Of a stretch of DNA of 64,000 nt, positions 1 through 64,000 are shown piece after piece (position 1 is the stretch's first letter; every line of letters begins with the position of its first letter). The stretch is from contig CP136061.1 of assembly GCA_032622095.1 (NCBI GenBank), positions 82,186,324 through 82,250,323 of the forward strand. The letters are read 5' to 3'. Made by a program: the position numbers and the translations under genes. A model generated the notes under the pieces. That model did no database searches and was not told the origin of the DNA. It worked only from the letters and a program-made list of their open reading frames with translations. This DNA is from Siphonodentalium dalli (lineage: Eukaryota; Mollusca; Scaphopoda; Gadilida; Siphonodentaliidae).

Positions 1-80
1 ATATCGCGATAATATCGTGTATCGCGATGTTGTCGCCATAATATCGCGATATTTTTTGGGGCCAATATCGCCCAGCCCTA
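1..80 (-). mobile_element. hAT-like transposon or MITE end, cut by window edge
   Basis: The first 80 bases are built from ATATCGCGATA-type repeats. They end at base 80 with a sequence that reads TAGGGCTGGGCGATATTGG on the minus strand. A terminus of the form CAGGG/TAGGG-STGGGC followed by TATCGCGATA repeats is common in non-autonomous hAT elements. Only one end is inside the window, so neither target duplication nor length can be checked. No coding sequence is seen. Confidence 0.5.
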
Positions 81-2008
81 GTTCTGTGATCTCATGTCTG
101 CAATATACTGGAGATGATTTAGCGTTATTCCATCATTGTCCTTATCAAGACTCAATCCAAGATACATTGTATTTTAAAATATCCGAAGATTTTTCACAAA
201 TTTTAAATTCATTCTTACATTTCCCACACCACAGGAAATTATTCACATGGCATGCATTAATACCATTTAATTCATTGTTATGGAACCAGTAGAATAATGC
301 CTGATCATATTTGCACAATTTCACTTCAAATGACAAGAGTTTGTCTTTAACAGTCAAATACTACTCACGAGATGCATCAGCATTTAGTGGATTTAGTGCC
401 GCTACCCCCCTGTACAGCGGGCTGGCATCACAAAATTTATCCTCTGAGGACCTCAAAAATTCAAGTGGGCTTAAACTCGGATATGGCCCTTTGCAAACCA
501 AAAATCCTAAGAAATCGGGACAGTAAAACTTATGAAAGCCGATCTAACGCCGATTATTTGGGAAATATACCCGCCTTCCAGACTTTGATCCCTTATCTTA
601 CAGTCTATAATAGTCTATAGTTTATATCAATGTTCAGACTTAATCCGATTAGGAAAACAATAAACCCGGTGCTTTATTCGTGATCCGTTGTCCACATAGA
701 GGATGTTACAACAGCGACTAATTGCATGTTTAACAAAAGCCAGTGAGTGTAATTATTTAACAGTACTGACAAAAGGCCGTTATATTTCTGCTAAAACGTA
801 TAAAAAAAGAACGTGTTTGAATATTTAGAGTTATCGTTCCTGAACTGTTTATACTGTAAAACGTGAACAAAATGCAGTTTAAAAATGTTAATGTTTATTT
901 TGGTTTCGAGTGAATAACGTTGACGTAGTTTGGAAGACATTGTTGTTGAATGACAAGTTTCTCCCTTCTACTCCATTATTATACCCACTTTGTGTTTACA
1001 TAACCAAGAAACCAGTTCTTTGTGTTTGACCTACTTTGTCACTGAACACGAAAAATATGTTTTTACAGTACTGGAGTTGAACAGGTGCGCTTTGATTAAA
1101 GTATTGCACGCACATGGCTTTTAAAGCTATACGCTGTTAGCGAGTGGGTTCTTTTGTATTTTATGTCTGTTAACGTTTGGTTTCCCCCGGGAAGTATAAT
1201 TGAATAAACCAATGAGAATTTAAATTTCACTTTATTTTATTTCATTCAATATTATCACTTACCTACGAAGTATAACTTTCCATTTTTCGTGGCATTCTCG
1301 CCATCATCGATCGTTTGCGAATATACTTCCCGTTATATTGGAATTATTTATTTGGGGAGTATCATTAGCAAATACTTACTTACCACTGCTGAAATTGACA
1401 AAATTTGGGGTGGGCTTAAACACGAATATACCCCTGTGCATGGAATTTTGTCAAAAGATATGGGTGGGCCTAAACACGGACATGGGCTTTGAACCGGGTC
1501 AGTACAGTAGTGGAATATTATCTCTACAGGCATTAGCCAGAGTAGAGATTCATGGCATGATCCTAACCTAGACACAGATTTAAGTTCATAGATGTTGAAG
1601 ATGTGCTCCCATTGCGCAACTCGATTATGCGTTGTGTCATCTGCCAATTTTGGGATATTAAGAAACTAAACTAAAGAAGAAACAGACACTTTCTTAAGAA
1701 ACTAAAAACTTGTTAATTTGATAATAAAGATACTTTCCCGAGAAGATGAGGCCTAAGCAGAATGAGGTCCTCAAAAGGCAAAAGATGAATTTAGTAATGC
1801 TAGCCCACTGTGCTTCACTAAATTCACCCCGTGGGGACCTCATTCTGCAAATGTCCAGCACCATATTTTCAGACCTGACTATAAAAGAGTTGAACCTGGT
1901 TGGATGTCTGTGGTTTGACGTTGAACCTGGTTGAATGTCTGCATTATGGCAGGTTGCTCCCATCATACAGCTAACAATATCATTTAAATATCAGGTGGTG
2001 TGCTGAGT
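81..2008. other. No gene recognised; scattered short repeats
   Basis: No credible coding region is seen. A GTGGGCTTAAAC-type motif recurs at about 460, 1411 and 1455. A small inverted repeat, with arms GCAGAATGAGGTCC and its complement, spans about 1755-1852. A GAACCTGGTTG(G/A)ATGTCTG repeat occurs twice at 1893-1942. The rest is unremarkable AT-rich sequence. Confidence 0.6.
1512..1565 (+). repeat. Fragment related to the 37 kb foldback
   Basis: This stretch (GGAATATTATCTCTACAGGC through GAGATTCATGGCATGATCCT) matches the right arm of the foldback near 37508-37565 at roughly 80 percent by eye. It is a lone, truncated arm, so the foldback family is dispersed in this genome. Confidence 0.5.
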
Positions 2009-2110
2009 CTAGTGGTGTAACGATTCACCGTTGTACTGTGATATGTAAGCTCATGATCCGTGCATCGGTCTGAACATGCAAGTATTGTGTATCGTTATAC
2101 ATGATTCCTG
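2009..2110 (+). mobile_element. Eroded hAT-like end
   Basis: AGTGGTGTAACGATTCACCG followed by degenerate ATCGTTATAC motifs resembles the GGGGTGTAACGATTCATCG ends seen in many non-autonomous hAT elements. A similar start lies at 6426 (AGGGGTATAACGATTAATCG). No partner end or target duplication was found, so the call is tentative. Confidence 0.3.
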
Positions 2111-3165
2111 CTCGAAACCTACCAAAACAGGGATAAATACTTGTCCCAATTAGTGAATTACAATAGCATGAATATAGACAGTGGTTTGTTTGTTCTATGG
2201 GAGATAACACTCGGATACATTTGACACAGCTCGGAAGTTTCCATAGGGTAATATAATATACTGCTGTGGTAATAATTTGGATTGCTCCCCTTAGATTAAG
2301 CACTGCATGAATTGTTAATTACTGTTCAGTGGCATCACTGAAAGTGTATAGTAGATGATGTGCATATTTTATTGAAAGCATTTTACACACAGTAATATGC
2401 ATCAGACATCTTTGCTATACATGCAGTAACAAACATAATAGAGACAGCCGCCGACAAACATTGAAACATAGTAATTCCCACCCGATAACTCTGTAATAAT
2501 CACTTTATTTCTACATTCGTTTCGTAATCTTTGACTGTTTGTCATGTTAATAATGCAAAGTTGTTGTCAATCTGAGATCTCATGACTCAACGATATTGGG
2601 TAATCGGAATTTTGGGTATGAAAAATACAGTCAGTGCATTTTATTCATAAATACCAGTATTACATGTACATGTATATTAACACATTTCCTTGTTTGCTGT
2701 CACTCTGTCAGTCCATATTCGTTTACATCATCGACAGCTGCATAGCCAATACTCACCTATAGGCTATAGATATGACTTTATTTTATTCTTCAGATATACA
2801 TGTACAAGTATATTGCCACATTGTGCTGAGATTCCCTCCTTATAAGACACCATACATGTATGTATATTTTAGTGTCATCAGTCGGAATTTGGGTTAAATA
2901 AAACATGACCACATACAGGTATCATTTACTCAAGATATATCTAGATAAGTATTGTATAGTGCCATGTATATCGCGATACGCATCATACAACAACAAAAAC
3001 ACAACTTGATATCACTGGCCGAGTCAGCTGACAAATTTTACACTCGCTGAAATCAATTTAAAAAATATATTTGCATCCCCTCCCGACCATATTTTAGTCC
3101 CCTCATTTTTATTTTACCCCCACTTTCGAAGACTTCACCTGGGCTATTTAGGGATTTGTTTGTGA
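2111..3165. other. No gene recognised
   Basis: AT-rich sequence with repeated ACATGTACA-type words (about 2660-2870). No coding signal, RNA gene or clear element boundary was seen. Confidence 0.6.
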
Positions 3166-3381
3166 TTGCAAACAACGGTGAAAAGTATTTGTAGAAATAT
3201 ATATTGTTCGATTGATCCAGAAACATGCCCGTATGAAAATGGATCCACCCATATTGTTCCTGGGATCAAAGTAGGCCTACATACCAAATTTGAGTCAGAT
3301 TGGGCAAGCAGTTTTCGAGTCTATAACACACATACATACAGACAGACAGAAGTTCAAAAATATATAATAGATAATGTGTAA
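3166..3381 (+). repeat. 3' end of a microsatellite-tailed dispersed repeat
   Basis: The segment has an ACCAAATTTGAGTCAGATTG block, then GTTTTCGAGTCTATAACACAC, an ACAGACAG tract and a final AAATATATAATAGATAA. The same order recurs at 36343-36461 (ACCAAATTTCATCGAAATTGG, TTTTTGAGTC, (CA)n, TATATAATAG) and in weaker form at 29120-29167. It looks like the 3' tail of a pearl/Helentron-type repeat whose 5' part is not recognisable. The open frame across it is not considered a gene. Confidence 0.5.
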
Positions 3382-4550
3382 AAGGCATGGATACGATTCC
3401 CATGCCACAATTAATCAATACTGCTATATGTATCAAGGACAGTACCGGTAGCCATTTTTATTGTTGAAGGAAACATGTTATTCAAGTTGATTGGCTACTT
3501 TGCATCGATTGTATAATGTTGATATTTTTTTATATGCTAGGTCATTGATCATGCGAGAAAAGTTCAATCAATTATGTACTGCACATGTTATAATTTCTAT
3601 CGTAACCAAAGCCTGAAATGAGTCGCCTTTAGAACAATAGGTCTGAAACGATTCATCGAAATTTCTACGAATCGTGAATTATTTTTTACAATTTGATTCA
3701 CAATCCGTTTCGTCACATTTGATACATACGTAAATGATTCATCTCAGGTTAGGCCAAAAAAAAAGTTTTGGTTCTGAGGCCCCGCCGCATTGAATAAAAA
3801 GGGCCGCATTAGGCCTTTTTATTGCAATGCCTGATGTTATGACAAAAAAACTTACAAAACTTTTTTTGTTTTGTTGGGATTTTATCAACATGTCCATAGC
3901 AGATATGTGTTGAATATTAGTGTGCATTGAGCTCTAACATGTAATGTGTTAAAAAGTGACTTGCAGGCTTACAACATGAAGTAGATGACCACAATTAAGA
4001 AAATGATTAGCTGATCCTCATGCTCTTCTTACAATTAGTCATTGTGAACAACTTACACTAATTGTAACTTTATACAATTGAAAGGCACAGGACTAAATTC
4101 AGGATCACATATTAGAATGGGGAGGTATCGGTTTTTAGACAACAATAACAGTAGTTAATGTCAGGGGCAATATATATTGTTAGGTCATCCCAGTCATACA
4201 CTGGTAGTACAATGTCATTTTTATATAAGACTAAATGAGTTTATATGCATAACAGTTCCCTCTACCTTTCTGGTTATTACTAGACAGAGGAAGGTATCTT
4301 TGTCCATGCTTTATACTATGCGCAGAAAAAAATAAAAATAAAACCCTCCCTCCCTCATTGATTTGAAGAAAAAAATTGCCCGAGAACCAAAAAACTTTTT
4401 TGTTTTGGCCTTACCTATGTTTAATACATTTAAAAAATTGGTTCCGGTATTCTCACAAAATTTAATTGGCAACTCGTATATTTCTGTAACTAATAAACTG
4501 CTGCGAACTTGCAACTTGAATTGGAAATCGTATGTTTCTGTTTATTTAAA
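3382..4550. other. No gene recognised
   Basis: AT-rich. Around 3640-3715 there are overlapping GATTCAT/GAATCGTGAATT words that could be the core of an eroded hAT-like MITE. Nothing else is identifiable. Confidence 0.5.
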
Positions 4551-4552
4551 TG

Positions 4553-4702
4553 AAATGTACTATCAAACCTTTCACTTTTGTGACAGTAAAATTAACCACG
4601 AAGTGACCTTCGTTACTATGATATGAACCTTATAAAGCAATATTCTTTTTGGCTGCTCTGGATTTCACTAGCCAATCAGATGTGCTGTATTGAACTTGCA
4701 TG
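4553..4702 (+). repeat. Left direct repeat flanking satellite array
   Basis: It contains GAACCTTATAAAGCAATATTC, GGCTGCTCTGGATTTC and TAGCCAATCA. The same words occur in the same order at 6066-6215, just beyond the array, so the 4.7-6.1 kb array sits between two ~150 bp direct repeats (about 75-80 percent identical by eye). They may mark a segmental duplication or recombination around the array. Confidence 0.6.
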
Positions 4703-6060
4703 CCATGGGTTGGCATCCGTAGTCCATCCATCAACAATTTCTTTGGCTACAGGCGGCATCCTTCTGATCATCATGAAACTTCATATGGATCCTCGGGGTG
4801 ACCACTAGATGGGAGCCATAAATTTTTCCCGAAATTCGATAAAAAACATTGCCGCCAGCAGCCGTTTTGGATTTCAAATTTGAATCCATCGGCACATCTG
4901 CAGTCGCATTTATTGGAGCAATGTTTTGAAATTTACAGGCATGTTTAGGATCGTCTCTAGATGGGACCCATCAAATTTAAGCGATTTATTTTATGAAAAA
5001 CATGGCCACCAACAGCCATTTTTGATTTTACTCTTTGCATGATAAAATTCTTTACACAACCTACAGGCCACATCACTTATATGATCGCTACCAAATTTGA
5101 TATGGATCTTCAGGGTGACCACTAGATGGGAGCCATCAAATATTTCCGACTTGCATTGGAAAACATGGTCGCCAGTGGCCATCTTGTATTGTAATCTTTG
5201 CATGACTAAATCCTTCGGCATTTCAAATTTAATTTCATCGGCACACCCTGCAGCCCGCATATATCAGAAATGTTGGAAATTTATAGGCATGATTAGGACC
5301 ACCTCTAGATGGGAGCTATCAAATTTAAAGTTTTTTCGGTGAAAAATGTCTATCGGCGGCCATCATGTATTTTACTCTTTGGATGACTAAATCCTTTGGC
5401 ACACTCTACAGACCACATCCCTTATGCTATCATCACTAAACATTAAATTTTTCTTCAGGGTAACCTCTAAATGGGAGCCATTGATTTTTTTCTGAAATTC
5501 GTTAAAAACATGGCTGCCATCAGCCATCTTGGATTTTACTCTTAGTATGACTAAATCCTTTGGCATACCCTACAGACCACACCCTTCATCCGATTGTCAC
5601 CAAACTTCATATGGATTTTCTGGGTGCCATTAGATGGGAGCCATTTTTTTTCTTCAGAATTTCATTAAAAAACATGGCCGCCAGTGGCCATCTTGGATTT
5701 TACTCTTTGCATGACTAAATCGTTTGGCACACCATACATGCCACATCCCTCATCCTATCTTCACCAAACTTCATATGGTTCTTCGGTGTAACCTCTAGAT
5801 GAGAGCTGTCCAATTTCTCCGAAGTTCATTAAATAACATGGCTGCCAGTAGCCATCTTGCATTTCACATTTGAATCCATCGGCACCCGCTGCAGCTCACA
5901 TTTATTGGAGAAATGTTTGAAAAGAAAATAAATTCATATACACAATACAATCCCTTTACTGAAACTTGTGACTTTCCTTCTTGATCATTCTATTGACTGC
6001 TCAGCATACAATTATTAACACCTCCGCAAGTTGAGCTACAGTGTCATTGGCACTTTCATT
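4703..6060 (+). repeat. Diverged satellite array, ~164/155 bp monomers
   Basis: Tandem monomers each carry AGATGGGAGCCAT, an ACATGGCYGCCAG block, GCCATCTTGGATTTTACTC and a CACATCCCTCATCC-like block. GCCATC anchors at about 5359, 5523, 5687 and 5850 give a 164 bp spacing. Monomers with a TTTCAAATTTGAATCC variant are shorter. The 3' end has GTTGAGCTACAGTGTCATTGG and CACTTTCATT. This is the same family as 10571-11154 and 24127-27642, but its monomers are more diverged from each other, implying an older or less homogenised copy. Confidence 0.8.
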
Positions 6061-6065
6061 TTAAA

Positions 6066-6215
6066 AGAAGTGTACACTCCAACCTGTCAATTTTGACCTA
6101 TTAGAATTAGCCGCAAAGTGACCTTAGCTACTATGACATGAACCTTATAAAGCAATATTCATTTGGCTGCTCTGGATTTCTATAGCCAATCAAATGCATT
6201 GTATTGAAATAGCAT
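6066..6215 (+). repeat. Right direct repeat flanking satellite array
   Basis: Partner of 4553-4702, with the same GAACCTTATAAAGCAATATTC, GGCTGCTCTGGATTTC and TAGCCAATCA words in order. It starts right after the end motif of the satellite unit. Confidence 0.6.
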
Positions 6216-7484
6216 GCATACTACTTGTAATAATAACAGCACGTACGTTTATAACGACAACACAGACTAGAAAAAATACGATGAACAAAAAACTTGGAAA
6301 ATTTAAACAAATGTCCACTGTAAAAAAGTTGACATTGGATTGGACATTTCTTATACTGGTCAACTGACCAGCCTTGTACAAATTATTATGTACCTACATA
6401 TGTATCCTATGCCCTACACTGTCAAGGTCCAATAGGGGTATAACGATTAATCGCAATACATTCTTTCTGAAGAATCATATCATGATACGTTTTAACAGAT
6501 GTATCGCGATGCGCTTATTCCCACATTTTGATATACATGCAGTTTGGACATACATGTATATAGTTCCTTAAAGTCATTAGCTTCACTCCCGGTGGGCATA
6601 TATTTGATGTCAGACAGAACTGTGCCCGACATACCACAAGAAAGGTCATAAAAAACTAGAAAGAAAACCCCAATGTGGCATATTATTAGTGCGGTACTCG
6701 CCCTGTATTAAATTGTTGAAAACTGCGATCAGAGTAAGAAATCTTCTCAGATACTAACACATTTTCGGAGCGAATCAGCGCGCGGAGTCTCATGGAATTA
6801 TATTCGGAGGAAATCGGAACCACCCGAATAACGACGATCGGCTGGCACGCACGACTGGGAGAACAGCCAAAACAAATGCCGGCATGTCGATAACGAAAGT
6901 AGATTCAACAAAAAGAGACAAAAACAAACAAAATAATAGGGTGCCTATCATAGTTTTTGCATTCAAGTTTTCTAAGTAAAATGTCGACAATTATTTGGCA
7001 ACTAACAAAGTTTTCACACTCTGTATATATATTTATATATATATGGATTTTTTGCAAATTTAGGAGAGAATGAGTACGTATTCACAGTGTGCAAAAGACG
7101 ATTGGCACACCTCCGAAATTATCCAGGTTCACCAATAATAAACAAATCTGGGAATTCTGCCTTCCAATCTAACGTCAACATATTTGGCCGAATACAAGGT
7201 GAAGTTATCTGCATGCGAATTATTGACTTCTGTAAATGTAAATTATAAGCAATATTTCAATAATATTTGACATCACAATAGACCAATCGTGCTGAGCTAG
7301 ATCGATTGGTCTTCCTGACACTGTTGTAAGAGATATCTTGAATATTGAAATTTTGTTTGCTTGAAGATTTGTTCAAATTTATGATGAATATACCAGCAAA
7401 AAATTATACATTGTCTTTCATTAGTTTCAAAATTGTCTTTCATTGGTTTCAAAATGAATAAGAATAATTTTTTTACAAAAAAAT
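6216..7484. other. No gene recognised; one hAT-like end
   Basis: At 6426-6520 the sequence AGGGGTATAACGATTAATCG followed by TATCGCGATGCG resembles a hAT-like terminus. At 6790-6990 (minus) there is a 66-codon frame with a hydrophobic stretch, but nothing supports it as a gene. A TATATA run lies at 7025-7043. The remainder is not recognisable. Confidence 0.5.
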
Positions 7485-8285
7485 GGTTGTAACTTGAAAG
7501 AACAATTTAGAGTAGGCCTACTCCCCCTATCCAAGATTCATGCTGGCTGTGAAAGACCGATGGGATTATTTTAGCCCGATCGGTATATTTTAGCCCGATC
7601 GGGCTATTATTGATTGATCGGTGGTTCACCCAGACCTGTAGGATATGCGCACTATAGGATATAGATAAGGCGTTTTATGTATGGGAGGCCTATTTCACTT
7701 GAAAGAACAATTTATAGTAGGCCTACTCCCTTTATCCAAGATTCAGGCTGGTTGTGAAAGACCGATCGGTCTATTTTAGCCCGATCGGGCTATTATTGAT
7801 TGATCGGTGGTTCACCCAGACCTGTAGGGTATGCGCGCTATAGTATATAGATAAGGCGTTTCATGTATGGGAGGCCTATTTCACTTGAAAGAACAATTTA
7901 TAGTAGGCCTACTCCCTTTATCCAAGATTCAGGCTGGCTGTGAAAGACCGATCGGTCTATTTTAGCCTGATCGGTCTATTTTAGCCCGATCGGGCTATTA
8001 TCGATTGATCGGTGGTTCACCCAGACCTGTAGGGTATGCGCGCTATAGTATATAGATAAGGCGTTTCATGTATGGGAGGCCTATTTCACTTGAAAGAACA
8101 ATTTAGAGTAGGCCTACTCCCTTTATCCAAGATTCAAGCTGGCTGTGAAAGAACGATCGGTCTATTTTAGCCTGATCGGTCTACTTTAGCCCGATCGGGC
8201 TGTTATTGATTGATCGGTGGTTCACCCAGACCTGTAGGATATACGCGCTATAGCATATAGATACGGCATTTCATGTATGGGATAC
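7485..8285 (+). repeat. Tandem array of ~185-205 bp units with CCGATCGG
   Basis: Four units each begin CACTTGAAAGAACAATTTA, then TAGTAGGCCTACTCCC, TATCCAAGATTCA, one or two AGACCGATCGGTCTATTTT blocks, GCCCGATCGGGCTRTTATTG, GGTGGTTCACCCAGACCTG and a TATAGATAAGGCGTTTCATG end. Unit starts are near 7490, 7697, 7883 and 8088. Length differs between units through gain or loss of a TATTTTAGCCNGATCGG block. Palindromes CCGATCGG, CCCGATCGGG and GTAGGCCTAC occur in every unit. No coding potential. Confidence 0.85.
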
Positions 8286-8299
8286 CCATTTCACATTTA

Positions 8300-9580
8300 T
8301 TATTCATTTACGATCAAGCGCAAATATTTCGCAAAATAACATCTATCATTTGCGCTTCAGTGTAAATCATTTGCGCAAATAAAAATTAATATGCATTGAT
8401 ATCACCCCCCTGAATTAATTTTAAATGGCACAGACCCACCATATGAGGGAAGCACCCCCCCCCCCCCAGTAACCCCAATATCTCTTTTATGACCATGGAA
8501 ATGGTAGAGATATGTGCAGGATATATCTCTTTTATAAAATATACTAGATCTCTGGGTGGGATGGAGACACAAATTCTTGGGGACAGGGATGCTGATAATA
8601 TGAAAATTGGGGTTTTCCCCAATATCAAGTCAATAAGTACACCATATGAGGAGGCGAGTCCCCAGTAAACCGAATTCCATATTTATGACCATGGAAATGG
8701 TATATATCTGTGTAGGAGATGTCCCTTTAATAAAATATACTAGAGCTCTGGGAGTGAGGCACCAATTCTCACTAGAGCTCTGGGAGTGAGGCACCAAATA
8801 GTATGGGACACCAGGGACAGAGATGCTGATATATGCATATGGAAATATTTTTTCTTCAATGTTTCAGTATTATATGGGGCTACTACTATGGGTCCATGAT
8901 AATATACTATGAGATGGACTCTATCATTCACAATCAGAGGGAAGTAAGGGAGTGTTAGGCATTTGCGCTTAAGCGCAAATATATTGATAGACATATACTA
9001 GCGCTTAAGCGCAAATGATTCATTTTCACATTTTATATTAACTAATTGCATTTAAGCGTAAATCAGTTACGCTTAATGTAATCATTTACGCTTAAGCATA
9101 ATTGACTTATGCGTTATCATAATACATTGGAATTATATTAAGAGCAATAATTTCATCGGCTGTCTTACCTTATATGTATATTTGTATAATCTGATGTATG
9201 TTAACTTACTGGCATTAGTAATGTGGTTGCATCCATTTCAGCTTGAGTATGTGGAGTTCAATGGGGGTGTATATGAATTACGGTTAAGCGCAACTCATTT
9301 ACGCTTAAGTGGATTTCATTTACACTTAAGCGTAATTGAAATGAATTATGCTTAAGCAAATACATGTACCTATCTCCAACTGGTTTCCTCAGTCTGAACA
9401 TCCATCTTAGTATGGGATCTGGGTGGAGTCCTCACCTATGTTTGAGTAATGTTTTATGGCCTGAGTTAATTTGAGTTTAGAGCAAATCACATGGGAGTCT
9501 TTTTTACATTTATTATTTATTTGCATACAAATATTTGCGCTTAAGCATAAAGCAATTGCGCTTACTTAGTGCAAATACAC
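8300..9580. repeat. Cluster of GCGCTTAAGCGC-type palindromes
   Basis: A 16-20 bp palindrome (full form ATTTGCGCTTAAGCGCAAAT) and half-sites recur many times: about 8315-8385 (several), 8953-8972, 8999-9018, 9047-9115 (several), 9280-9355 (four or five), 9530-9570, with a weaker outlier at 11490-11520. Variants swap TGCGC for TACGC and GCGCAA for GCATAA but keep the CTTAAG centre. Spacing is irregular, so this is not a plain tandem satellite. Function unknown; it could be a degraded array or a set of sites for a dimeric DNA-binding protein. Confidence 0.65.
8437..8870 (+). repeat. ~205 bp tandem duplication
   Basis: Two copies of a segment with CACCATATGAGG, a C-run or CCCCAGTAA block, TTTATGACCATGGAAATGGTA, TATAAAATATACTAGA and CTCTGGG lie back to back (about 8437-8640 and 8641-8870). 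The second copy has its own ~33 bp internal duplication of ACTAGAGCTCTGGGAGTGAG near 8742-8800. The first copy includes a run of about 13 C. Confidence 0.7.
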
Positions 9581-10570
9581 AACACTTCTTTACTTCCATC
9601 CAATTTTAACTGTCAATGATTGAGTCCATCTTATGGTATATTTATTTGGGCCTATATAAACTCAAAAATTGAAGAAAACATAATTCCATATGGATATCTA
9701 TATCACTATCGCTGTCCCAAACAAATACGGTCTGTACTAGAATAGTGAATAGCAATATGGCACACATGTAGCATTGCACAGGTAATTAAACAGTTTGAAA
9801 TACACATGTAAGACAACTCTTTCTGCACGAGACTGAACCTGCTGTAGTTCGATCATAAAATCGGTCAACGATCTGCAACGATTACAAATTTCTATAAATA
9901 GTAACATTTTCAACTGTTACCGTTATTCACTGCTCGATCATGATCACTTTGATTATAATTCTTTCATAACTCGGTCAATGTTCTTCCGTTGGTGATTTCA
10001 GGCAATAATTCCTTTTATATCCCTCCCATTCGAATTGACTATACCGCTTGTTTTTCGTTTTATTAAGCTGATGTTACGCTATTCCAGCAAACAGCCTCCC
10101 TCCACGGAAGCTATTTTCTGAGAACGAAAGCCGACTCAATCCCGACCAAGTCGGAAGTGTTCGGATGTTTCCGCGACTGCACACGACAACTCGTTTGTGT
10201 ATTTATATCGCGTTTACAGTGGAATTATTCGTCCCGATTGAGGGAAAGTAAATAGTTAGTTACGTGGCCGTATAATTAGTACAAACTGATATCTGGTTAG
10301 GGCATTTCGTGTATGGGGGTTATTTTATTCAGTCTTTCCACAGAATAACGCAGGGAACTCAATTGTGAGGTTCAATTTACGTTTCACATCACTTTAATGC
10401 CTGTGAGTGGTAAAAAAAAAAGGTAAATCAACCATTCAACACTTAAGTGTCCAACTAAAGCCAAATGATAATTCAAATTTTTCAGTGTAACTATATAAGC
10501 TTGAGCATGGAATAGTATGCTGTGAGCTGGCCACTATTTGTCACTGCTGTTTGAAATATCAATAATGTTT
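9581..10570. other. No gene recognised
   Basis: AT-rich, with no repeat family shared with the rest of the window and no convincing frame, splice pattern or RNA gene. Confidence 0.6.
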
Positions 10571-11154
10571 AGCTCAACTTGACAAATATAAAAAGTTAAG
10601 TTTGAGCTATTGCCATGGGTTGGCATTCGTCATCCATGTGGGTGTCCGTGATCCGTCAACAATTTCCTTTAGCACACCCTACAGGTCACATCTCTCATCC
10701 GATCACTGCCAACCTTCATATGGATCTTCGGAGTGACCACTAGATGGGAGCCACAATATTTTCCGAAATTTTTTTAAAACAAGGCTGCCAGCAACCATCT
10801 TCGATTTCAAATTGAATCCATCAGCACGCCCTTCAGCCCATATTTAAATTGTTTTGAAAATTTACAGGCATGCTCAGGATGACATCTAGATGGGAGCCAC
10901 CAATTATTTTTTTCCAAAATTTTCCTCAACAGCCATCTTGGATTTTACTCTTTGCATCTCTACAGGACACATCCCGCACCCAATTGTCACGAAACTTTAT
11001 ATTGATCATCTGGGTGACCTATAGATGGGAGCTTACTATTTTTTCCAAATCTGTTAAAAAAACATGGCTGCCAGCGGTTGTCTTGAATGTTACTCTTTGT
11101 ATTTTGTCATTAGCCCCTCTCCATGTTGAGCATTAGTGTCATTTACACTTTCAT
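10571..11154 (+). repeat. Short copy of the satellite-carrying unit
   Basis: It starts AGCTCAACTTGAC and shortly after has AAGTTTGAGCTATTGCCATG, giving an inverted-repeat start, then GTCCGTGATCCGTCAACAAT. Three or so diverged monomers follow (GATGGGAGCCA, GCCATCTTGGATTTTACTC). The unit ends with ATGTTGAGCATTAGTGTCAT and ACACTTTCAT. Its start and end match the 24127-27642 unit, so this is a complete but short copy with few monomers. Confidence 0.75.
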
Positions 11155-12414
11155 TTAGTCTTAAAGTGATGTGAAACACTCATCTGAGCTGATCAAAACG
11201 GAATAACCAAGAATTATGTAAAAAAAAATAGGCAGAAAACAATGTCATTGTTTAAACTGAGGGGTTAAGGAAAGGGCCTTTGGCCCTTTTGACAATCCCG
11301 GGGTTAGCCCCCCCCAAATCACAATTTCACTGTCATTGTTTAATGTCACGCTGACCTCGCAAAAATTACATTTTATGACTTAATTTCTGATCATTTCAAA
11401 GAATATCATTTCTAATATTTCATGACATGACAAAATTAATACTGACATTTATCAGTGTATGGAAGGTCTTTGTCATATTTATTACTTATTTGCACTGAAG
11501 TGCAAATGATTTGCGCTTTAAAAATTTCCAGGATATATCAATGTGCTTGTATCTATTCTTATCAGTGTAATTTAATCGCATAGAGCATGCCATATTAATG
11601 GAAAAAAATTATCCAATTAGTGGATTGATTCATGAGCAGAGTCTGCTTGAAATACTACTGTGTGGCGAGTCATTCTTGTCTGCGAGCTAGCTCCTACTGA
11701 TGCCATGTACCGGTATGCATGGTTTGTATTTTGAAGAGGTAAAATTCGCTCGTAACCTCCACAGTAGTCATTTCACACCAGGTTCTATTCATAAACAGAA
11801 AACTGGAAATAAGCATGGTAATATTTTGGTTTACATTTCTTGGTCAATTTCTGGTCCATCCTTCATCAGTCTGCATCACTTTGTTTTACTTTTGCAACCA
11901 TTTCACCCCCTAATTTTATCATACCAGTGGAACATGTAGCATAAAGATTGTTCATATGGTTAAATTCAGTTTAAGTGAGCAGATTGTAACAAAATCTAGT
12001 GATATATCCTGAGATTTCACAGGATAATTGTTATTGTGGTTCATTAAATTCTTCCATCAAGGGAGTTACGGCCATTGCATTTAATATATATTTTGTTTAA
12101 ATGTTTGTATGCCAATTTCAGTTGTTATACATGTAGTTGAGACCCAATTTTTGGAAATGAAATGTGACACAGTCCACTTTTATATATTGTTAAATTCCTT
12201 TAATAAACACAAGAGTTATGGTATTTTCAAAGTTGAACAACATGTATATATGTATGTGCATTTGTTTAATCATACATATACAATATGTCATATTTTGCCT
12301 ATTCTCCTAGTGCCCAGATAAATGACTCAAGTCGTAACCAACCGATTCAATCAATATTTACGAAATATGGAGTTAAAAGTACATGTATCAGTAGCTATAA
12401 TCACAATTAGGCAC
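11155..12414. other. No gene recognised
   Basis: It contains a GGGTTAAGGAAAGGGCCTTTGG patch near 11263 and one TTTGCACTGAAGTGCAAAT palindrome near 11489-11510. No credible gene is seen; the frames at 11700-11939 and 12109-12321 look like chance. Confidence 0.55.
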
Positions 12415-12418
12415 TTAA

Positions 12419-13010
12419 AGGGGTACTGTACCCAAGATGTTGTTGTTGGTTTCTATAATCCCCGAGTCGGAGAATAAGGTAACAACTTTTCCATTTTTTG
12501 AAAGTCCGTTGAGTACGAAGTATTGTTACGGATGGAAAATTGACCGGAATGCAAAAATACAAATTGTCGTTGTCGAGTAATTTTTGTAAAGTTTTCAACC
12601 AAATGAATCAAATAAACATTATATTATATGCTTAGTAGTCCCATATACTCATTTAAGTTAGTGTACCGTCACTAGTCAATGAGTGGCTTGGGTTTTCTCC
12701 CCGTATAAGCATAATGTTTCAAACGATCGTGTGTGCAATTGTTTTCCTAATCCAGTATCCCTCAATTATAATTTGATTACGTTTTGTACACGGAAATTCG
12801 AATTTTAAGAGACGCCATTTTATGGCTGGAGCCATAAAATCAATTTATATTAAATTATTAACTTTTAAATTATTAAATTTTAAGATAGCCTATTAACCTG
12901 AGCGTTTACAGAATACATCTTCGACTCAAATTACTTATATTTCTATATAGTATCGATAATAGATCGTTGTTATCACCGGGAATTTATTGAAAATGGCGTA
13001 CAGTACCCCT
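12419..13010 (+). mobile_element. TTAA-flanked MITE, family 2 (copy A)
   Basis: 592 bp. TTAA lies at 12415-12418 and again at 13011-13014. The ends are AGGGGTACTGTAC and GTACAGTACCCCT, an exact 13 bp terminal inverted repeat. A copy in opposite orientation lies at 49479-50107, and both share a TTTATGGCTGGAG(C/T)CATAAAAT core. TTAA targets with purine-rich AGG/AGGG ends are the signature of Kolobok-type transposons. There is no transposase frame, so it is non-autonomous. Confidence 0.85.
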
Positions 13011-13014
13011 TTAA

Positions 13015-14836
13015 TCATACCATCTTTATTTATTAATTGCTAAATGTCCAGCATATGCTGATATACTGTCCTTGTATTATGCACCTTACAGACTGGCCTC
13101 CGACTAAGCAGTGTTCCAATCGGCCATGTATTCCTGTTATGTTTTTATTCTGCGATATCAAATTTATTATCTATATATGCTAAAATAGTATCAGTGAATA
13201 TAAAAACAGTGGAACCGCCACCAAATCCAACGCACACATGTGGGTGATACCAACTGCATAACCTTCAAAATGATTGTGCATATGTGGGATTATGTGCATA
13301 TCTTTATTTATCATAAAGTGAAAAACTTGGCAATTATGACACCTATACTACAAGCTCATATTTTGGTTCTGACTATTTTCAATAATTGCAGAAGAGTGGG
13401 CGGATTTTCATACTCTTCAAACTCAACAATTGAGCAGTGGCCTTTATCGGAACGTGTTTATATTTTATGAGTTTGTTTATGATGACACACCCCTCTCCTG
13501 TATAGTTTGTTTGTATCGATCTTTCCTTCATCACATTGGCATGTAATGTACTTATCCAAGGGATGTACTGACTGTATATGCCGTACATATGAGCATGGCT
13601 ATTTTTTTGTTAATTGTTTTTACATTTCTGCGGTTTACAGACATTGTATCTTTCCAATGATCAGCTTAGAAGAAAATTAACCTACCCATTCCATAGACAT
13701 ATGCTATCCAATGTAATGACTAATATTTTCAATCTGACTATTCTCATATCCAACCTCTAGTTAAATAGTGGCATCTTTGGATGCGTATGTGATGAAGTGG
13801 CAAAGCTGCCCAGTGGGTATGGTCCCATCATATGATGTCATTGAAAATTATTAACCCTGTCCACACATCATATGCTATTGTGATGTTATTCATTTGATCA
13901 TTCTCCTATTATATCTCCAGGTTGATGATGATCCACTTTACACTTGCATGGATTTTGGGACTAAAATTAACACATTCCATAGACACAATCATGTTAACTG
14001 ATAGGCAGATATTAAATTAACCATTCCACGTTGAACCAGGTTCAGTAATGAACACTATAAACCACCTATTGAATATTCTTATATCATTAGAGGTGATGTC
14101 CCATTTTAAAAGTCCCTCAATTGCATGTGGGCTGCATTACAATGTTATACCCGTATCTCAATCCTAAACAACATTCCAATCAAACAAAACTATATATCCC
14201 GTCTGCTTTACCTCAAGTGATATTTCTGTCACTTGAAGTAACATTTATTCCACGAGGAGCAGCGAGGAGAGGACTTTAAAAAAGCATTTTGCTTGTTGTC
14301 CAATCCTCTTCATAAATCTCTATATTTCTACATGTATATTGTGTCTGTGTTATATGTTTGATGTTTTTAAATAAATATTGTTTACACCAATAATCTGACC
14401 AATAATATCTGACTAAGCCGAAAGACTTTAATTGTTGTTGGTGGCGGTCTCTCACCTATGGTAGTTCAGTGTTTTGACAGTTAGTTGCAATCAGTGTTTG
14501 ATGGCCAAGAAGCCATGTCGGACTGAAAGAGTAAAGACATGCAAAACTAGATCAATCAACCCTAGCAAACGTCAAAAAGTATCTTTAGCGCAAAATAAGT
14601 AATCTTTATTCCTTTCATATCACATTCCTGTCATATCAGACACATTTTTGAAAATAAAATAAGATCTTAAATTCCTGCACATCAGACTTTTAAAAAGATA
14701 CAATACGAAACGCTCTTTATTCGTATTCAGATAATTCATTTCAATTCAATCGGTATTTGATGCATGTGTTTCTACGATAAGTTAAATATTGATTTTATAT
14801 CGACTTCCACTATGCAGCATGATATATACACAAAAG
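13015..14836. other. No gene recognised
   Basis: About 1.8 kb of AT-rich sequence without recognisable element ends or coding signal. The frames at 13240-13470 and 13379-13588 overlap on opposite strands and look spurious. Confidence 0.6.
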
Positions 14837-14985
14837 TTAGGCCCCATCAGAGTCATTTCCATCCACTGACTTCAAGGAGAACAAGCTCTGCCCAAATCCG
14901 TTCCGCCGAGGGCAGAGTTTGCCAACCTCTAATGTCGGGTATTCTTGAATGTCAGTGGGTGGAATTAGCTCTGATGTGTGCCTAA
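14837..14985. repeat. Imperfect hairpin / foldback, 149 bp
   Basis: TTAGGC plus CATCAGAGTCATTTCCATCC near 14837-14865 pairs with GGTGGAATTAGCTCTGATG and GCCTAA near 14958-14985. The ACTGACTTCAAG/CTTGAATGTCAGT arms and an inner CTCTGCCC/GGGCAGAG pair continue the fold almost to the centre. It is a MITE-like foldback with no coding potential. Confidence 0.7.
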
Positions 14986-15026
14986 ATTTTGTGGTAATCA
15001 CAAGATGTGCTTCATATTTTGTGCTT

Positions 15027-15095
15027 CACATTTTTATGTTTCAAGCTATGTGTGTTTTATACCACTGACTCATGCATTGCATATAAGTGTATATA
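15027..15095 (+). repeat. Direct repeat, left copy (partner at 15705-15770)
   Basis: CACATTTTTATG, then GTGTTTTATACCACTGACTC, ATGCATTG and TATATAG occur here and again at 15705-15770. The two copies flank the 15.1-15.7 kb block holding the tandem duplication and the near-perfect hairpin. Confidence 0.7.
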
Positions 15096-15183
15096 GCATA
15101 TTGTAATTCAATTGAGTATTTGTCACTAAAATCAAGTATTCTGATTGGCCGAGAGCGGCTAACTTTCGTTTTCGATTCACCGA

Positions 15184-15400
15184 CATCGGCCGCTTCAGCG
15201 TGCATCAAATCTGAATGTAGCACGGTCAAATGTAATCGGCGCAGAACGAGTAGCGAAACGAGCACACCCGCGCGTTGTCTATAGATACCGTTCATCGGCC
15301 GCTTCAGCGTGCATCAAATCTGAATGTGGTACGGTACAATTTGATCGGCGCAGAACGGAGTAGCGAAACGAGCCAACCCGCCCGCAGGAAATGGTTACGG
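15184..15400 (+). repeat. 109 bp tandem duplication
   Basis: CATCGGCCGCTTCAGCGTGC begins at 15184 and again at 15293. Both copies continue through ATCAAATCTGAATGT, AATCGGCGCAGAACG or GATCGGCGCAGAACG and TAGCGAAACGAGC. They are nearly identical and locally GC-rich compared with the surroundings. Open frames cross them on both strands but reflect the GC content, not a recognisable gene. Confidence 0.8.
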
Positions 15401-15551
15401 AACAGTGTTCCGAGTAACGCAATGGACACACCCAATGATTTGTGCACTGTAACAACGGCGAAATGAAAGTCTCGATTCGTGTCATGAAAATGACTAAATG
15501 ATACTTTTTATACAGTTTTTTTTGCAATTCCTTGCTAGATTGAATTACAAT

Positions 15552-15697
15552 GGAGATAAACGTACCCTGTTTCGTTGTACATTCTGGGATTCGAGCATGA
15601 AAACAGTTTGTGAACTCGCCGGCAAGCCTGCTCGTTCACAAACTGTTTTCATGCTCGAATCCCAGAATGTACAACGAAACAGGGTATGTTTATCTCC
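15552..15697. repeat. Near-perfect 64 bp inverted repeat (hairpin)
   Basis: The left arm at 15552-15615 starts GGAGATAAACGTACCCTG and ends CAGTTTGTGAAC. The right arm at 15634-15697 is its reverse complement except for one base by eye. The loop is 18 bases (15616-15633). A transcript would form a long, almost perfectly paired hairpin. It may be a foldback MITE or a source of hairpin small RNA. Confidence 0.9.
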
Positions 15698-15704
15698 TAA
15701 CTGT

Positions 15705-15770
15705 ACAGTACATTTTTATGTGTTACGCTACATGTGTTTTATACCACTGACTCATGCATTGTATATATAG
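15705..15770 (+). repeat. Direct repeat, right copy
   Basis: Partner of 15027-15095, with shared GTGTTTTATACCACTGACTC and ATGCATTG. It lies directly between the two hairpins. Confidence 0.7.
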
Positions 15771-15772
15771 AG

Positions 15773-15920
15773 GATCTACAACGAGTCCCCAGTTTATAGC
15801 GGAATTTACAAAACGAGTACAGTAAATTAGGTCTGGACCGAGCCTTTGGCGAGGTCCAGACCTAATTTACATTACAAGTTTTGTAATTTCCGATATAAAC
15901 TGGGGACGGGTTGTAGATTC
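15773..15920. repeat. Second hairpin / foldback, ~148 bp
   Basis: GATCTACAAC, GTCCCCAGTTTATA, CGGAATTTACAAAAC and AAATTAGGTCTGGACC on the left pair with GGTCCAGACCTAATTT, GTTTTGTAATTTCCG, TATAAACTGGGGAC and GTTGTAGATTC on the right, at roughly 85-90 percent. The inner GCC-TTT-GGC closes the loop. It lies 75 bp from the previous hairpin but is unrelated in sequence. Confidence 0.85.
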
Positions 15921-15939
15921 TATTTATTACATGATCCAA

Positions 15940-16335
15940 AACCTCGAAAAAACATACTTAAATCAACAAATGGGACGCGAAACTTACATCAGCTTCTATA
16001 AGGTATGCGATGACGTTTCACTTAACTATGCGTTGTTTGCCCGCGAAAAGAAATAGTCCCAGATAAATAAAGACTCTGTGTCCTATTTAATGGCGTATAT
16101 TTAATGGCATAACTTTTCAAGCTCTTCATTCATTATAGTTTGTTGGAAAAAGATTGGAAACTATAGTATTTTGAGATGTAGCGTACGGAATGTAAACAGG
16201 TAACAAACCGGAAGACACAGGTCACCTGGCACTATTTCCTGTTATTAAACGAACGTTTAATATCACAATTTATAGAATGGGTTTATTGAATGGAGTAAGG
16301 GTAGGATCATGTAATACAAGTATATATAGTATATT
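15940..16335 (+). repeat. Dispersed repeat, copy A (partner at 38600-38965)
   Basis: Shared landmarks in order are AAATCAACAAATGGGACG, GTTGTTTGCCC, AGAAATAGTCCCAGA, TTTAATGGCGT, GAATGTAAACAG, CCGGAAG, CTGGCACTATTTCCTGTTAT and GGATCATGT. The copy at 38600-38965 has the same series. No coding frame spans both copies, so this is an unclassified interspersed repeat. Confidence 0.75.
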
Positions 16336-17051
16336 GTATAGTACATTGAACATATACTATGATTGACATTAATTCCACCAGAATTCCTTGCATTATCACC
16401 AAAAGATGTTATGAAGCCAGCTAAAACACGACATAGAGTCACCAGATAACAAACATGAAGATATCGCCTGATTGGATGTTGGCCAGAAACATACATGTCC
16501 TGATGTCACGACGAAGAACCTAATAACGGTCTGTCTGTGTATATCAGTGTCGTGCTACAGCTATAAGAAATTGCCGCATTATGCTAATCATTATATCTAT
16601 ATGAACCAGGACATGTCGACACGATGTCACGAATAACCACATGGTCATGAATAGAGAATAGTGCAGTAACACAGATCTATGTTTTGTATATATATCATTT
16701 TACAATGTTTACTTATGATTGCAATAAACTATTTGAAAATTATTTGTTTCGTGGTTAGTATTATACTCTCCGAACCATTTCCGCATGAGTATCTTAACTC
16801 AGCAACCGATTTACTACTTGTTAGAAGTCCGGGGCGTGTTGACATGTTCGCATTTGTCCAGTATGACCCACATAAACTACCATATTGTACGAATGGACTT
16901 GTAATAATAACAGGGGGGGGGGTAACATTTTAGTGAGAATGCAGACGAAAATGGACAACACAACACGTTTTTCTCGCGAATAAAGCCTGCCTGCCAAATC
17001 CAATTTGGCAGATATTAATTATCAGCTATCAGCGGATAAACTAATCCATGA
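16336..17051. other. No gene recognised
   Basis: An ACATGTCCTGATGTCACGAC and CAGGACATGTCGACACGATG pair (16493 and 16606) suggests small rearranged repeats. A G-run of ten lies at 16912-16921. No gene is visible. Confidence 0.55.
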
Positions 17052-17059
17052 GACAGAAG

Positions 17060-17205
17060 TTTGTGTTCGGCTTTTCTATGCCGAACACAAACGCGTTATA
17101 CGAAACATCTAATAAAAAAGTCATTATTGAACCTAACTCCACCAAACTTCGTATAGTAATAATTTGAACGTGAATACACATGCCTATGAACTTTATAAGG
17201 TGGTT
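17060..17205 (+). repeat. Hairpin-headed repeat, copy 1 (copy 2 at 18077-18228)
   Basis: It starts with a perfect stem, GTGTTCGGC-TTTTCTAT-GCCGAACAC, followed by AAACGCGTT, CTCCACCAAAC, TCGTATAGTAATA and TATGAACTTTAT. The same series is at 18077-18228. In copy 1 it lies just outside the left arm of the long inverted repeat; in copy 2 it lies in the spacer. Confidence 0.8.
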
Positions 17206-17232
17206 GTAAATTTAGTAGACTGTAATATACAG

Positions 17233-18007
17233 AATTTCACCGCCTGGTGGGACCCATTTAAAAAAAATACATTCCCTGTGTCTAATCCTACATTTTGATA
17301 TACCATACGTCCCATTATATTGAATATACCAGCTGAAATCGATCCTGTAATTGTAAACATCGAGTCTATTTTTAGCTGTTTTATCGGCGCGTGTTTGCGT
17401 GTTCGCCATTGCAATATTCGCACTAAAACAGCCATATTGTAGCTAAAAACGAATGCACAGTATTCCACTGCGTTATTTGATACCCAAAACTTGTTGTTTG
17501 CTAGCGTATTCATCGAGAAATCTAAATTCTAAACATTAATGTCGAACGCAGTTTTTCGTGTTTGTGGCATTTTATGTTAGGTCAGTTGTCGACCGAATTA
17601 TGTAACTTCCGTTGTCCGGTCAGTGACGGGGTTAATATGTGTGGATAGGGCGAATGTGGATCTTTCGTGAGACACCAAAAAGGAGCCCTCTACGCGCTGT
17701 ATTCCTCGAGATATCGGCCGTCCCACGCAATTTGAAAATCCCGTCCCGCAGATTGTCATGCTATCCCAAATTCCACCCCATGTTAGGTCAGTTGTCGATC
17801 AAATAATGCAATTGATGGTGTCCGGTCAGTGGCGGGGTTAATATGTGTGGATAGGGCGAATATGGGCATTTCGTTAGACACCAAAATGAGCCCCCAACGA
17901 CCTGTATTCCTCGAGATATCGGCCGTCCCACGCAATTTGAAATTCTGTCCCGCAGATTGTCGTTTTGTCCCATATCCCATCCCATCCCGCAGATTGTCAT
18001 GTCCCGA
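17233..18007 (+). repeat. Long inverted repeat, left arm
   Basis: The outer end is AATTTCACCGCCTGGTGGGA and the inner end is GACAATC-type sequence ending TGTCATGTCCCG. The arm matches 18706-19460 in inverted orientation, about 95 percent by eye. Inside it is a ~208 bp tandem duplication (TGTTAGGTCAGTTGTCGA at 17575 and 17783; CTCGAGATATCGGCCGTCCC in both). Mirrored open frames of 60-100 codons in both arms arise from the shared DNA and are not evidence of genes. Confidence 0.85.
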
Positions 18008-18705
18008 GTTATATATATATCTCAAACGCTAACGTCACATCTATGTGTTAATTAATTACCGGTGACTGAGTGTCGAACATAAGCCTTGTGTTCGGCTTTT
18101 CTATGCCGAACACTAAACGCGTTTGACAAAATATCGAATAAAACACTTATTATTGGCACAAACTCCACCAAACATCGTATAGTAATAGTGTGAACATGAA
18201 TAAATATGTCTATGAACTTTATTCGTGAAATTTCCCATTATCTGGACTTGTGTTCGGTTATGTTCGGTTGTGTTCGGTTGTGTTCGGCTTTTATGAGGAA
18301 TTGATTATATATAAGCTCAATTTTCTCGCATTTTACGCAACGAAACAATACAATGTTATGCATCATTCGAAAGCATAGCCTCTCCCCTTCTTTAATATTG
18401 CAACATTTAATCACTACTTTTGATAACTAAGTGTATATTTGACCAGGAACGTCGAGCGGTGAATCGGAAATTAGCAAAAAAAAGAAAAAATTTCGAGTAA
18501 CAGGAATGAGAAACAGATATATAAGCTCAATTTTCTCGCATTTTACGCAATGAAACAATACATATCATATATAATTCGAAAGCATAGCCTCTCCACTTCA
18601 TGAATAATGCAATATTTAAACACTACTTTTGACCAATAAGCGTATATTTGGCCAGGAACGTCGAGCGGTGAATAAGAAATTATCAACAAAAAAACAAAAC
18701 AAATT
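18008..18705. repeat. Spacer of the long inverted repeat
   Basis: Holds the second hairpin-headed repeat (18077-18228), a short TTCGGTTGTG ladder at 18250-18290, and two direct copies (18310-18460 and 18520-18680) of a segment starting AAGCTCAATTTTCTCGCATT and ending ACGTCGAGCGGTGAAT. No gene. Confidence 0.75.
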
Positions 18706-19460
18706 CGGGACATGACAATCTGCGGGATGGGATGGGATATGGGACAAAACGACAATCTGCGGGACAGAATTTCAAATTGCGTGGGACGGCCGATATCTCG
18801 AGGAATACAGGGCGTAGGGGGCTCATTTTTGTGTCTAACGAAAGGCCCATATTCGCCCTATCCATACATCTTAATCCCGCCACTGACCGGACAACAGAAG
18901 TTGCATTATTTGATCGACAACTGACCTAACATGGGGTGGAATTTGGGATAGAATGACAATCTGCGGGACAGGATTTTCAAATTGTGTGGGACGGCCGATA
19001 TCTCGAGGAATACAGCGCGTAGAGGGCTCCTTTTGGTGTCTAACGAAAGGTCCACAGTCGCCCTATCCATACATATTAACCTCGCCACTGACCGGACACA
19101 GGCAGTTACATTATTCGGTCGACAAATGACCTAACATAAAATGCCACAAACACGAAAAACTGCGTTCGACATTAATGTTTATAATTTAGATTTCTCGATG
19201 AATACGCTAGCAAACAACCAGTTTTAGGTATCAAATAACGCAGTGGAATACTGTGCATTCGTTTTTAGTGCGAATATTGTAATGGCGAACACGCAAACAC
19301 GCGCCGATAAAACAGCTAAAAATAGACTCGATGTTTACAATTACAGGATCGATTTCAGCTGGTATATTCAATATAATGGGGCGTATAGTATATCAAAATG
19401 TAGGATTAGACACAGGGAATGTATTTTTTCTCCAAATGGGTCCACCAGGCGGTGAAATTG
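18706..19460 (-). repeat. Long inverted repeat, right arm
   Basis: Reverse complement of 17233-18007. The inner end CGGGACATGACAATCTGCGG lies at 18706 and the outer end GGCGGTGAAATT at 19460. It contains both halves of the 208 bp duplication. The outer ends form a terminal inverted repeat, but no clear target duplication was seen next to them. The whole structure is about 2.2 kb and could fold into a giant hairpin. Confidence 0.85.
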
Positions 19461-19917
19461 TTGCAGAAATTCGCTCCAAGATATTCGCACTTATTTTTTA
19501 TTTCAGTTGTGACTAAAAACCCAGATGCAAGCAATAAGCAAACAATGTTTGGTAGATGGTGCATACAATCATGCCTCAGTCATAGTCGAAATTTTAAATT
19601 ATGGTAGTGTCCAACATAGAAACGGAATTAGAAATCAAATATGTCTCAGCACCCAGAAGATGTGATATAATGAAATTAGATCATTGTTATATGCCGGTAG
19701 TGTGTACCAATAAAGTAAATACAATTAGTAAATACAATCAGTTTTAAGTGCATCAATATGCCAAGGTCATCACTGAGTTCATTTAACAAAATGTAACAAA
19801 GCATATATAGATTTTATGCTCATATTTTTCATACTAGTATGTGGCCATATATGTATGTTTATTTCAGTTGATGAGGCGGTGCAAAGTGTTAGAGAGCGTT
19901 GCAGGCATTGAGACAGC
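19461..19917. other. No gene recognised
   Basis: AT-rich. Its last ~60 bases probably already belong to the decayed LINE reading frame, but no motif is legible there. Confidence 0.5.
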
Positions 19918-21452
19918 CTTTCCCCGATTATTTTTTCCATATACCTAAATGACTTACATGAATACCTTATGAGTTGTGGATGTAACGGTTTCAACTTGCA
20001 AAAAAATAGAAATTCGGACACCGGCCTTTATCTTAAAATTCTCCTTCTGTTATATGCAGACGATACCATACTTATATCGAATACAAAGGAAGGGCTACAA
20101 CATTCATTAAATAAATTCACAGAATATTGCGATATCTGGAAGATGAAAGTAAACCTCTCGAAAACAAATGTTGTAATATTCGGAAGAAGTCGCAAGAAAA
20201 ATAAGGAAGCACAATTTAGTTTAAACTCTGAAAAAATAGAAGTTGTAAACAACTATAAATACCTCGGATCGGAGTTCAACAAATCAGGTAGATTCACCAG
20301 GGAAAGAAACATCAGATATAATATCGAAAAAAAGGAAATATATGCATTAATTAACACAGACCGCAGTAACAAACTGTCGGTCGAATCTATACTCGAAGTT
20401 TATGAAAAATCTATAATACCCATCATTACATACAGCGCCGAGATTTGGGGGTTTGAAAACCTTGAATGTTTCAGAAAAATAGAAACATGGTTTCTACATT
20501 TTATTCTTAACTTGAACAAGTCGACTTCCCAAACATTTATATACGGAGAGCTGGGAATCCTACCAATCGTGACGAAAATCAAGGCAAAACCCCTAATATA
20601 CTGGAGCAAGATAATATCTATGGAAAACACATGACTCCCCTACAACCTTTACACCATTATGAAAGAATCAAGTGCGAAGGAATCGATCAATATTCCATGG
20701 CTAAAATTTGTACGAACTGAACTAAATAACCTAGGTATGTCTTATACATGACAGAATCAATCAGTGAGTAGTGTCAAAATATTTTCTTGTGCTGTAAACC
20801 AGAAACTCACGCACGCATACATAACCGAATGGTGTTCGTCTTTGGATACATCAAACAAATTTGAGTTTTATAGATGTATAAAACCGAACATCGGTAGACC
20901 GAAGTATATATCCTTAGATGACAACAGCGCCTTATTGACCCTTCTAAGATTCAGAACTAGAAACCACAAATTACCAGTGGAAACTGGCTCATGGATAAAT
21001 ACTCCGTATTCCGATAGGAAATGAAACTTATGTATGGGAGCGCTAGCAGATGAATACCACACCATTCTTATATGCCCACTAAGAGACCTGAGATTTAAAT
21101 ATATTAAACCGTACTACTACAGTCGACCTAACGTTATGAAACTTCATGAACTATTTAACTCTAGCGGTACGAAAGCTATGAAAAAACTATCAATATTTAT
21201 TAAAAAGGCCCAGCGTGAGATAAACCACTCCTGGGGCTTAATAACGTGTTCCCCCCCATCCACCCCATCCCCCAGACGAAAGCTATACACATGGCTGCCA
21301 ACATTTCTTATGAATACACAAATATCCTGTTTAATTCCCAATATATTCATATATCCATATATATATATCATTGTGTACTATAACACATCTCTTCTCAATA
21401 TGTATTGTAATACGATGAGATCATGAGAGTATCAAATAAATTGAATTGAATT
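19918..21452 (+). pseudogene. LINE (non-LTR retrotransposon), decayed 3' half
   Basis: One reading frame runs from 19918 to 21423. It shows DSLSPIIFSIYLNDL (19912-19956 region), the reverse-transcriptase catalytic YADD at 20053-20064, then KVNLSKTNVVIFGR, YKYLGSEFNKSG, ITYSAEIWG and LGILPI, the thumb and connection motifs of LINE reverse transcriptases. A C-terminal block with ADEYHTILICPL is common in invertebrate LINEs. Three in-frame TGA codons interrupt it (20632, 20749, 21022), so it cannot encode a full protein. The endonuclease and the N-terminal part of the RT are absent: a 5'-truncated copy. The 3' end carries the tail AAATAAATTGAATTGAATTT (21430-21452), a short AATTG repeat typical of CR1/L2/Jockey-like LINEs. 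Clade is not assigned. Confidence 0.9.
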
Positions 21453-22600
21453 TCGTGGACCAAGGATTTTATTTGGCTGCATTGCGTACTATGTCTAGCA
21501 GTTGTAAATATATTGGATTATAAACGAATAAAGATGTTATGTAAATAGAGGACCAAACATATCATAAATCGCCAAATCAAATAACTAACCTGAATAGGAC
21601 CCATAAATAAAAAGTCCCAAAGGGAAGTCACACACTCCCATTCAATGTGGGTAATTGTGCCGAGCCTCAACTGATCGAGCTCGAGTGCTAAAATAAGTGC
21701 AAAACAGCACAAGCACTTTAAACTTAAAAACATTTTAGCACGTTGTGCTATAACCAAATATGTGTGCACACAACATAAGTGCAACGTCTAGGCACTAGAC
21801 AAAAAAACTTTAAAGCTGCCAGACCATGTCTGTCGGTCCAAAGCCCGGATAAAAGCTGGTGGGAGTTTTTTTATATACGAAATTTAATTTAATAAACGTG
21901 TTCACACTCATGTAAAACGGAGAAGATATTCAACCCGAGAACAAACATATATATTTGTTCTTGTGATTAGTTAAGTGAGTGTATTTCAGTTAAAATTTAT
22001 CTATCGATGTCTATATACTGTACAGATTTCAGATATTATAACGCGTTATTTAATGCATATATGGTATTTTATAAGCTTGTTCTTAGTTGCCCTCGGTAAA
22101 GACGCACACCCGTTGATGTGGGTAAATGCGCACAACTCTCCTTTATTTATAGGGTAGCCAATAAAGAGCGTTTGTTGAAGCATTTATTGCGAGGGTCTTA
22201 ATTGCAACTAAGAGTCCTTTAACATCATGTCTCCATAAAAAAAACTGGTAATTTGTTTACTCAGAAGCCACAAAATGCATATTATCTTTGATAATTCCAA
22301 TTAACAAAAATATTCCTGATGCATAATGCCCCATTATCGGTATAGTCCATGAGCCAGGACCGAGCATGGTACCATTTAGGTGGGCAAATTCTATCAACAT
22401 TTTTCTCAAAGCTTATAAGCTGAAGTTTATCTGAGGGCTGGGGCGCACTGTGGCAGTGTAGCTTAGTGTGCAAAATTTGTGTTTCCATGGCAACGGAGGG
22501 TGTTCTTGGCCAGTGTACAACATATGCCTATAATGGTTTACAACTAGAACGTTTAATGCAGTAACTCTATCTTTGCATTGCTATGGGGTGATACCCTTGG
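21453..22600. other. No gene recognised
   Basis: AT-rich sequence with frames only on scattered strands. At 22150-22175 CAATAAAGAGCG resembles a word in the family 1 MITEs but there is no further similarity. Confidence 0.55.
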
Positions 22601-23394
22601 TGGGCTTTTTTTTGCATGAGAGATTTCATCTCTATAGGTCAAGGTCATACACAAAGGTCAAGGTAATTCACCAAAATATTAGTTTTTTCATATCGGGTCA
22701 TACATTTTCTACCCACTGATTTTACATATCAGTTTTGAATACGTTATCTTTGCTCCTAAATAATCTGTAGCGTATATGCTACATGGAGAACTGCATTATT
22801 GTTGAAACCGACATGTCAGTCATGATATATAGGCCTTTAAACTTGGTGGCCATTTTCCAAAATGGGTCAAAATCAGTTATTTCCCCAATATATCATGCGT
22901 CTGTGTAGTCCAGGCGATTGGTGCATGGAAATGTAAGAATTACACAAATTATGATAAAAGCATGAAACTTGAAACATATGTTCCTTGGACCTTACTGGTC
23001 ATTTTCAGATATAGACCCAATCGAGATTTGGCCCTGCTTAGCAACGGTTGCTAGGCAACTACCCGAAAGTATAAAATGCTCATATAAGGAGGCAGTACAG
23101 TATTTTATTCAACTTTAGTTCTTTTGAATTGCATATTTGAGGTGTATTTGTGACATAGGATGAATTACACAGACTTATGACGTTGTTTCCTATCATAATG
23201 TCCATCATAACCGTTGCTATGCAGCTACCCAGACAGTACAATGTATAATCCGCACTCTTCTGGATGGCATTTTGGGACCAGCATAGATGGTAGATTTGTC
23301 TGAAATACATTTTACATATGCTAATACATCACATAGTGTATATTATATAGAGATGGATAGTTTCTGCGGTTGGAAGGTGACATTGCGATCGTTC
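22601..23394. other. Unclassified repeat-like sequence
   Basis: Motifs such as GGTCAAGGTCATAC, GGTGGCCATTTTCCAAAATG and GCAACGGTTGCTAGGCAACTA are typical of old interspersed repeats in invertebrates. The stretch may be an outer part of the long-TIR element copy that resumes at 23925. No gene is seen. Confidence 0.4.
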
Positions 23395-23398
23395 TTAA

Positions 23399-23889
23399 AG
23401 ACACGGTTGGCCTTGGCGGTGGGTATCCTATGAAAATATATCCACCCGTCAAAAACCGCCACAAACAGAAAGAACATCATAATGTAGATAGACTTTGTCC
23501 GTATACAAATAAGAAATATCGCATAAACAGTATATTATGGTCATATGTTTGACCATTGTTATGTAAACAACATAAAAAGTTACTTTTCTGGTGTTTGTTT
23601 ATATTATGATGGTAAACATAAAGAGCGTTCTTTGTTGGTGAATACCTGATATGGAACTAATAAAGAGCGTTTGTGCCATTTGTGTGTGATTAGCCAGTAG
23701 CATTGTGCTGTCTTCTGCAACACAATCAGGCTATTGCTTAGGTAAAATATAGTAAGTATTTATGGTAACATGCTGTTTACGCGATGGTCATGGTATATAT
23801 GAACGGAACTGTATGCGTTCTACTGTTTTTCTGTTTACGGTGTTTGGAACAAATATGAATATTTTCGACAATTAATGCCGCACGTGCCT
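23399..23889 (+). mobile_element. TTAA-flanked MITE, family 1 (copy A)
   Basis: TTAA at 23395-23398 and 23890-23893 flank a 491 bp element starting AGACACGGTTGGCC and ending CGCACGTGCCT. Internal landmarks are CCACCCGTCAAAAACC, AAAGAGCGTTCTTTG, CAATCAGGCT and GTTTACGCGATGGTCATGG. Copies lie at 33505-33998 (same strand) and 35495-36855 (opposite strand, interrupted). Consensus ends AGGYACG plus a TTAA target fit a Kolobok-like non-autonomous element. The short frame across it is not a gene. Confidence 0.9.
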
Positions 23890-23924
23890 TTAAGAGACCA
23901 ACCCATATTTTTAAATTTCAAAAG

Positions 23925-24126
23925 CATCAATGATCATAACGCAAGTTGTGGTTGATGAACAAAATTGACTATTCTGTCCTATATACATTGAATACTAACA
24001 TTTATGATGCAAATTGATTAATTGTTACTATTTCAACCACTGACATAATAGAATTATTGGATTTTTATATCACAGATTTGACATCAAAATCGGCAAAATT
24101 TCACTTTTCAGGTTTGGACCATTTTT
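23925..24126 (+). mobile_element. Long-TIR element, partial copy, arm piece 1
   Basis: GTGGTTGATGAACAAAATTG, GACTATTCTGTCCTATATAC and ATTGAATACTAACATTTATG match 50850-51030 of the intact left arm at 50-51.5 kb. The match breaks exactly where the satellite unit starts at 24127 and resumes after 27642. Confidence 0.8.
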
Positions 24127-27100
24127 AGCTCAACTTACTTGTAAGTTTGAGCTATTGTCATGGTTTGGCGTCCGTCGTCCGTGTGTCCGTGTGTCCGTGT
24201 GTGCGTGTGTGCGTGTGTGCGTGTGTCCGTCAACAATTTCCTTTGGCGCGGGCTACAGGTCGTACCTTTGGTCTGATCTTTATGAAATTTTGCATGAATG
24301 TTGACATTGACATGTAGATGGGAAACGAGTCATTTTGGGGTCATTCGGCCAAAAAACATGGCCGCTGGTAGCCATCTTGGATTTCAAAATTCAATCCATT
24401 GGCGCGGGCTACAGGTCGTACTGTTCTTTTGATCATCATGAAATTTGTCATGGATGTTAATATTGACATGTAGATGGGAACGAGTCATTTTGGGGTCGTT
24501 CGGCCAAAAAACATGGCCATCAGCAGCCATCTTGGATTTTACTCTTTGCATGACTAAATCATTTGGCGCAGGCTACAGGTCGTAGTTTTGATTGGAACTT
24601 CATGAAATTTGTCATGGATGTTAACAATGACATGTAGATGGGAACGAGTGATTTTGGGGTTGTTCGGCCAAAAAACATGGCCGCCAGCAGCCATCTTGGA
24701 TTTTACTCTTTGCATGACTAAATCCTTTGGCGCGGGCTACAGGTCGTACCTTTGGTCTGATCTTTATGAAATTTGTCATGAATGTTGACATTGGCATGTA
24801 GATGGGAACGAGTCATTTTGGGGTCATTCGGCCAAAAAACATGGCCACTGGTGGCCATTTTGGATTTCAAAATTCAATCCATTGGCGCGGGCTACAGGTC
24901 GTACTGTTCGTCTGATCATTATGAAATTTGTCATGGATGTTAATATTAACATGTAGATGGGAACGAGTGATTTTGGGGTCGTTCGGCCAAAAAACATGGC
25001 CGCTGGCAGCCATCATGGATTTTACTCTTTGCATGACTAAATCCTTTGGCGCGGGCTACAGGTCGTACCTTTGGTCTGACCTTTATTAAATTTGTCATGA
25101 ATATTGATATTGACATGTATATGGGAACGAGTCATTTTGGGGTCATACGGCCAAAAAACATGGCCGCTGGCAGCCATCTTGGATTTTACTCTTTGCATGA
25201 CTAAATCCTTTGCCGCAGGCTACAGGTCGTAGTTTTGATCAGAACTTCATGAAATTTGTCATGGATGTTAACAATGACATGTCAATGGGAACGAGTGATT
25301 TTGGGGTTGTTCGGCCAAAAAACATGGCCGCCAGCAGCCATCATGGATTTTACTCTTTGCATGACTAAATCCTTTGGCGCGGGCTACAGGTCGTACCTAT
25401 GGTCTGATCTTTATGAATTTTGTCATGAATGTTGACATTGACATGTAGATGGGAACGAGTGATTTTGGGGTCATTCGGCCAAAAAACATGGCCGCTGGTG
25501 GCCATTTTGGATTTCAAAATTCAATCCATTGGCGCGGGCTAAAGGTCGTGCTGTTCGTCTGATCATCATGAAATTTGTCATGGATGTTAATATTGACATG
25601 TAGATGGGAACGAGTGATTTTGGGGTCGTTCGGCCAAAAAACATGGCCGCTGGCAGCCATCATGGATTTTACTCTTTGCATGACTAAATCCTTTGGCGCG
25701 GGCTACAGGTCGTACCTTTGGTCTGACCTTTATTAAATTTGTCATGAATATTGATATTGACATGTATATGGGAACGAGTCATTTTGGGGTCATACGGCCA
25801 AAAAACATGGCCGCTGGCAGCCATCTTGGATTTTACTCTTTGCATGACTAAATCCTTTGGCGCAGGCTACAGGTCGTAGTTTTGATCAGAACTTCATGAA
25901 ATTTGTCATGGATGTTAACAATGACATGTAGATGGGAACGAGTGATTTTGGGGTTGTTCGGTCAAAAAACATGGCCGCCAGCAGCCATCATGGATTTTAC
26001 TCTTTGCATGACTAAATCCTTTGGCGCGGGCTACAGGTCGTACCTATGGTCTGATCTTTATGAATTTTGTCATGAATGTTGACATTGACATGTAGATGGG
26101 AACGAATGAGTTTGGGGTCATTCGGCCAAAAAACATGGCCGCTGGTGGCCATTTTGGATTTCAAAATTCAATCCATTGGCGCGGGCTACAGGTCGTGCTG
26201 TTCGTCTGATCATCATGAAATTTGTCATGGATGTTAATATTGACATGTAGATGGGAACGAGTGATTTTGGGGTCGTTCAGCCAAAAAACATGGCCGCCAG
26301 CAGCCATCTTGGATTTTACTCTTTGCATGACTAAATTCTTTGGCGCGGGCTACAGGTTGTAGCTTTGGTCAGAACTTCATGAAATTTGTCATGGATGTTA
26401 ACAATGAGATGTAGATGGGAACGAGTGATTTTGGGGTTGTTCGGCCAAAAAACATGGCCGCCAGCAGCCATCATGGATTTTACTCTTTGCATGACTAAAT
26501 CCTTTGGCGCGGGCTACAGGTCGTACCTATGGTCTGATCTTTATGAATTTTGTCATGAATGTTGACATTGACATGTAGATGGGAACGAGTCATTTTGGGG
26601 TCATTCGGCGAAAAAACATGGCTGCTGGTGGCCATTTTGGATTTCAAAATTCAATCCATTGGCACGGGCTACAGGTTGTGCTGTTCGTCTGATCATCATG
26701 AAATTTGTCATGGATGTTAATATTGACATGTAGATGGGAACGAGTGATTTTGGGGTCGTTCGTCCAAAAAACATGGCCGTCAGCAGCCATCTTGGATTTT
26801 ACTCTTTGCATGACTAAATCCTTTGGCGCGGGTTACAGGTCGTACCTTTGGTCTGACCTTTATGAAATTTGTCATGAATATTGATATTGACATGTATATG
26901 GGAACGAGTCATTTTGGGGTCATACGGCCAAAAAACATGGCCGCTGGCAGCCATCTTGGATTTCAAAATTCAATCCATTGGCACGGGCTACAGGTCGTAC
27001 TGTTTGTCTGATCATCATGATATTTATCATGGATGTTAATATTAACATGTAGATGGGAACGAGTCATTTTGGGGTCGTTTGGCTAAAAAACATGTCCGCC

Positions 27101-27642
27101 AGCAGCCATATTGGATTTTACTCTTTGCATGAATAAATCCTTTGGTGCGGGCTACAGGTCGTAGCTTGGTCGGAACTTCATGAAATTTGTCATGTATGTT
27201 AACAATGACATGTAGATGGGAAACGAGTCATTTTGGGGTCGTTCAGCCGAAAAACATGGCCGCCAGCAGCCATCTTGGATTTTACTCTTTGCATGACTAA
27301 ATCCATTGGCACAGGCTACAGGTCATACCTTTGATCAGATCATTATGATATTTGTAAAGGCTGTGGATGGGAACAAGTCATTTTGGGGTAATTCGGAAAA
27401 AAACATGGCTGCCGGTGGCCATTTTAGAATTTACTCTTTGCATCAATAAATCCTTTGGCACACCATAATCACCACATCCCTGATCCGATCATTATGAAAC
27501 CGGTTATGAATGTTGATATTGACATGTACATCTAGTCTTACTTAGACATTTCAATTAGCACTTTTCCTATTCCTCCATTTACTGTCGACCATTAAATTAT
27601 TCCCCTACCTAAGTTGAGCTACAGTGTCATTGACACTTTCAT
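24127..27642 (+). repeat. Satellite-carrying unit with higher-order repeats
   Basis: The unit starts AGCTCAACTT, closely followed by AAGTTTGAGCTATTG, so the start folds on itself. A GTGTGTCCGTGTG run and GTCAACAATTTCC follow. About 20 monomers come next, each with GGCTACAGGTCGTA, CATGAAATTTGTCATGGATG, GACATGTAGATGGGAACGAG and CGGCCAAAAAACATGGCC. Anchor positions 24346, 24501, 24665, 24829, 24984, 25148, 25312, 25476 and 25631 give spacings of 155 or 164 bp. The 155 bp type has GATTTCAAAATTCAATCC; the 164 bp type has GATTTTACTCTTTGCATGAC. A four-monomer block of 647 bp repeats (24829, 25476, 26123). The unit ends GTTGAGCTACAGTGTCATTG plus ACACTTTCAT. No protein is encoded. Confidence 0.92.
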
Positions 27643-27692
27643 TTCAAGTAAAATGGAACTATCTTTGGTATCAAAGGTGTTTATTGTTTCAC
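27643..27692 (+). mobile_element. Long-TIR element, partial copy, arm piece 2
   Basis: TTCAAGTAAAATGGAACTAT and CTTTGGTATCAAA match 51030-51068 of the intact arm. The piece is only 50 bp, squeezed between two insertions. Confidence 0.75.
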
Positions 27693-29167
27693 TAGGGGAT
27701 TTCCCGTCTAAAATGACGGGTAAATAAATGTCCTTTGTTACTTACTGGTATTAAATGTCCTTTGTTACTTACCGGTATTCGCGTGCATGATCAGATTCTT
27801 ATTTATATTAGAAATGGAATGGCTAATAGTATGCTTCTCTTATCACGGCATGGTGGCGTGGGACACTGTATTTCACTAAGAAATGTATTGACCACCCCCG
27901 CTTCAGCAGGTATGCATGCATGGGCTGTAGCCAGTTTGCTCTAAGGCGGGTTCGTCAGCTGATAGCATTGGCATAATTGATGCGGTGAGCCCAGCAGATG
28001 GGTGGGTATCCAATATCATGGACGCCTCACACAACAACACATTCAGAATTCCTTATGACGAACAGTATGAACAAGAAAACCCGCGAAAACAAAACAAAAT
28101 CACATTTAATGTTCTAACTTAAGTTATTTCCTCCTGTATCTGTATCGGTGTGCGCGCAGGATCAGTTCGGACGTGAGCGCACACTCCATAAAAAGAATCT
28201 TTGTGAAAATGAACCCTCTCAAATTAGTCTCAATACTTTAGAATATAGAATTAACCTAAAAATAACAAAAACCTTCGGAATAGAGAACCTTCGGAATAGC
28301 GGACCTTCGGGATAGCAAATCTTCATAAATAGAAACATGTCCCCACAATTACACCGGTGACGTAAACACATGTGCTAATCTTTGTCGTACTATCGTAATT
28401 ATCGGTACGATTATACTCTAGTACGAAACAAGAATACATTCCTCCATACGACCATGAGTCTATACAAATCTGTACACCAGTGTCCACCCACTTCGTGGCG
28501 GTAATAATTAACTTTCATTTCCCTATTTAAGTTATATAATCGAACCACTGCACGGGTTGTTCGTGTGCGACATATTGATATACTGTGCAGGTATTGTCTA
28601 AGTGGATTAATGCCAATAGTTTAGTACGAAAGGTTCTGGTCCTCTGGACGCCTACCAATTCTTCAGTTCGAGGGTATTCAGGGCACAACATTAATATTTT
28701 AAATAGCACTCAGTTCTAACGATGATTGAACGTTCGACTCTACAACCCATGAAATTCCACGACAAAAGCAACGCCCTTACTTATATTCACACTCAACATG
28801 ATGACAAATTAATTTTGCGCCCTTTTCCAATGTTATTGTAGAACGCTTGGCAGTTTCATCTATACAGTAGCAAAGCAAGTGTGGGTTTGTGTGTGACCTC
28901 ATATGACGTCATTTCGACAAAGTTTACGTCATAAGAAATAGTGTCTAATTGAGTGCAAATACGGCGTTTATTTACCATGTTCGATCTCGTGCATTCGTTG
29001 ACCAATCGGCGTGAAAGTTGGTGAGTCATCTTCTACGACACAATGTAGGCAGTGGTCCAAATTTGTGCTAAGTTGGACGCATGGTTGAAAAGTGATAAAC
29101 GCGCCAAAAGCGTGACCGAGTTATACACACATATTGACACACACACAGACGACGGGTTTTGTATATA
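27693..29167 (+). mobile_element. Pearl/Helentron-like element, ~1.47 kb
   Basis: It interrupts the long-TIR arm. It starts ACTAGGGGATTTCCCGTCT with a CCCGT...ACGGG hairpin directly after, and ends with TTATACACACATATTGACAC, an (AC)n tract, GACGGGTTTTGTATATAAT. The element at 35592 has the same plan: ACTAGAAGGTGACCCG, a CCCG...CGGG hairpin, then (CA)n and TATATAATAG. Internally there are a short ATGTCCTTTGTTACTTAC duplication (27729/27757) and a CCTTCGGAATAG ladder (28270-28325). No Rep/helicase frame is seen, so it is non-autonomous. Confidence 0.55.
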
Positions 29168-29575
29168 ATATTCTGTCTTAAATATGTCAAACTGATGTGT
29201 TTTGTAGACAAAATAACTCAAGATGGCTTACAAAATGGAAACAAACAAACAAAAATGATTTTCCTCACATATCCAACCATTATTCTCTGCTCCGAAAATG
29301 TAGCAAATTGTGACACTGTTGAATTGGTTATTAACCATGTTACTTTATCAACTTGCAATTAAAATTAATGATCTATTCTGGTTGTCTCATATGAGATATG
29401 ACAAATTCATTTTAAAGGAAGAAGTGTGGAATTTTGCCAAAAACGTCTCGGGCCATGCTTTGAACGGAAATGCACACAAACGGAACTGAGCGAGACCATA
29501 TTATTTGGCTACTGTCACACATTAGCATCAACATTGATTGACTTAATACATGGTTTATATCGAAATGGTCAGGGA
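29168..29575 (+). mobile_element. Long-TIR element, partial copy, arm piece 3
   Basis: ACAAAATAACTCAAGATGGC, GCAAATTGTGACACTG, TTGGTTATTAACCATGTTAC and TTGAACGGAAAT match 51110-51500 of the intact arm. It continues into the minisatellite, as the intact copy does at 51.56 kb. Confidence 0.8.
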
Positions 29576-29589
29576 GTGACTGGTGAGGT

Positions 29590-30007
29590 AAGGTGAATAG
29601 TTGTACTAGGAGTGGCTATAAGGTGATGGGGTCCACAGTGAGATGATAGGAATACGTGTATAAGGAGTGGTCATGTGCGATGTGAATATGTATACATGGA
29701 GTGGCTATATGGTAATTGAAGTGGTGTGTGTGTAACCCAAATGTCGCTACACAGTTATCTGTGTTGTTTATGTATATATATGGAGTGACTGTATAGTCAT
29801 GTCTGGGATGCACATGTGTACCTTGGGTGGCTGTATTGTCATGGCTGGGGTATATGTATACATATGTTGGCTGTATGGTCACGGGTGGGGTGTATTGACA
29901 AATAGGGTAATGTGTATAGGTGTACATGGAATGACTGTATGGTCTATATGGACTGTATGACTATATGCTTACCTGTACAGCTGGTTGGTCATTGGCTGGC
30001 GTGTGAG
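29590..30007 (+). repeat. Minisatellite, first half (continues at 34273)
   Basis: Irregular ~55-65 bp units follow the pattern GGAGTGGCTGTATGGTCATG, GGTGGGGTGTATATGTATAC. On the opposite strand the pattern matches units at 51590-52420, 53060-53470 and 54600-54985. Frames across it on both strands are repeat artefacts. Confidence 0.8.
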
Positions 30008-31544
30008 TATATGGGCATTTTTCAAAAAATGTGGCCGATTTGGGTATTCAAGAATCAAAAAATTATTTCAACGAGAGAACATATTTTAGCCGCTTTTCGT
30101 GGTTGATGGTATCCAGTAGATCAGAGGATAGTAAAATGCAACCTTAATCACCCTTATATCCTGTCCGAATCAGGTCCATTGACGATGCACACACACCTAG
30201 TGTCCCTACTGTTGCCATTATGTTTTTCAATATAAATATGATTTTGAGTGATATAGAGGTGGAAAATAACATATGAGCAACATGTGCATTGTGTGGTAAT
30301 CAGAATTTGCAAAAATAAACACCAAAACATGATGAGTATTACGAGTTATGATAATGTATATGTGATATGCATAAATTTCCGATATCCAGGTATCGAGTTT
30401 TCTCGACCTGGAATGATGTGAATTTCTGTTTGATTATGGCCATATATTTTCCGAAGATTAAGGTCAATACTCCACAATTCTATCGGGATGAGGGAATCCA
30501 ATTCAAATTAATCTCGATACGACAGAAAAACTCGACGGTAACATATGGGACAAGCCAGTAACAGGAGAGACACTTGACGTAACAGAAGGGACAGTTTTAT
30601 TATGAACATACTTGTGGAAACATTATTTCAAACAATAAAGCAAAATGTCACTTCCCATAAGTGAACGAGACCCAACTGGACCAAATGCGTACCAGACCTA
30701 GAAACAAAATGTATTAAACGATAGTCTGATGCATATTAGCCTATCATTTGGTAACAGGAAGGACTGGTAGTTACAGGAAGGACACACGCATACCAAATGT
30801 GACCAACAACACAATATAGTATGCGACCCGGCATAGGATAACTAAAAGCTAACGTTATGAATATCAAATATAGGTGCAGTTGATGAAATATATGACATAC
30901 ACGCCGCAATTGGTCTCCGGTAACAGGAAGGACATTAGCGTATTATAACTATAGCATATTGGCAATTCATATTTGTTGTCAGACTATAACCGTGGATTTA
31001 TTTTTCGTATGATGTATTATTGCAGAACTGTGTGACAATTTTAACTATAAACAGAGATCACATACTGGTAATGGCATATTGATACAATACAGAGTGACAA
31101 TAAGCAAGACACACATGAACATTGTGTTTAAATATAGTATTGAAATGATAATACAATAATACATTTCGCACGATGTTCATTGACACACTGCGCAAAATTT
31201 GATAAATTACCTTCGTCCGACGCATACATGCGTACATCTGTCGTATCGTGAACAAAATACGTTTTGTTTGAAATTCCACTGTAATCAGGGGGAGGGGTCA
31301 GAAAAACATTTCCGGACGCTAGGCGCTTTTTTATTGTTCTGCCCTGTTGGTACTCACCACCCCCTAATTTTTTTCCCATTCTGTGATAGGGATCCACCCC
31401 TCCAAACTGCTTGAAATGACTATTTACTCAGTTCTCATGATCTTATCTGATCAATGTTCCATATAATGACTATAGAAGCATTCCTTCTTTTATTTACCAA
31501 CAAGACTGTCATGTTTCAAAACAAGTCTCAAATAAATGTGGTCT

Positions 31545-31835
31545 GTATGGTATGCTGATGGATTGACATTTAAAGTCCAAGATGGCAAAGTTTGTTTGAA
31601 ACAAATTTTGGGGAAAACATGGAGGCTCCCATCTAGAGGTGACTTCGAAGATCCATGTGAAGTTTGGTGACGATTGGATGAGAAATGTAACCTGCAAAGT
31701 GCGCTAAAGGATTTGGTCATACAAAGAGTAAAATCCAAGATGGCTGCCAGCGGCCATATTTTTCATAAAAAAGTCATTCAAATTTGGCAACTCCCATCTA
31801 GAGGTGTCCCTAGATCTATATACCGAATATCGTTG
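31545..31835 (-). repeat. Fragment of the satellite family
   Basis: Reverse-strand monomers: CTCCCATCTAGAGGTG occurs twice (31625 and 31791), with GAGTAAAATCCAAGATGGCT, GCCAGCGGCCAT and GTTTGGTGACGATTGGATGA between. About 1.5 monomers remain, without the unit's end motifs. The block lies inside the 30.0-34.3 kb transposon. Confidence 0.75.
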
Positions 31836-33504
31836 AAATCGGTCAATGTTTGTTCTAACACCTTTGTTTTATTTTATTATGGTTTTTAGAATATTCTATT
31901 TTTATTTGAAGAGTTCAGTGAAGAGTTTACATTTTTTAAGAATCTATTTTTGTGTTGTTTTCATTTATATCAGGTTGAATAAATATTTTTTATTAAAACT
32001 ATTTAAATCTGAGCCTTTCCGTGTCAATGTGCATTGATAGATCCTTGATGAAAACATTTAGCAAGCTGACCTTTTTATTGCCACTTGGTGTCATCCCTCA
32101 TTATTAACTGATACATGTAATAGAAGCATTCTTAAAACCTTTTGTCCCATCATTTTGAAGACAATTGACTCGAGGAAAAAAATTACAGGGCCAGGAAAAA
32201 ATGTGTCAGTCGGGCTGCTGAAAGATTCACACACCCACCCGCCTAGTGTTCGAAACAAAATTGCAGACCCCCACCTGCTGTAACTGGCTTTAAAATAGAT
32301 TTTGATTTGGTTACTAGACAGGTTTAGATTGAACAACTTCTGACTTCTGCAGCATGGCAGGTGGTCATGTACAATGGTAGTGCACCTTTTACTACTAGTA
32401 TGTTGATAGCTAATATACGGTTAACACCGTTTGCTCATTGCCATTTGTTTACACACGAGTAGCGGTCTCGTTAAATACTGATTATAGTAAACTCTGTATA
32501 TTTCGTATATGTCGTAGATGAATAATGGAATCGCTGCGAAATGATGGAGATACTTTGTTTGGAATTAGAATATAGTACCTGGTGCATGACCGCAGTAATT
32601 CAATTTCGTGAGTTTTTGAAATCATAGCATATCAACAGGTCTACCAGCATCATAGCATATTAGCAGGACCACTTGATCAGGTGTGTCTATATCTGACAGT
32701 TTACACGGGTTTGTGTTGGGCATGGGAATTGGCCCTAAGTGAATTTATGTGAAAACTGTTTGATCATTGCATTCTCAATCAAGTATAATAGAAAACATTC
32801 TATATCAAAATGAGTGTGTGGAAGAAATAAATGGAAGGCGTTCTGCAAGGAAATACAAATATATGTCAATTCACTGCCAAAAATAACAACTGTGTAATCT
32901 ATTGTCACTGCTGTTACCGCAATGTCCCTCCTGTTACCACATCCAGCATTATCTGACATGCTGTTACCAAAGTGTTCCCTACTGTTACAATTTAAAAGGT
33001 AACAGTAGGGACGGTAACAGTAGGGATGTTTCGGGTTTATAAAGGGGATTCCCACCGGTCGTCCATTGTTATGTAACAAACTGTATGTGTTGCCTCACGG
33101 GGATCACATTGGACAAAACTAAGAAGAGAAACATTTGTGTAATAACAAACTCACAGACCTGTATCTATCGGTAACAGTAGTGACACACTCCCAATGTACT
33201 CACCTGTCTGATGAATGATATTGTCAATTACGGGCAAATTAATTGCACCGACCAGCGGATAACAGTTGTTTAGCCATGTGTATTGATGAGTAGTACTGGA
33301 AACCAATTTGCACTTCCTCATTCGCCAATGCCAGGACTGTTGTATTATGTGTTTCTCTCTTGGTAACAGTAGGGACCACCAATCGTGGGACAGTTTTGTG
33401 ACCTACATTATGTTACTTGACTTGGTAAAAATTGTGCATATTTTGTGATTTTATGATCAGGCGTGTTACATATGATGCAAATTGTCTAATAAAGTGGTAT
33501 TTAA

Positions 33505-33998
33505 AGGTACGGTTGGCCTTTGGCGTTGGTATCCTGTGAAAATATTTCCACCCGTCAAAAACCACCACAAACAGAAAGAACAACAAAATGTAGACAGACT
33601 TTGTCCGTATACAAATAAGAAATATCGCATAAACAGTATGTTATTGTCATATATTTGACCATTGTTATGTAAACAAAAGCATAAAAAGTTACTTTTCTGG
33701 TGTTTGTTTATATTATGATGGTAAACATAAAGAGCGTTCTTTGTTGGTGAATTCCTGATATGGAACGAATAAAGAGCGTTTATGCCATTTGCGTGTGATT
33801 AGCCAACAGCATTGTGCTGTCTTCTGTAACACAATCAGGCTCTTGCTTAGGTAAAATATAGTAAATCTGTATGATAACATGCTGTTTACGCGATGGTCAT
33901 GGTATATATGAACGAAACTGTATGCGTTTTAATGTTTTTCTGTTTACGGTGATTGGAACAATTATGAATATTTTCGACAACTAAGGCCTCACGTGCCT
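33505..33998 (+). mobile_element. TTAA-flanked MITE, family 1 (copy B)
   Basis: TTAA at 33501-33504 and 33999-34002 flank a 494 bp element with ends AGGTACGGTTGGCC and CACGTGCCT. It is the best-preserved copy and serves as the reference for the uninterrupted family sequence. It is nested in the 4.26 kb transposon, so it is younger than that insertion. Confidence 0.9.
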
Positions 33999-34272
33999 TT
34001 AATGGTCATATTTTATACAAAAATGTCTGTTTTTGGGGAGATTTCGGAAAATGGGACAGGCATAATTGGCCATTTTTGCCATATTACGAGCCTCTGGATT
34101 GTAGAGATATCAAGAAGCAGATATCAAGGAGCGGATGATATAGGGTCTGCAACAAGTTGACCCCATCCCATATTATATCTCAAAATAAAAAAATGTGATC
34201 ATTAATAAACTTTTCTACAAATAAATGGTGATGGACAGAAATAGGCCACTTTTTTTGAAAAATGCCCATATA

Positions 34273-34790
34273 TGAAGTGACATTGTGTTATGGATGTATA
34301 TGGCATGTCTATGATTTTTTCTGTTACTGATATATTGTCATTGGTGGGTGTATATGTATACAGGGAGTAGATGTATGGTCACGGCTGGTGTTTATGAGTA
34401 TAAAGCGAGTGGCTGAATTGTCATGGGTGATGTGTATAAGTAAATCTGGAGTTTACAAATGGCCATGTGTTAGGGGTACTGGTATATTATACATTCAATT
34501 GTATGGTGTATATGTACACCTGGAGTGAATCTATCGACAAGTGTGGGGTGTATATGTATATCGTGAGTGGCTATATGGCCATGAATATGACAAATATGTA
34601 TACAGGGAGTGACCATATCCATATGGCCAATGGCGGAGTGAATATGTATCCAAGGTGTGATTGTGTGTCCACAACTGTGGTGTATGAGTATACGGTGCAT
34701 GGCTGAATTATCATGGGTAATCTGAAAATGCAAGTATGGAGTGCATGGATGGCCGTGTTTACAGGGTATAAGTATATATTGAAAGGCTGT
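34273..34790 (+). repeat. Minisatellite, second half
   Basis: Continuation of 29590-30007, same polarity and units (GGTGTATATGTATACAGGGA, GAGTGGCTATATGGCCATG). The two halves are separated only by the 4.26 kb transposon. The array ends near 34790, with no recognisable right arm of the long-TIR element beyond it. Confidence 0.8.
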
Positions 34791-35039
34791 ATGTTCCCAG
34801 CTCCTTATAACGATTATGATACTGTCATAGTCTGGTTGTTGAACTAGAAATCCGCGGGGTCGGCCGAGAGATGATTTGTATTGAATATATTTGTATCATT
34901 TTGTTTGTATTGGTGTCCCTGGAATAATGATCCAAAATCCACTCAAATTCCCGTTCATTAACGGCCATCGAGTGTACACTGGTGGGCAAATTTTTAGATC
35001 GCTGTGTGTCTGTGGACGTTTTATAAATAGATAATCGGT

Positions 35040-35235
35040 GTTTCCGGTTTTGACAATTCGCAGTAGGTCCCTATTTGCGGAGATCTATTTGCGGAGATCC
35101 CCGAATTCGCGGAGTTCCCCTAAAATTGTCGAAATATGTTGATTTTAATGAGGGAACGGGTGCGTATATGTCAATTGATACGAATTTTAAACAAATAACG
35201 ACACGATCATCACAATAGTGGTTTGTTCTATCAAT
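35040..35235 (+). repeat. Segment AB, uninterrupted copy
   Basis: TTCCGGTTTTGACAATTCGC, AGTAGGTCCCTATTTGCGGA and CCCCTAAAATTGTCGAAATA are followed by GATTTTAATGAGGGAACGGG, CAATTGATACG and AACGACACGATCATC. The same A half recurs at 35386-35490 and the same B half at 36860-36945. TTAA at 35145-35148 is the intact counterpart of the MITE target. Confidence 0.85.
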
Positions 35236-35494
35236 CATATCATCATCATCATCATCATAATACGGAACAAGTCTTGCGACTTTTCGTCCCAATAACATTA
35301 TTTGCAATGCTTGTTTACAAATATATGTATCGTCATTCGTTATTTACTTGTTTACTTTAGTAAAAAGGGAAATAGTATTCAACCAATTTCCCGGTTTTGA
35401 CAATTCGCAGTAGGTCCCTATTTGCGGAGTTCTATTTGCGGAGTTCCCGAATTCGTGGAGATCCCCTAAAATTGTCGAAATATGTTGATTTCAA

Positions 35495-36855
35495 AGGCAC
35501 GTGAGGCCTTAATTGTCGAAAATATTCATATTTGTTCCAAACACCGTAAACAGAAAAACATTAAAACGCATACAGTTTCGTTCATATATACAACTAGAAG
35601 GTGACCCGACTTCGTCCGGGCTATTCAAAAACCAAATTTAAAGTCGATTGCTCCACCCGTTTCCTAGATCTGGTCTGCGCATGCGCGAAGTTGGTGTCGC
35701 ACGTGCTCGGCGACCCGATAAAATTCGTATCCGGGGCAAGATACATTCACATACCAAATTTAAAGTCAATATCTCAACCCGTTTCCGAGATCTCGTCTGC
35801 GCATGCGCGAAGCTGGCGTCGCACGTGCTCGGCGACCCGATAAAATTCGTATCCGGGGCAAGATACATTCACATACCAAATTTCAAGTCGATAGCTACAC
35901 CCGTTTCCGAGATATATAGCCCAATGTCATTTGCGGATACCTCGGCCGGTGATGAGTTAACGCGACACAGTCAAATGCATCGGCAGGGTGAGAGTTAACG
36001 TAATCTAACTTTATGACCTCTGACGACGTCATAGAAATTACGCATTGATTTTATCCCGATAAAAGCATCGGACCACTTGTACCTAATAATTGAGGCAGAT
36101 AACTAAAACGGATACATACATATTATATATCGTTGGAAAGAGGACACGCCACAGATTCTAACCGTGCAAATTATATGACTGGCAATTTATTATTCGCGCT
36201 ATATCGAATCGATTTGTGAGCACCGAACTGAAATATATTAGCGCAAAAACGGCGTAAAAACAGATTTGACCTCCGCACGTGAAAAGTTGACCTCGCACGG
36301 ACAAATAAATATGCCTATGTTCGTCTCCGGCCGAAAACACATCCAAATACCAAATTTCATCGAAATTGGCTTAGTCGTTTTTGAGTCCATCGATTTCAAA
36401 CACACACACACACACACAAACAAACACATACACACACAGATCTTTCAAAATATATAATAGATGATCATCGCGTAAACAGCATGTTATCATAAATACCTAC
36501 TATATTTTACCTAAGCAAGAGCCTGATTGGGTTACAGAGGACAGCACAATGCTACTGGCTAATCACACACAAATGGCATAAACGCTCTTTATTAGTTCCA
36601 TGTCAGGAATTCACCAACAAAGAACGCTCTTTATGTTTACCATCATAATATAAACAAACACCAGAAAAGTAACTTTTTATGCTTTTGTTTACATAACACT
36701 GGTTAAACATATGAGAATAACATACTGTTATGCGATATTTCTTATTTATATACGGACAAAGTCTGTCTACATTTTGATGTTCTTTCTGTTTGTGGCGGTT
36801 TTTGACGGGTGGAAATATTTTCACAGGATACCCACCGCCAATGCCAACCGTACCT
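35495..36855 (-). mobile_element. TTAA-flanked MITE, family 1 (copy C), interrupted
   Basis: Reverse orientation. Ends AGGCACGTGAGGCC (35495) and GGTTGGCATTGG-type complement reaching CCGTACCT (36855). Flanks are TCAA at 35491-35494 and TTAA at 36856-36859; the uninterrupted duplicate at 35141-35150 shows a single TTAA. The MITE body is split between TTCATATATA (35590) and ATGATCATCGCG (36462) by a pearl-like element. Confidence 0.9.
35592..36461 (+). mobile_element. Pearl/Helentron-like element with core repeats
   Basis: It begins AACTAGAAGGTGACCCGACT with a CCCG...CGGG hairpin, followed by two and a half ~122 bp core repeats (CATACCAAATTTAAAGTC, CCCGTTTCCGAGATC, GCGCATGCGCGAAG, GTCGCACGTGCTCGGCGACC). 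A ~400 bp middle follows, then ACCAAATTTCATCGAAATTGG, an (AC)n tract and the end CAAAATATATAATAG. That order is the published plan of bivalve pearl elements and related Helentron-associated repeats. It lies inside family 1 MITE copy C, so it is younger than that MITE. No helicase or Rep frame is seen. Confidence 0.6.
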
Positions 36856-37060
36856 TTAATGAGAGAACGGGTGCGTATATGTCAATTGATACGTATTTTA
36901 AACAAATAACGACACGATCATCATAATAGTGGTTTGTTCTATATATATATATTTATTTTTTTTATATAATTTATATTTATGCGTAATAATATACTCTTGA
37001 GGGCGTTACCATTTCTGATTATGGTTTTCTTGTACATGAATTGTAGCCCTTTCTTATAGC

Positions 37061-37571
37061 GATCATATAGATCATGTCATGAATCTCTACTATGCTAACG
37101 CCCGTAGAGATCATATTCCACCAGTACAAAACCTGGAAACATTTTGAAGTTTAGACAGGGAACCTTATAGAATAGAAAAAATAACAAGGAGAATATATTT
37201 CTTTGTTATCATCTCTTTCTTAATAATGTACTTCACTGCAGGTGATGGTCCCAACTCGAAATTTCACGATTTAAGTGGCTTTGTGAGCGATTTTGCTTTG
37301 TGTTTCTTACAATTATGATTTTTTCCTGGATAATTAATTGAATGTTTATTGCGATATCGGCCCTCAACAATTTCGAGTTGAGACCTTCACAAATAGTGAA
37401 GTACACTATTAAAGAACAGATAATCATTAAGAAATATACTCCCCGCGTTATTTTTTCGACTTTATAAGGTTCCCTGTCAAAACTTCAAAAAGTTCCAAGG
37501 TTTTGTATTAGTGGAATATGATCTCTGCGTGCGTTAGCCATAGTAGAGATTCATAGCATGATCTAGCGATC
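37061..37571. repeat. Foldback element, ~510 bp
   Basis: Outer arms: GATCATATAGATCATGTCAT, GAATCTCTACTATGCTAACG, AGAGATCATATTCCAC and GACAGGGAACCTTATA on the left are mirrored by TATAAGGTTCCCTGTC, GTGGAATATGATCTCT, CGTTAGCCATAGTAGAGATTC and AGCATGATC on the right. A second, inner inverted pair (TAATGTACTTCACTGCAGG and CAACTCGAAATTT against AATTTCGAGTTGAG and GTGAAGTACACTATTA) lies at 37226-37412. A lone arm fragment is at 1512-1565. No coding capacity. Confidence 0.8.
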
Positions 37572-38599
37572 ATACTGGTTTGTCTTGTCGGTGAACACGA
37601 ACTGCGAGGTTAATCGAGAGGTGGAAGCCACTTAGTTTGTGCTCCAAAATTCACCTAATAATAATATTCGCTGTTGAATTTTCCCGGTATCAAAACAGGT
37701 CGATAAATACTTCAACTACATTTCTAAGAGCATTATATGTCCCAGAAAGACACATTGAAGTCATAAATATATACAACGTTGAACACGATGTTTGGGTCCC
37801 TAACAAAAAAGCAGCCTTTGCACGACATGGAACAGTAAAGAGCGTTCCGTGTTACTGTATACCTGATATGGTAACAATTGGAACATGTGCGAAATATTGA
37901 AAAAAGTTTGAAAATTGCTGTGATCATGGAAAGTATTATTCAGAGCACATGAAGCCGTTATATCAACACTTCATGTATTTGTCGAACTATCTTACACCTC
38001 CTTCTAAATTTGGAAGCTCGAATGAGCCATGTCCGTTTATGAGTTTCTTGTACACAGATGCCGAGATCTAGAATAATATCGATGTATCCAATGAAGTCTG
38101 AGTTGATGGAAATTCATAGTCCATGCAAGATGGCGTTTAAATGTGGTCACCGATTTACTGTCCTCAGAGACGTGGCGACATGGGGGGGGGGGGTGGGGGT
38201 TGGGGTGTTTCACCCCAGCTTTGGTAAAATTGTTCAACAGTTGGAAATTTCATACCAGACACAACATTAGTTGGAAATTTCACACCAACAATAGGTTGAA
38301 AATGTTCTTGTAGTTTGGTTTTCAAACTATTTATTGGGGGAATATTTTTGTTTTTGGACCAATATTTGCATACTTTCCTACTATTGGTCACAATTTTGGA
38401 CTGAAATGGCCATCAGTTGGAAATTTTCTAATTTTCCAAACTTATGGTGTCAGGTTGGAAATTTCCAACACTTGGAAAGCTTGTGTCCTTGTCCCTCCCC
38501 GTGGCCGGTCAAAAACTACTAGTTAATTTAAGAAAACAATATTGTCCTACATGTGGTTAACATTGTCATTGGAATTGTCAAGCGACAGGTAACAAAAAA
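37572..38599. other. No gene recognised; GTTGGAAATTTC cluster
   Basis: The word GTTGGAAATTTC or a close variant occurs about six times between 38238 and 38475 (38240, 38271, 38413, 38453 and nearby), partly as the motif GTTGGAAATTTCACACCA. A G-run of about 11 lies at 38180-38193. The frame at 37637-37900 has no recognisable domain and contains AAAGAGCGTTCCGTG, a word from the MITE family, so it is not credited as a gene. Confidence 0.5.
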
Positions 38600-38965
38600 G
38601 AGGCTATATTGATCCAATAACTCCACAAAAACATAATTAAATCAATAAATGGGACGTGAAACTAACAGCGTTGTTTGCCCTCGTAAAGAAATAGTCCCAG
38701 ACAACTAAGACTCTTTGGACGTATTTAATGGCGTTAATTTAATGAAATATTTGTTAAAAAACAGTCACAGACATCGATTCAGCGTACGTAGAGTACAGAA
38801 TGTAAACAGACGACAATCCGGAAGTCAAAGGTCACTTTGCGCAACAATAATACATTTGGGTAAAACTGGCACTATTTCCTGTTATACAATGACAGTCGTG
38901 TATCATTATTATAGAATGGGATTAAAGATTGGAATAAGGGTCGGATCATGTGAAGCACACCACAC
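38600..38965 (+). repeat. Dispersed repeat, copy B (partner at 15940-16335)
   Basis: Same landmarks as copy A: AAATCAATAAATGGGACG, GTTGTTTGCCC, AGAAATAGTCCCAGA, CCGGAAG, CTGGCACTATTTCCTGTTAT and GGATCATGTG. Family unknown. Confidence 0.75.
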
Positions 38966-40535
38966 TAAAGACAATTTGGTTTATTTCTACGTGTGTCAGT
39001 TTTTTGTGTGACTTTGTCATTTGAAAATTACCCACGACTGGGTCGAATTATGATGCAAATGATGTGTCATATCGAGGATATATGTATATTTGCGGGTTAT
39101 TCCCGTTCACCCGGCAGTGGTCAGTTACACAATTAACAAGCCGCAGTTATAGTCCATATCAAATTAAGAGTATGTTTCGTTCCCACTTGCCCGGCAGTGT
39201 TGAGTACCGTCGCGAGGTTGTTGTTTCAGTCGCAACCTTTCCCCTATCGCGGTTATATATACAAATTCACGACTTAAAATTGATAATGTTATCACTGAGT
39301 TTGTTCACTATGAACTGTGGTCAGTAACCATTATGATATATACACATCTCTTATCCCAACGACACCAATTTGGCGTCTTTAAATCACACAATATAAGATT
39401 CCTTGTATCATGGAGAAGATCTCAGAAGAATACTCATCAATTTGGTGGATTTCGGCGCTAAAATTATTTTGATAAATTTTGGTGTCCCTCTCCCCTTCCG
39501 GGCATCGCGAACAGCGCGACTTTTGACATATTTAATATGAAGCATCAGGAAACGTACGTTTATGTGATCCATATGTGTCGCTTATGGTGGGAATAGCACT
39601 AACCGAACACCAGTGTGCAACTGCGCATATAAACTGTATATTATCATCAACTATTCACATATGTACAAATATTATATGTATTTTCTGTATATTCTATGTC
39701 TCCAGAATGGAGGTAATAATAAATCAATATCTATTAATTAAAATGTGTGAAATTGAGATTATCGTATCGGCTACAATTTTGTCGGGTAACTGGGAATTCT
39801 ACACCAAACTAAGATATAAACTATATTCGGCATATCTATGAAGTACCCGATTATGACACCTTGACCCGAAACAATAGCTGCCGGGTGAACGAGAAGACCC
39901 CATATTTGCACGACAGGACATCAGTATATGTCACCAGTTTACTGACATGCTCCAAGTCATAGAATATACCCATTATCGCAACATATCGGCTTTTCAAAAC
40001 TGCAATTAAATTCTACCATTCTGTTAAATCGATAAATCGTTTTAAGTGTGATGTTTAGCGACTCGTTCTGCGTCTAATGATGCGACAATTCGATATCGTT
40101 TCGATTGTTATCCGTGAAAGTGATAAAAAGGTGACTTCTCGTCCTAAAATTGTTTGATTATTGTTACCGATCGATGTTTGGGTATTGTTTGTGACAACGC
40201 ATATATCAACATTTATGTCATCGTATATCATGCTTTTAGCAAACGAAGGAACACAATTTACATATATGTGACCATGTGGGGCACAGATTCAGTATGGGAC
40301 GTTCAATATTTCGAAATTGCCATAATTATGTTGTCTAATTGACCGGCCATGTTTCGATAGGAATGGCAGCAGATGACCTTCATCTCAGATCAAAGTACGA
40401 AATTGGTTCCGATTTCGCCCATGTCGGAGTTCCACAACAACATTGAACGAAATTACTTTCACCGAGAGTTCAGAAAACTCTCAGTCTGAACATGGGTTAT
40501 AAATGTGCCCCTTTTTTCTAATAATTATGCTTCCA
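38966..40535. other. No gene recognised
   Basis: Contains two CCCGGCAGTG words (39110 and 39189) in otherwise unique sequence. The 88-codon frame at 39575-39841 shows no domain, and no flanking splice signals were convincing. Confidence 0.55.
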
Positions 40536-40815
40536 ACGCTAGCTATAGTGAACTTTACTTTTAGTGATCATAACGCGGGCGAGACCTGCTTCCAACACGA
40601 TATGTATACTGAACTTTAGTGATCATAACGCGGGTCAGACATGCTTATACAACAAGATATATAATGAACTTTATACTGATCATATAACGCTCGAATCAGA
40701 CATGCTTCCAATATGATGTATAATATATTGAACTTTACTTATTATAACGCGGATCAGACATGCTTCCAACACGATATATAGTGAACTTTACTGATCATAG
40801 CGCGGGTTAGACAAG
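40536..40815 (+). repeat. Minisatellite, ~60-68 bp units, about five copies
   Basis: Units carry ATAACGCGGGTCAGACATGC, TTCCAACACGATATATA and GTGAACTTTACTGATCAT. GCGGG or its variants recur near 40577, 40630, 40687, 40749 and 40802. Copies differ by point changes and short length changes. Confidence 0.8.
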
Positions 40816-41147
40816 TTTCAAGGGGAATTTTCCGCTGGACACGACATCATATATATAATTGCCATATAGCTGTGTTGGTTGCATAGCCTGTTATAATGTG
40901 TCATTAGTTTGGAGGTACTAGTATTCGGTACCAAGTAAATCAATGCGGTGCTGTTTGTCACGAAAAGTGATGTACATGCGGTTCCTGTCTCGTTTTGTGG
41001 ATGGGTTTTTATTTTAGTTCGCTGTTTAAATTTTGGTATATTGTTATACATCTGCACTTATAATTCTGAGTAATTAAATAACACATACATGAGTGTTCGA
41101 CCACCATGTTTAGCTGAAATTTCATTGCCTGGTGTGGGTACAATGTG
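40816..41147. other. No gene recognised
   Basis: Unique AT-rich sequence up to the target duplication of the next transposon. Confidence 0.6.
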
Positions 41148-41874
41148 TTTCATGAGGGTGACGACCCCCCTTTTCGTACGCCGGATGCGGGGTCTGTTAT
41201 GGCGTATTCCGGATGCCAGACCACCGTACGCCGGATGCCGTCAGGCACATATATCGGATGCCGGATGCTTCCATTGATAATTTTTCTTGACGTTAAACAG
41301 CAAAAACACAACGAAATTACGTCCGCTAATTTATATTTCTTTGCTCGGACACTCTATTTCCCACAATTTAGCTAATTATACGTCTCGTTATCACATCTGA
41401 CATATCTAAATAGTGATAATTAATATTTAGTACCTACTGTTAAAATAAATCGCAATGCTGATCTGCGATATCGGTTTGTTATATTATCCGATAGAATTGT
41501 CGCCCATCTGATGTCTGCTTGGCAATAATTTTGAATATGTAATTAATTTTTAATAAATTTTGAAAAATGTATTTAGAAGCCTGCATGCGACTTCAATTTA
41601 ATAACACCATTAAAACTTCAACGGAGAAGACAATCTAAGTACAATCAGGGCGGTGTTGACAAAAGAATATGCCCTGGCCTTGGCGAATGGCGAATGGGTT
41701 AAGACACTCGGCAAGAAATCGCCTCATGCTTAGGAAATATATAGGTATAAAACACCCAACTATTGATATTCTAGATGACATACTAAATTTGAAAGATGCA
41801 ACGTCTCTTCGCAAACTGTGCTCGTTCATTCGACTGATAAACCTTAAACTGGACACAAGTGATTAGTATAGAGT

Positions 41875-42075
41875 TAATGTTATTGGTGTTGTTGTTGTTA
41901 TTGTTATTGGTGTTGTTGTTGGAGTTGATGTTGTTTTTTAGTGTTGTATTAAGACTGTTGCTGTTAGATATAAAGATTATGACGAAGATGATGATGGTTA
42001 TTATGATTATGAAGATGACTCTAATGTAAAAATGAAATTGATGATAATGATGATAAAAATGATGATGAACGTGCG
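41875..42075. repeat. Compound trinucleotide microsatellite
   Basis: GTTGTTGTTGTTATTGTTAT-type runs merge into GATGATGGTTATTATGATTA-type runs. The minus-strand frame across it (poly-Asn and poly-Ile) is an artefact of the repeat. Confidence 0.85.
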
Positions 42076-42616
42076 CCATGTCAATCGGGAGAACACTGTA
42101 TATTGTGTATATAATGCATTATGTTCCTCTTCTCCACCCTCTGTGTATATACTTTCCATTTCTCGATATCATTGTCATATTTTGATCAGAGAATAAAGCA
42201 TTCAAAGTCTCGAACTACAGGTTCAAAGTTGCACTGAAGAGGCTTGAAAAATATCCCGAGTCTCCAAATGGAAGATTTTTTACAGGCGGAGACGGAGAAA
42301 GAGTGGCACGGACATATGTGCTGTATCGACATGGAATGCAGGGAGGCGACAAGTGCCAAATATTTACAAGTTCACGGATATGAAATAATATGCTACAAAA
42401 TATAATTGGGCGGGACCATGAGTGCCCGTGCCTCACAAATGCTTCAATAATTAATCACTGATCAAATTGCATGATATTGCGAGTGTGTGGTGTGACATGA
42501 TGAGGTGTTTGTAAACATGAATTATTATAATCTTAACTCCTAGAGTTATGTGAAATCATAACATTGTTAGATTTATTATACTATACTGCACATGTATAAT
42601 GCTATACGTTTGTTAA

Positions 42617-43067
42617 AGGTACTCAATCCGAATAAACGCTCGCAAATTACTATTTCCTTGGCTTCGGGGGGGGGGGGGGGGGTAAAACATATTTGATTCG
42701 AGTCGAGGAACCCATCCATCACAGCTCAGAGTGATCAAATATCGATGTTTGAAATCTATTATTTTAGGTGGCCCAATAGACAGTCAACGAGAAGAATTCC
42801 ATTGACCAAATTGCGGGTAAAGATGGATAACTCTAAAATCAAGTGGCTTTTTGTGTTAGATATTTGACAAACCGGCAAAATTTCGTTGAACAAAATGTTG
42901 ATAAATAACAGGTTTTGCAGGGTTTTGTGGAATTTTATACTATAGTTGATTGTGCTTTTCGTTATATTTGGGCAATTATTAGATTATGATAACTGAAGCG
43001 GCATTTCAAAACATGTTGTCGTTTTTGTTGGAATGTGATGATATGGAGACCCTCTGATTGAGTACCT
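42617..43067 (+). mobile_element. TTAA-flanked MITE, family 3
   Basis: TTAA at 42613-42616 and 43068-43071 flank a 451 bp element with exact ends AGGTACTCAATC and GATTGAGTACCT. It has a run of about 16 G near 42667-42682. It is nested in the 41154-43827 transposon. It is the only copy seen here, but it has the same architecture as families 1 and 2 (TTAA target, AGG start, no coding frame). Confidence 0.85.
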
Positions 43068-43276
43068 TTAATTTGAAATATTAAATATTAAAAAGATGTT
43101 AGTTTTCTATTTGCGTGTCCCTGGTGTTCAATACTACCGTGTACGACCATGAACGGTCACCCAAGATTTGCTATATATGTGGTTTCCGCACGTATGCCAC
43201 TTCAACTTCTCCTCATTCAGTATATTATACCACTCCTGTCATTTGGAACATGGTCTATGCCTTTCACCCCCACCCA

Positions 43277-43566
43277 ATACGCCCTATCATGTCATTATAA
43301 CTCGCGGCCATATTAGATCCACCATGCATGCAGGTCCGGTTCCATGGTATCAGAGATTCTTCCATGCAGTCCCGGTTGTTTTATTGCTACAGATCAAAGT
43401 TCTGGCCGGGAGTAGCATTTCCATATGTGGAGCTTTTGAATATTCATGACTTCCATTTATGTCATATATGGAAATGCTACTCCAAAACTTTGAACTGTAG
43501 CAGTAAAACCACGGAACCGGACCTGGTGGATCCAATATGGCCGCGAGTAAGTTAGATAGGGCGTAT
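43277..43566. repeat. Foldback element, 290 bp
   Basis: ATACGCCCTATC, CTCGCGGCCATATTAGATCC, GGTCCGGTTCCATGG, TTTTATTGCTACAGATCAAAG and GAGTAGCATTTCCATAT on the left are mirrored by ATATGGAAATGCTACTCC, CTTTGAACTGTAGCAGTAAA, CCACGGAACCGGACC, GGATCCAATATGGCCGCGAG and GATAGGGCGTAT on the right. It is a near-complete hairpin inside the 2.67 kb transposon. Confidence 0.8.
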
Positions 43567-44128
43567 ATATATATGTATGATATGAGATCATACATTTAGT
43601 AAAAAGTTTAATCTTTCCGTAAAGCTGCTAAATCAAATCATTACTAGTCAATACGGAGATTAATTCCAATACCTCATGCCAACGTTCACTTCGTTTCCGA
43701 GTCTGTTTTCAATAAATTTAATCAAATAGTATTCCGGATGCCGCCTCTCTGTTATGGCGTATTCCGGATGCCGGGGTCCATTTTAAGCCGGATGCCGGAT
43801 GCCAGGGGGAGGGGGGTCGTCACCCTCTTTCATGAACAATTAAATGAATACACGCGTTATATTCGAAATTTTATTATATAATTATATCAATCGTATAATT
43901 GACCAAGGTAAGGATTTTGCATCGTTGCATGTGCGCATAGATATGGCAAAAACTATACACGAGTGCAATAACTATGCTTTTTCTGGAAGGAAACCACGTA
44001 AAAATCACAATCGAGTTTCCCTACACACATAAATGTTAAGGAGTATAATTTCAACGATTTAGTTAATTGTTACCAATAGTTATTTTTCAACTCGACCCTT
44101 ATAATACTATAGACATTCAAATACCGTG

Positions 44129-44137
44129 TATATAAAA
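44129..44137 (+). promoter_or_regulatory. Candidate TATA box
   Basis: TATATAAAA lies about 270 bp upstream of the candidate first exon. Some 30 bp downstream is an initiator-like TTCATCGGATC region (near 44159). A short tandem block with GACCAGAGCATCAGATCGTG and GACCAGCATCATATCGTGG (44262-44325) would lie in the 5' untranslated region. AT-rich genomes have many chance TATA words, so the call rests on the exon downstream. Confidence 0.3.
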
Positions 44138-44402
44138 CTCTCGGTTTCTATTCAAAATATTCATCGGATCTAACCGCAGTATACGAGGCGATCAATTCCT
44201 TCGCGTGTATTTCTCTGAATTGAGGTGGACCCTTCAGACGCGGGTATCATTGTGTACCGTGGGGACCAGAGCATCAGATCGTGGTGTATCACTACTTACT
44301 GTGTGGACCAGCATCATATCGTGGTTTATCACTGTTCGTCGTGTGGAATATAGAGCCCCCCGGTGTTATAAGATACATTTCTCACAATAATATTATGGCT
44401 TT

Positions 44403-44460
44403 ATGATGTTATTGTTTCCATTCACTCTAGTTTTCGTGGTGCATGCTGCCACCGGACAAA
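44403..44460 (+). CDS. Candidate first exon encoding a signal peptide
   Basis: ATGATG starts a frame reading MMLLFPFTLVFVVHAATGQ. It has a hydrophobic core of about ten residues (LLFPFTLVFVV), then VHA, which fits the -3/-1 rule for signal peptidase with a cut before ATGQ. The frame runs directly into a strong splice donor, AAA|GTGAGT, at 44460/44461, leaving one base of the next codon (phase 1). Signal-peptide exons ending in phase 1 are typical of secreted and cell-surface proteins in animals. The rest of the gene was not found with confidence. It is the only stretch in the window that reads like the start of a host gene. The product is unknown; a chance hydrophobic frame next to a GTGAGT is possible. 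Confidence 0.4.
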
Positions 44461-44942
44461 GTGAGTATTTTTATCTATATCTAACACGATTAGCTAAATA
44501 TCCCCCCGTTGACGTGAATTCATAATAGGTAAGGTGCATAGCGTATTAGGCTACCACATTGTCAAGCCGTCCATATAGTTCGCAAAGCTGACACGATATC
44601 AATTACAATAATTTTTTTAATATATCATTATAATGAAGGACCCGTCGCACGTCTTGACAACTTGTCCTGGTATTTATTAAATGGATTTTCTAAAAAACTA
44701 TCTGGAAATTCGGTTCAAGCGATATTGTGATGTATGTATCTGTTACATGATAGGGTTACACAAAAACCTGGACCGATGTGATGGTCTAGCGGTAAGTGGC
44801 GAGTTGGTAGGTCTTCAGTCGAAAACTTCAATTGTGATTTGGCAATATCAAGCATCAATGGTGACACAACAATGGTACATCAATATATATCTGGGCGTAA
44901 GTAAATAAAGTTGATTGAGAACTGTGTTAATATGGCAATCGC

Positions 44943-45095
44943 ATGGTAAAAACCCATGTAAACTGCTGTCTCGTTCTCAGTTTTATATCATCATTGGAAT
45001 GCGTTTGTGAACTCCTTGACACACCAGATTGCAATGGACTTGACATAGGTCAGATGAAGGCTAATAACTGTCAAGTAATAAGACATTCCAACTAA
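44943..45095 (+). CDS. Small ORF, 50 codons, six cysteines, speculative
   Basis: An ATG at 44943 opens a 50-residue frame ending TAA at 45093. It starts MVKTHVNCCLVLSFISSL, a short hydrophobic segment, followed by ECVCELLDTPDC and MKANNC, making six cysteines in all. That composition resembles a tiny secreted or disulfide-bonded peptide, but no family is recognised. A 50-codon open frame is expected by chance at this scale. It lies 480 bp downstream of the candidate signal-peptide exon; an acceptor-like TCTCAG within it does not continue that exon in the cysteine-rich frame, so the two are not joined here. Confidence 0.15.
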   Translation: MVKTHVNCCLVLSFISSLECVCELLDTPDCNGLDIGQMKANNCQVIRHSN

Positions 45096-48000
45096 CCAAA
45101 TATCTAAGGTTAAATGGACACGGACATTTATAAGGTTAAAACTACACGGACATTTGTAAGGTTAAAAATAGATAGATACTCAGTCTAAGAATATAGAGGT
45201 TAAATTCCGTGCGTTCAGGGATGTTACTTATAGGTGGGGGTATATTATGCATCACATCCATGATATCATATCAGAAGATCATGAGAGGGAACTTAATTTT
45301 CTTGATCCAAGAAATTTCATTATTAATTCCATTTAGAAAGATCTAATTTTCTCTGTTTGAGCACGTTCATAAATAAAAATTTTCTATGTTTAGGCATGGT
45401 CATAAATACATTTGTAAATTTTTTATGATAACTTTCATATTTCATCAACTAGTTTTTACTTTTTAGCTTCTTATGTCTAGTTTTTAATTTTTAAAACATG
45501 ATTTTCACAATTTAAAATATTAGTTACCAAGTTTCACCAATGAAATTAATGTGTAACATTTGGGAGAAGGGGTAAAAGCAGTGATGCGGTTGAAGAAAAC
45601 GAATACTTCGCGTATATGTGGCCTTGGTGAATACGACCAAATATAATTTCCAGCTGTAAACACAGTCTCTGCCACAGATTATGTAGGCAAGTTTTGACAA
45701 GTTTAGAATTTATTGAAGATAGCCTATGGTACTCCTTTGTGTTTTGATAAATTGAGTTCATAGTATACCATCATGCATTATTCTTGTGATAAAAGCGAAA
45801 TATTCGTGTTTCATCACTTGGTCGGAGGCAAGTATGACTATTATTTTGAGACATGGACAATGGGATCTACATATTTTACCCAGTAATATATTAATATCTC
45901 TCATATTTCCCATCGGAAATATTGCGAATCTGAACCTGAAGATTTTGAAGTTTTCAAAGGTCGTTTTTTGGAGTTTGACAATACAAATATTGCCGGTTTT
46001 GCACTTCGAAGATGTGTGGTAACCTAAAATACCCATGGTAATACATACATTTGCGTATCCATGAGCCCAGGGCCAAATAATTACGAAAAGCGAATATTTC
46101 GACGTCTCGAAAAAATTTCGAAATTTTATGACGACCATTTCGCATGCCTGTCATGCGAAAGGTATGTTATGCATGTGTTGGGTATACCCATTTCTACATA
46201 ATTGTTCTTAGGTGTATCTCCAACAGATGTCGATTGATGCTTGAAGACATTATATACACCTACAGTCTATCCTGACCACTGGGCGCCGCCATCTTGAAAC
46301 GCACAAACCTAAACGGGTATCCGTCAGTGGTTATATAGCAGTTAATTTTGAACGGTTTGGTGTCTTAGATATCAAAATAAATGACGATCGGTCACATTCG
46401 TGAGACTGCCTTGGCTACATATATTTCTGCTTCTTGACAAAGGTCACATAATCAAAACATCCCTAGTAAATCCCATTCATCTGTTTAATTACACATATAT
46501 AACTCGATTCAAGATAAACAGTGAGGCATTCCCAGGTTTCCTTTTCATTAAGTAAGAACTCTTAAACATGATATTTATTCAATACAAGTAAACATGTACA
46601 CGAGCAGTCGCGGAGCTAAAATCATTTCAACTTCTCTCTTAGCGTGCGTGGAAGATAATCAAATATATGGGGGAATCTGGGAGTATATGTAATCTAAGCT
46701 GGCTCTATCTCAAAGTTCAGTCACTGATTGGTCAAGCCAGGAGAAAATAGACCTGTCCCGAGAGGTCTGATGACTCAGTATGACTAACGTTGATACACAG
46801 GCTTTTAATAAGCTTAATGATTCCAATTTTTCCTTGTAGGAATAGTTTTATCATACACGTGCAATACAGACAAAGAGTCACAGCTGGTCCATCAATTTAC
46901 TGCTGAAATTCAATCTCATTTTAGACAATTTAATAAGGAGAGATAATTGTTCCTGGAATTACAAACAGAATTATATTTAATGTACTCACGGCTAACCAGC
47001 TGTTATGAGATAGAGTTGCAACAGTACAGATACAACTGCGTTATTTTTCCGTTTCTGTGTGCCCAAAAGTCCAGATATAACCGTTGTATGAGACCCTGCT
47101 TTCGCTTGCTCTCTCGTGAGATACATAGAGTGAATTAGTTCATCTCAGATCAAAAGTTTCTTATATACTCTCAATCTGCAGTGATTCTTCCTAACATAAT
47201 TTTTCACTCTTATAGGACTACCTATTTTCCACAAAATGTAAATTTCCTTTGATTTTGTCCATTTTGACGGCCATTTTGGAACAGACAGTCTACATATGTG
47301 GTTTTAGACTAAGAATTGTTTGTGTATATTTGAATGTATTACGGCATAAACGGAGCACATACAGCAGAAATTCAGCATTTTCTGATACAAACAGAGTTCC
47401 TTTTGTAATTGTATGCACCTGCTTATGGTGTGCTGTTGTGACAGTGCATCATAACGTATGTATGTACGGTTGTGTTTGTGTCTGCGTCATGTGTTAGATT
47501 GTATATGCGTACGGGTGTGGTCGAGAGGGTGTGTGTTGTCTGTTGATGTGATATGTAAGCTCGTGTTCGTGTACATACAATTAGAATGATATTCTTTTCC
47601 TCGGTAGTTTGTTCTCTTGTCTGTCTTTTCATTACTTCTTGATTGCTAAATGTATTTATGTTACATTCATGTATACTATGTCTTGTTAAATCTTCAAAAC
47701 TGGAGGCAATAAAGATATATATATAAGGAATTTTCCCATGAGCGGATGTTGTTCCTGGTGTTTTTTCGCGTCGAATGACACCAAATTCAGCTTGTATCCA
47801 ATGCATTCCGGGTGGTAAAACTCTCCAACGACCATGCTATGGTTATTTATTATTCAATAATGTTTTCTTGCTGCTGTTCTTCTGGCCACGAATTGACAAC
47901 ATTACTGTTATCACTTTTGGCTGATATCGGTGAATGGGGATTGAGGCACCAGACCCACCTGTCGCCAGGTTCCTTTCTTAATTGATCAACGAATTTCTGG

Positions 48001-48138
48001 TTCGACCAGTGTGTAACCAGTCCTGTGTGTGATGGCTTGACTGTATGGAATGCTCAAATTTTCATATTATTCTGGCTGACACAGTCAACTGTATTTCGAA
48101 AGTTTTTGCATTCTTTTGACTAGTACACACGCGGTCTT
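45096..48138. other. No gene recognised (possible intron of the candidate gene)
   Basis: About 3 kb of AT-rich sequence. Short ladders such as GGACATTTATAAGGTTAAAA and GGACATTTGTAAGGTTAAAA occur at 45122-45165. Open frames on both strands overlap at 45758-46138 with no domain. If the signal-peptide exon is real, this may be intronic. Confidence 0.45.
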
Positions 48139-48180
48139 TTCCACACACACACACACACACCCCCTCACACACACACCCTC

Positions 48181-48264
<84 letters not shown>

Positions 48265-48343
48265 GCGCACACACACCCACACCCTCACACACACACACAG
48301 CCTCACACACACACACACACACACCCTCACACACACCCTCACA
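48139..48343. repeat. (CA)n microsatellite with CCCTC interruptions
   Basis: About 200 bp of nearly pure CA/TG repeat, interrupted by CCCTCAC and CGCGCG blocks. Thr-His and Val-Cys frames on the two strands are artefacts. Confidence 0.95.
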
Positions 48344-49474
48344 TATATATATATACCCGTAGAAAGAATCAGATCTCAACAGCTAAACAAAGCCACAAGC
48401 CAGCAATTTACTGAAAAGAATACCATATATAGACAGAGGATGAGGTGCGTTCAAACCCCTGATAGTGCCATATACACTTAATTACGCAGTTATTAAATCA
48501 GACATTGTGCAATTTAGGGACAGTTGCTTCCCCCTTAAACTTGTAAGTGCATACCTGAACATTTAGCTTACAATTTAGCTAGTCCCTTGGGTTGGGTTGT
48601 GTGAATATCAAGCTTTTGAAACAAAAAACGAGACCTCCACGTGGGATATTCTTCAAGAACTAACCGGTTTCACGTTATTCCAAATTCTGTTCAGCGGTTT
48701 GTTACTTTTCTCCATTCCAGGAGATATGTGATAACGTTATATGTGCGAACTGCCATAATTATGCCGCGAAAATATAATACATGTATATCCGGTGTGATGT
48801 GCTCTCTCCATTGGTCGCGTTGAATTCCTATCACAAAACATTGTAGTTATGTATAAATATTACTTAGATCGTCTGTGTTACATTAAAAACTGTTCGGTGA
48901 TTGGTAAACTGCCAAGTGGGTCGGTTTTATATCCCAAAAAAAACACACAAACCGTAACACGAACACGACGTCACAAATTGTTGAGCTAATCACTAAATTC
49001 GGTGTGCAGAATAATTGGGCGTGCTTAAAAAAAGTTCACCTGAATTGCATTGAAGCCTGTTATTTATATCAATCACGTGATCGTTACTAAGTGCTTGGTG
49101 TTGCGTTCTCAAGTGTTATCGATATACCCTCCGACGGGAACGGGTTAATCGGTGAACTTCGTCACGGCCACTTGCGTGCTTTCAACGCAGCACATACCGC
49201 GATAGGGATTTGGAACGGGTAGTTGTGTCCCATTGACCGGTAACCTTCCACTAAGGTTTTCTCAGCCATAAGTACATGGATTATATGAAATAGCAGTCAG
49301 CTATGTATTAACCTATTTATTGCAAGATATTATCCGCAAATCTCACTGATAAAGTTGTCATTTTAGTCACGCTTTATGTTCAAACTCTCGAGGCGACTTC
49401 TAGCACTGAGCTAAATACGGAAAGCCAATCGTTTCACTAACAACTGCGTTCTTTCCAATAATGGCAGATTATGG
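48344..49474. other. No gene recognised
   Basis: Unique AT-rich sequence between the microsatellite and the TTAA MITE. Confidence 0.6.
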
Positions 49475-49478
49475 TTAA

Positions 49479-50107
49479 AGGGGTACTCTACGCCAATTTC
49501 AATAAATTCCCGGTAACAATTGCGATCTAATATCAATATTATATTTTAAAATAACGTATTTGAGTCGACGATGTCTACTGAAAACGTTCCGGTTAACAGG
49601 CTATCATAAAAGTCAAATTGAATTATTTAATATAAAAGAATTTATGGCTGGAGTCATAAAATGGCGAATTGTGCCATTACGAGTTACCGTTCTTGAAATC
49701 TCACATGTTGGGTGTCTTTTATCGACGGCCGTTTACGACGAACATTGAGTTGCGAACAAAACATGTTACATGCAAAAGGAAGTCCCGCTATAACCAATTT
49801 GGAAAAAAAGAGAAGAAACAAGATTCATAAAGCGTCAAGTAATTTTATAGGGGGTGAGATTGTTCGATGGAAGAGATTGCAGGCATCAATTGAACTTCCG
49901 GTTCATCCTGCAACCTGCGTCTTCTCCGGTGAAGGTCAAAAACATGGCGCGTATTTTGAAATCGTAATATTTTTATTTCCAAGATCAATATTTTCGTCGC
50001 TAAATTAGGTTTATACGAAACTCATATAACACGAAGACAATCTAACTTGAAAGTTATGTCAACGGGAGTAAATAAAAAAATTGCCTATCTATGTGTACAG
50101 TACCCCT
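49479..50107 (-). mobile_element. TTAA-flanked MITE, family 2 (copy B)
   Basis: 629 bp in reverse orientation relative to 12419-13010. Ends are AGGGGTACTCTACGCC and GTGTACAGTACCCCT. Left flank is TTAA (49475-49478); right flank reads TTAT (50108-50111), one change from TTAA. It abuts the TAGTCTGGTCGA end of the long-TIR element, whose far end is flanked by TTAA, so the MITE may have landed in that element's own TTAA target copy. The 98-codon frame inside (49712-50008) is not credited as a gene. Confidence 0.85.
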
Positions 50108-50109
50108 TT

Positions 50110-51500
50110 ATAGTCTGGTCGATAAACTAAAAATTTATGATCAACCTAGAATAAATTCGGACTAAATTGGTTTATATATCATTTTGAAGAGGAAGATCTC
50201 CGCTATAACATATCCAAAATCCGCTAAAATCCGCTTTGAGCATTTTTTTGTAATTCAAGATGGCGTCCAATATGGCTGCCATTTTCCGTTAAGTCAGTTT
50301 GTTGCAATTTGATGCAATTATAGTCATAATATCGTGCCATATGTATACATAAGTATACATGTTTGTGAAGCTAAGACATAACGCCACATTTTTATGCCAA
50401 AATTGGAACACACCGCCCAAGATGGCAGTCAATATGGCGACCGGAAGTGGAAAATGTTACGTTTTTTTACTGATATCTTTACGATAAGTTTCTGCTGTTT
50501 GGAACTAGTGAGAATTGTGACTTTATTTTGTATTTAGCATGTTAACAGACCATCGGGGAAATAAAATATGCCATAAGTGGGGTCCCAACCCTTCCGATCA
50601 TTCAAAAAATCGAGTTTACAGAACGCGGTATAACATTTCACACAAAAATCATAATTTGGGATTCTAGTCATATTTCATCAAAAATTGGCAGTACTGTGTA
50701 ATGGAAGTGTTGCATTCTATTTCTTATGAATATTCCGACTCAATCGTATCAAAATTGTCACTTTGGCTCACAATAGCTGCCAAAATGGCGGCCAAAATAT
50801 GAAAAATGGTAAATATTGCACCTGCGTGCCGTGCAACCGCTTATAAGTGGTGGTTAATGAATAAAATTGACTATTCTGTCTTATATACATTGAATACTAA
50901 CATTTATGATGCAACTTGATTAACTTTTACTATTTTAACCACTGAAATTACCAGAATTATGGGATTTTTTGCACAAACTTGGCATCCAAATCGGGGAAAA
51001 CAAATAACTTTTCAGGTTTGCACCATTTTTTCAAGTAAAATGGAACTATCTTTGGAATCAAATGTGATTTTTATTTTTGATCTATCTTAAATGTTTGACA
51101 ATGAGATGTTTTAGACAAAATTACTCAAGATGCCTTACAAAATGGCAACCAAATATGGTAAAAAGTTGATTTGTCATATTTATTCCGAACATTATTACAA
51201 GCTGTTCCGAAAAGGTTGCAAATTGTGACTCACTTGGTTATTAAACATGCTACTTAATCAACTAAATGTTATATTCTGGTTGTCCCAGTACATTATGAGG
51301 CATGACAAATCGGTTTAAGGGATGCAGTATGAATTTTTGCCGAAAACTTCTTTTGGGATTCTGTCTGTCTTTGAACGGAAATTGGCAGAACGTTGAAACG
51401 GAACTGAGAGGGATCATATTATGTGGCTACTCTGGCCCATTAGCATCAACATTTATTAACTTATATACTATTGTCATGAAAACCATTCCATTCGTATTGC
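50110..51500 (+). repeat. Long-TIR element, left arm
   Basis: Landmarks are AAAATCCGCTAAAATCCGCT, TGGCGTCCAATATGGCTGCC, ACTATTCTGTCTTATATAC, GCAAATTGTGACTCACTTGG and GGAACTGAGAGGGATCATAT. All recur in inverted order in the right arm. The arm is uninterrupted and shows the pre-insertion form of the site where the LTR element sits in the right arm (TTGATTAAGTAGC complement near 51250-51262). Confidence 0.85.
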
Positions 51501-51559
51501 ATACCAAACGCCATTAAGAGACACTCTGATATGATCTCTCTATCGGTTAACATATCCTT

Positions 51560-54500
51560 GAATTATAGGGATAGGAAGTCGATAGTCACCCAAGTGCAAC
51601 TTACACATGACCATGCAGTCACTCCACATATACATGAACACCACATAAATGAACATATGTCACTCGCTTTATACACACACACCTCACCTACTACTATACA
51701 GCCACATATGGATATGCAGTGGATTATGCACATACACCCAACACATGGCCATATAGCCACGAGTAAACATGCAGGCACACCAGGTATACTCCTACACCTC
51801 ACCCATGGCCATGTAGTCACGACCTGTATACCAATCACTACATTCATGAACATACAGTAACATCTTGTATACCTATTCGGCTCACCGCTGGTAATACGTT
51901 CACTCCATGTATATGTATATATTTGCCACTCTGCATGGCCATATAGGTACTCAGATATATGTCCAAACGATGACAATATAGTCACTCCCGGTATATATTG
52001 TCGCACATTCATGAGCATACATTACTTCTTGTATACATATTTGCGTCACCAGGGGTAATAAAGTCACTCCCTGCATATATATTTGCAACACCCATGGCCA
52101 TATATCCACTCAAAATATACATATACACCCAACCCAAAACCATAGAGTCATTACAGGCATATATAGTATACATATAAACCTCACCAATGGCGTTACAGTC
52201 CGTCTAGATATACCAATGTCCCGCAACGCGCACACGGCCATTCATACACTCCAAACGTGCATATAGACCTCACCATGAGAATTCAGCCCCTCGCTGTATA
52301 CGCATAAACCACACTCGTGATCATACAGTCACCCCCTCGATACCAATTCACCCACCATTAATTTTGCCACACTGGCACTCCATATATACATACCGGCCAC
52401 ATCATGGCAATATAGCCATGCAAGATGTACAAGGGCTCGCGTCTTGCAGGTAATGAGTCGAAACGTAATGTGACATTTGCTTAATATGGCATACTCAGCG
52501 ATCTGGAACTGATGTTGATCTTATTCAAACATTTTGGCATCTTTTAAACTCATTGGGAATAATTTCCAAAAATGTCTAAACTCTACGTTTGGCATAAAAT
52601 TAAATCTTGTTTTTGTGGGGTATGTTCTAAAACTATATCCAAAATTCCATTAACACTGCTCCAGGATCCAGCTTCCAACTCAAAATTCATGTCATTAGAA
52701 CGGGGATCAATTTGTCTGCGAGAAATTGGGACCTTGGTCATCATATATGTAGCCTCGAATATTCTGTAGTATGCCTAACAGACATCATCCTCTTTCTCTT
52801 AACATCCATACATTTATGTACCAATATCATTGTGTGGGGAATAGGACAGGATGTAAGCCATTATTTACTTCACTATACTTATATTGACAAACGGAAAGAC
52901 CTTATGGTCCGTCATCCAGTGCTCCATTCTGACTTGTTATTGTCATTCCGGAGGGCTAGGTGTGATTTTCTTTGACGCGGACAAATATGTCACCTTGTCA
53001 GATACCCACTTACATATATTTGTTAGCCTATACTTACCTGTATTGGTTGGCATTGGTTAACCTATTACCATAGTCACTCCAGTTGTATATATACCTTATC
53101 AATTACCATACAGTCCTTCTATATATGCCTATACCCCACACACACGGCCATTCGTACACTTCAAACTTGCAAAAATACAGCTCAACCATGACAATTCAGC
53201 CACTCGCTGTATTCTTACTCACCACAGCCATGAGCATTCAGCTATTCACTGTATACCGGTACATAGCAATGACAATACAGCCACAACAGATAAACATGTA
53301 CATTCCACCCATGACCATGATGTCACTATTTATATACACAAGCCCGCCAGTGACCATCAAACTGTACTCCATGTATGCATATACACTTCAACAACATTGA
53401 CTCTGCAGTCATTCCATAACCACACAACCACTCCATATTTATCCATACACCCCATTCACTATTGTGGTAGAGCACAGGGGTGGGTCTTAAGTGAACCATC
53501 AGTCGCTATATCACAAACATTTATGAAGCTCTGAGTCTAATCATCTGGCAGGGTCTATGGAAACACTAAGCCTACCTTAAAAGTCTTCTATATATTTATT
53601 CATCAAACGGAACACATCCAACAAGCATCACAACATGAAGACGACATCACAACACATATATAGGCTAGCTTGACAGCAACATTACATCAGACATCAGACA
53701 TCAAGCATCAATCCAGATGACCAACGTAAAACCAACAGGAGTTACAGGACCCTGGTGAACAAATACATAGGTTGTAGTTGCTACCAAAATATATATCCAG
53801 AATGGATATAAATAAATATGTGAAATGTGATTGTGTCAAAAACCAACTTCCCTATTGTCGATATAAACAAATATTTGGACACAACCTAACTGTGACGAAC
53901 AGTTAGAAATAAAACCTACATGCTAGTATAAAAGGGTGATTATGAACGCAGTGTGCGATTTCCAACATCACTAAACTATTGGGCAAATATATATTGCAAA
54001 TGTGACGTAACTCTAAACATACAAAACGAAGACAATAGTATTAAAATACATATATAATAATGGGTAAAAACGTAACAGAATATCACATACCATATCGTAG
54101 GAACATAGGCCACGATGTCATAACGTAGTATTACTCTTATTCTTTATAACTTTATACTTCTACATTCTTCAAGCCATTTGAAGAATTTACGCTCTCACTG
54201 ACGCAATAACAGGAACGATGTTAACTGCGCGAACGCTAATTATGAAATGACAAAAGGCGGCAAATAAGCTTACCTGTGATTAGCTAAGACAAATTAGTAT
54301 CAGACAGTTAGATCTAATATTGGGCGCTAACATAGACAGAGTAGACTTAAGCGGGTAAGAGATTGGGCTAAGTTAAGAATATGAAATAGCGAAATTCAGA
54401 ACAGGTAATGCGGCTGGGGACGGGAAGTGTAAAGAACGGAATAGCGCGAAATGGAATGAAATGGACCAAGTACGCGGAATGAAATGATAATGCAGCTATA

Positions 54501-54985
54501 AAATGTATATTAGTGAGTTAGGTATAATAACTTAGTTAGTATACATGTGTAGCATCTAATAAAGGCATATACTGTTTTGGTATATAAAGTAGCACTGTCA
54601 CACTATCATACAGCAAACGTGTGAATACATATACACCCACCCATAACAATACAGCCACACAATGTACACCTGTACATCCCACCCATGACCACACAGTCAC
54701 TCCATATATACATACACAACACAAAGATGGACAATGTAGCTAATCTCGCTGTACACATACACCATTTCAATGGCCAGACAACAACTCCCTGCATACATGT
54801 TCACCTCACACATGACGGTCATGACCATAAGCTACTCCTTATATACCTATACAACTCAACGTGGACACCCCGTACATAACCATATAGTCATACATTGTAT
54901 AACTATTCATATCATTCATGAATACAATAACTTCCCGTATACATACTCACCTCACCTATAGCCATACATTCAACAGACATACACA
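51560..54985. repeat. Interior of long-TIR element with three minisatellite blocks
   Basis: Blocks at about 51590-52430, 53060-53470 and 54600-54985 hold irregular ~60 bp units (CCCATGGCCATACAGTCACT, CCATATATACACAYAC). They match, on the other strand, the minisatellite at 29590-30007 and 34273-34790. Between the blocks (52430-53060 and 53470-54600) is unrecognised AT-rich sequence. The 151-codon minus-strand frame at 51563-52018 and other frames are produced by the repeat. Confidence 0.75.
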
Positions 54986-54989
54986 CGAT

Positions 54990-55205
54990 ATTAAGTTGAT
55001 CAATGTTGATTACAATGGGCCAGAGTAGCCACATACTATGATCCCTCTCAGTTCCGTTTCAACGTTCTGCCCATTTCAGTTTAAAAAAAACATGGACAGA
55101 ATCCCAAAATAAATTTTCGGCAAAATCCATACTGCACCCCTTAAATGAACTTCCATGCCTCTTAAGGTTCTGGGACAACCAGAATATAACATTTAGTTGA
55201 CTAAG
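54990..55205 (-). repeat. Long-TIR element, right arm, inner part
   Basis: ATGATCCCTCTCAGTTCCG, CAGAATCCCAAAATAAATTT and CCAGAATATAACATTTAGTT mirror 51240-51480. The arm is cut at CTAAG (55201-55205) by the LTR element and resumes at 60664. Confidence 0.85.
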
Positions 55206-56139
55206 TGTTTTGGGAGTTCCGCTAAAGGTAAAATAACGACACCACACCAGTTTTGTCAAATGCTTCTATTAATTTCAAATTTGAAATGACAAATGAAAAG
55301 ATATATGAAATAATGTGAACCGACCATTTGCATGTGAAAACAATACAAGCATGAAAGAATATCGCCAAGCGACCATTTACATGTGCATACACTTAAATGA
55401 AAAACACAAATGAAAATATTACATATAAATATAAATCCAATACCAAAATAAATAATAAATAAAAGAGCAAAAGAAAAATCCACATACCCATACGGATGTG
55501 AGCCACCAAAGAAAATGCAAAACGCCCACATGCATGTGAGGTGAAAAAATATAGCAAATGGAAATGTATAAATAATTACAAAATTTAAATTGAAACACCC
55601 ATGCAAATAAATAAAACACTATGAAAAATAAATACCACAGCCAGATATACATATAGCAATGATGCAAACAATTCCAAATGTGGAACATAAATAAGTTACA
55701 AACAAGAACAATATAATTGGATATGCTAAAGTAGCGACAAGAAATGACTTAGAATATATAGATGAAAACGAAATCCCATGGAAGGGCAGTCAAAGAGATA
55801 GGTTTTAAAGAATGAGTGGGGGAAATCAGAGTTACACACTGTTGCAAACACACGATGACGTCACACAAATGCAAACCCATGCAACTAATGAAAATAAAAC
55901 ATAAATGAAACACAGACACACATAAAACTGTTACACAAATAGTCTACTTACACATTGGCGGGTGTTTGGATTATAAAAGATATAAATTAGATGATAAATT
56001 AGACGTAAAATAAACCAAGTAATGTTTTGCTGTCAAATTACAAAGTCAAGTCAGTTTCTTCAACATATCTGGTCCTGAGTATAGGGTTAAGTCATTGAAC
56101 GAACCAAAAACATGTACCAGTCTATCACATCGTGATACA
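55206..56139 (-). repeat. Long terminal repeat (3' LTR relative to coding)
   Basis: 934 bp, nearly identical to 59735-60658. It starts TGTTTTGGGAGTTCCG and ends CATCGTGATACA on the plus strand. It contains a hydrophobic frame on the minus strand that is also present in the other LTR and is not taken to be a gene. Confidence 0.93.
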
Positions 56140-56303
56140 CTCCCCGGGCGATTCACTATTCAGTTTGTTGACATGCAGGATGCACCGAACGATTATATCT
56201 CAATGTCACATTCGAATGGACATGTTTTCGTCTGTTCATCGACAGGAAGAACAAGACCGAGAATATATAGATGAGAATGAGAACCACCATGTCTCTGCAA
56301 CCT

Positions 56304-59300
56304 CTATATGCCGAACATAACAAATTTTGTATCGTAGAGATACGGCACGCACTTTACCATCTCGGCCAGCGATGGTCTCAAACTATTGTGACAATTTCCA
56401 CTGAACTCCAAATGTAAAGTAATCTCTTTGCCATTTACACCAAACAAATCTGCAATTTGTTGTACGAATTTCCATCTACACAGGAAGCCAACATCCTGAT
56501 TACAGCTAGTGATAAGAACACGCGATGTTACACTTCCCAACAATAAATCATTGGGACACAGGTATGATCCATCTTCTGTGTCCGTGTACTTTTTTCCAAT
56601 GGGCCGCTCGTTCAAACAATTTGCCGTTTGAAACATTTCAGTCTGTAATTCTGAAAAGGCCAACACATTTGCTCCAACAGCCATTTGGATGCCTCGTTCG
56701 ACAGATTTGACCAGGGCCTCACTACATCCGTTTTGCCATGGACAATCCGCTGATTTAGAAAACAGCCAACCCATTCCATTGCGACGTCCGTCATTTTTTA
56801 TCTCATCGAACTTCCATTCGCATGCGACCCCTTTCAACTCTTTGCTGGACGATACCTCGTGTTTTACCAAGAAACCACCGTTCTCAAGTACTGTTTCCAC
56901 GCCACATGCTAACTTCATAGCTTCATCCATTGAATCTACTGACATAAGCAAATCATCCACATAGCTATTTTTCTTTGTCATCTCACATGCGTGTAGATAG
57001 ACATCAGATAACATATCTGCTGTTTTGTGTAATGCCAACATAGCAATGGTCCCACTGGGTCTATCACCGAATGTTTCTGTTTGTGATATATAATGATCAG
57101 GACCACGGTTTGAATCCGTGTCCATCCATATAAACACATGCATATGGACATCCCTGCCAGTAATAGCCACTGAGTTGCACATTTTTGAAATATCTCCAAC
57201 TTGTCGAAATCTGGTTAACACCGACGCCATATCGTTCACGATATTCGGACCTTTGGCCCAGTATTCATTGAGCACACGACCCATGCATGACGATGATGAA
57301 TTGAACACGATCCTGATGGGAGTTGTCTCCGAATCCGGCTTCATGACTTCCTGATGTGGTATGCCATGCACCGGTCCCGTGTAATTCATTATTTCCGATT
57401 TAGTTACTTTGCGTGCGACATGCCTCTCAACCATACCGGCGATTTGGTCTCCGTACTGATTCATGTATATGCCTCCAACGCGCCTCAATCGACTTTCGAT
57501 TGACACTAATCTCGCGAATGCGACTACATAATTGTTTAGTAAATAATTAGGAGTTTGTTTCCAAGGATATGCTGCGTTCCACTTATTATTCGACGAATCC
57601 AACGTGAGGCCGTTTTCGATCATCTCCAGTTCTCGCTCTTCTTTAATGGGAAAATTCTTATTTCCTGTTGGACATTTTCCACATCTGTAGTTGCGGTATT
57701 TAGGTACACAATGAGTTCCTATCTTGCCAGTGTAAAAACAATGATCAAGTGATGGTTTAGTGGATTTGCCGCCAGATATTTTTGCCATATTCAAGTCAGT
57801 ACACGTTACGGATGCCACATGGATGCGCACGATATTTGAACAAGCTCCAGCTGAGAAACCTACAGAATCATGCGACCCGCGAACGCAGTACCCAAAACAA
57901 TTCTTCATCAGCTGTAGATTTCCCACCTGTTGTACGAGAATGGGCATTATTTGACAACAGTCAGTACCAATGAGAAGATCGAGTTTTCCAGACGGTCTCT
58001 TAATATCAGTCGTCGAAATTCCCTTAAACAGTTGTGCCACTTGATTAACATCTACTGCTAAAATTTCGGTCGTAATCTCGTTGATGCCATAAGCACGAAT
58101 ATGCCATATCCAACCGTTTTCGTCTGTGAGTGGAATAACATATTCTTTACTGTGTACCAATTCCGTACAGTTACCGACCTTCGTGATCGACAATGTGATA
58201 TCCTTTCCATTAATTCCCAATGCCTTTGCCATGCGGTGTGTCACCAGCGACATATCCGCACCAGGATCCCACAATGTCGCAACCGAATGGGCTTTGCACA
58301 TTACTTGACTCAACATTAACATTACATTTCGACCCTGACTACTGTTGATTTCTCGAACTGCATTGTGGAATGAGAACACACTATTGCTGTCAGTGTGCAG
58401 TGATGGGTGATGATTTCGTCCACACTTTTCACGTGAATTATTCATAATTTCACATGATTTTCTATTCCAACATTTACTGGACCGATGATTCAACTTCAAA
58501 CATGAAAAACAACCACCGTTTTTCCTCAGAAGATCCACTCTTGATTGTACATCTAGCTGACCAAATGCGGCACATACCGATATATCGTGAGTGTCCGTTT
58601 CGTGATACCAGCATTTGAAGGTTTCAAATTGTTGCGGATCGTTGGAGTTAGTTTTCACAGCAGCGACCAGTTGGGCGACTTGTGCCAAACCCTCAACCAC
58701 CTGCTTCATCACGTCATCGTTTCGCTCGAACCGGGAGTTAATTGTTTTGACAAGATCACATTCCGATTCGCGTGTTTGAGAATCTGCAGAGAGTGTGGCA
58801 CTATTCACTTTATGCCGCCCGGAGAAGTTCCTGACGTTGGACTGAATGTATTCCACGACTGACTTCTCCTTGATCAAAAAGTCCATTAGTGGTTGGAAAT
58901 CTGGCTTATCCGAGTCGGCTTTATGTTTTTGAATAGTCCACTCTCGTTGTTGTACACTGGGTAGCAACCATTCTATCTGGTTCATTACGGTCGCGTTGCT
59001 TAGCTCTTCTTCTATCCCGGCCTGCTTTAGGTCCAGCCAGCACCTCTCGACCACATTTACCAGTTCGATGAAGTGTTTGTCGTCACCATCTCTTACTTTT
59101 TGCAAATTCCGTATTTCTTGTGTGACGACATCCGTTAGCTTTTCCCGTCGACCAAATTTCATTTTCAATCGTTCCATCATTTGTTCAAAGCTGTCATCAA
59201 CGCCCAGGATGGAATTGAGCGCATCTCCATTAACACAACTTTTGAGAGCATACGGGTCTTTCCCAAACGACGGTATCATGTGCCGCTCAAAGTCACGAAT

Positions 59301-59714
59301 AAAACTAGGATATTCTCGGATGTTCCCAGAGAATGTAGGCGCATCCAGTTTTTTAACCTTAACTTTGGAAACAGATTCGGTTAACTTCGGTTTCACATCT
59401 TTCTGCTCGGCTCGATTTTTACGGGAAACGAGAGATTTTATGTCACAGAATTTTTTATATATGGCGTCCATGTCTGCGGCTAATTCACTAATTAACTCAT
59501 TATCATTATCGATGTCCAACACATCCAAATATTCCTCATGACACAGTTCCAAATTATCGTGTGTCGTATTTAGCTTGTCGACAATCTCCTGTAGAAATTC
59601 AACGTCTTCCTGTTGATAACAATCGTGTAGTCTATTGATGACTTTTGTGAACTTCCCTTTTGCGTTGCTCCGCTTTCGTTTACGCGCGCCAGCGTCCATA
59701 CCTTCGTCAGGCAT
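56304..59714 (-). CDS. BEL/Pao gag-pol polyprotein remnant (1136 codons)
   Basis: A single long frame starts about 20 bp inside the 5' LTR. The N-terminus is basic (KRKRSNAKGK). Residues about 120-290 look like the DUF1759 region found in BEL/Pao gag (APTFSGNIREYPSFIRDFE). Cysteine/histidine knuckles follow near 370-430 (CFSCLKLNHRSSKC). A protease-like block comes next (LWDPGADMSLVT near 480, LLIGTDC near 610). Then there is a reverse-transcriptase part with IRIVFNSSS and YVDDLL, and an integrase C-terminal part (WQNGCSEALVKSVERGIQ, LNERPIG). BEL/Pao polyproteins are usually well over 1,500 residues, so this one is incomplete and not expected to be active on its own. It has no role in host biology that can be read from the sequence. 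Confidence 0.88.
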   Translation of the reverse strand: MPDEGMDAGARKRKRSNAKGKFTKVINRLHDCYQQEDVEFLQEIVDKLNTTHDNLELCHEEYLDVLDIDNDNELISELAADMDAIYKKFCDIKSLVSRKNRAEQKDVKPKLTESVSKVKVKKLDAPTFSGNIREYPSFIRDFERHMIPSFGKDPYALKSCVNGDALNSILGVDDSFEQMMERLKMKFGRREKLTDVVTQEIRNLQKVRDGDDKHFIELVNVVERCWLDLKQAGIEEELSNATVMNQIEWLLPSVQQREWTIQKHKADSDKPDFQPLMDFLIKEKSVVEYIQSNVRNFSGRHKVNSATLSADSQTRESECDLVKTINSRFERNDDVMKQVVEGLAQVAQLVAAVKTNSNDPQQFETFKCWYHETDTHDISVCAAFGQLDVQSRVDLLRKNGGCFSCLKLNHRSSKCWNRKSCEIMNNSREKCGRNHHPSLHTDSNSVFSFHNAVREINSSQGRNVMLMLSQVMCKAHSVATLWDPGADMSLVTHRMAKALGINGKDITLSITKVGNCTELVHSKEYVIPLTDENGWIWHIRAYGINEITTEILAVDVNQVAQLFKGISTTDIKRPSGKLDLLIGTDCCQIMPILVQQVGNLQLMKNCFGYCVRGSHDSVGFSAGACSNIVRIHVASVTCTDLNMAKISGGKSTKPSLDHCFYTGKIGTHCVPKYRNYRCGKCPTGNKNFPIKEERELEMIENGLTLDSSNNKWNAAYPWKQTPNYLLNNYVVAFARLVSIESRLRRVGGIYMNQYGDQIAGMVERHVARKVTKSEIMNYTGPVHGIPHQEVMKPDSETTPIRIVFNSSSSCMGRVLNEYWAKGPNIVNDMASVLTRFRQVGDISKMCNSVAITGRDVHMHVFIWMDTDSNRGPDHYISQTETFGDRPSGTIAMLALHKTADMLSDVYLHACEMTKKNSYVDDLLMSVDSMDEAMKLACGVETVLENGGFLVKHEVSSSKELKGVACEWKFDEIKNDGRRNGMGWLFSKSADCPWQNGCSEALVKSVERGIQMAVGANVLAFSELQTEMFQTANCLNERPIGKKYTDTEDGSYLCPNDLLLGSVTSRVLITSCNQDVGFLCRWKFVQQIADLFGVNGKEITLHLEFSGNCHNSLRPSLAEMVKCVPYLYDTKFVMFGI

Positions 59715-59734
59715 CGTTTTCCCTGTATTTGAAA

Positions 59735-60658
59735 TGTTTTGGGAGTTCCGCTAAAGGTAAAATAACGACACCACACCAGTTTTGTCAAATGCTTCTATTA
59801 ATTTCAAATTTGAAATGACAAATGAAAAGATATATGAAATAATGTGAACCGACCATTTGCATGTGAAAACAATACAATCATGAAAGAATATCGCCAAGCG
59901 ACCATTTACATGTGCATACACTTAAATGAAAAACACAAATGAAAATATTACATATAAATATAAATCCAATACCAAAATAAATAATAAATAAAAGAGCAAA
60001 AGAAAAATCCACATACCCATACGGATGTGAGCCACCAAAGAAAATGCAAAACGCCCACATGCATGTGAGGTGAAAAAATATAGCAAATGGAAATGTATAA
60101 ATAATTACAAAATTTAAATTGAAACACCCATGCAAATAAATAAAACACTATGAAAAATAAATACCACAGCCAGATATACATATAGCAATGATGCAAACAA
60201 TTCCAAATGTGGAACATAAATAAGTTACAAACAAGAACAATATAATTGGATATGCTAAAGTAGCGACAAGAAATGACTTAGAATATATAGATGAAAACGA
60301 AATCCCAAGGAAGGGCAGTCAAAGAGATAGGTTTTAAAGAATGAGTGGGGGAAATCAGAGTTGCAAACACACGATGACGTCACACACATGCAAACCCATG
60401 CAACTAATGAAAATAAAACATAAATGAAACACAGACACACATAAAACTGTTACACAAATAGTCTACTTACACATTGGCGGGTGTTTGGATTATAAAAGAT
60501 ATAAATTAGATGATAAATTAGACGTAAAATAAACCAAGTAATGTTTTGCTGTCAAATTACAAAGTCAAGTCAGTTTCTTCAACATATCTGGTCCTGAGTA
60601 TAGGGTTAAGTCATTGAACGAACCAAAAACATGTACCAGTCTATCACATCGTGATACA
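59735..60658 (-). repeat. Long terminal repeat (5' LTR relative to coding)
   Basis: 924 bp, the partner of 55206-56139. It is followed on the plus strand by the second CTAAG and then the continuation of the long-TIR arm (TAGCATTTTTGATAACC). Confidence 0.93.
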
Positions 60659-60663
60659 CTAAG

Positions 60664-61784
60664 TAGCATTTTTGATAACCAAGTGAGTCACAATCTGCTA
60701 CCTTTTTGGAACATCAGTGAATAATGTTTGGAATATATGTGACAAATAAACATTTTACCAAATTGGGTTGCCATTTTGCAAGCCATCTTGAGCAATATTG
60801 TCTAAAACACCTCATTATGACACAGTTAGCACATATCAAAACAATAAACACAGCTGATACCAAAGAAATTTCCATTTTACTTTAAAAAATGTTTCAAACC
60901 TGAACAGTGATTTTTTGCCGATTTTGAAGCAAAGTCTGTGATAGAAAAATTTGAATAATTCTGGTGATTTTAGTGGTTTCAATGGTAAGAATTAGCCTAG
61001 GTGCATCAGATATGTTGGTTTTCAATGTATGTAAGACAGAATAGTCAATTGTGTGCATCAACAACAACTTATAAGCAGTTACATGGCACACTGGGACAAT
61101 ATTTAAAATATTCCATATTTTGGCCGCCATTTTGGAAGCCATTTTGATCCAAAGTGACGATTTTTGTAACATTGAGTTGGAATATCCATAAAATGTAGAA
61201 AGCATTACTTACATTTGCACAGTTCTTCCAATTTCATGATGAAATATGACTAGAATCCAAATGGTGATATTTTGTGATATGTTATACCGCGTTCTGTAAA
61301 ATCGAATTTTTGAGCAATCTGAAGGGGTTGGGAGCCCATGAATGCCATATTTCTTTGCTCCAATGGTTAGTTAAGGTGTTAATTACAAAATAAAGTCAAA
61401 ATTCTCAACCAGTTCCAAACAGTAGAAACTTATCTTAAAGATATTAGTAAAAAACGTAAAAATTTCCACTTCCGGCCGCCATTTTGGCGGCCATTTATGA
61501 CGGGGAGTTCCAATTTTGGAATAAAACGGTGGGCTTATGTCTTAGCTGCACAAAAATGTATACCAGTGTATACATATGACAAGATTTTCTCACTATAATT
61601 GCGTAGAACTGATTTAACGGAAATGGCAGCCATCTTGGACGCCATCTTGAATTACAAAAATTGCTCAAAGCGGATTTTAGCGGATTTTGGATATGTTATT
61701 GAGGATATATTTCTCTTCAAAATGGTATACAAACCATTTTAGTCCAAATTTATTCTAGGTCAAACCTTTATTCGACCAGACTAT
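60664..61784 (-). repeat. Long-TIR element, right arm, outer part
   Basis: CAAGTGAGTCACAATCTGC, TTGCAAGCCATCTTGAGC, ACTTATAAGCAGTTACATGG, CCATCTTGGACGCCATCTTG and AAGCGGATTTTAGCGGATTT mirror the left arm back to 50110. The frame at 60894-61205 is part of the repeat. Confidence 0.85.
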
Positions 61785-61791
61785 TAAGAGA

Positions 61792-62340
61792 GTGAGTAGA
61801 TTGTGTTAGAAGCAGTCTGGACCATTACACATATAGAAATTAGTATATTGTGGAATCAAAACATGACCACGACGTCACGCCTTTTTCCCCCGCGTCATGT
61901 TAATACATGTTAGGATAATTGGTCGTACATTATTTTGCAAACAACGAGCCATTATTTTAATGACGGACGCTCAACATCGAACTTAATTGACGTTTATTTC
62001 ATTGTGAACGATTAATTTTATATGACTTGCATGTACAAGTATGACAACATAATATATGCATGTATCTATGCAGTAGACGAGGTTGGCACGGGTGCTATAA
62101 CCCCGTCATGTGTGAAAATCTGACCGCTAGCTTGATCTGAGTTGAACATCTCAGTGTACAATTCCGATCAATACATGACCATTTTGATAATAAATGAGTG
62201 GGTTTTTTCACTGAAGCAAGTACATTTGAAAACAAGGGGTACGCATCTAAGATGCTATGTCGAGTTTATTGGCAGTAGAAATAAACTTCTGCCAATAACT
62301 TGGCAATAAGGCCCACACAAGGCCCAAAAAGTCGGACAAA
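61792..62340. other. No gene recognised
   Basis: Unique AT-rich sequence outside the long-TIR element. It starts with GAGAGTGAGTAGATTG after the TTAA. Confidence 0.6.
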
Positions 62341-63180
62341 CCTGGTTTTCGAACTCGTCTGAGATATTATTGCAATAGAATTATATACCAAATATAAATT
62401 GAATGATTGGTTAATATCTCATAGAGCATTTCTGGGTATTCAATAGAATGGAATAAAAGACAATTTTGGTATTTGAATAAAGTTAATTGGTACTCACCCA
62501 GCAAAATTTCAGCCCAACCAAATTTCGAATAGCAGGTACTCTTGAACAAAATTCATTGAGTTATCACGCTAACGGTGAAAATATTGCTTAAAAAATGGTT
62601 TGAATCAGTTAATATTTGATTGAGTTATCGCGCTAACGGACAAAAACTGGTTTTCGAACTCGTCCGAGATATTGTTGCAAGAGACTCATATATCAAATAT
62701 GGTTTGAATCAGTTAATATTTAATTGAGTTATCGCGCTAACGGTGAAAACATGCTAAAAATAGACAAACTAAGGTCCATAACTCCGGGGGAAAAATTTAG
62801 ATAAACCTGGTTTTCGAACTCGTCCGAGATATTGTTGCAAGAGACTCATATATCAAATATGGTTTGTTGCAGTTAATATTTGATTGAGTTATCGCGCTAA
62901 CGGTGAAAACAATGCTAAAAATAGACAAACTAAGGCACATAAATCCGGGGAAAAAATTCGGACATACCTGGTTTTGGAACTCGTCCGAGATATTGTTGCA
63001 AGAGACTTATATACCAAATATGGTTTGAATCAGTTAATATTTAATTGAGTTATTGCGCTAGCGGTGAAAAAAATGCTAAAAATAGAGAAATCGTCTGAGA
63101 TATTGTTGCAAGAGACTCATAATTCAAATATGGTTGTTATCAGTTAATATTTGATTGAGTTATCGCGCTAATAGGTGATA
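62341..63180 (+). repeat. ~160 bp tandem array, about five units
   Basis: CCTGGTTTTCGAACTCGTCC-type starts lie at 62341, 62646, 62806 and 62967, with a shortened one near 63086. Units contain GAGATATTGTTGCAAGAGAC, CAAATATGGTTTGAATCAGT and GAGTTATCGCGCTAACGGTG. The outer units are most diverged. Confidence 0.85.
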
Positions 63181-64000
63181 AAATTGCCCAAAAAAAAGAT
63201 GGATAACTCTTGTCAAAAAAATTTGGACGTGACACATTTTCTACAGGCAGTAAATAGTCATTGGGAGCAACTCACATACCAAAATGTTTTTGAATGTGTC
63301 GATTACCATAGACCTCCACTCTTATTCTTACAGTGAAAATGCGACCTCTTGCAACGCCTCGTTTACATGCATGGTGACCAATAAAATAATAGGTTTACCA
63401 CATGTGACTTGATTGACCAATGAAAACAAATATTCCTCGGAGACACTCATTGATATGTTATCGCTAGTGCATGAGTAATCCGTGTTCAATTGTATTAGTG
63501 GTAATCGGTATCCTTTAAATAATCGCTCAGTGAGTACGCCACAACCGTTCGTGCATTGTGTTATATATCACCAATGGTTATCGTCTGTTCCAACAATTCA
63601 AGTTTTAAGATGTATTTCAATTTCTAGTTGGGTTGTTATGCAAAATCGCTGGAGTATTATATTGAATACCATTCTGATCAAACCCAATCACCCATCGGTC
63701 ATGAGCACACGGGTATAATCTACTCTATTACAATACAGTGGTCTATTGCACTTCACGCCTCCTGTGTACCTCCCATAACCTTGTACACCTGTTCAAACAC
63801 GGCAATTGTAAATCTATAGTACAGGCCCCTGGAGGGTTTTAATTACACTATCGCGCAAGGAAGGTTTGATGCTCTCGATTTGTTGGCGGTGATAGACTAT
63901 CACGGAAAACCAATTTATTAAGTTGCGCATTCCTGGCGATTAGGGGCCAGATGGCCCCAAAAAATGACTTTTAATTACACTATCGCGCAAGTCCACCATC
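63181..64000. other. No gene recognised; edge direct repeat
   Basis: TTTTAATTACACTATCGCGC (continuing AAG) occurs at 63837 and 63969, 132 bp apart. The sequence between has a GGGGCCA/TGGCCCC hairpin near 63943-63958. This may be the start of a tandem array or an element that continues beyond the window. No gene. Confidence 0.6.

Follow-up and report, generated by a model that had tools for sequence, protein, structure and literature searches.

The window analysed here, a stretch of 64,000 nucleotides of Siphonodentalium dalli DNA, contains a satellite array at 24127-27642 that is the interior of one mobile unit. The first-pass annotation had described this array as a unit with defined ends and set its edges at 24127 and 27642. 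The unit stands and the edges were right to within a few bases, but counting the Ts against empty sites moves them to 24125 and 27641. At these best limits the whole element, TTAGCTC...TTTCA, measures 3517 bp on the + strand, and its ends are common to 21 copies. The host bases TTT (24122-24124), identified from the junction and the empty-site comparison as the TTW of a TTW^T target, lie to its left and a single host T (27642) lies to its right.

The element starts with TT, followed by the 5' subTIR AGCTCAACTT (24127-24136). The subTIR and the near-inverse repeat AAGTTTGAGCT (24143-24153) make up a 5' hairpin (24127-24153). Next come a GTCCGTGT microsatellite (24170-24230), the array of 155/164-bp monomers (24239-27355, with the layout ACBACDBACDBACBACAEB), and a degenerate last monomer with a unique right segment (27356-27610). 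The 3' subTIR AAGTTGAGCT (27611-27620), the inverse of the 5' subTIR, precedes the terminal palindrome AGTGTCATTGACACT (27623-27637), after which TTCA runs to 27641, so that the element finishes in TTTCA. All these parts are on the + strand. The mutually inverted subTIRs, with the 3' one ahead of the palindrome, and the inverted repeat beside the 5' subTIR, then the microsatellite and the tandem repeats, are traits of a HINE. The same holds for the absence of coding capacity. Only one stop-to-stop frame of at least 80 aa overlaps the element, and this longest frame (86 aa, 24044-24304) lies partly in the host flank.

Further copies were collected from the genome assembly (2.23 Gb, 9 contigs) with positions 24100-24700 of the window as query, and the best 40 of 3758 candidate places were scored. 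The window itself aside, the alignments of the scored places start at 24117-24122, at most five bases from the T-run before AGCTC. From the 39 other places, 20 were taken whole and only the 5' junctions were taken from the remaining 19; the window included, complete copies number 21 and left junctions 40. The ends do not vary among the complete copies: both end motifs are present in 21/21, and 20/21 finish in TTTCA (L017 finishes in TTCA). Copies without the end motifs, the case that would speak against a defined unit, were not seen in this set, which was picked by a query bearing the 5' end.

The variable monomer number proposed between fixed, hairpin-forming ends is borne out by the same 21 copies, whose length between AGCTC and the final A varies, as whole monomers are gained or lost, between 2223 and 5137 bp. 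Clustering of 390 of the 394 anchor intervals (145-170 bp; four odd-length intervals in L017, L019 and L028 were left out) separates five monomer types, A of 155 bp, B, C and D of 164 bp and E of 162 bp. Mean differences are 1.5-5.2% within types and 11-24% between types. The array starts with ACBAC in 21/21 copies and ends with EB in 19/21 (the exceptions are L023 and L026). Nine copies share the layout ACBACDBACDBACBACBAEB and most others differ from it by whole monomers or blocks; one of the layout comparisons covered 18 layouts, those of L017, L019 and L028 being left aside. With its starts and ends fixed and its differences at the level of blocks, the array therefore varies in the interior and is constant at the ends. 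Monomer number would shift by slippage or unequal exchange within the array, leaving the ends untouched. This ordered layout lets block gains and losses after a shared ancestor be traced copy by copy. Over its last 230 bp the element has a mean identity of 99.1% among the 21 copies, which suggests that the family was recently active, the copies having been picked by similarity to that of the window; their 3' flanks average 34%.

The element interrupts one arm of a long-TIR element. The same arm had been reported as uninterrupted at 51.03 kb, and this was confirmed: an empty site at 50845-51076 (+ strand) aligns with the flanks 23943-24126 and 27642-27689, as does, inverted, a second one on the other arm at 60839-61070 (- strand). 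Once joined, the flanks match the two empty arms at 84% and 80.5%, and the alignments are free of gaps around the join. For each of the 21 copies, the sequences collected here were then searched with the joined flanks. Matches across the join exist for seven (L012, L013, L014, L018, L024, L027 and the window) and for none of the other 14. Those without a gap within ten bases of the join number 11/15 for L012, 9/10 for L013, 4/4 for L014, 1/1 for L018, 370/527 for L024, 9/9 for L027 and 2/2 for the window. The best match of L027 reaches 99.67% over 300 bp. The best match of L012 (L013, 88%) is gapped near the join and the second best (89%) is gap-free. L012, L013 and L027 match one host repeat family and thus count as separate insertions, not as separate target families. 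In L014 the third target base differs, being TTT against TTG, TTG and GTG in its relatives. A search with the A-type copies had 2368 candidates, and all of the best 40, which were scored, belong to L009, which has a TTAT target and whose joined 120 bases are 100% identical in 40/40; none was scored for five other A-type copies. Altogether, 8/21 copies have empty sites that fit the addition of TTAGCTC...TTTCA at TTW^T, and no empty site was found for 13/21 in these searches. Where the match is clean, no base is duplicated or missing and the order is host TTW, element, host T. L024 was inserted into a related satellite array, within a monomer, and the conserved monomer gives its empty site, GGATTTTACTC.

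The exact 5'-end pattern TTTAGCTCAACTT-N(1-12)-AAGTTNGAGCTATTG, which leaves out copies with A at -3, has 7516 matches in the genome (3836 forward and 3680 reverse), and its backwards-read control has none on either strand. The family thus offers thousands of putative insertions whose junctions can be read. In-place expansion of an ordinary satellite array, with end motifs that are merely the edges of the satellite, would suit the clean 155/164-bp interior observed here. The same ends, however, recur in unrelated 3' flanks and the 5' ends are dispersed in these thousands of places; the exact empty sites refute this origin, to which practically no weight can be given.

Among the pattern matches listed first, on one contig, 22 distinct strings were taken by eye for a comparison of the hairpin. 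In the intact subtypes the inner stem pairs are AC/GT, TAC/GTA or GAC/GTC, and both arms change jointly. In five of the 22 strings the pairing stops at the fixed arms, and in five more it extends by a single pair. The paired changes on both sides of the stem support a functional 5' hairpin, which may have decayed in some copies. In one place (C1:28900130-28919985, L080-L085) six HINE 5' ends lie on one strand within 20 kb. Upstream of each lies the 3' end of another copy, separated from it by a near-identical spacer of about 57 bp. Here element and spacer have been amplified together in tandem. Direct joints of 3' to 5' ends, expected of rolling-circle concatemers, do not occur in these six ends (C1:28.90-28.92 Mb), where the spacer is present in 6/6.

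The insertion at T-runs noticed in the first pass is more exactly one at TTW^T. AGCTC is immediately preceded by TTNTT in 40/40 copies (N is T in 29, A in 10 and G in 1), a string found at 1.1% of the window positions. The final A is followed by T in 21/21 copies, and the position after that varies (T 16, A 4, G 1). These junctions fit a TTW^T target to which the element brings terminal bases of its own, TT at the 5' end and CA at the 3' end. This holds up to a displacement by one T, since TTAGCTC...TTTCA at TTW^T and TAGCTC...TTTCAT following TTWT are indistinguishable. An older copy of the window, at 10571, departs from the pattern with TGTTT. Because the first query carried host flank, a second junction sample of 12 more 5' ends was drawn from the pattern matches, in which T at -3 was selected and -4/-5 were not. 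All 12 have TT at -4/-5, although two of the ends have a flank in common. Further upstream, comparison of the 40 left junctions with the window gave C at -8 in 20/40, C at -7 in 24/40 and A at -6 in 21/40. This CCA preference before TTW is partly confounded, since the query had 27 host-flank bases ending in CCATTTTT. In the second sample (n=12) C at -7 is found in 8/12, A at -6 in 7/12 and C at -8 in only 3/12. From these counts a CA preference before TTW is likely, if not settled, and the outer C is unsupported.

The Ts on both sides of the element, and the two Ts that the 51.03-kb site lacks, could also be read as a TT target duplication left by a cut-and-paste MITE, an older label for pearl-like elements, and inverted subterminal repeats would suit such an origin. 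A TT duplication, on the other hand, requires two Ts after TTTCA, and L009, L010, L019, L024 and L026 have one. L024 and L009 match their empty sites without duplication, and the inverted repeats are subterminal rather than terminal. A MITE is consequently extremely improbable. The first-pass annotation had asked whether the flanks show a constant 2-3 bp duplication or, Helitron-like, none; the empty sites of 8 copies show none.

Canonical Helitrons have 5'-TC and CTRR-3' termini and an A^T target. A derivative of these would share with the element the lack of a target duplication and the 3' hairpin, and A precedes the join in 10/40 insertions. T, however, precedes it in 29/40. The termini are TTAG (40/40) and TTTCA (20/21; TTCA in L017) in place of 5'-TC and CTRR-3', and a subTIR and a 5' inverted repeat are present. 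A canonical Helitron derivative is therefore very unlikely. The T-rich (TT) insertion without target duplication is instead that of a HINE, a non-autonomous Helentron, and the element is assigned to this class with a probability of about 0.94.

HINEs are known from oysters and fruit flies (PMC7492417, PMC4067079). Cg_HINE of Crassostrea gigas has the 5' subTIR, complementary inverted repeat, microsatellite, tandem repeats, 3' subTIR and palindrome in the same order as the element (PMC7492417); with this shared anatomy, the element is a HINE of known kind. The tandem repeats of Cg_HINE are mostly of 140-180 bp, its insertions are T-rich and lack a TSD, and empty sites are found within other repeats, as here (PMC7492417). 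Its published arrays, in contrast, mostly have up to 5 monomers, the longest having 29, whereas the 21 close copies here have 12-30 anchors (PMC7492417). The ordered five-type layout of these 21 copies also sets them apart from Cg_HINE, which is compared by description. DINE-1 and the mite HINEs are similar in their subTIRs, 3' stem-loop, microsatellite and central repeats, and in a TT or T-rich preference with the target unmodified; DINE-1 further has an inverted repeat near the 5' subTIR (PMC4067079). The bivalve pearl elements (CvA, CvE), MgE and DTC84, likened by description, have a comparable architecture with short central-repeat arrays, the pearl repeats being of about 160 bp (PMC7492417, PMC5139131). 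Oyster satellites occur in Helitron-associated and stand-alone forms (PMC8268682). Two published primers of the BIV160 satellite (PMC5139131) match the element with at least 9/25 and at least 9/21 mismatches, so that this comparison of the primers gives no sign of BIV160 here.

New here are the account of the junctions and the order of the five monomer types in the array. For DINE-1 and the mite HINEs the number and side of the flanking Ts are reported as unclear or variable (PMC4067079), in contrast to the 8 resolved copies, which fit two element-borne Ts. The distribution of flanking Ts is left open in that source; the TTAT insertion of L009 settles it for that copy, within the one-T shift. 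It is fairly probable that Helentron-type insertion is base-exact here and not loosely poly-T, with fixed 5'-TT...CA-3' ends joined into (CA)TTW^T; the variability described earlier would then come from T-run targets only, and A-containing targets reveal the true junction. A TTW^T statement of this kind was not met in the passages of the HINE literature consulted, and its absence from print is not claimed. The insertion-site evidence for the family is unusually clean.

The element is then an abundant transposon of rolling-circle type that carries satellite cargo and was apparently recently active, and in this way satellite DNA is spread through the genome. From its family membership we infer transposition of the rolling-circle type by a Helentron protein. 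A Helentron Rep/helicase fused to an endonuclease and provided in trans would recognise the 5' hairpin and subTIR and the 3' subTIR with the palindrome. Subsequently, the element would be copied via a single-stranded intermediate of rolling-circle type and the copy would be joined to a nicked T-rich target. Proteins of this type are encoded in the genome: a PF14214 profile search gave at least 151 matches (150 of 457 candidates scored). One Helentron-type gene has OTU, DUF6570, Rep-like and PIF1 helicase domains, and its C-terminal endonuclease match is weak (E 0.00084, below the Pfam cut-off). An open Helentron-type frame of 2552 aa lies at L078:339-7994, with the OTU protease domain at residues 437-523. 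The ends of the element were not found in the 14.5 kb around one Helentron (L078/L079), nor in 30 Rep loci (L048-L077) covered to 1.5 kb beyond the Rep domain. Three short stretches far downstream (L086-L088) have only one degenerate 5' end (L087). In this weak test of one Helentron surround and short stretches of Rep loci, no autonomous partner with the same ends was found.

Related copies are also present in the window itself, as had been claimed. The start and the end recur in an older HINE copy at 10569-11153 (+ strand), which has a short diverged array; the start motif lies at 10571 and the end, 4 of whose 27 bases are mismatched, at 11128-11154. Without a start, the end recurs with 1 mismatch at 6033-6059, within the 6028-6060 given before, and belongs to another older copy (4700-6058, + strand), whose 5' end is unrecognisable and whose start is approximate. 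A direct repeat of about 159 bp (82%), at 4545-4703 and 6060-6217, flanks the diverged satellite unit ending at 6058. Other repeats of the window include two direct repeats at 55203-56140 and 59732-60659, 99-100% identical and about 4.52 kb apart, which suggest a recent duplication inside the long-TIR element. Long inverted repeats at 17262-19429 are 93-98% complementary around a short centre.
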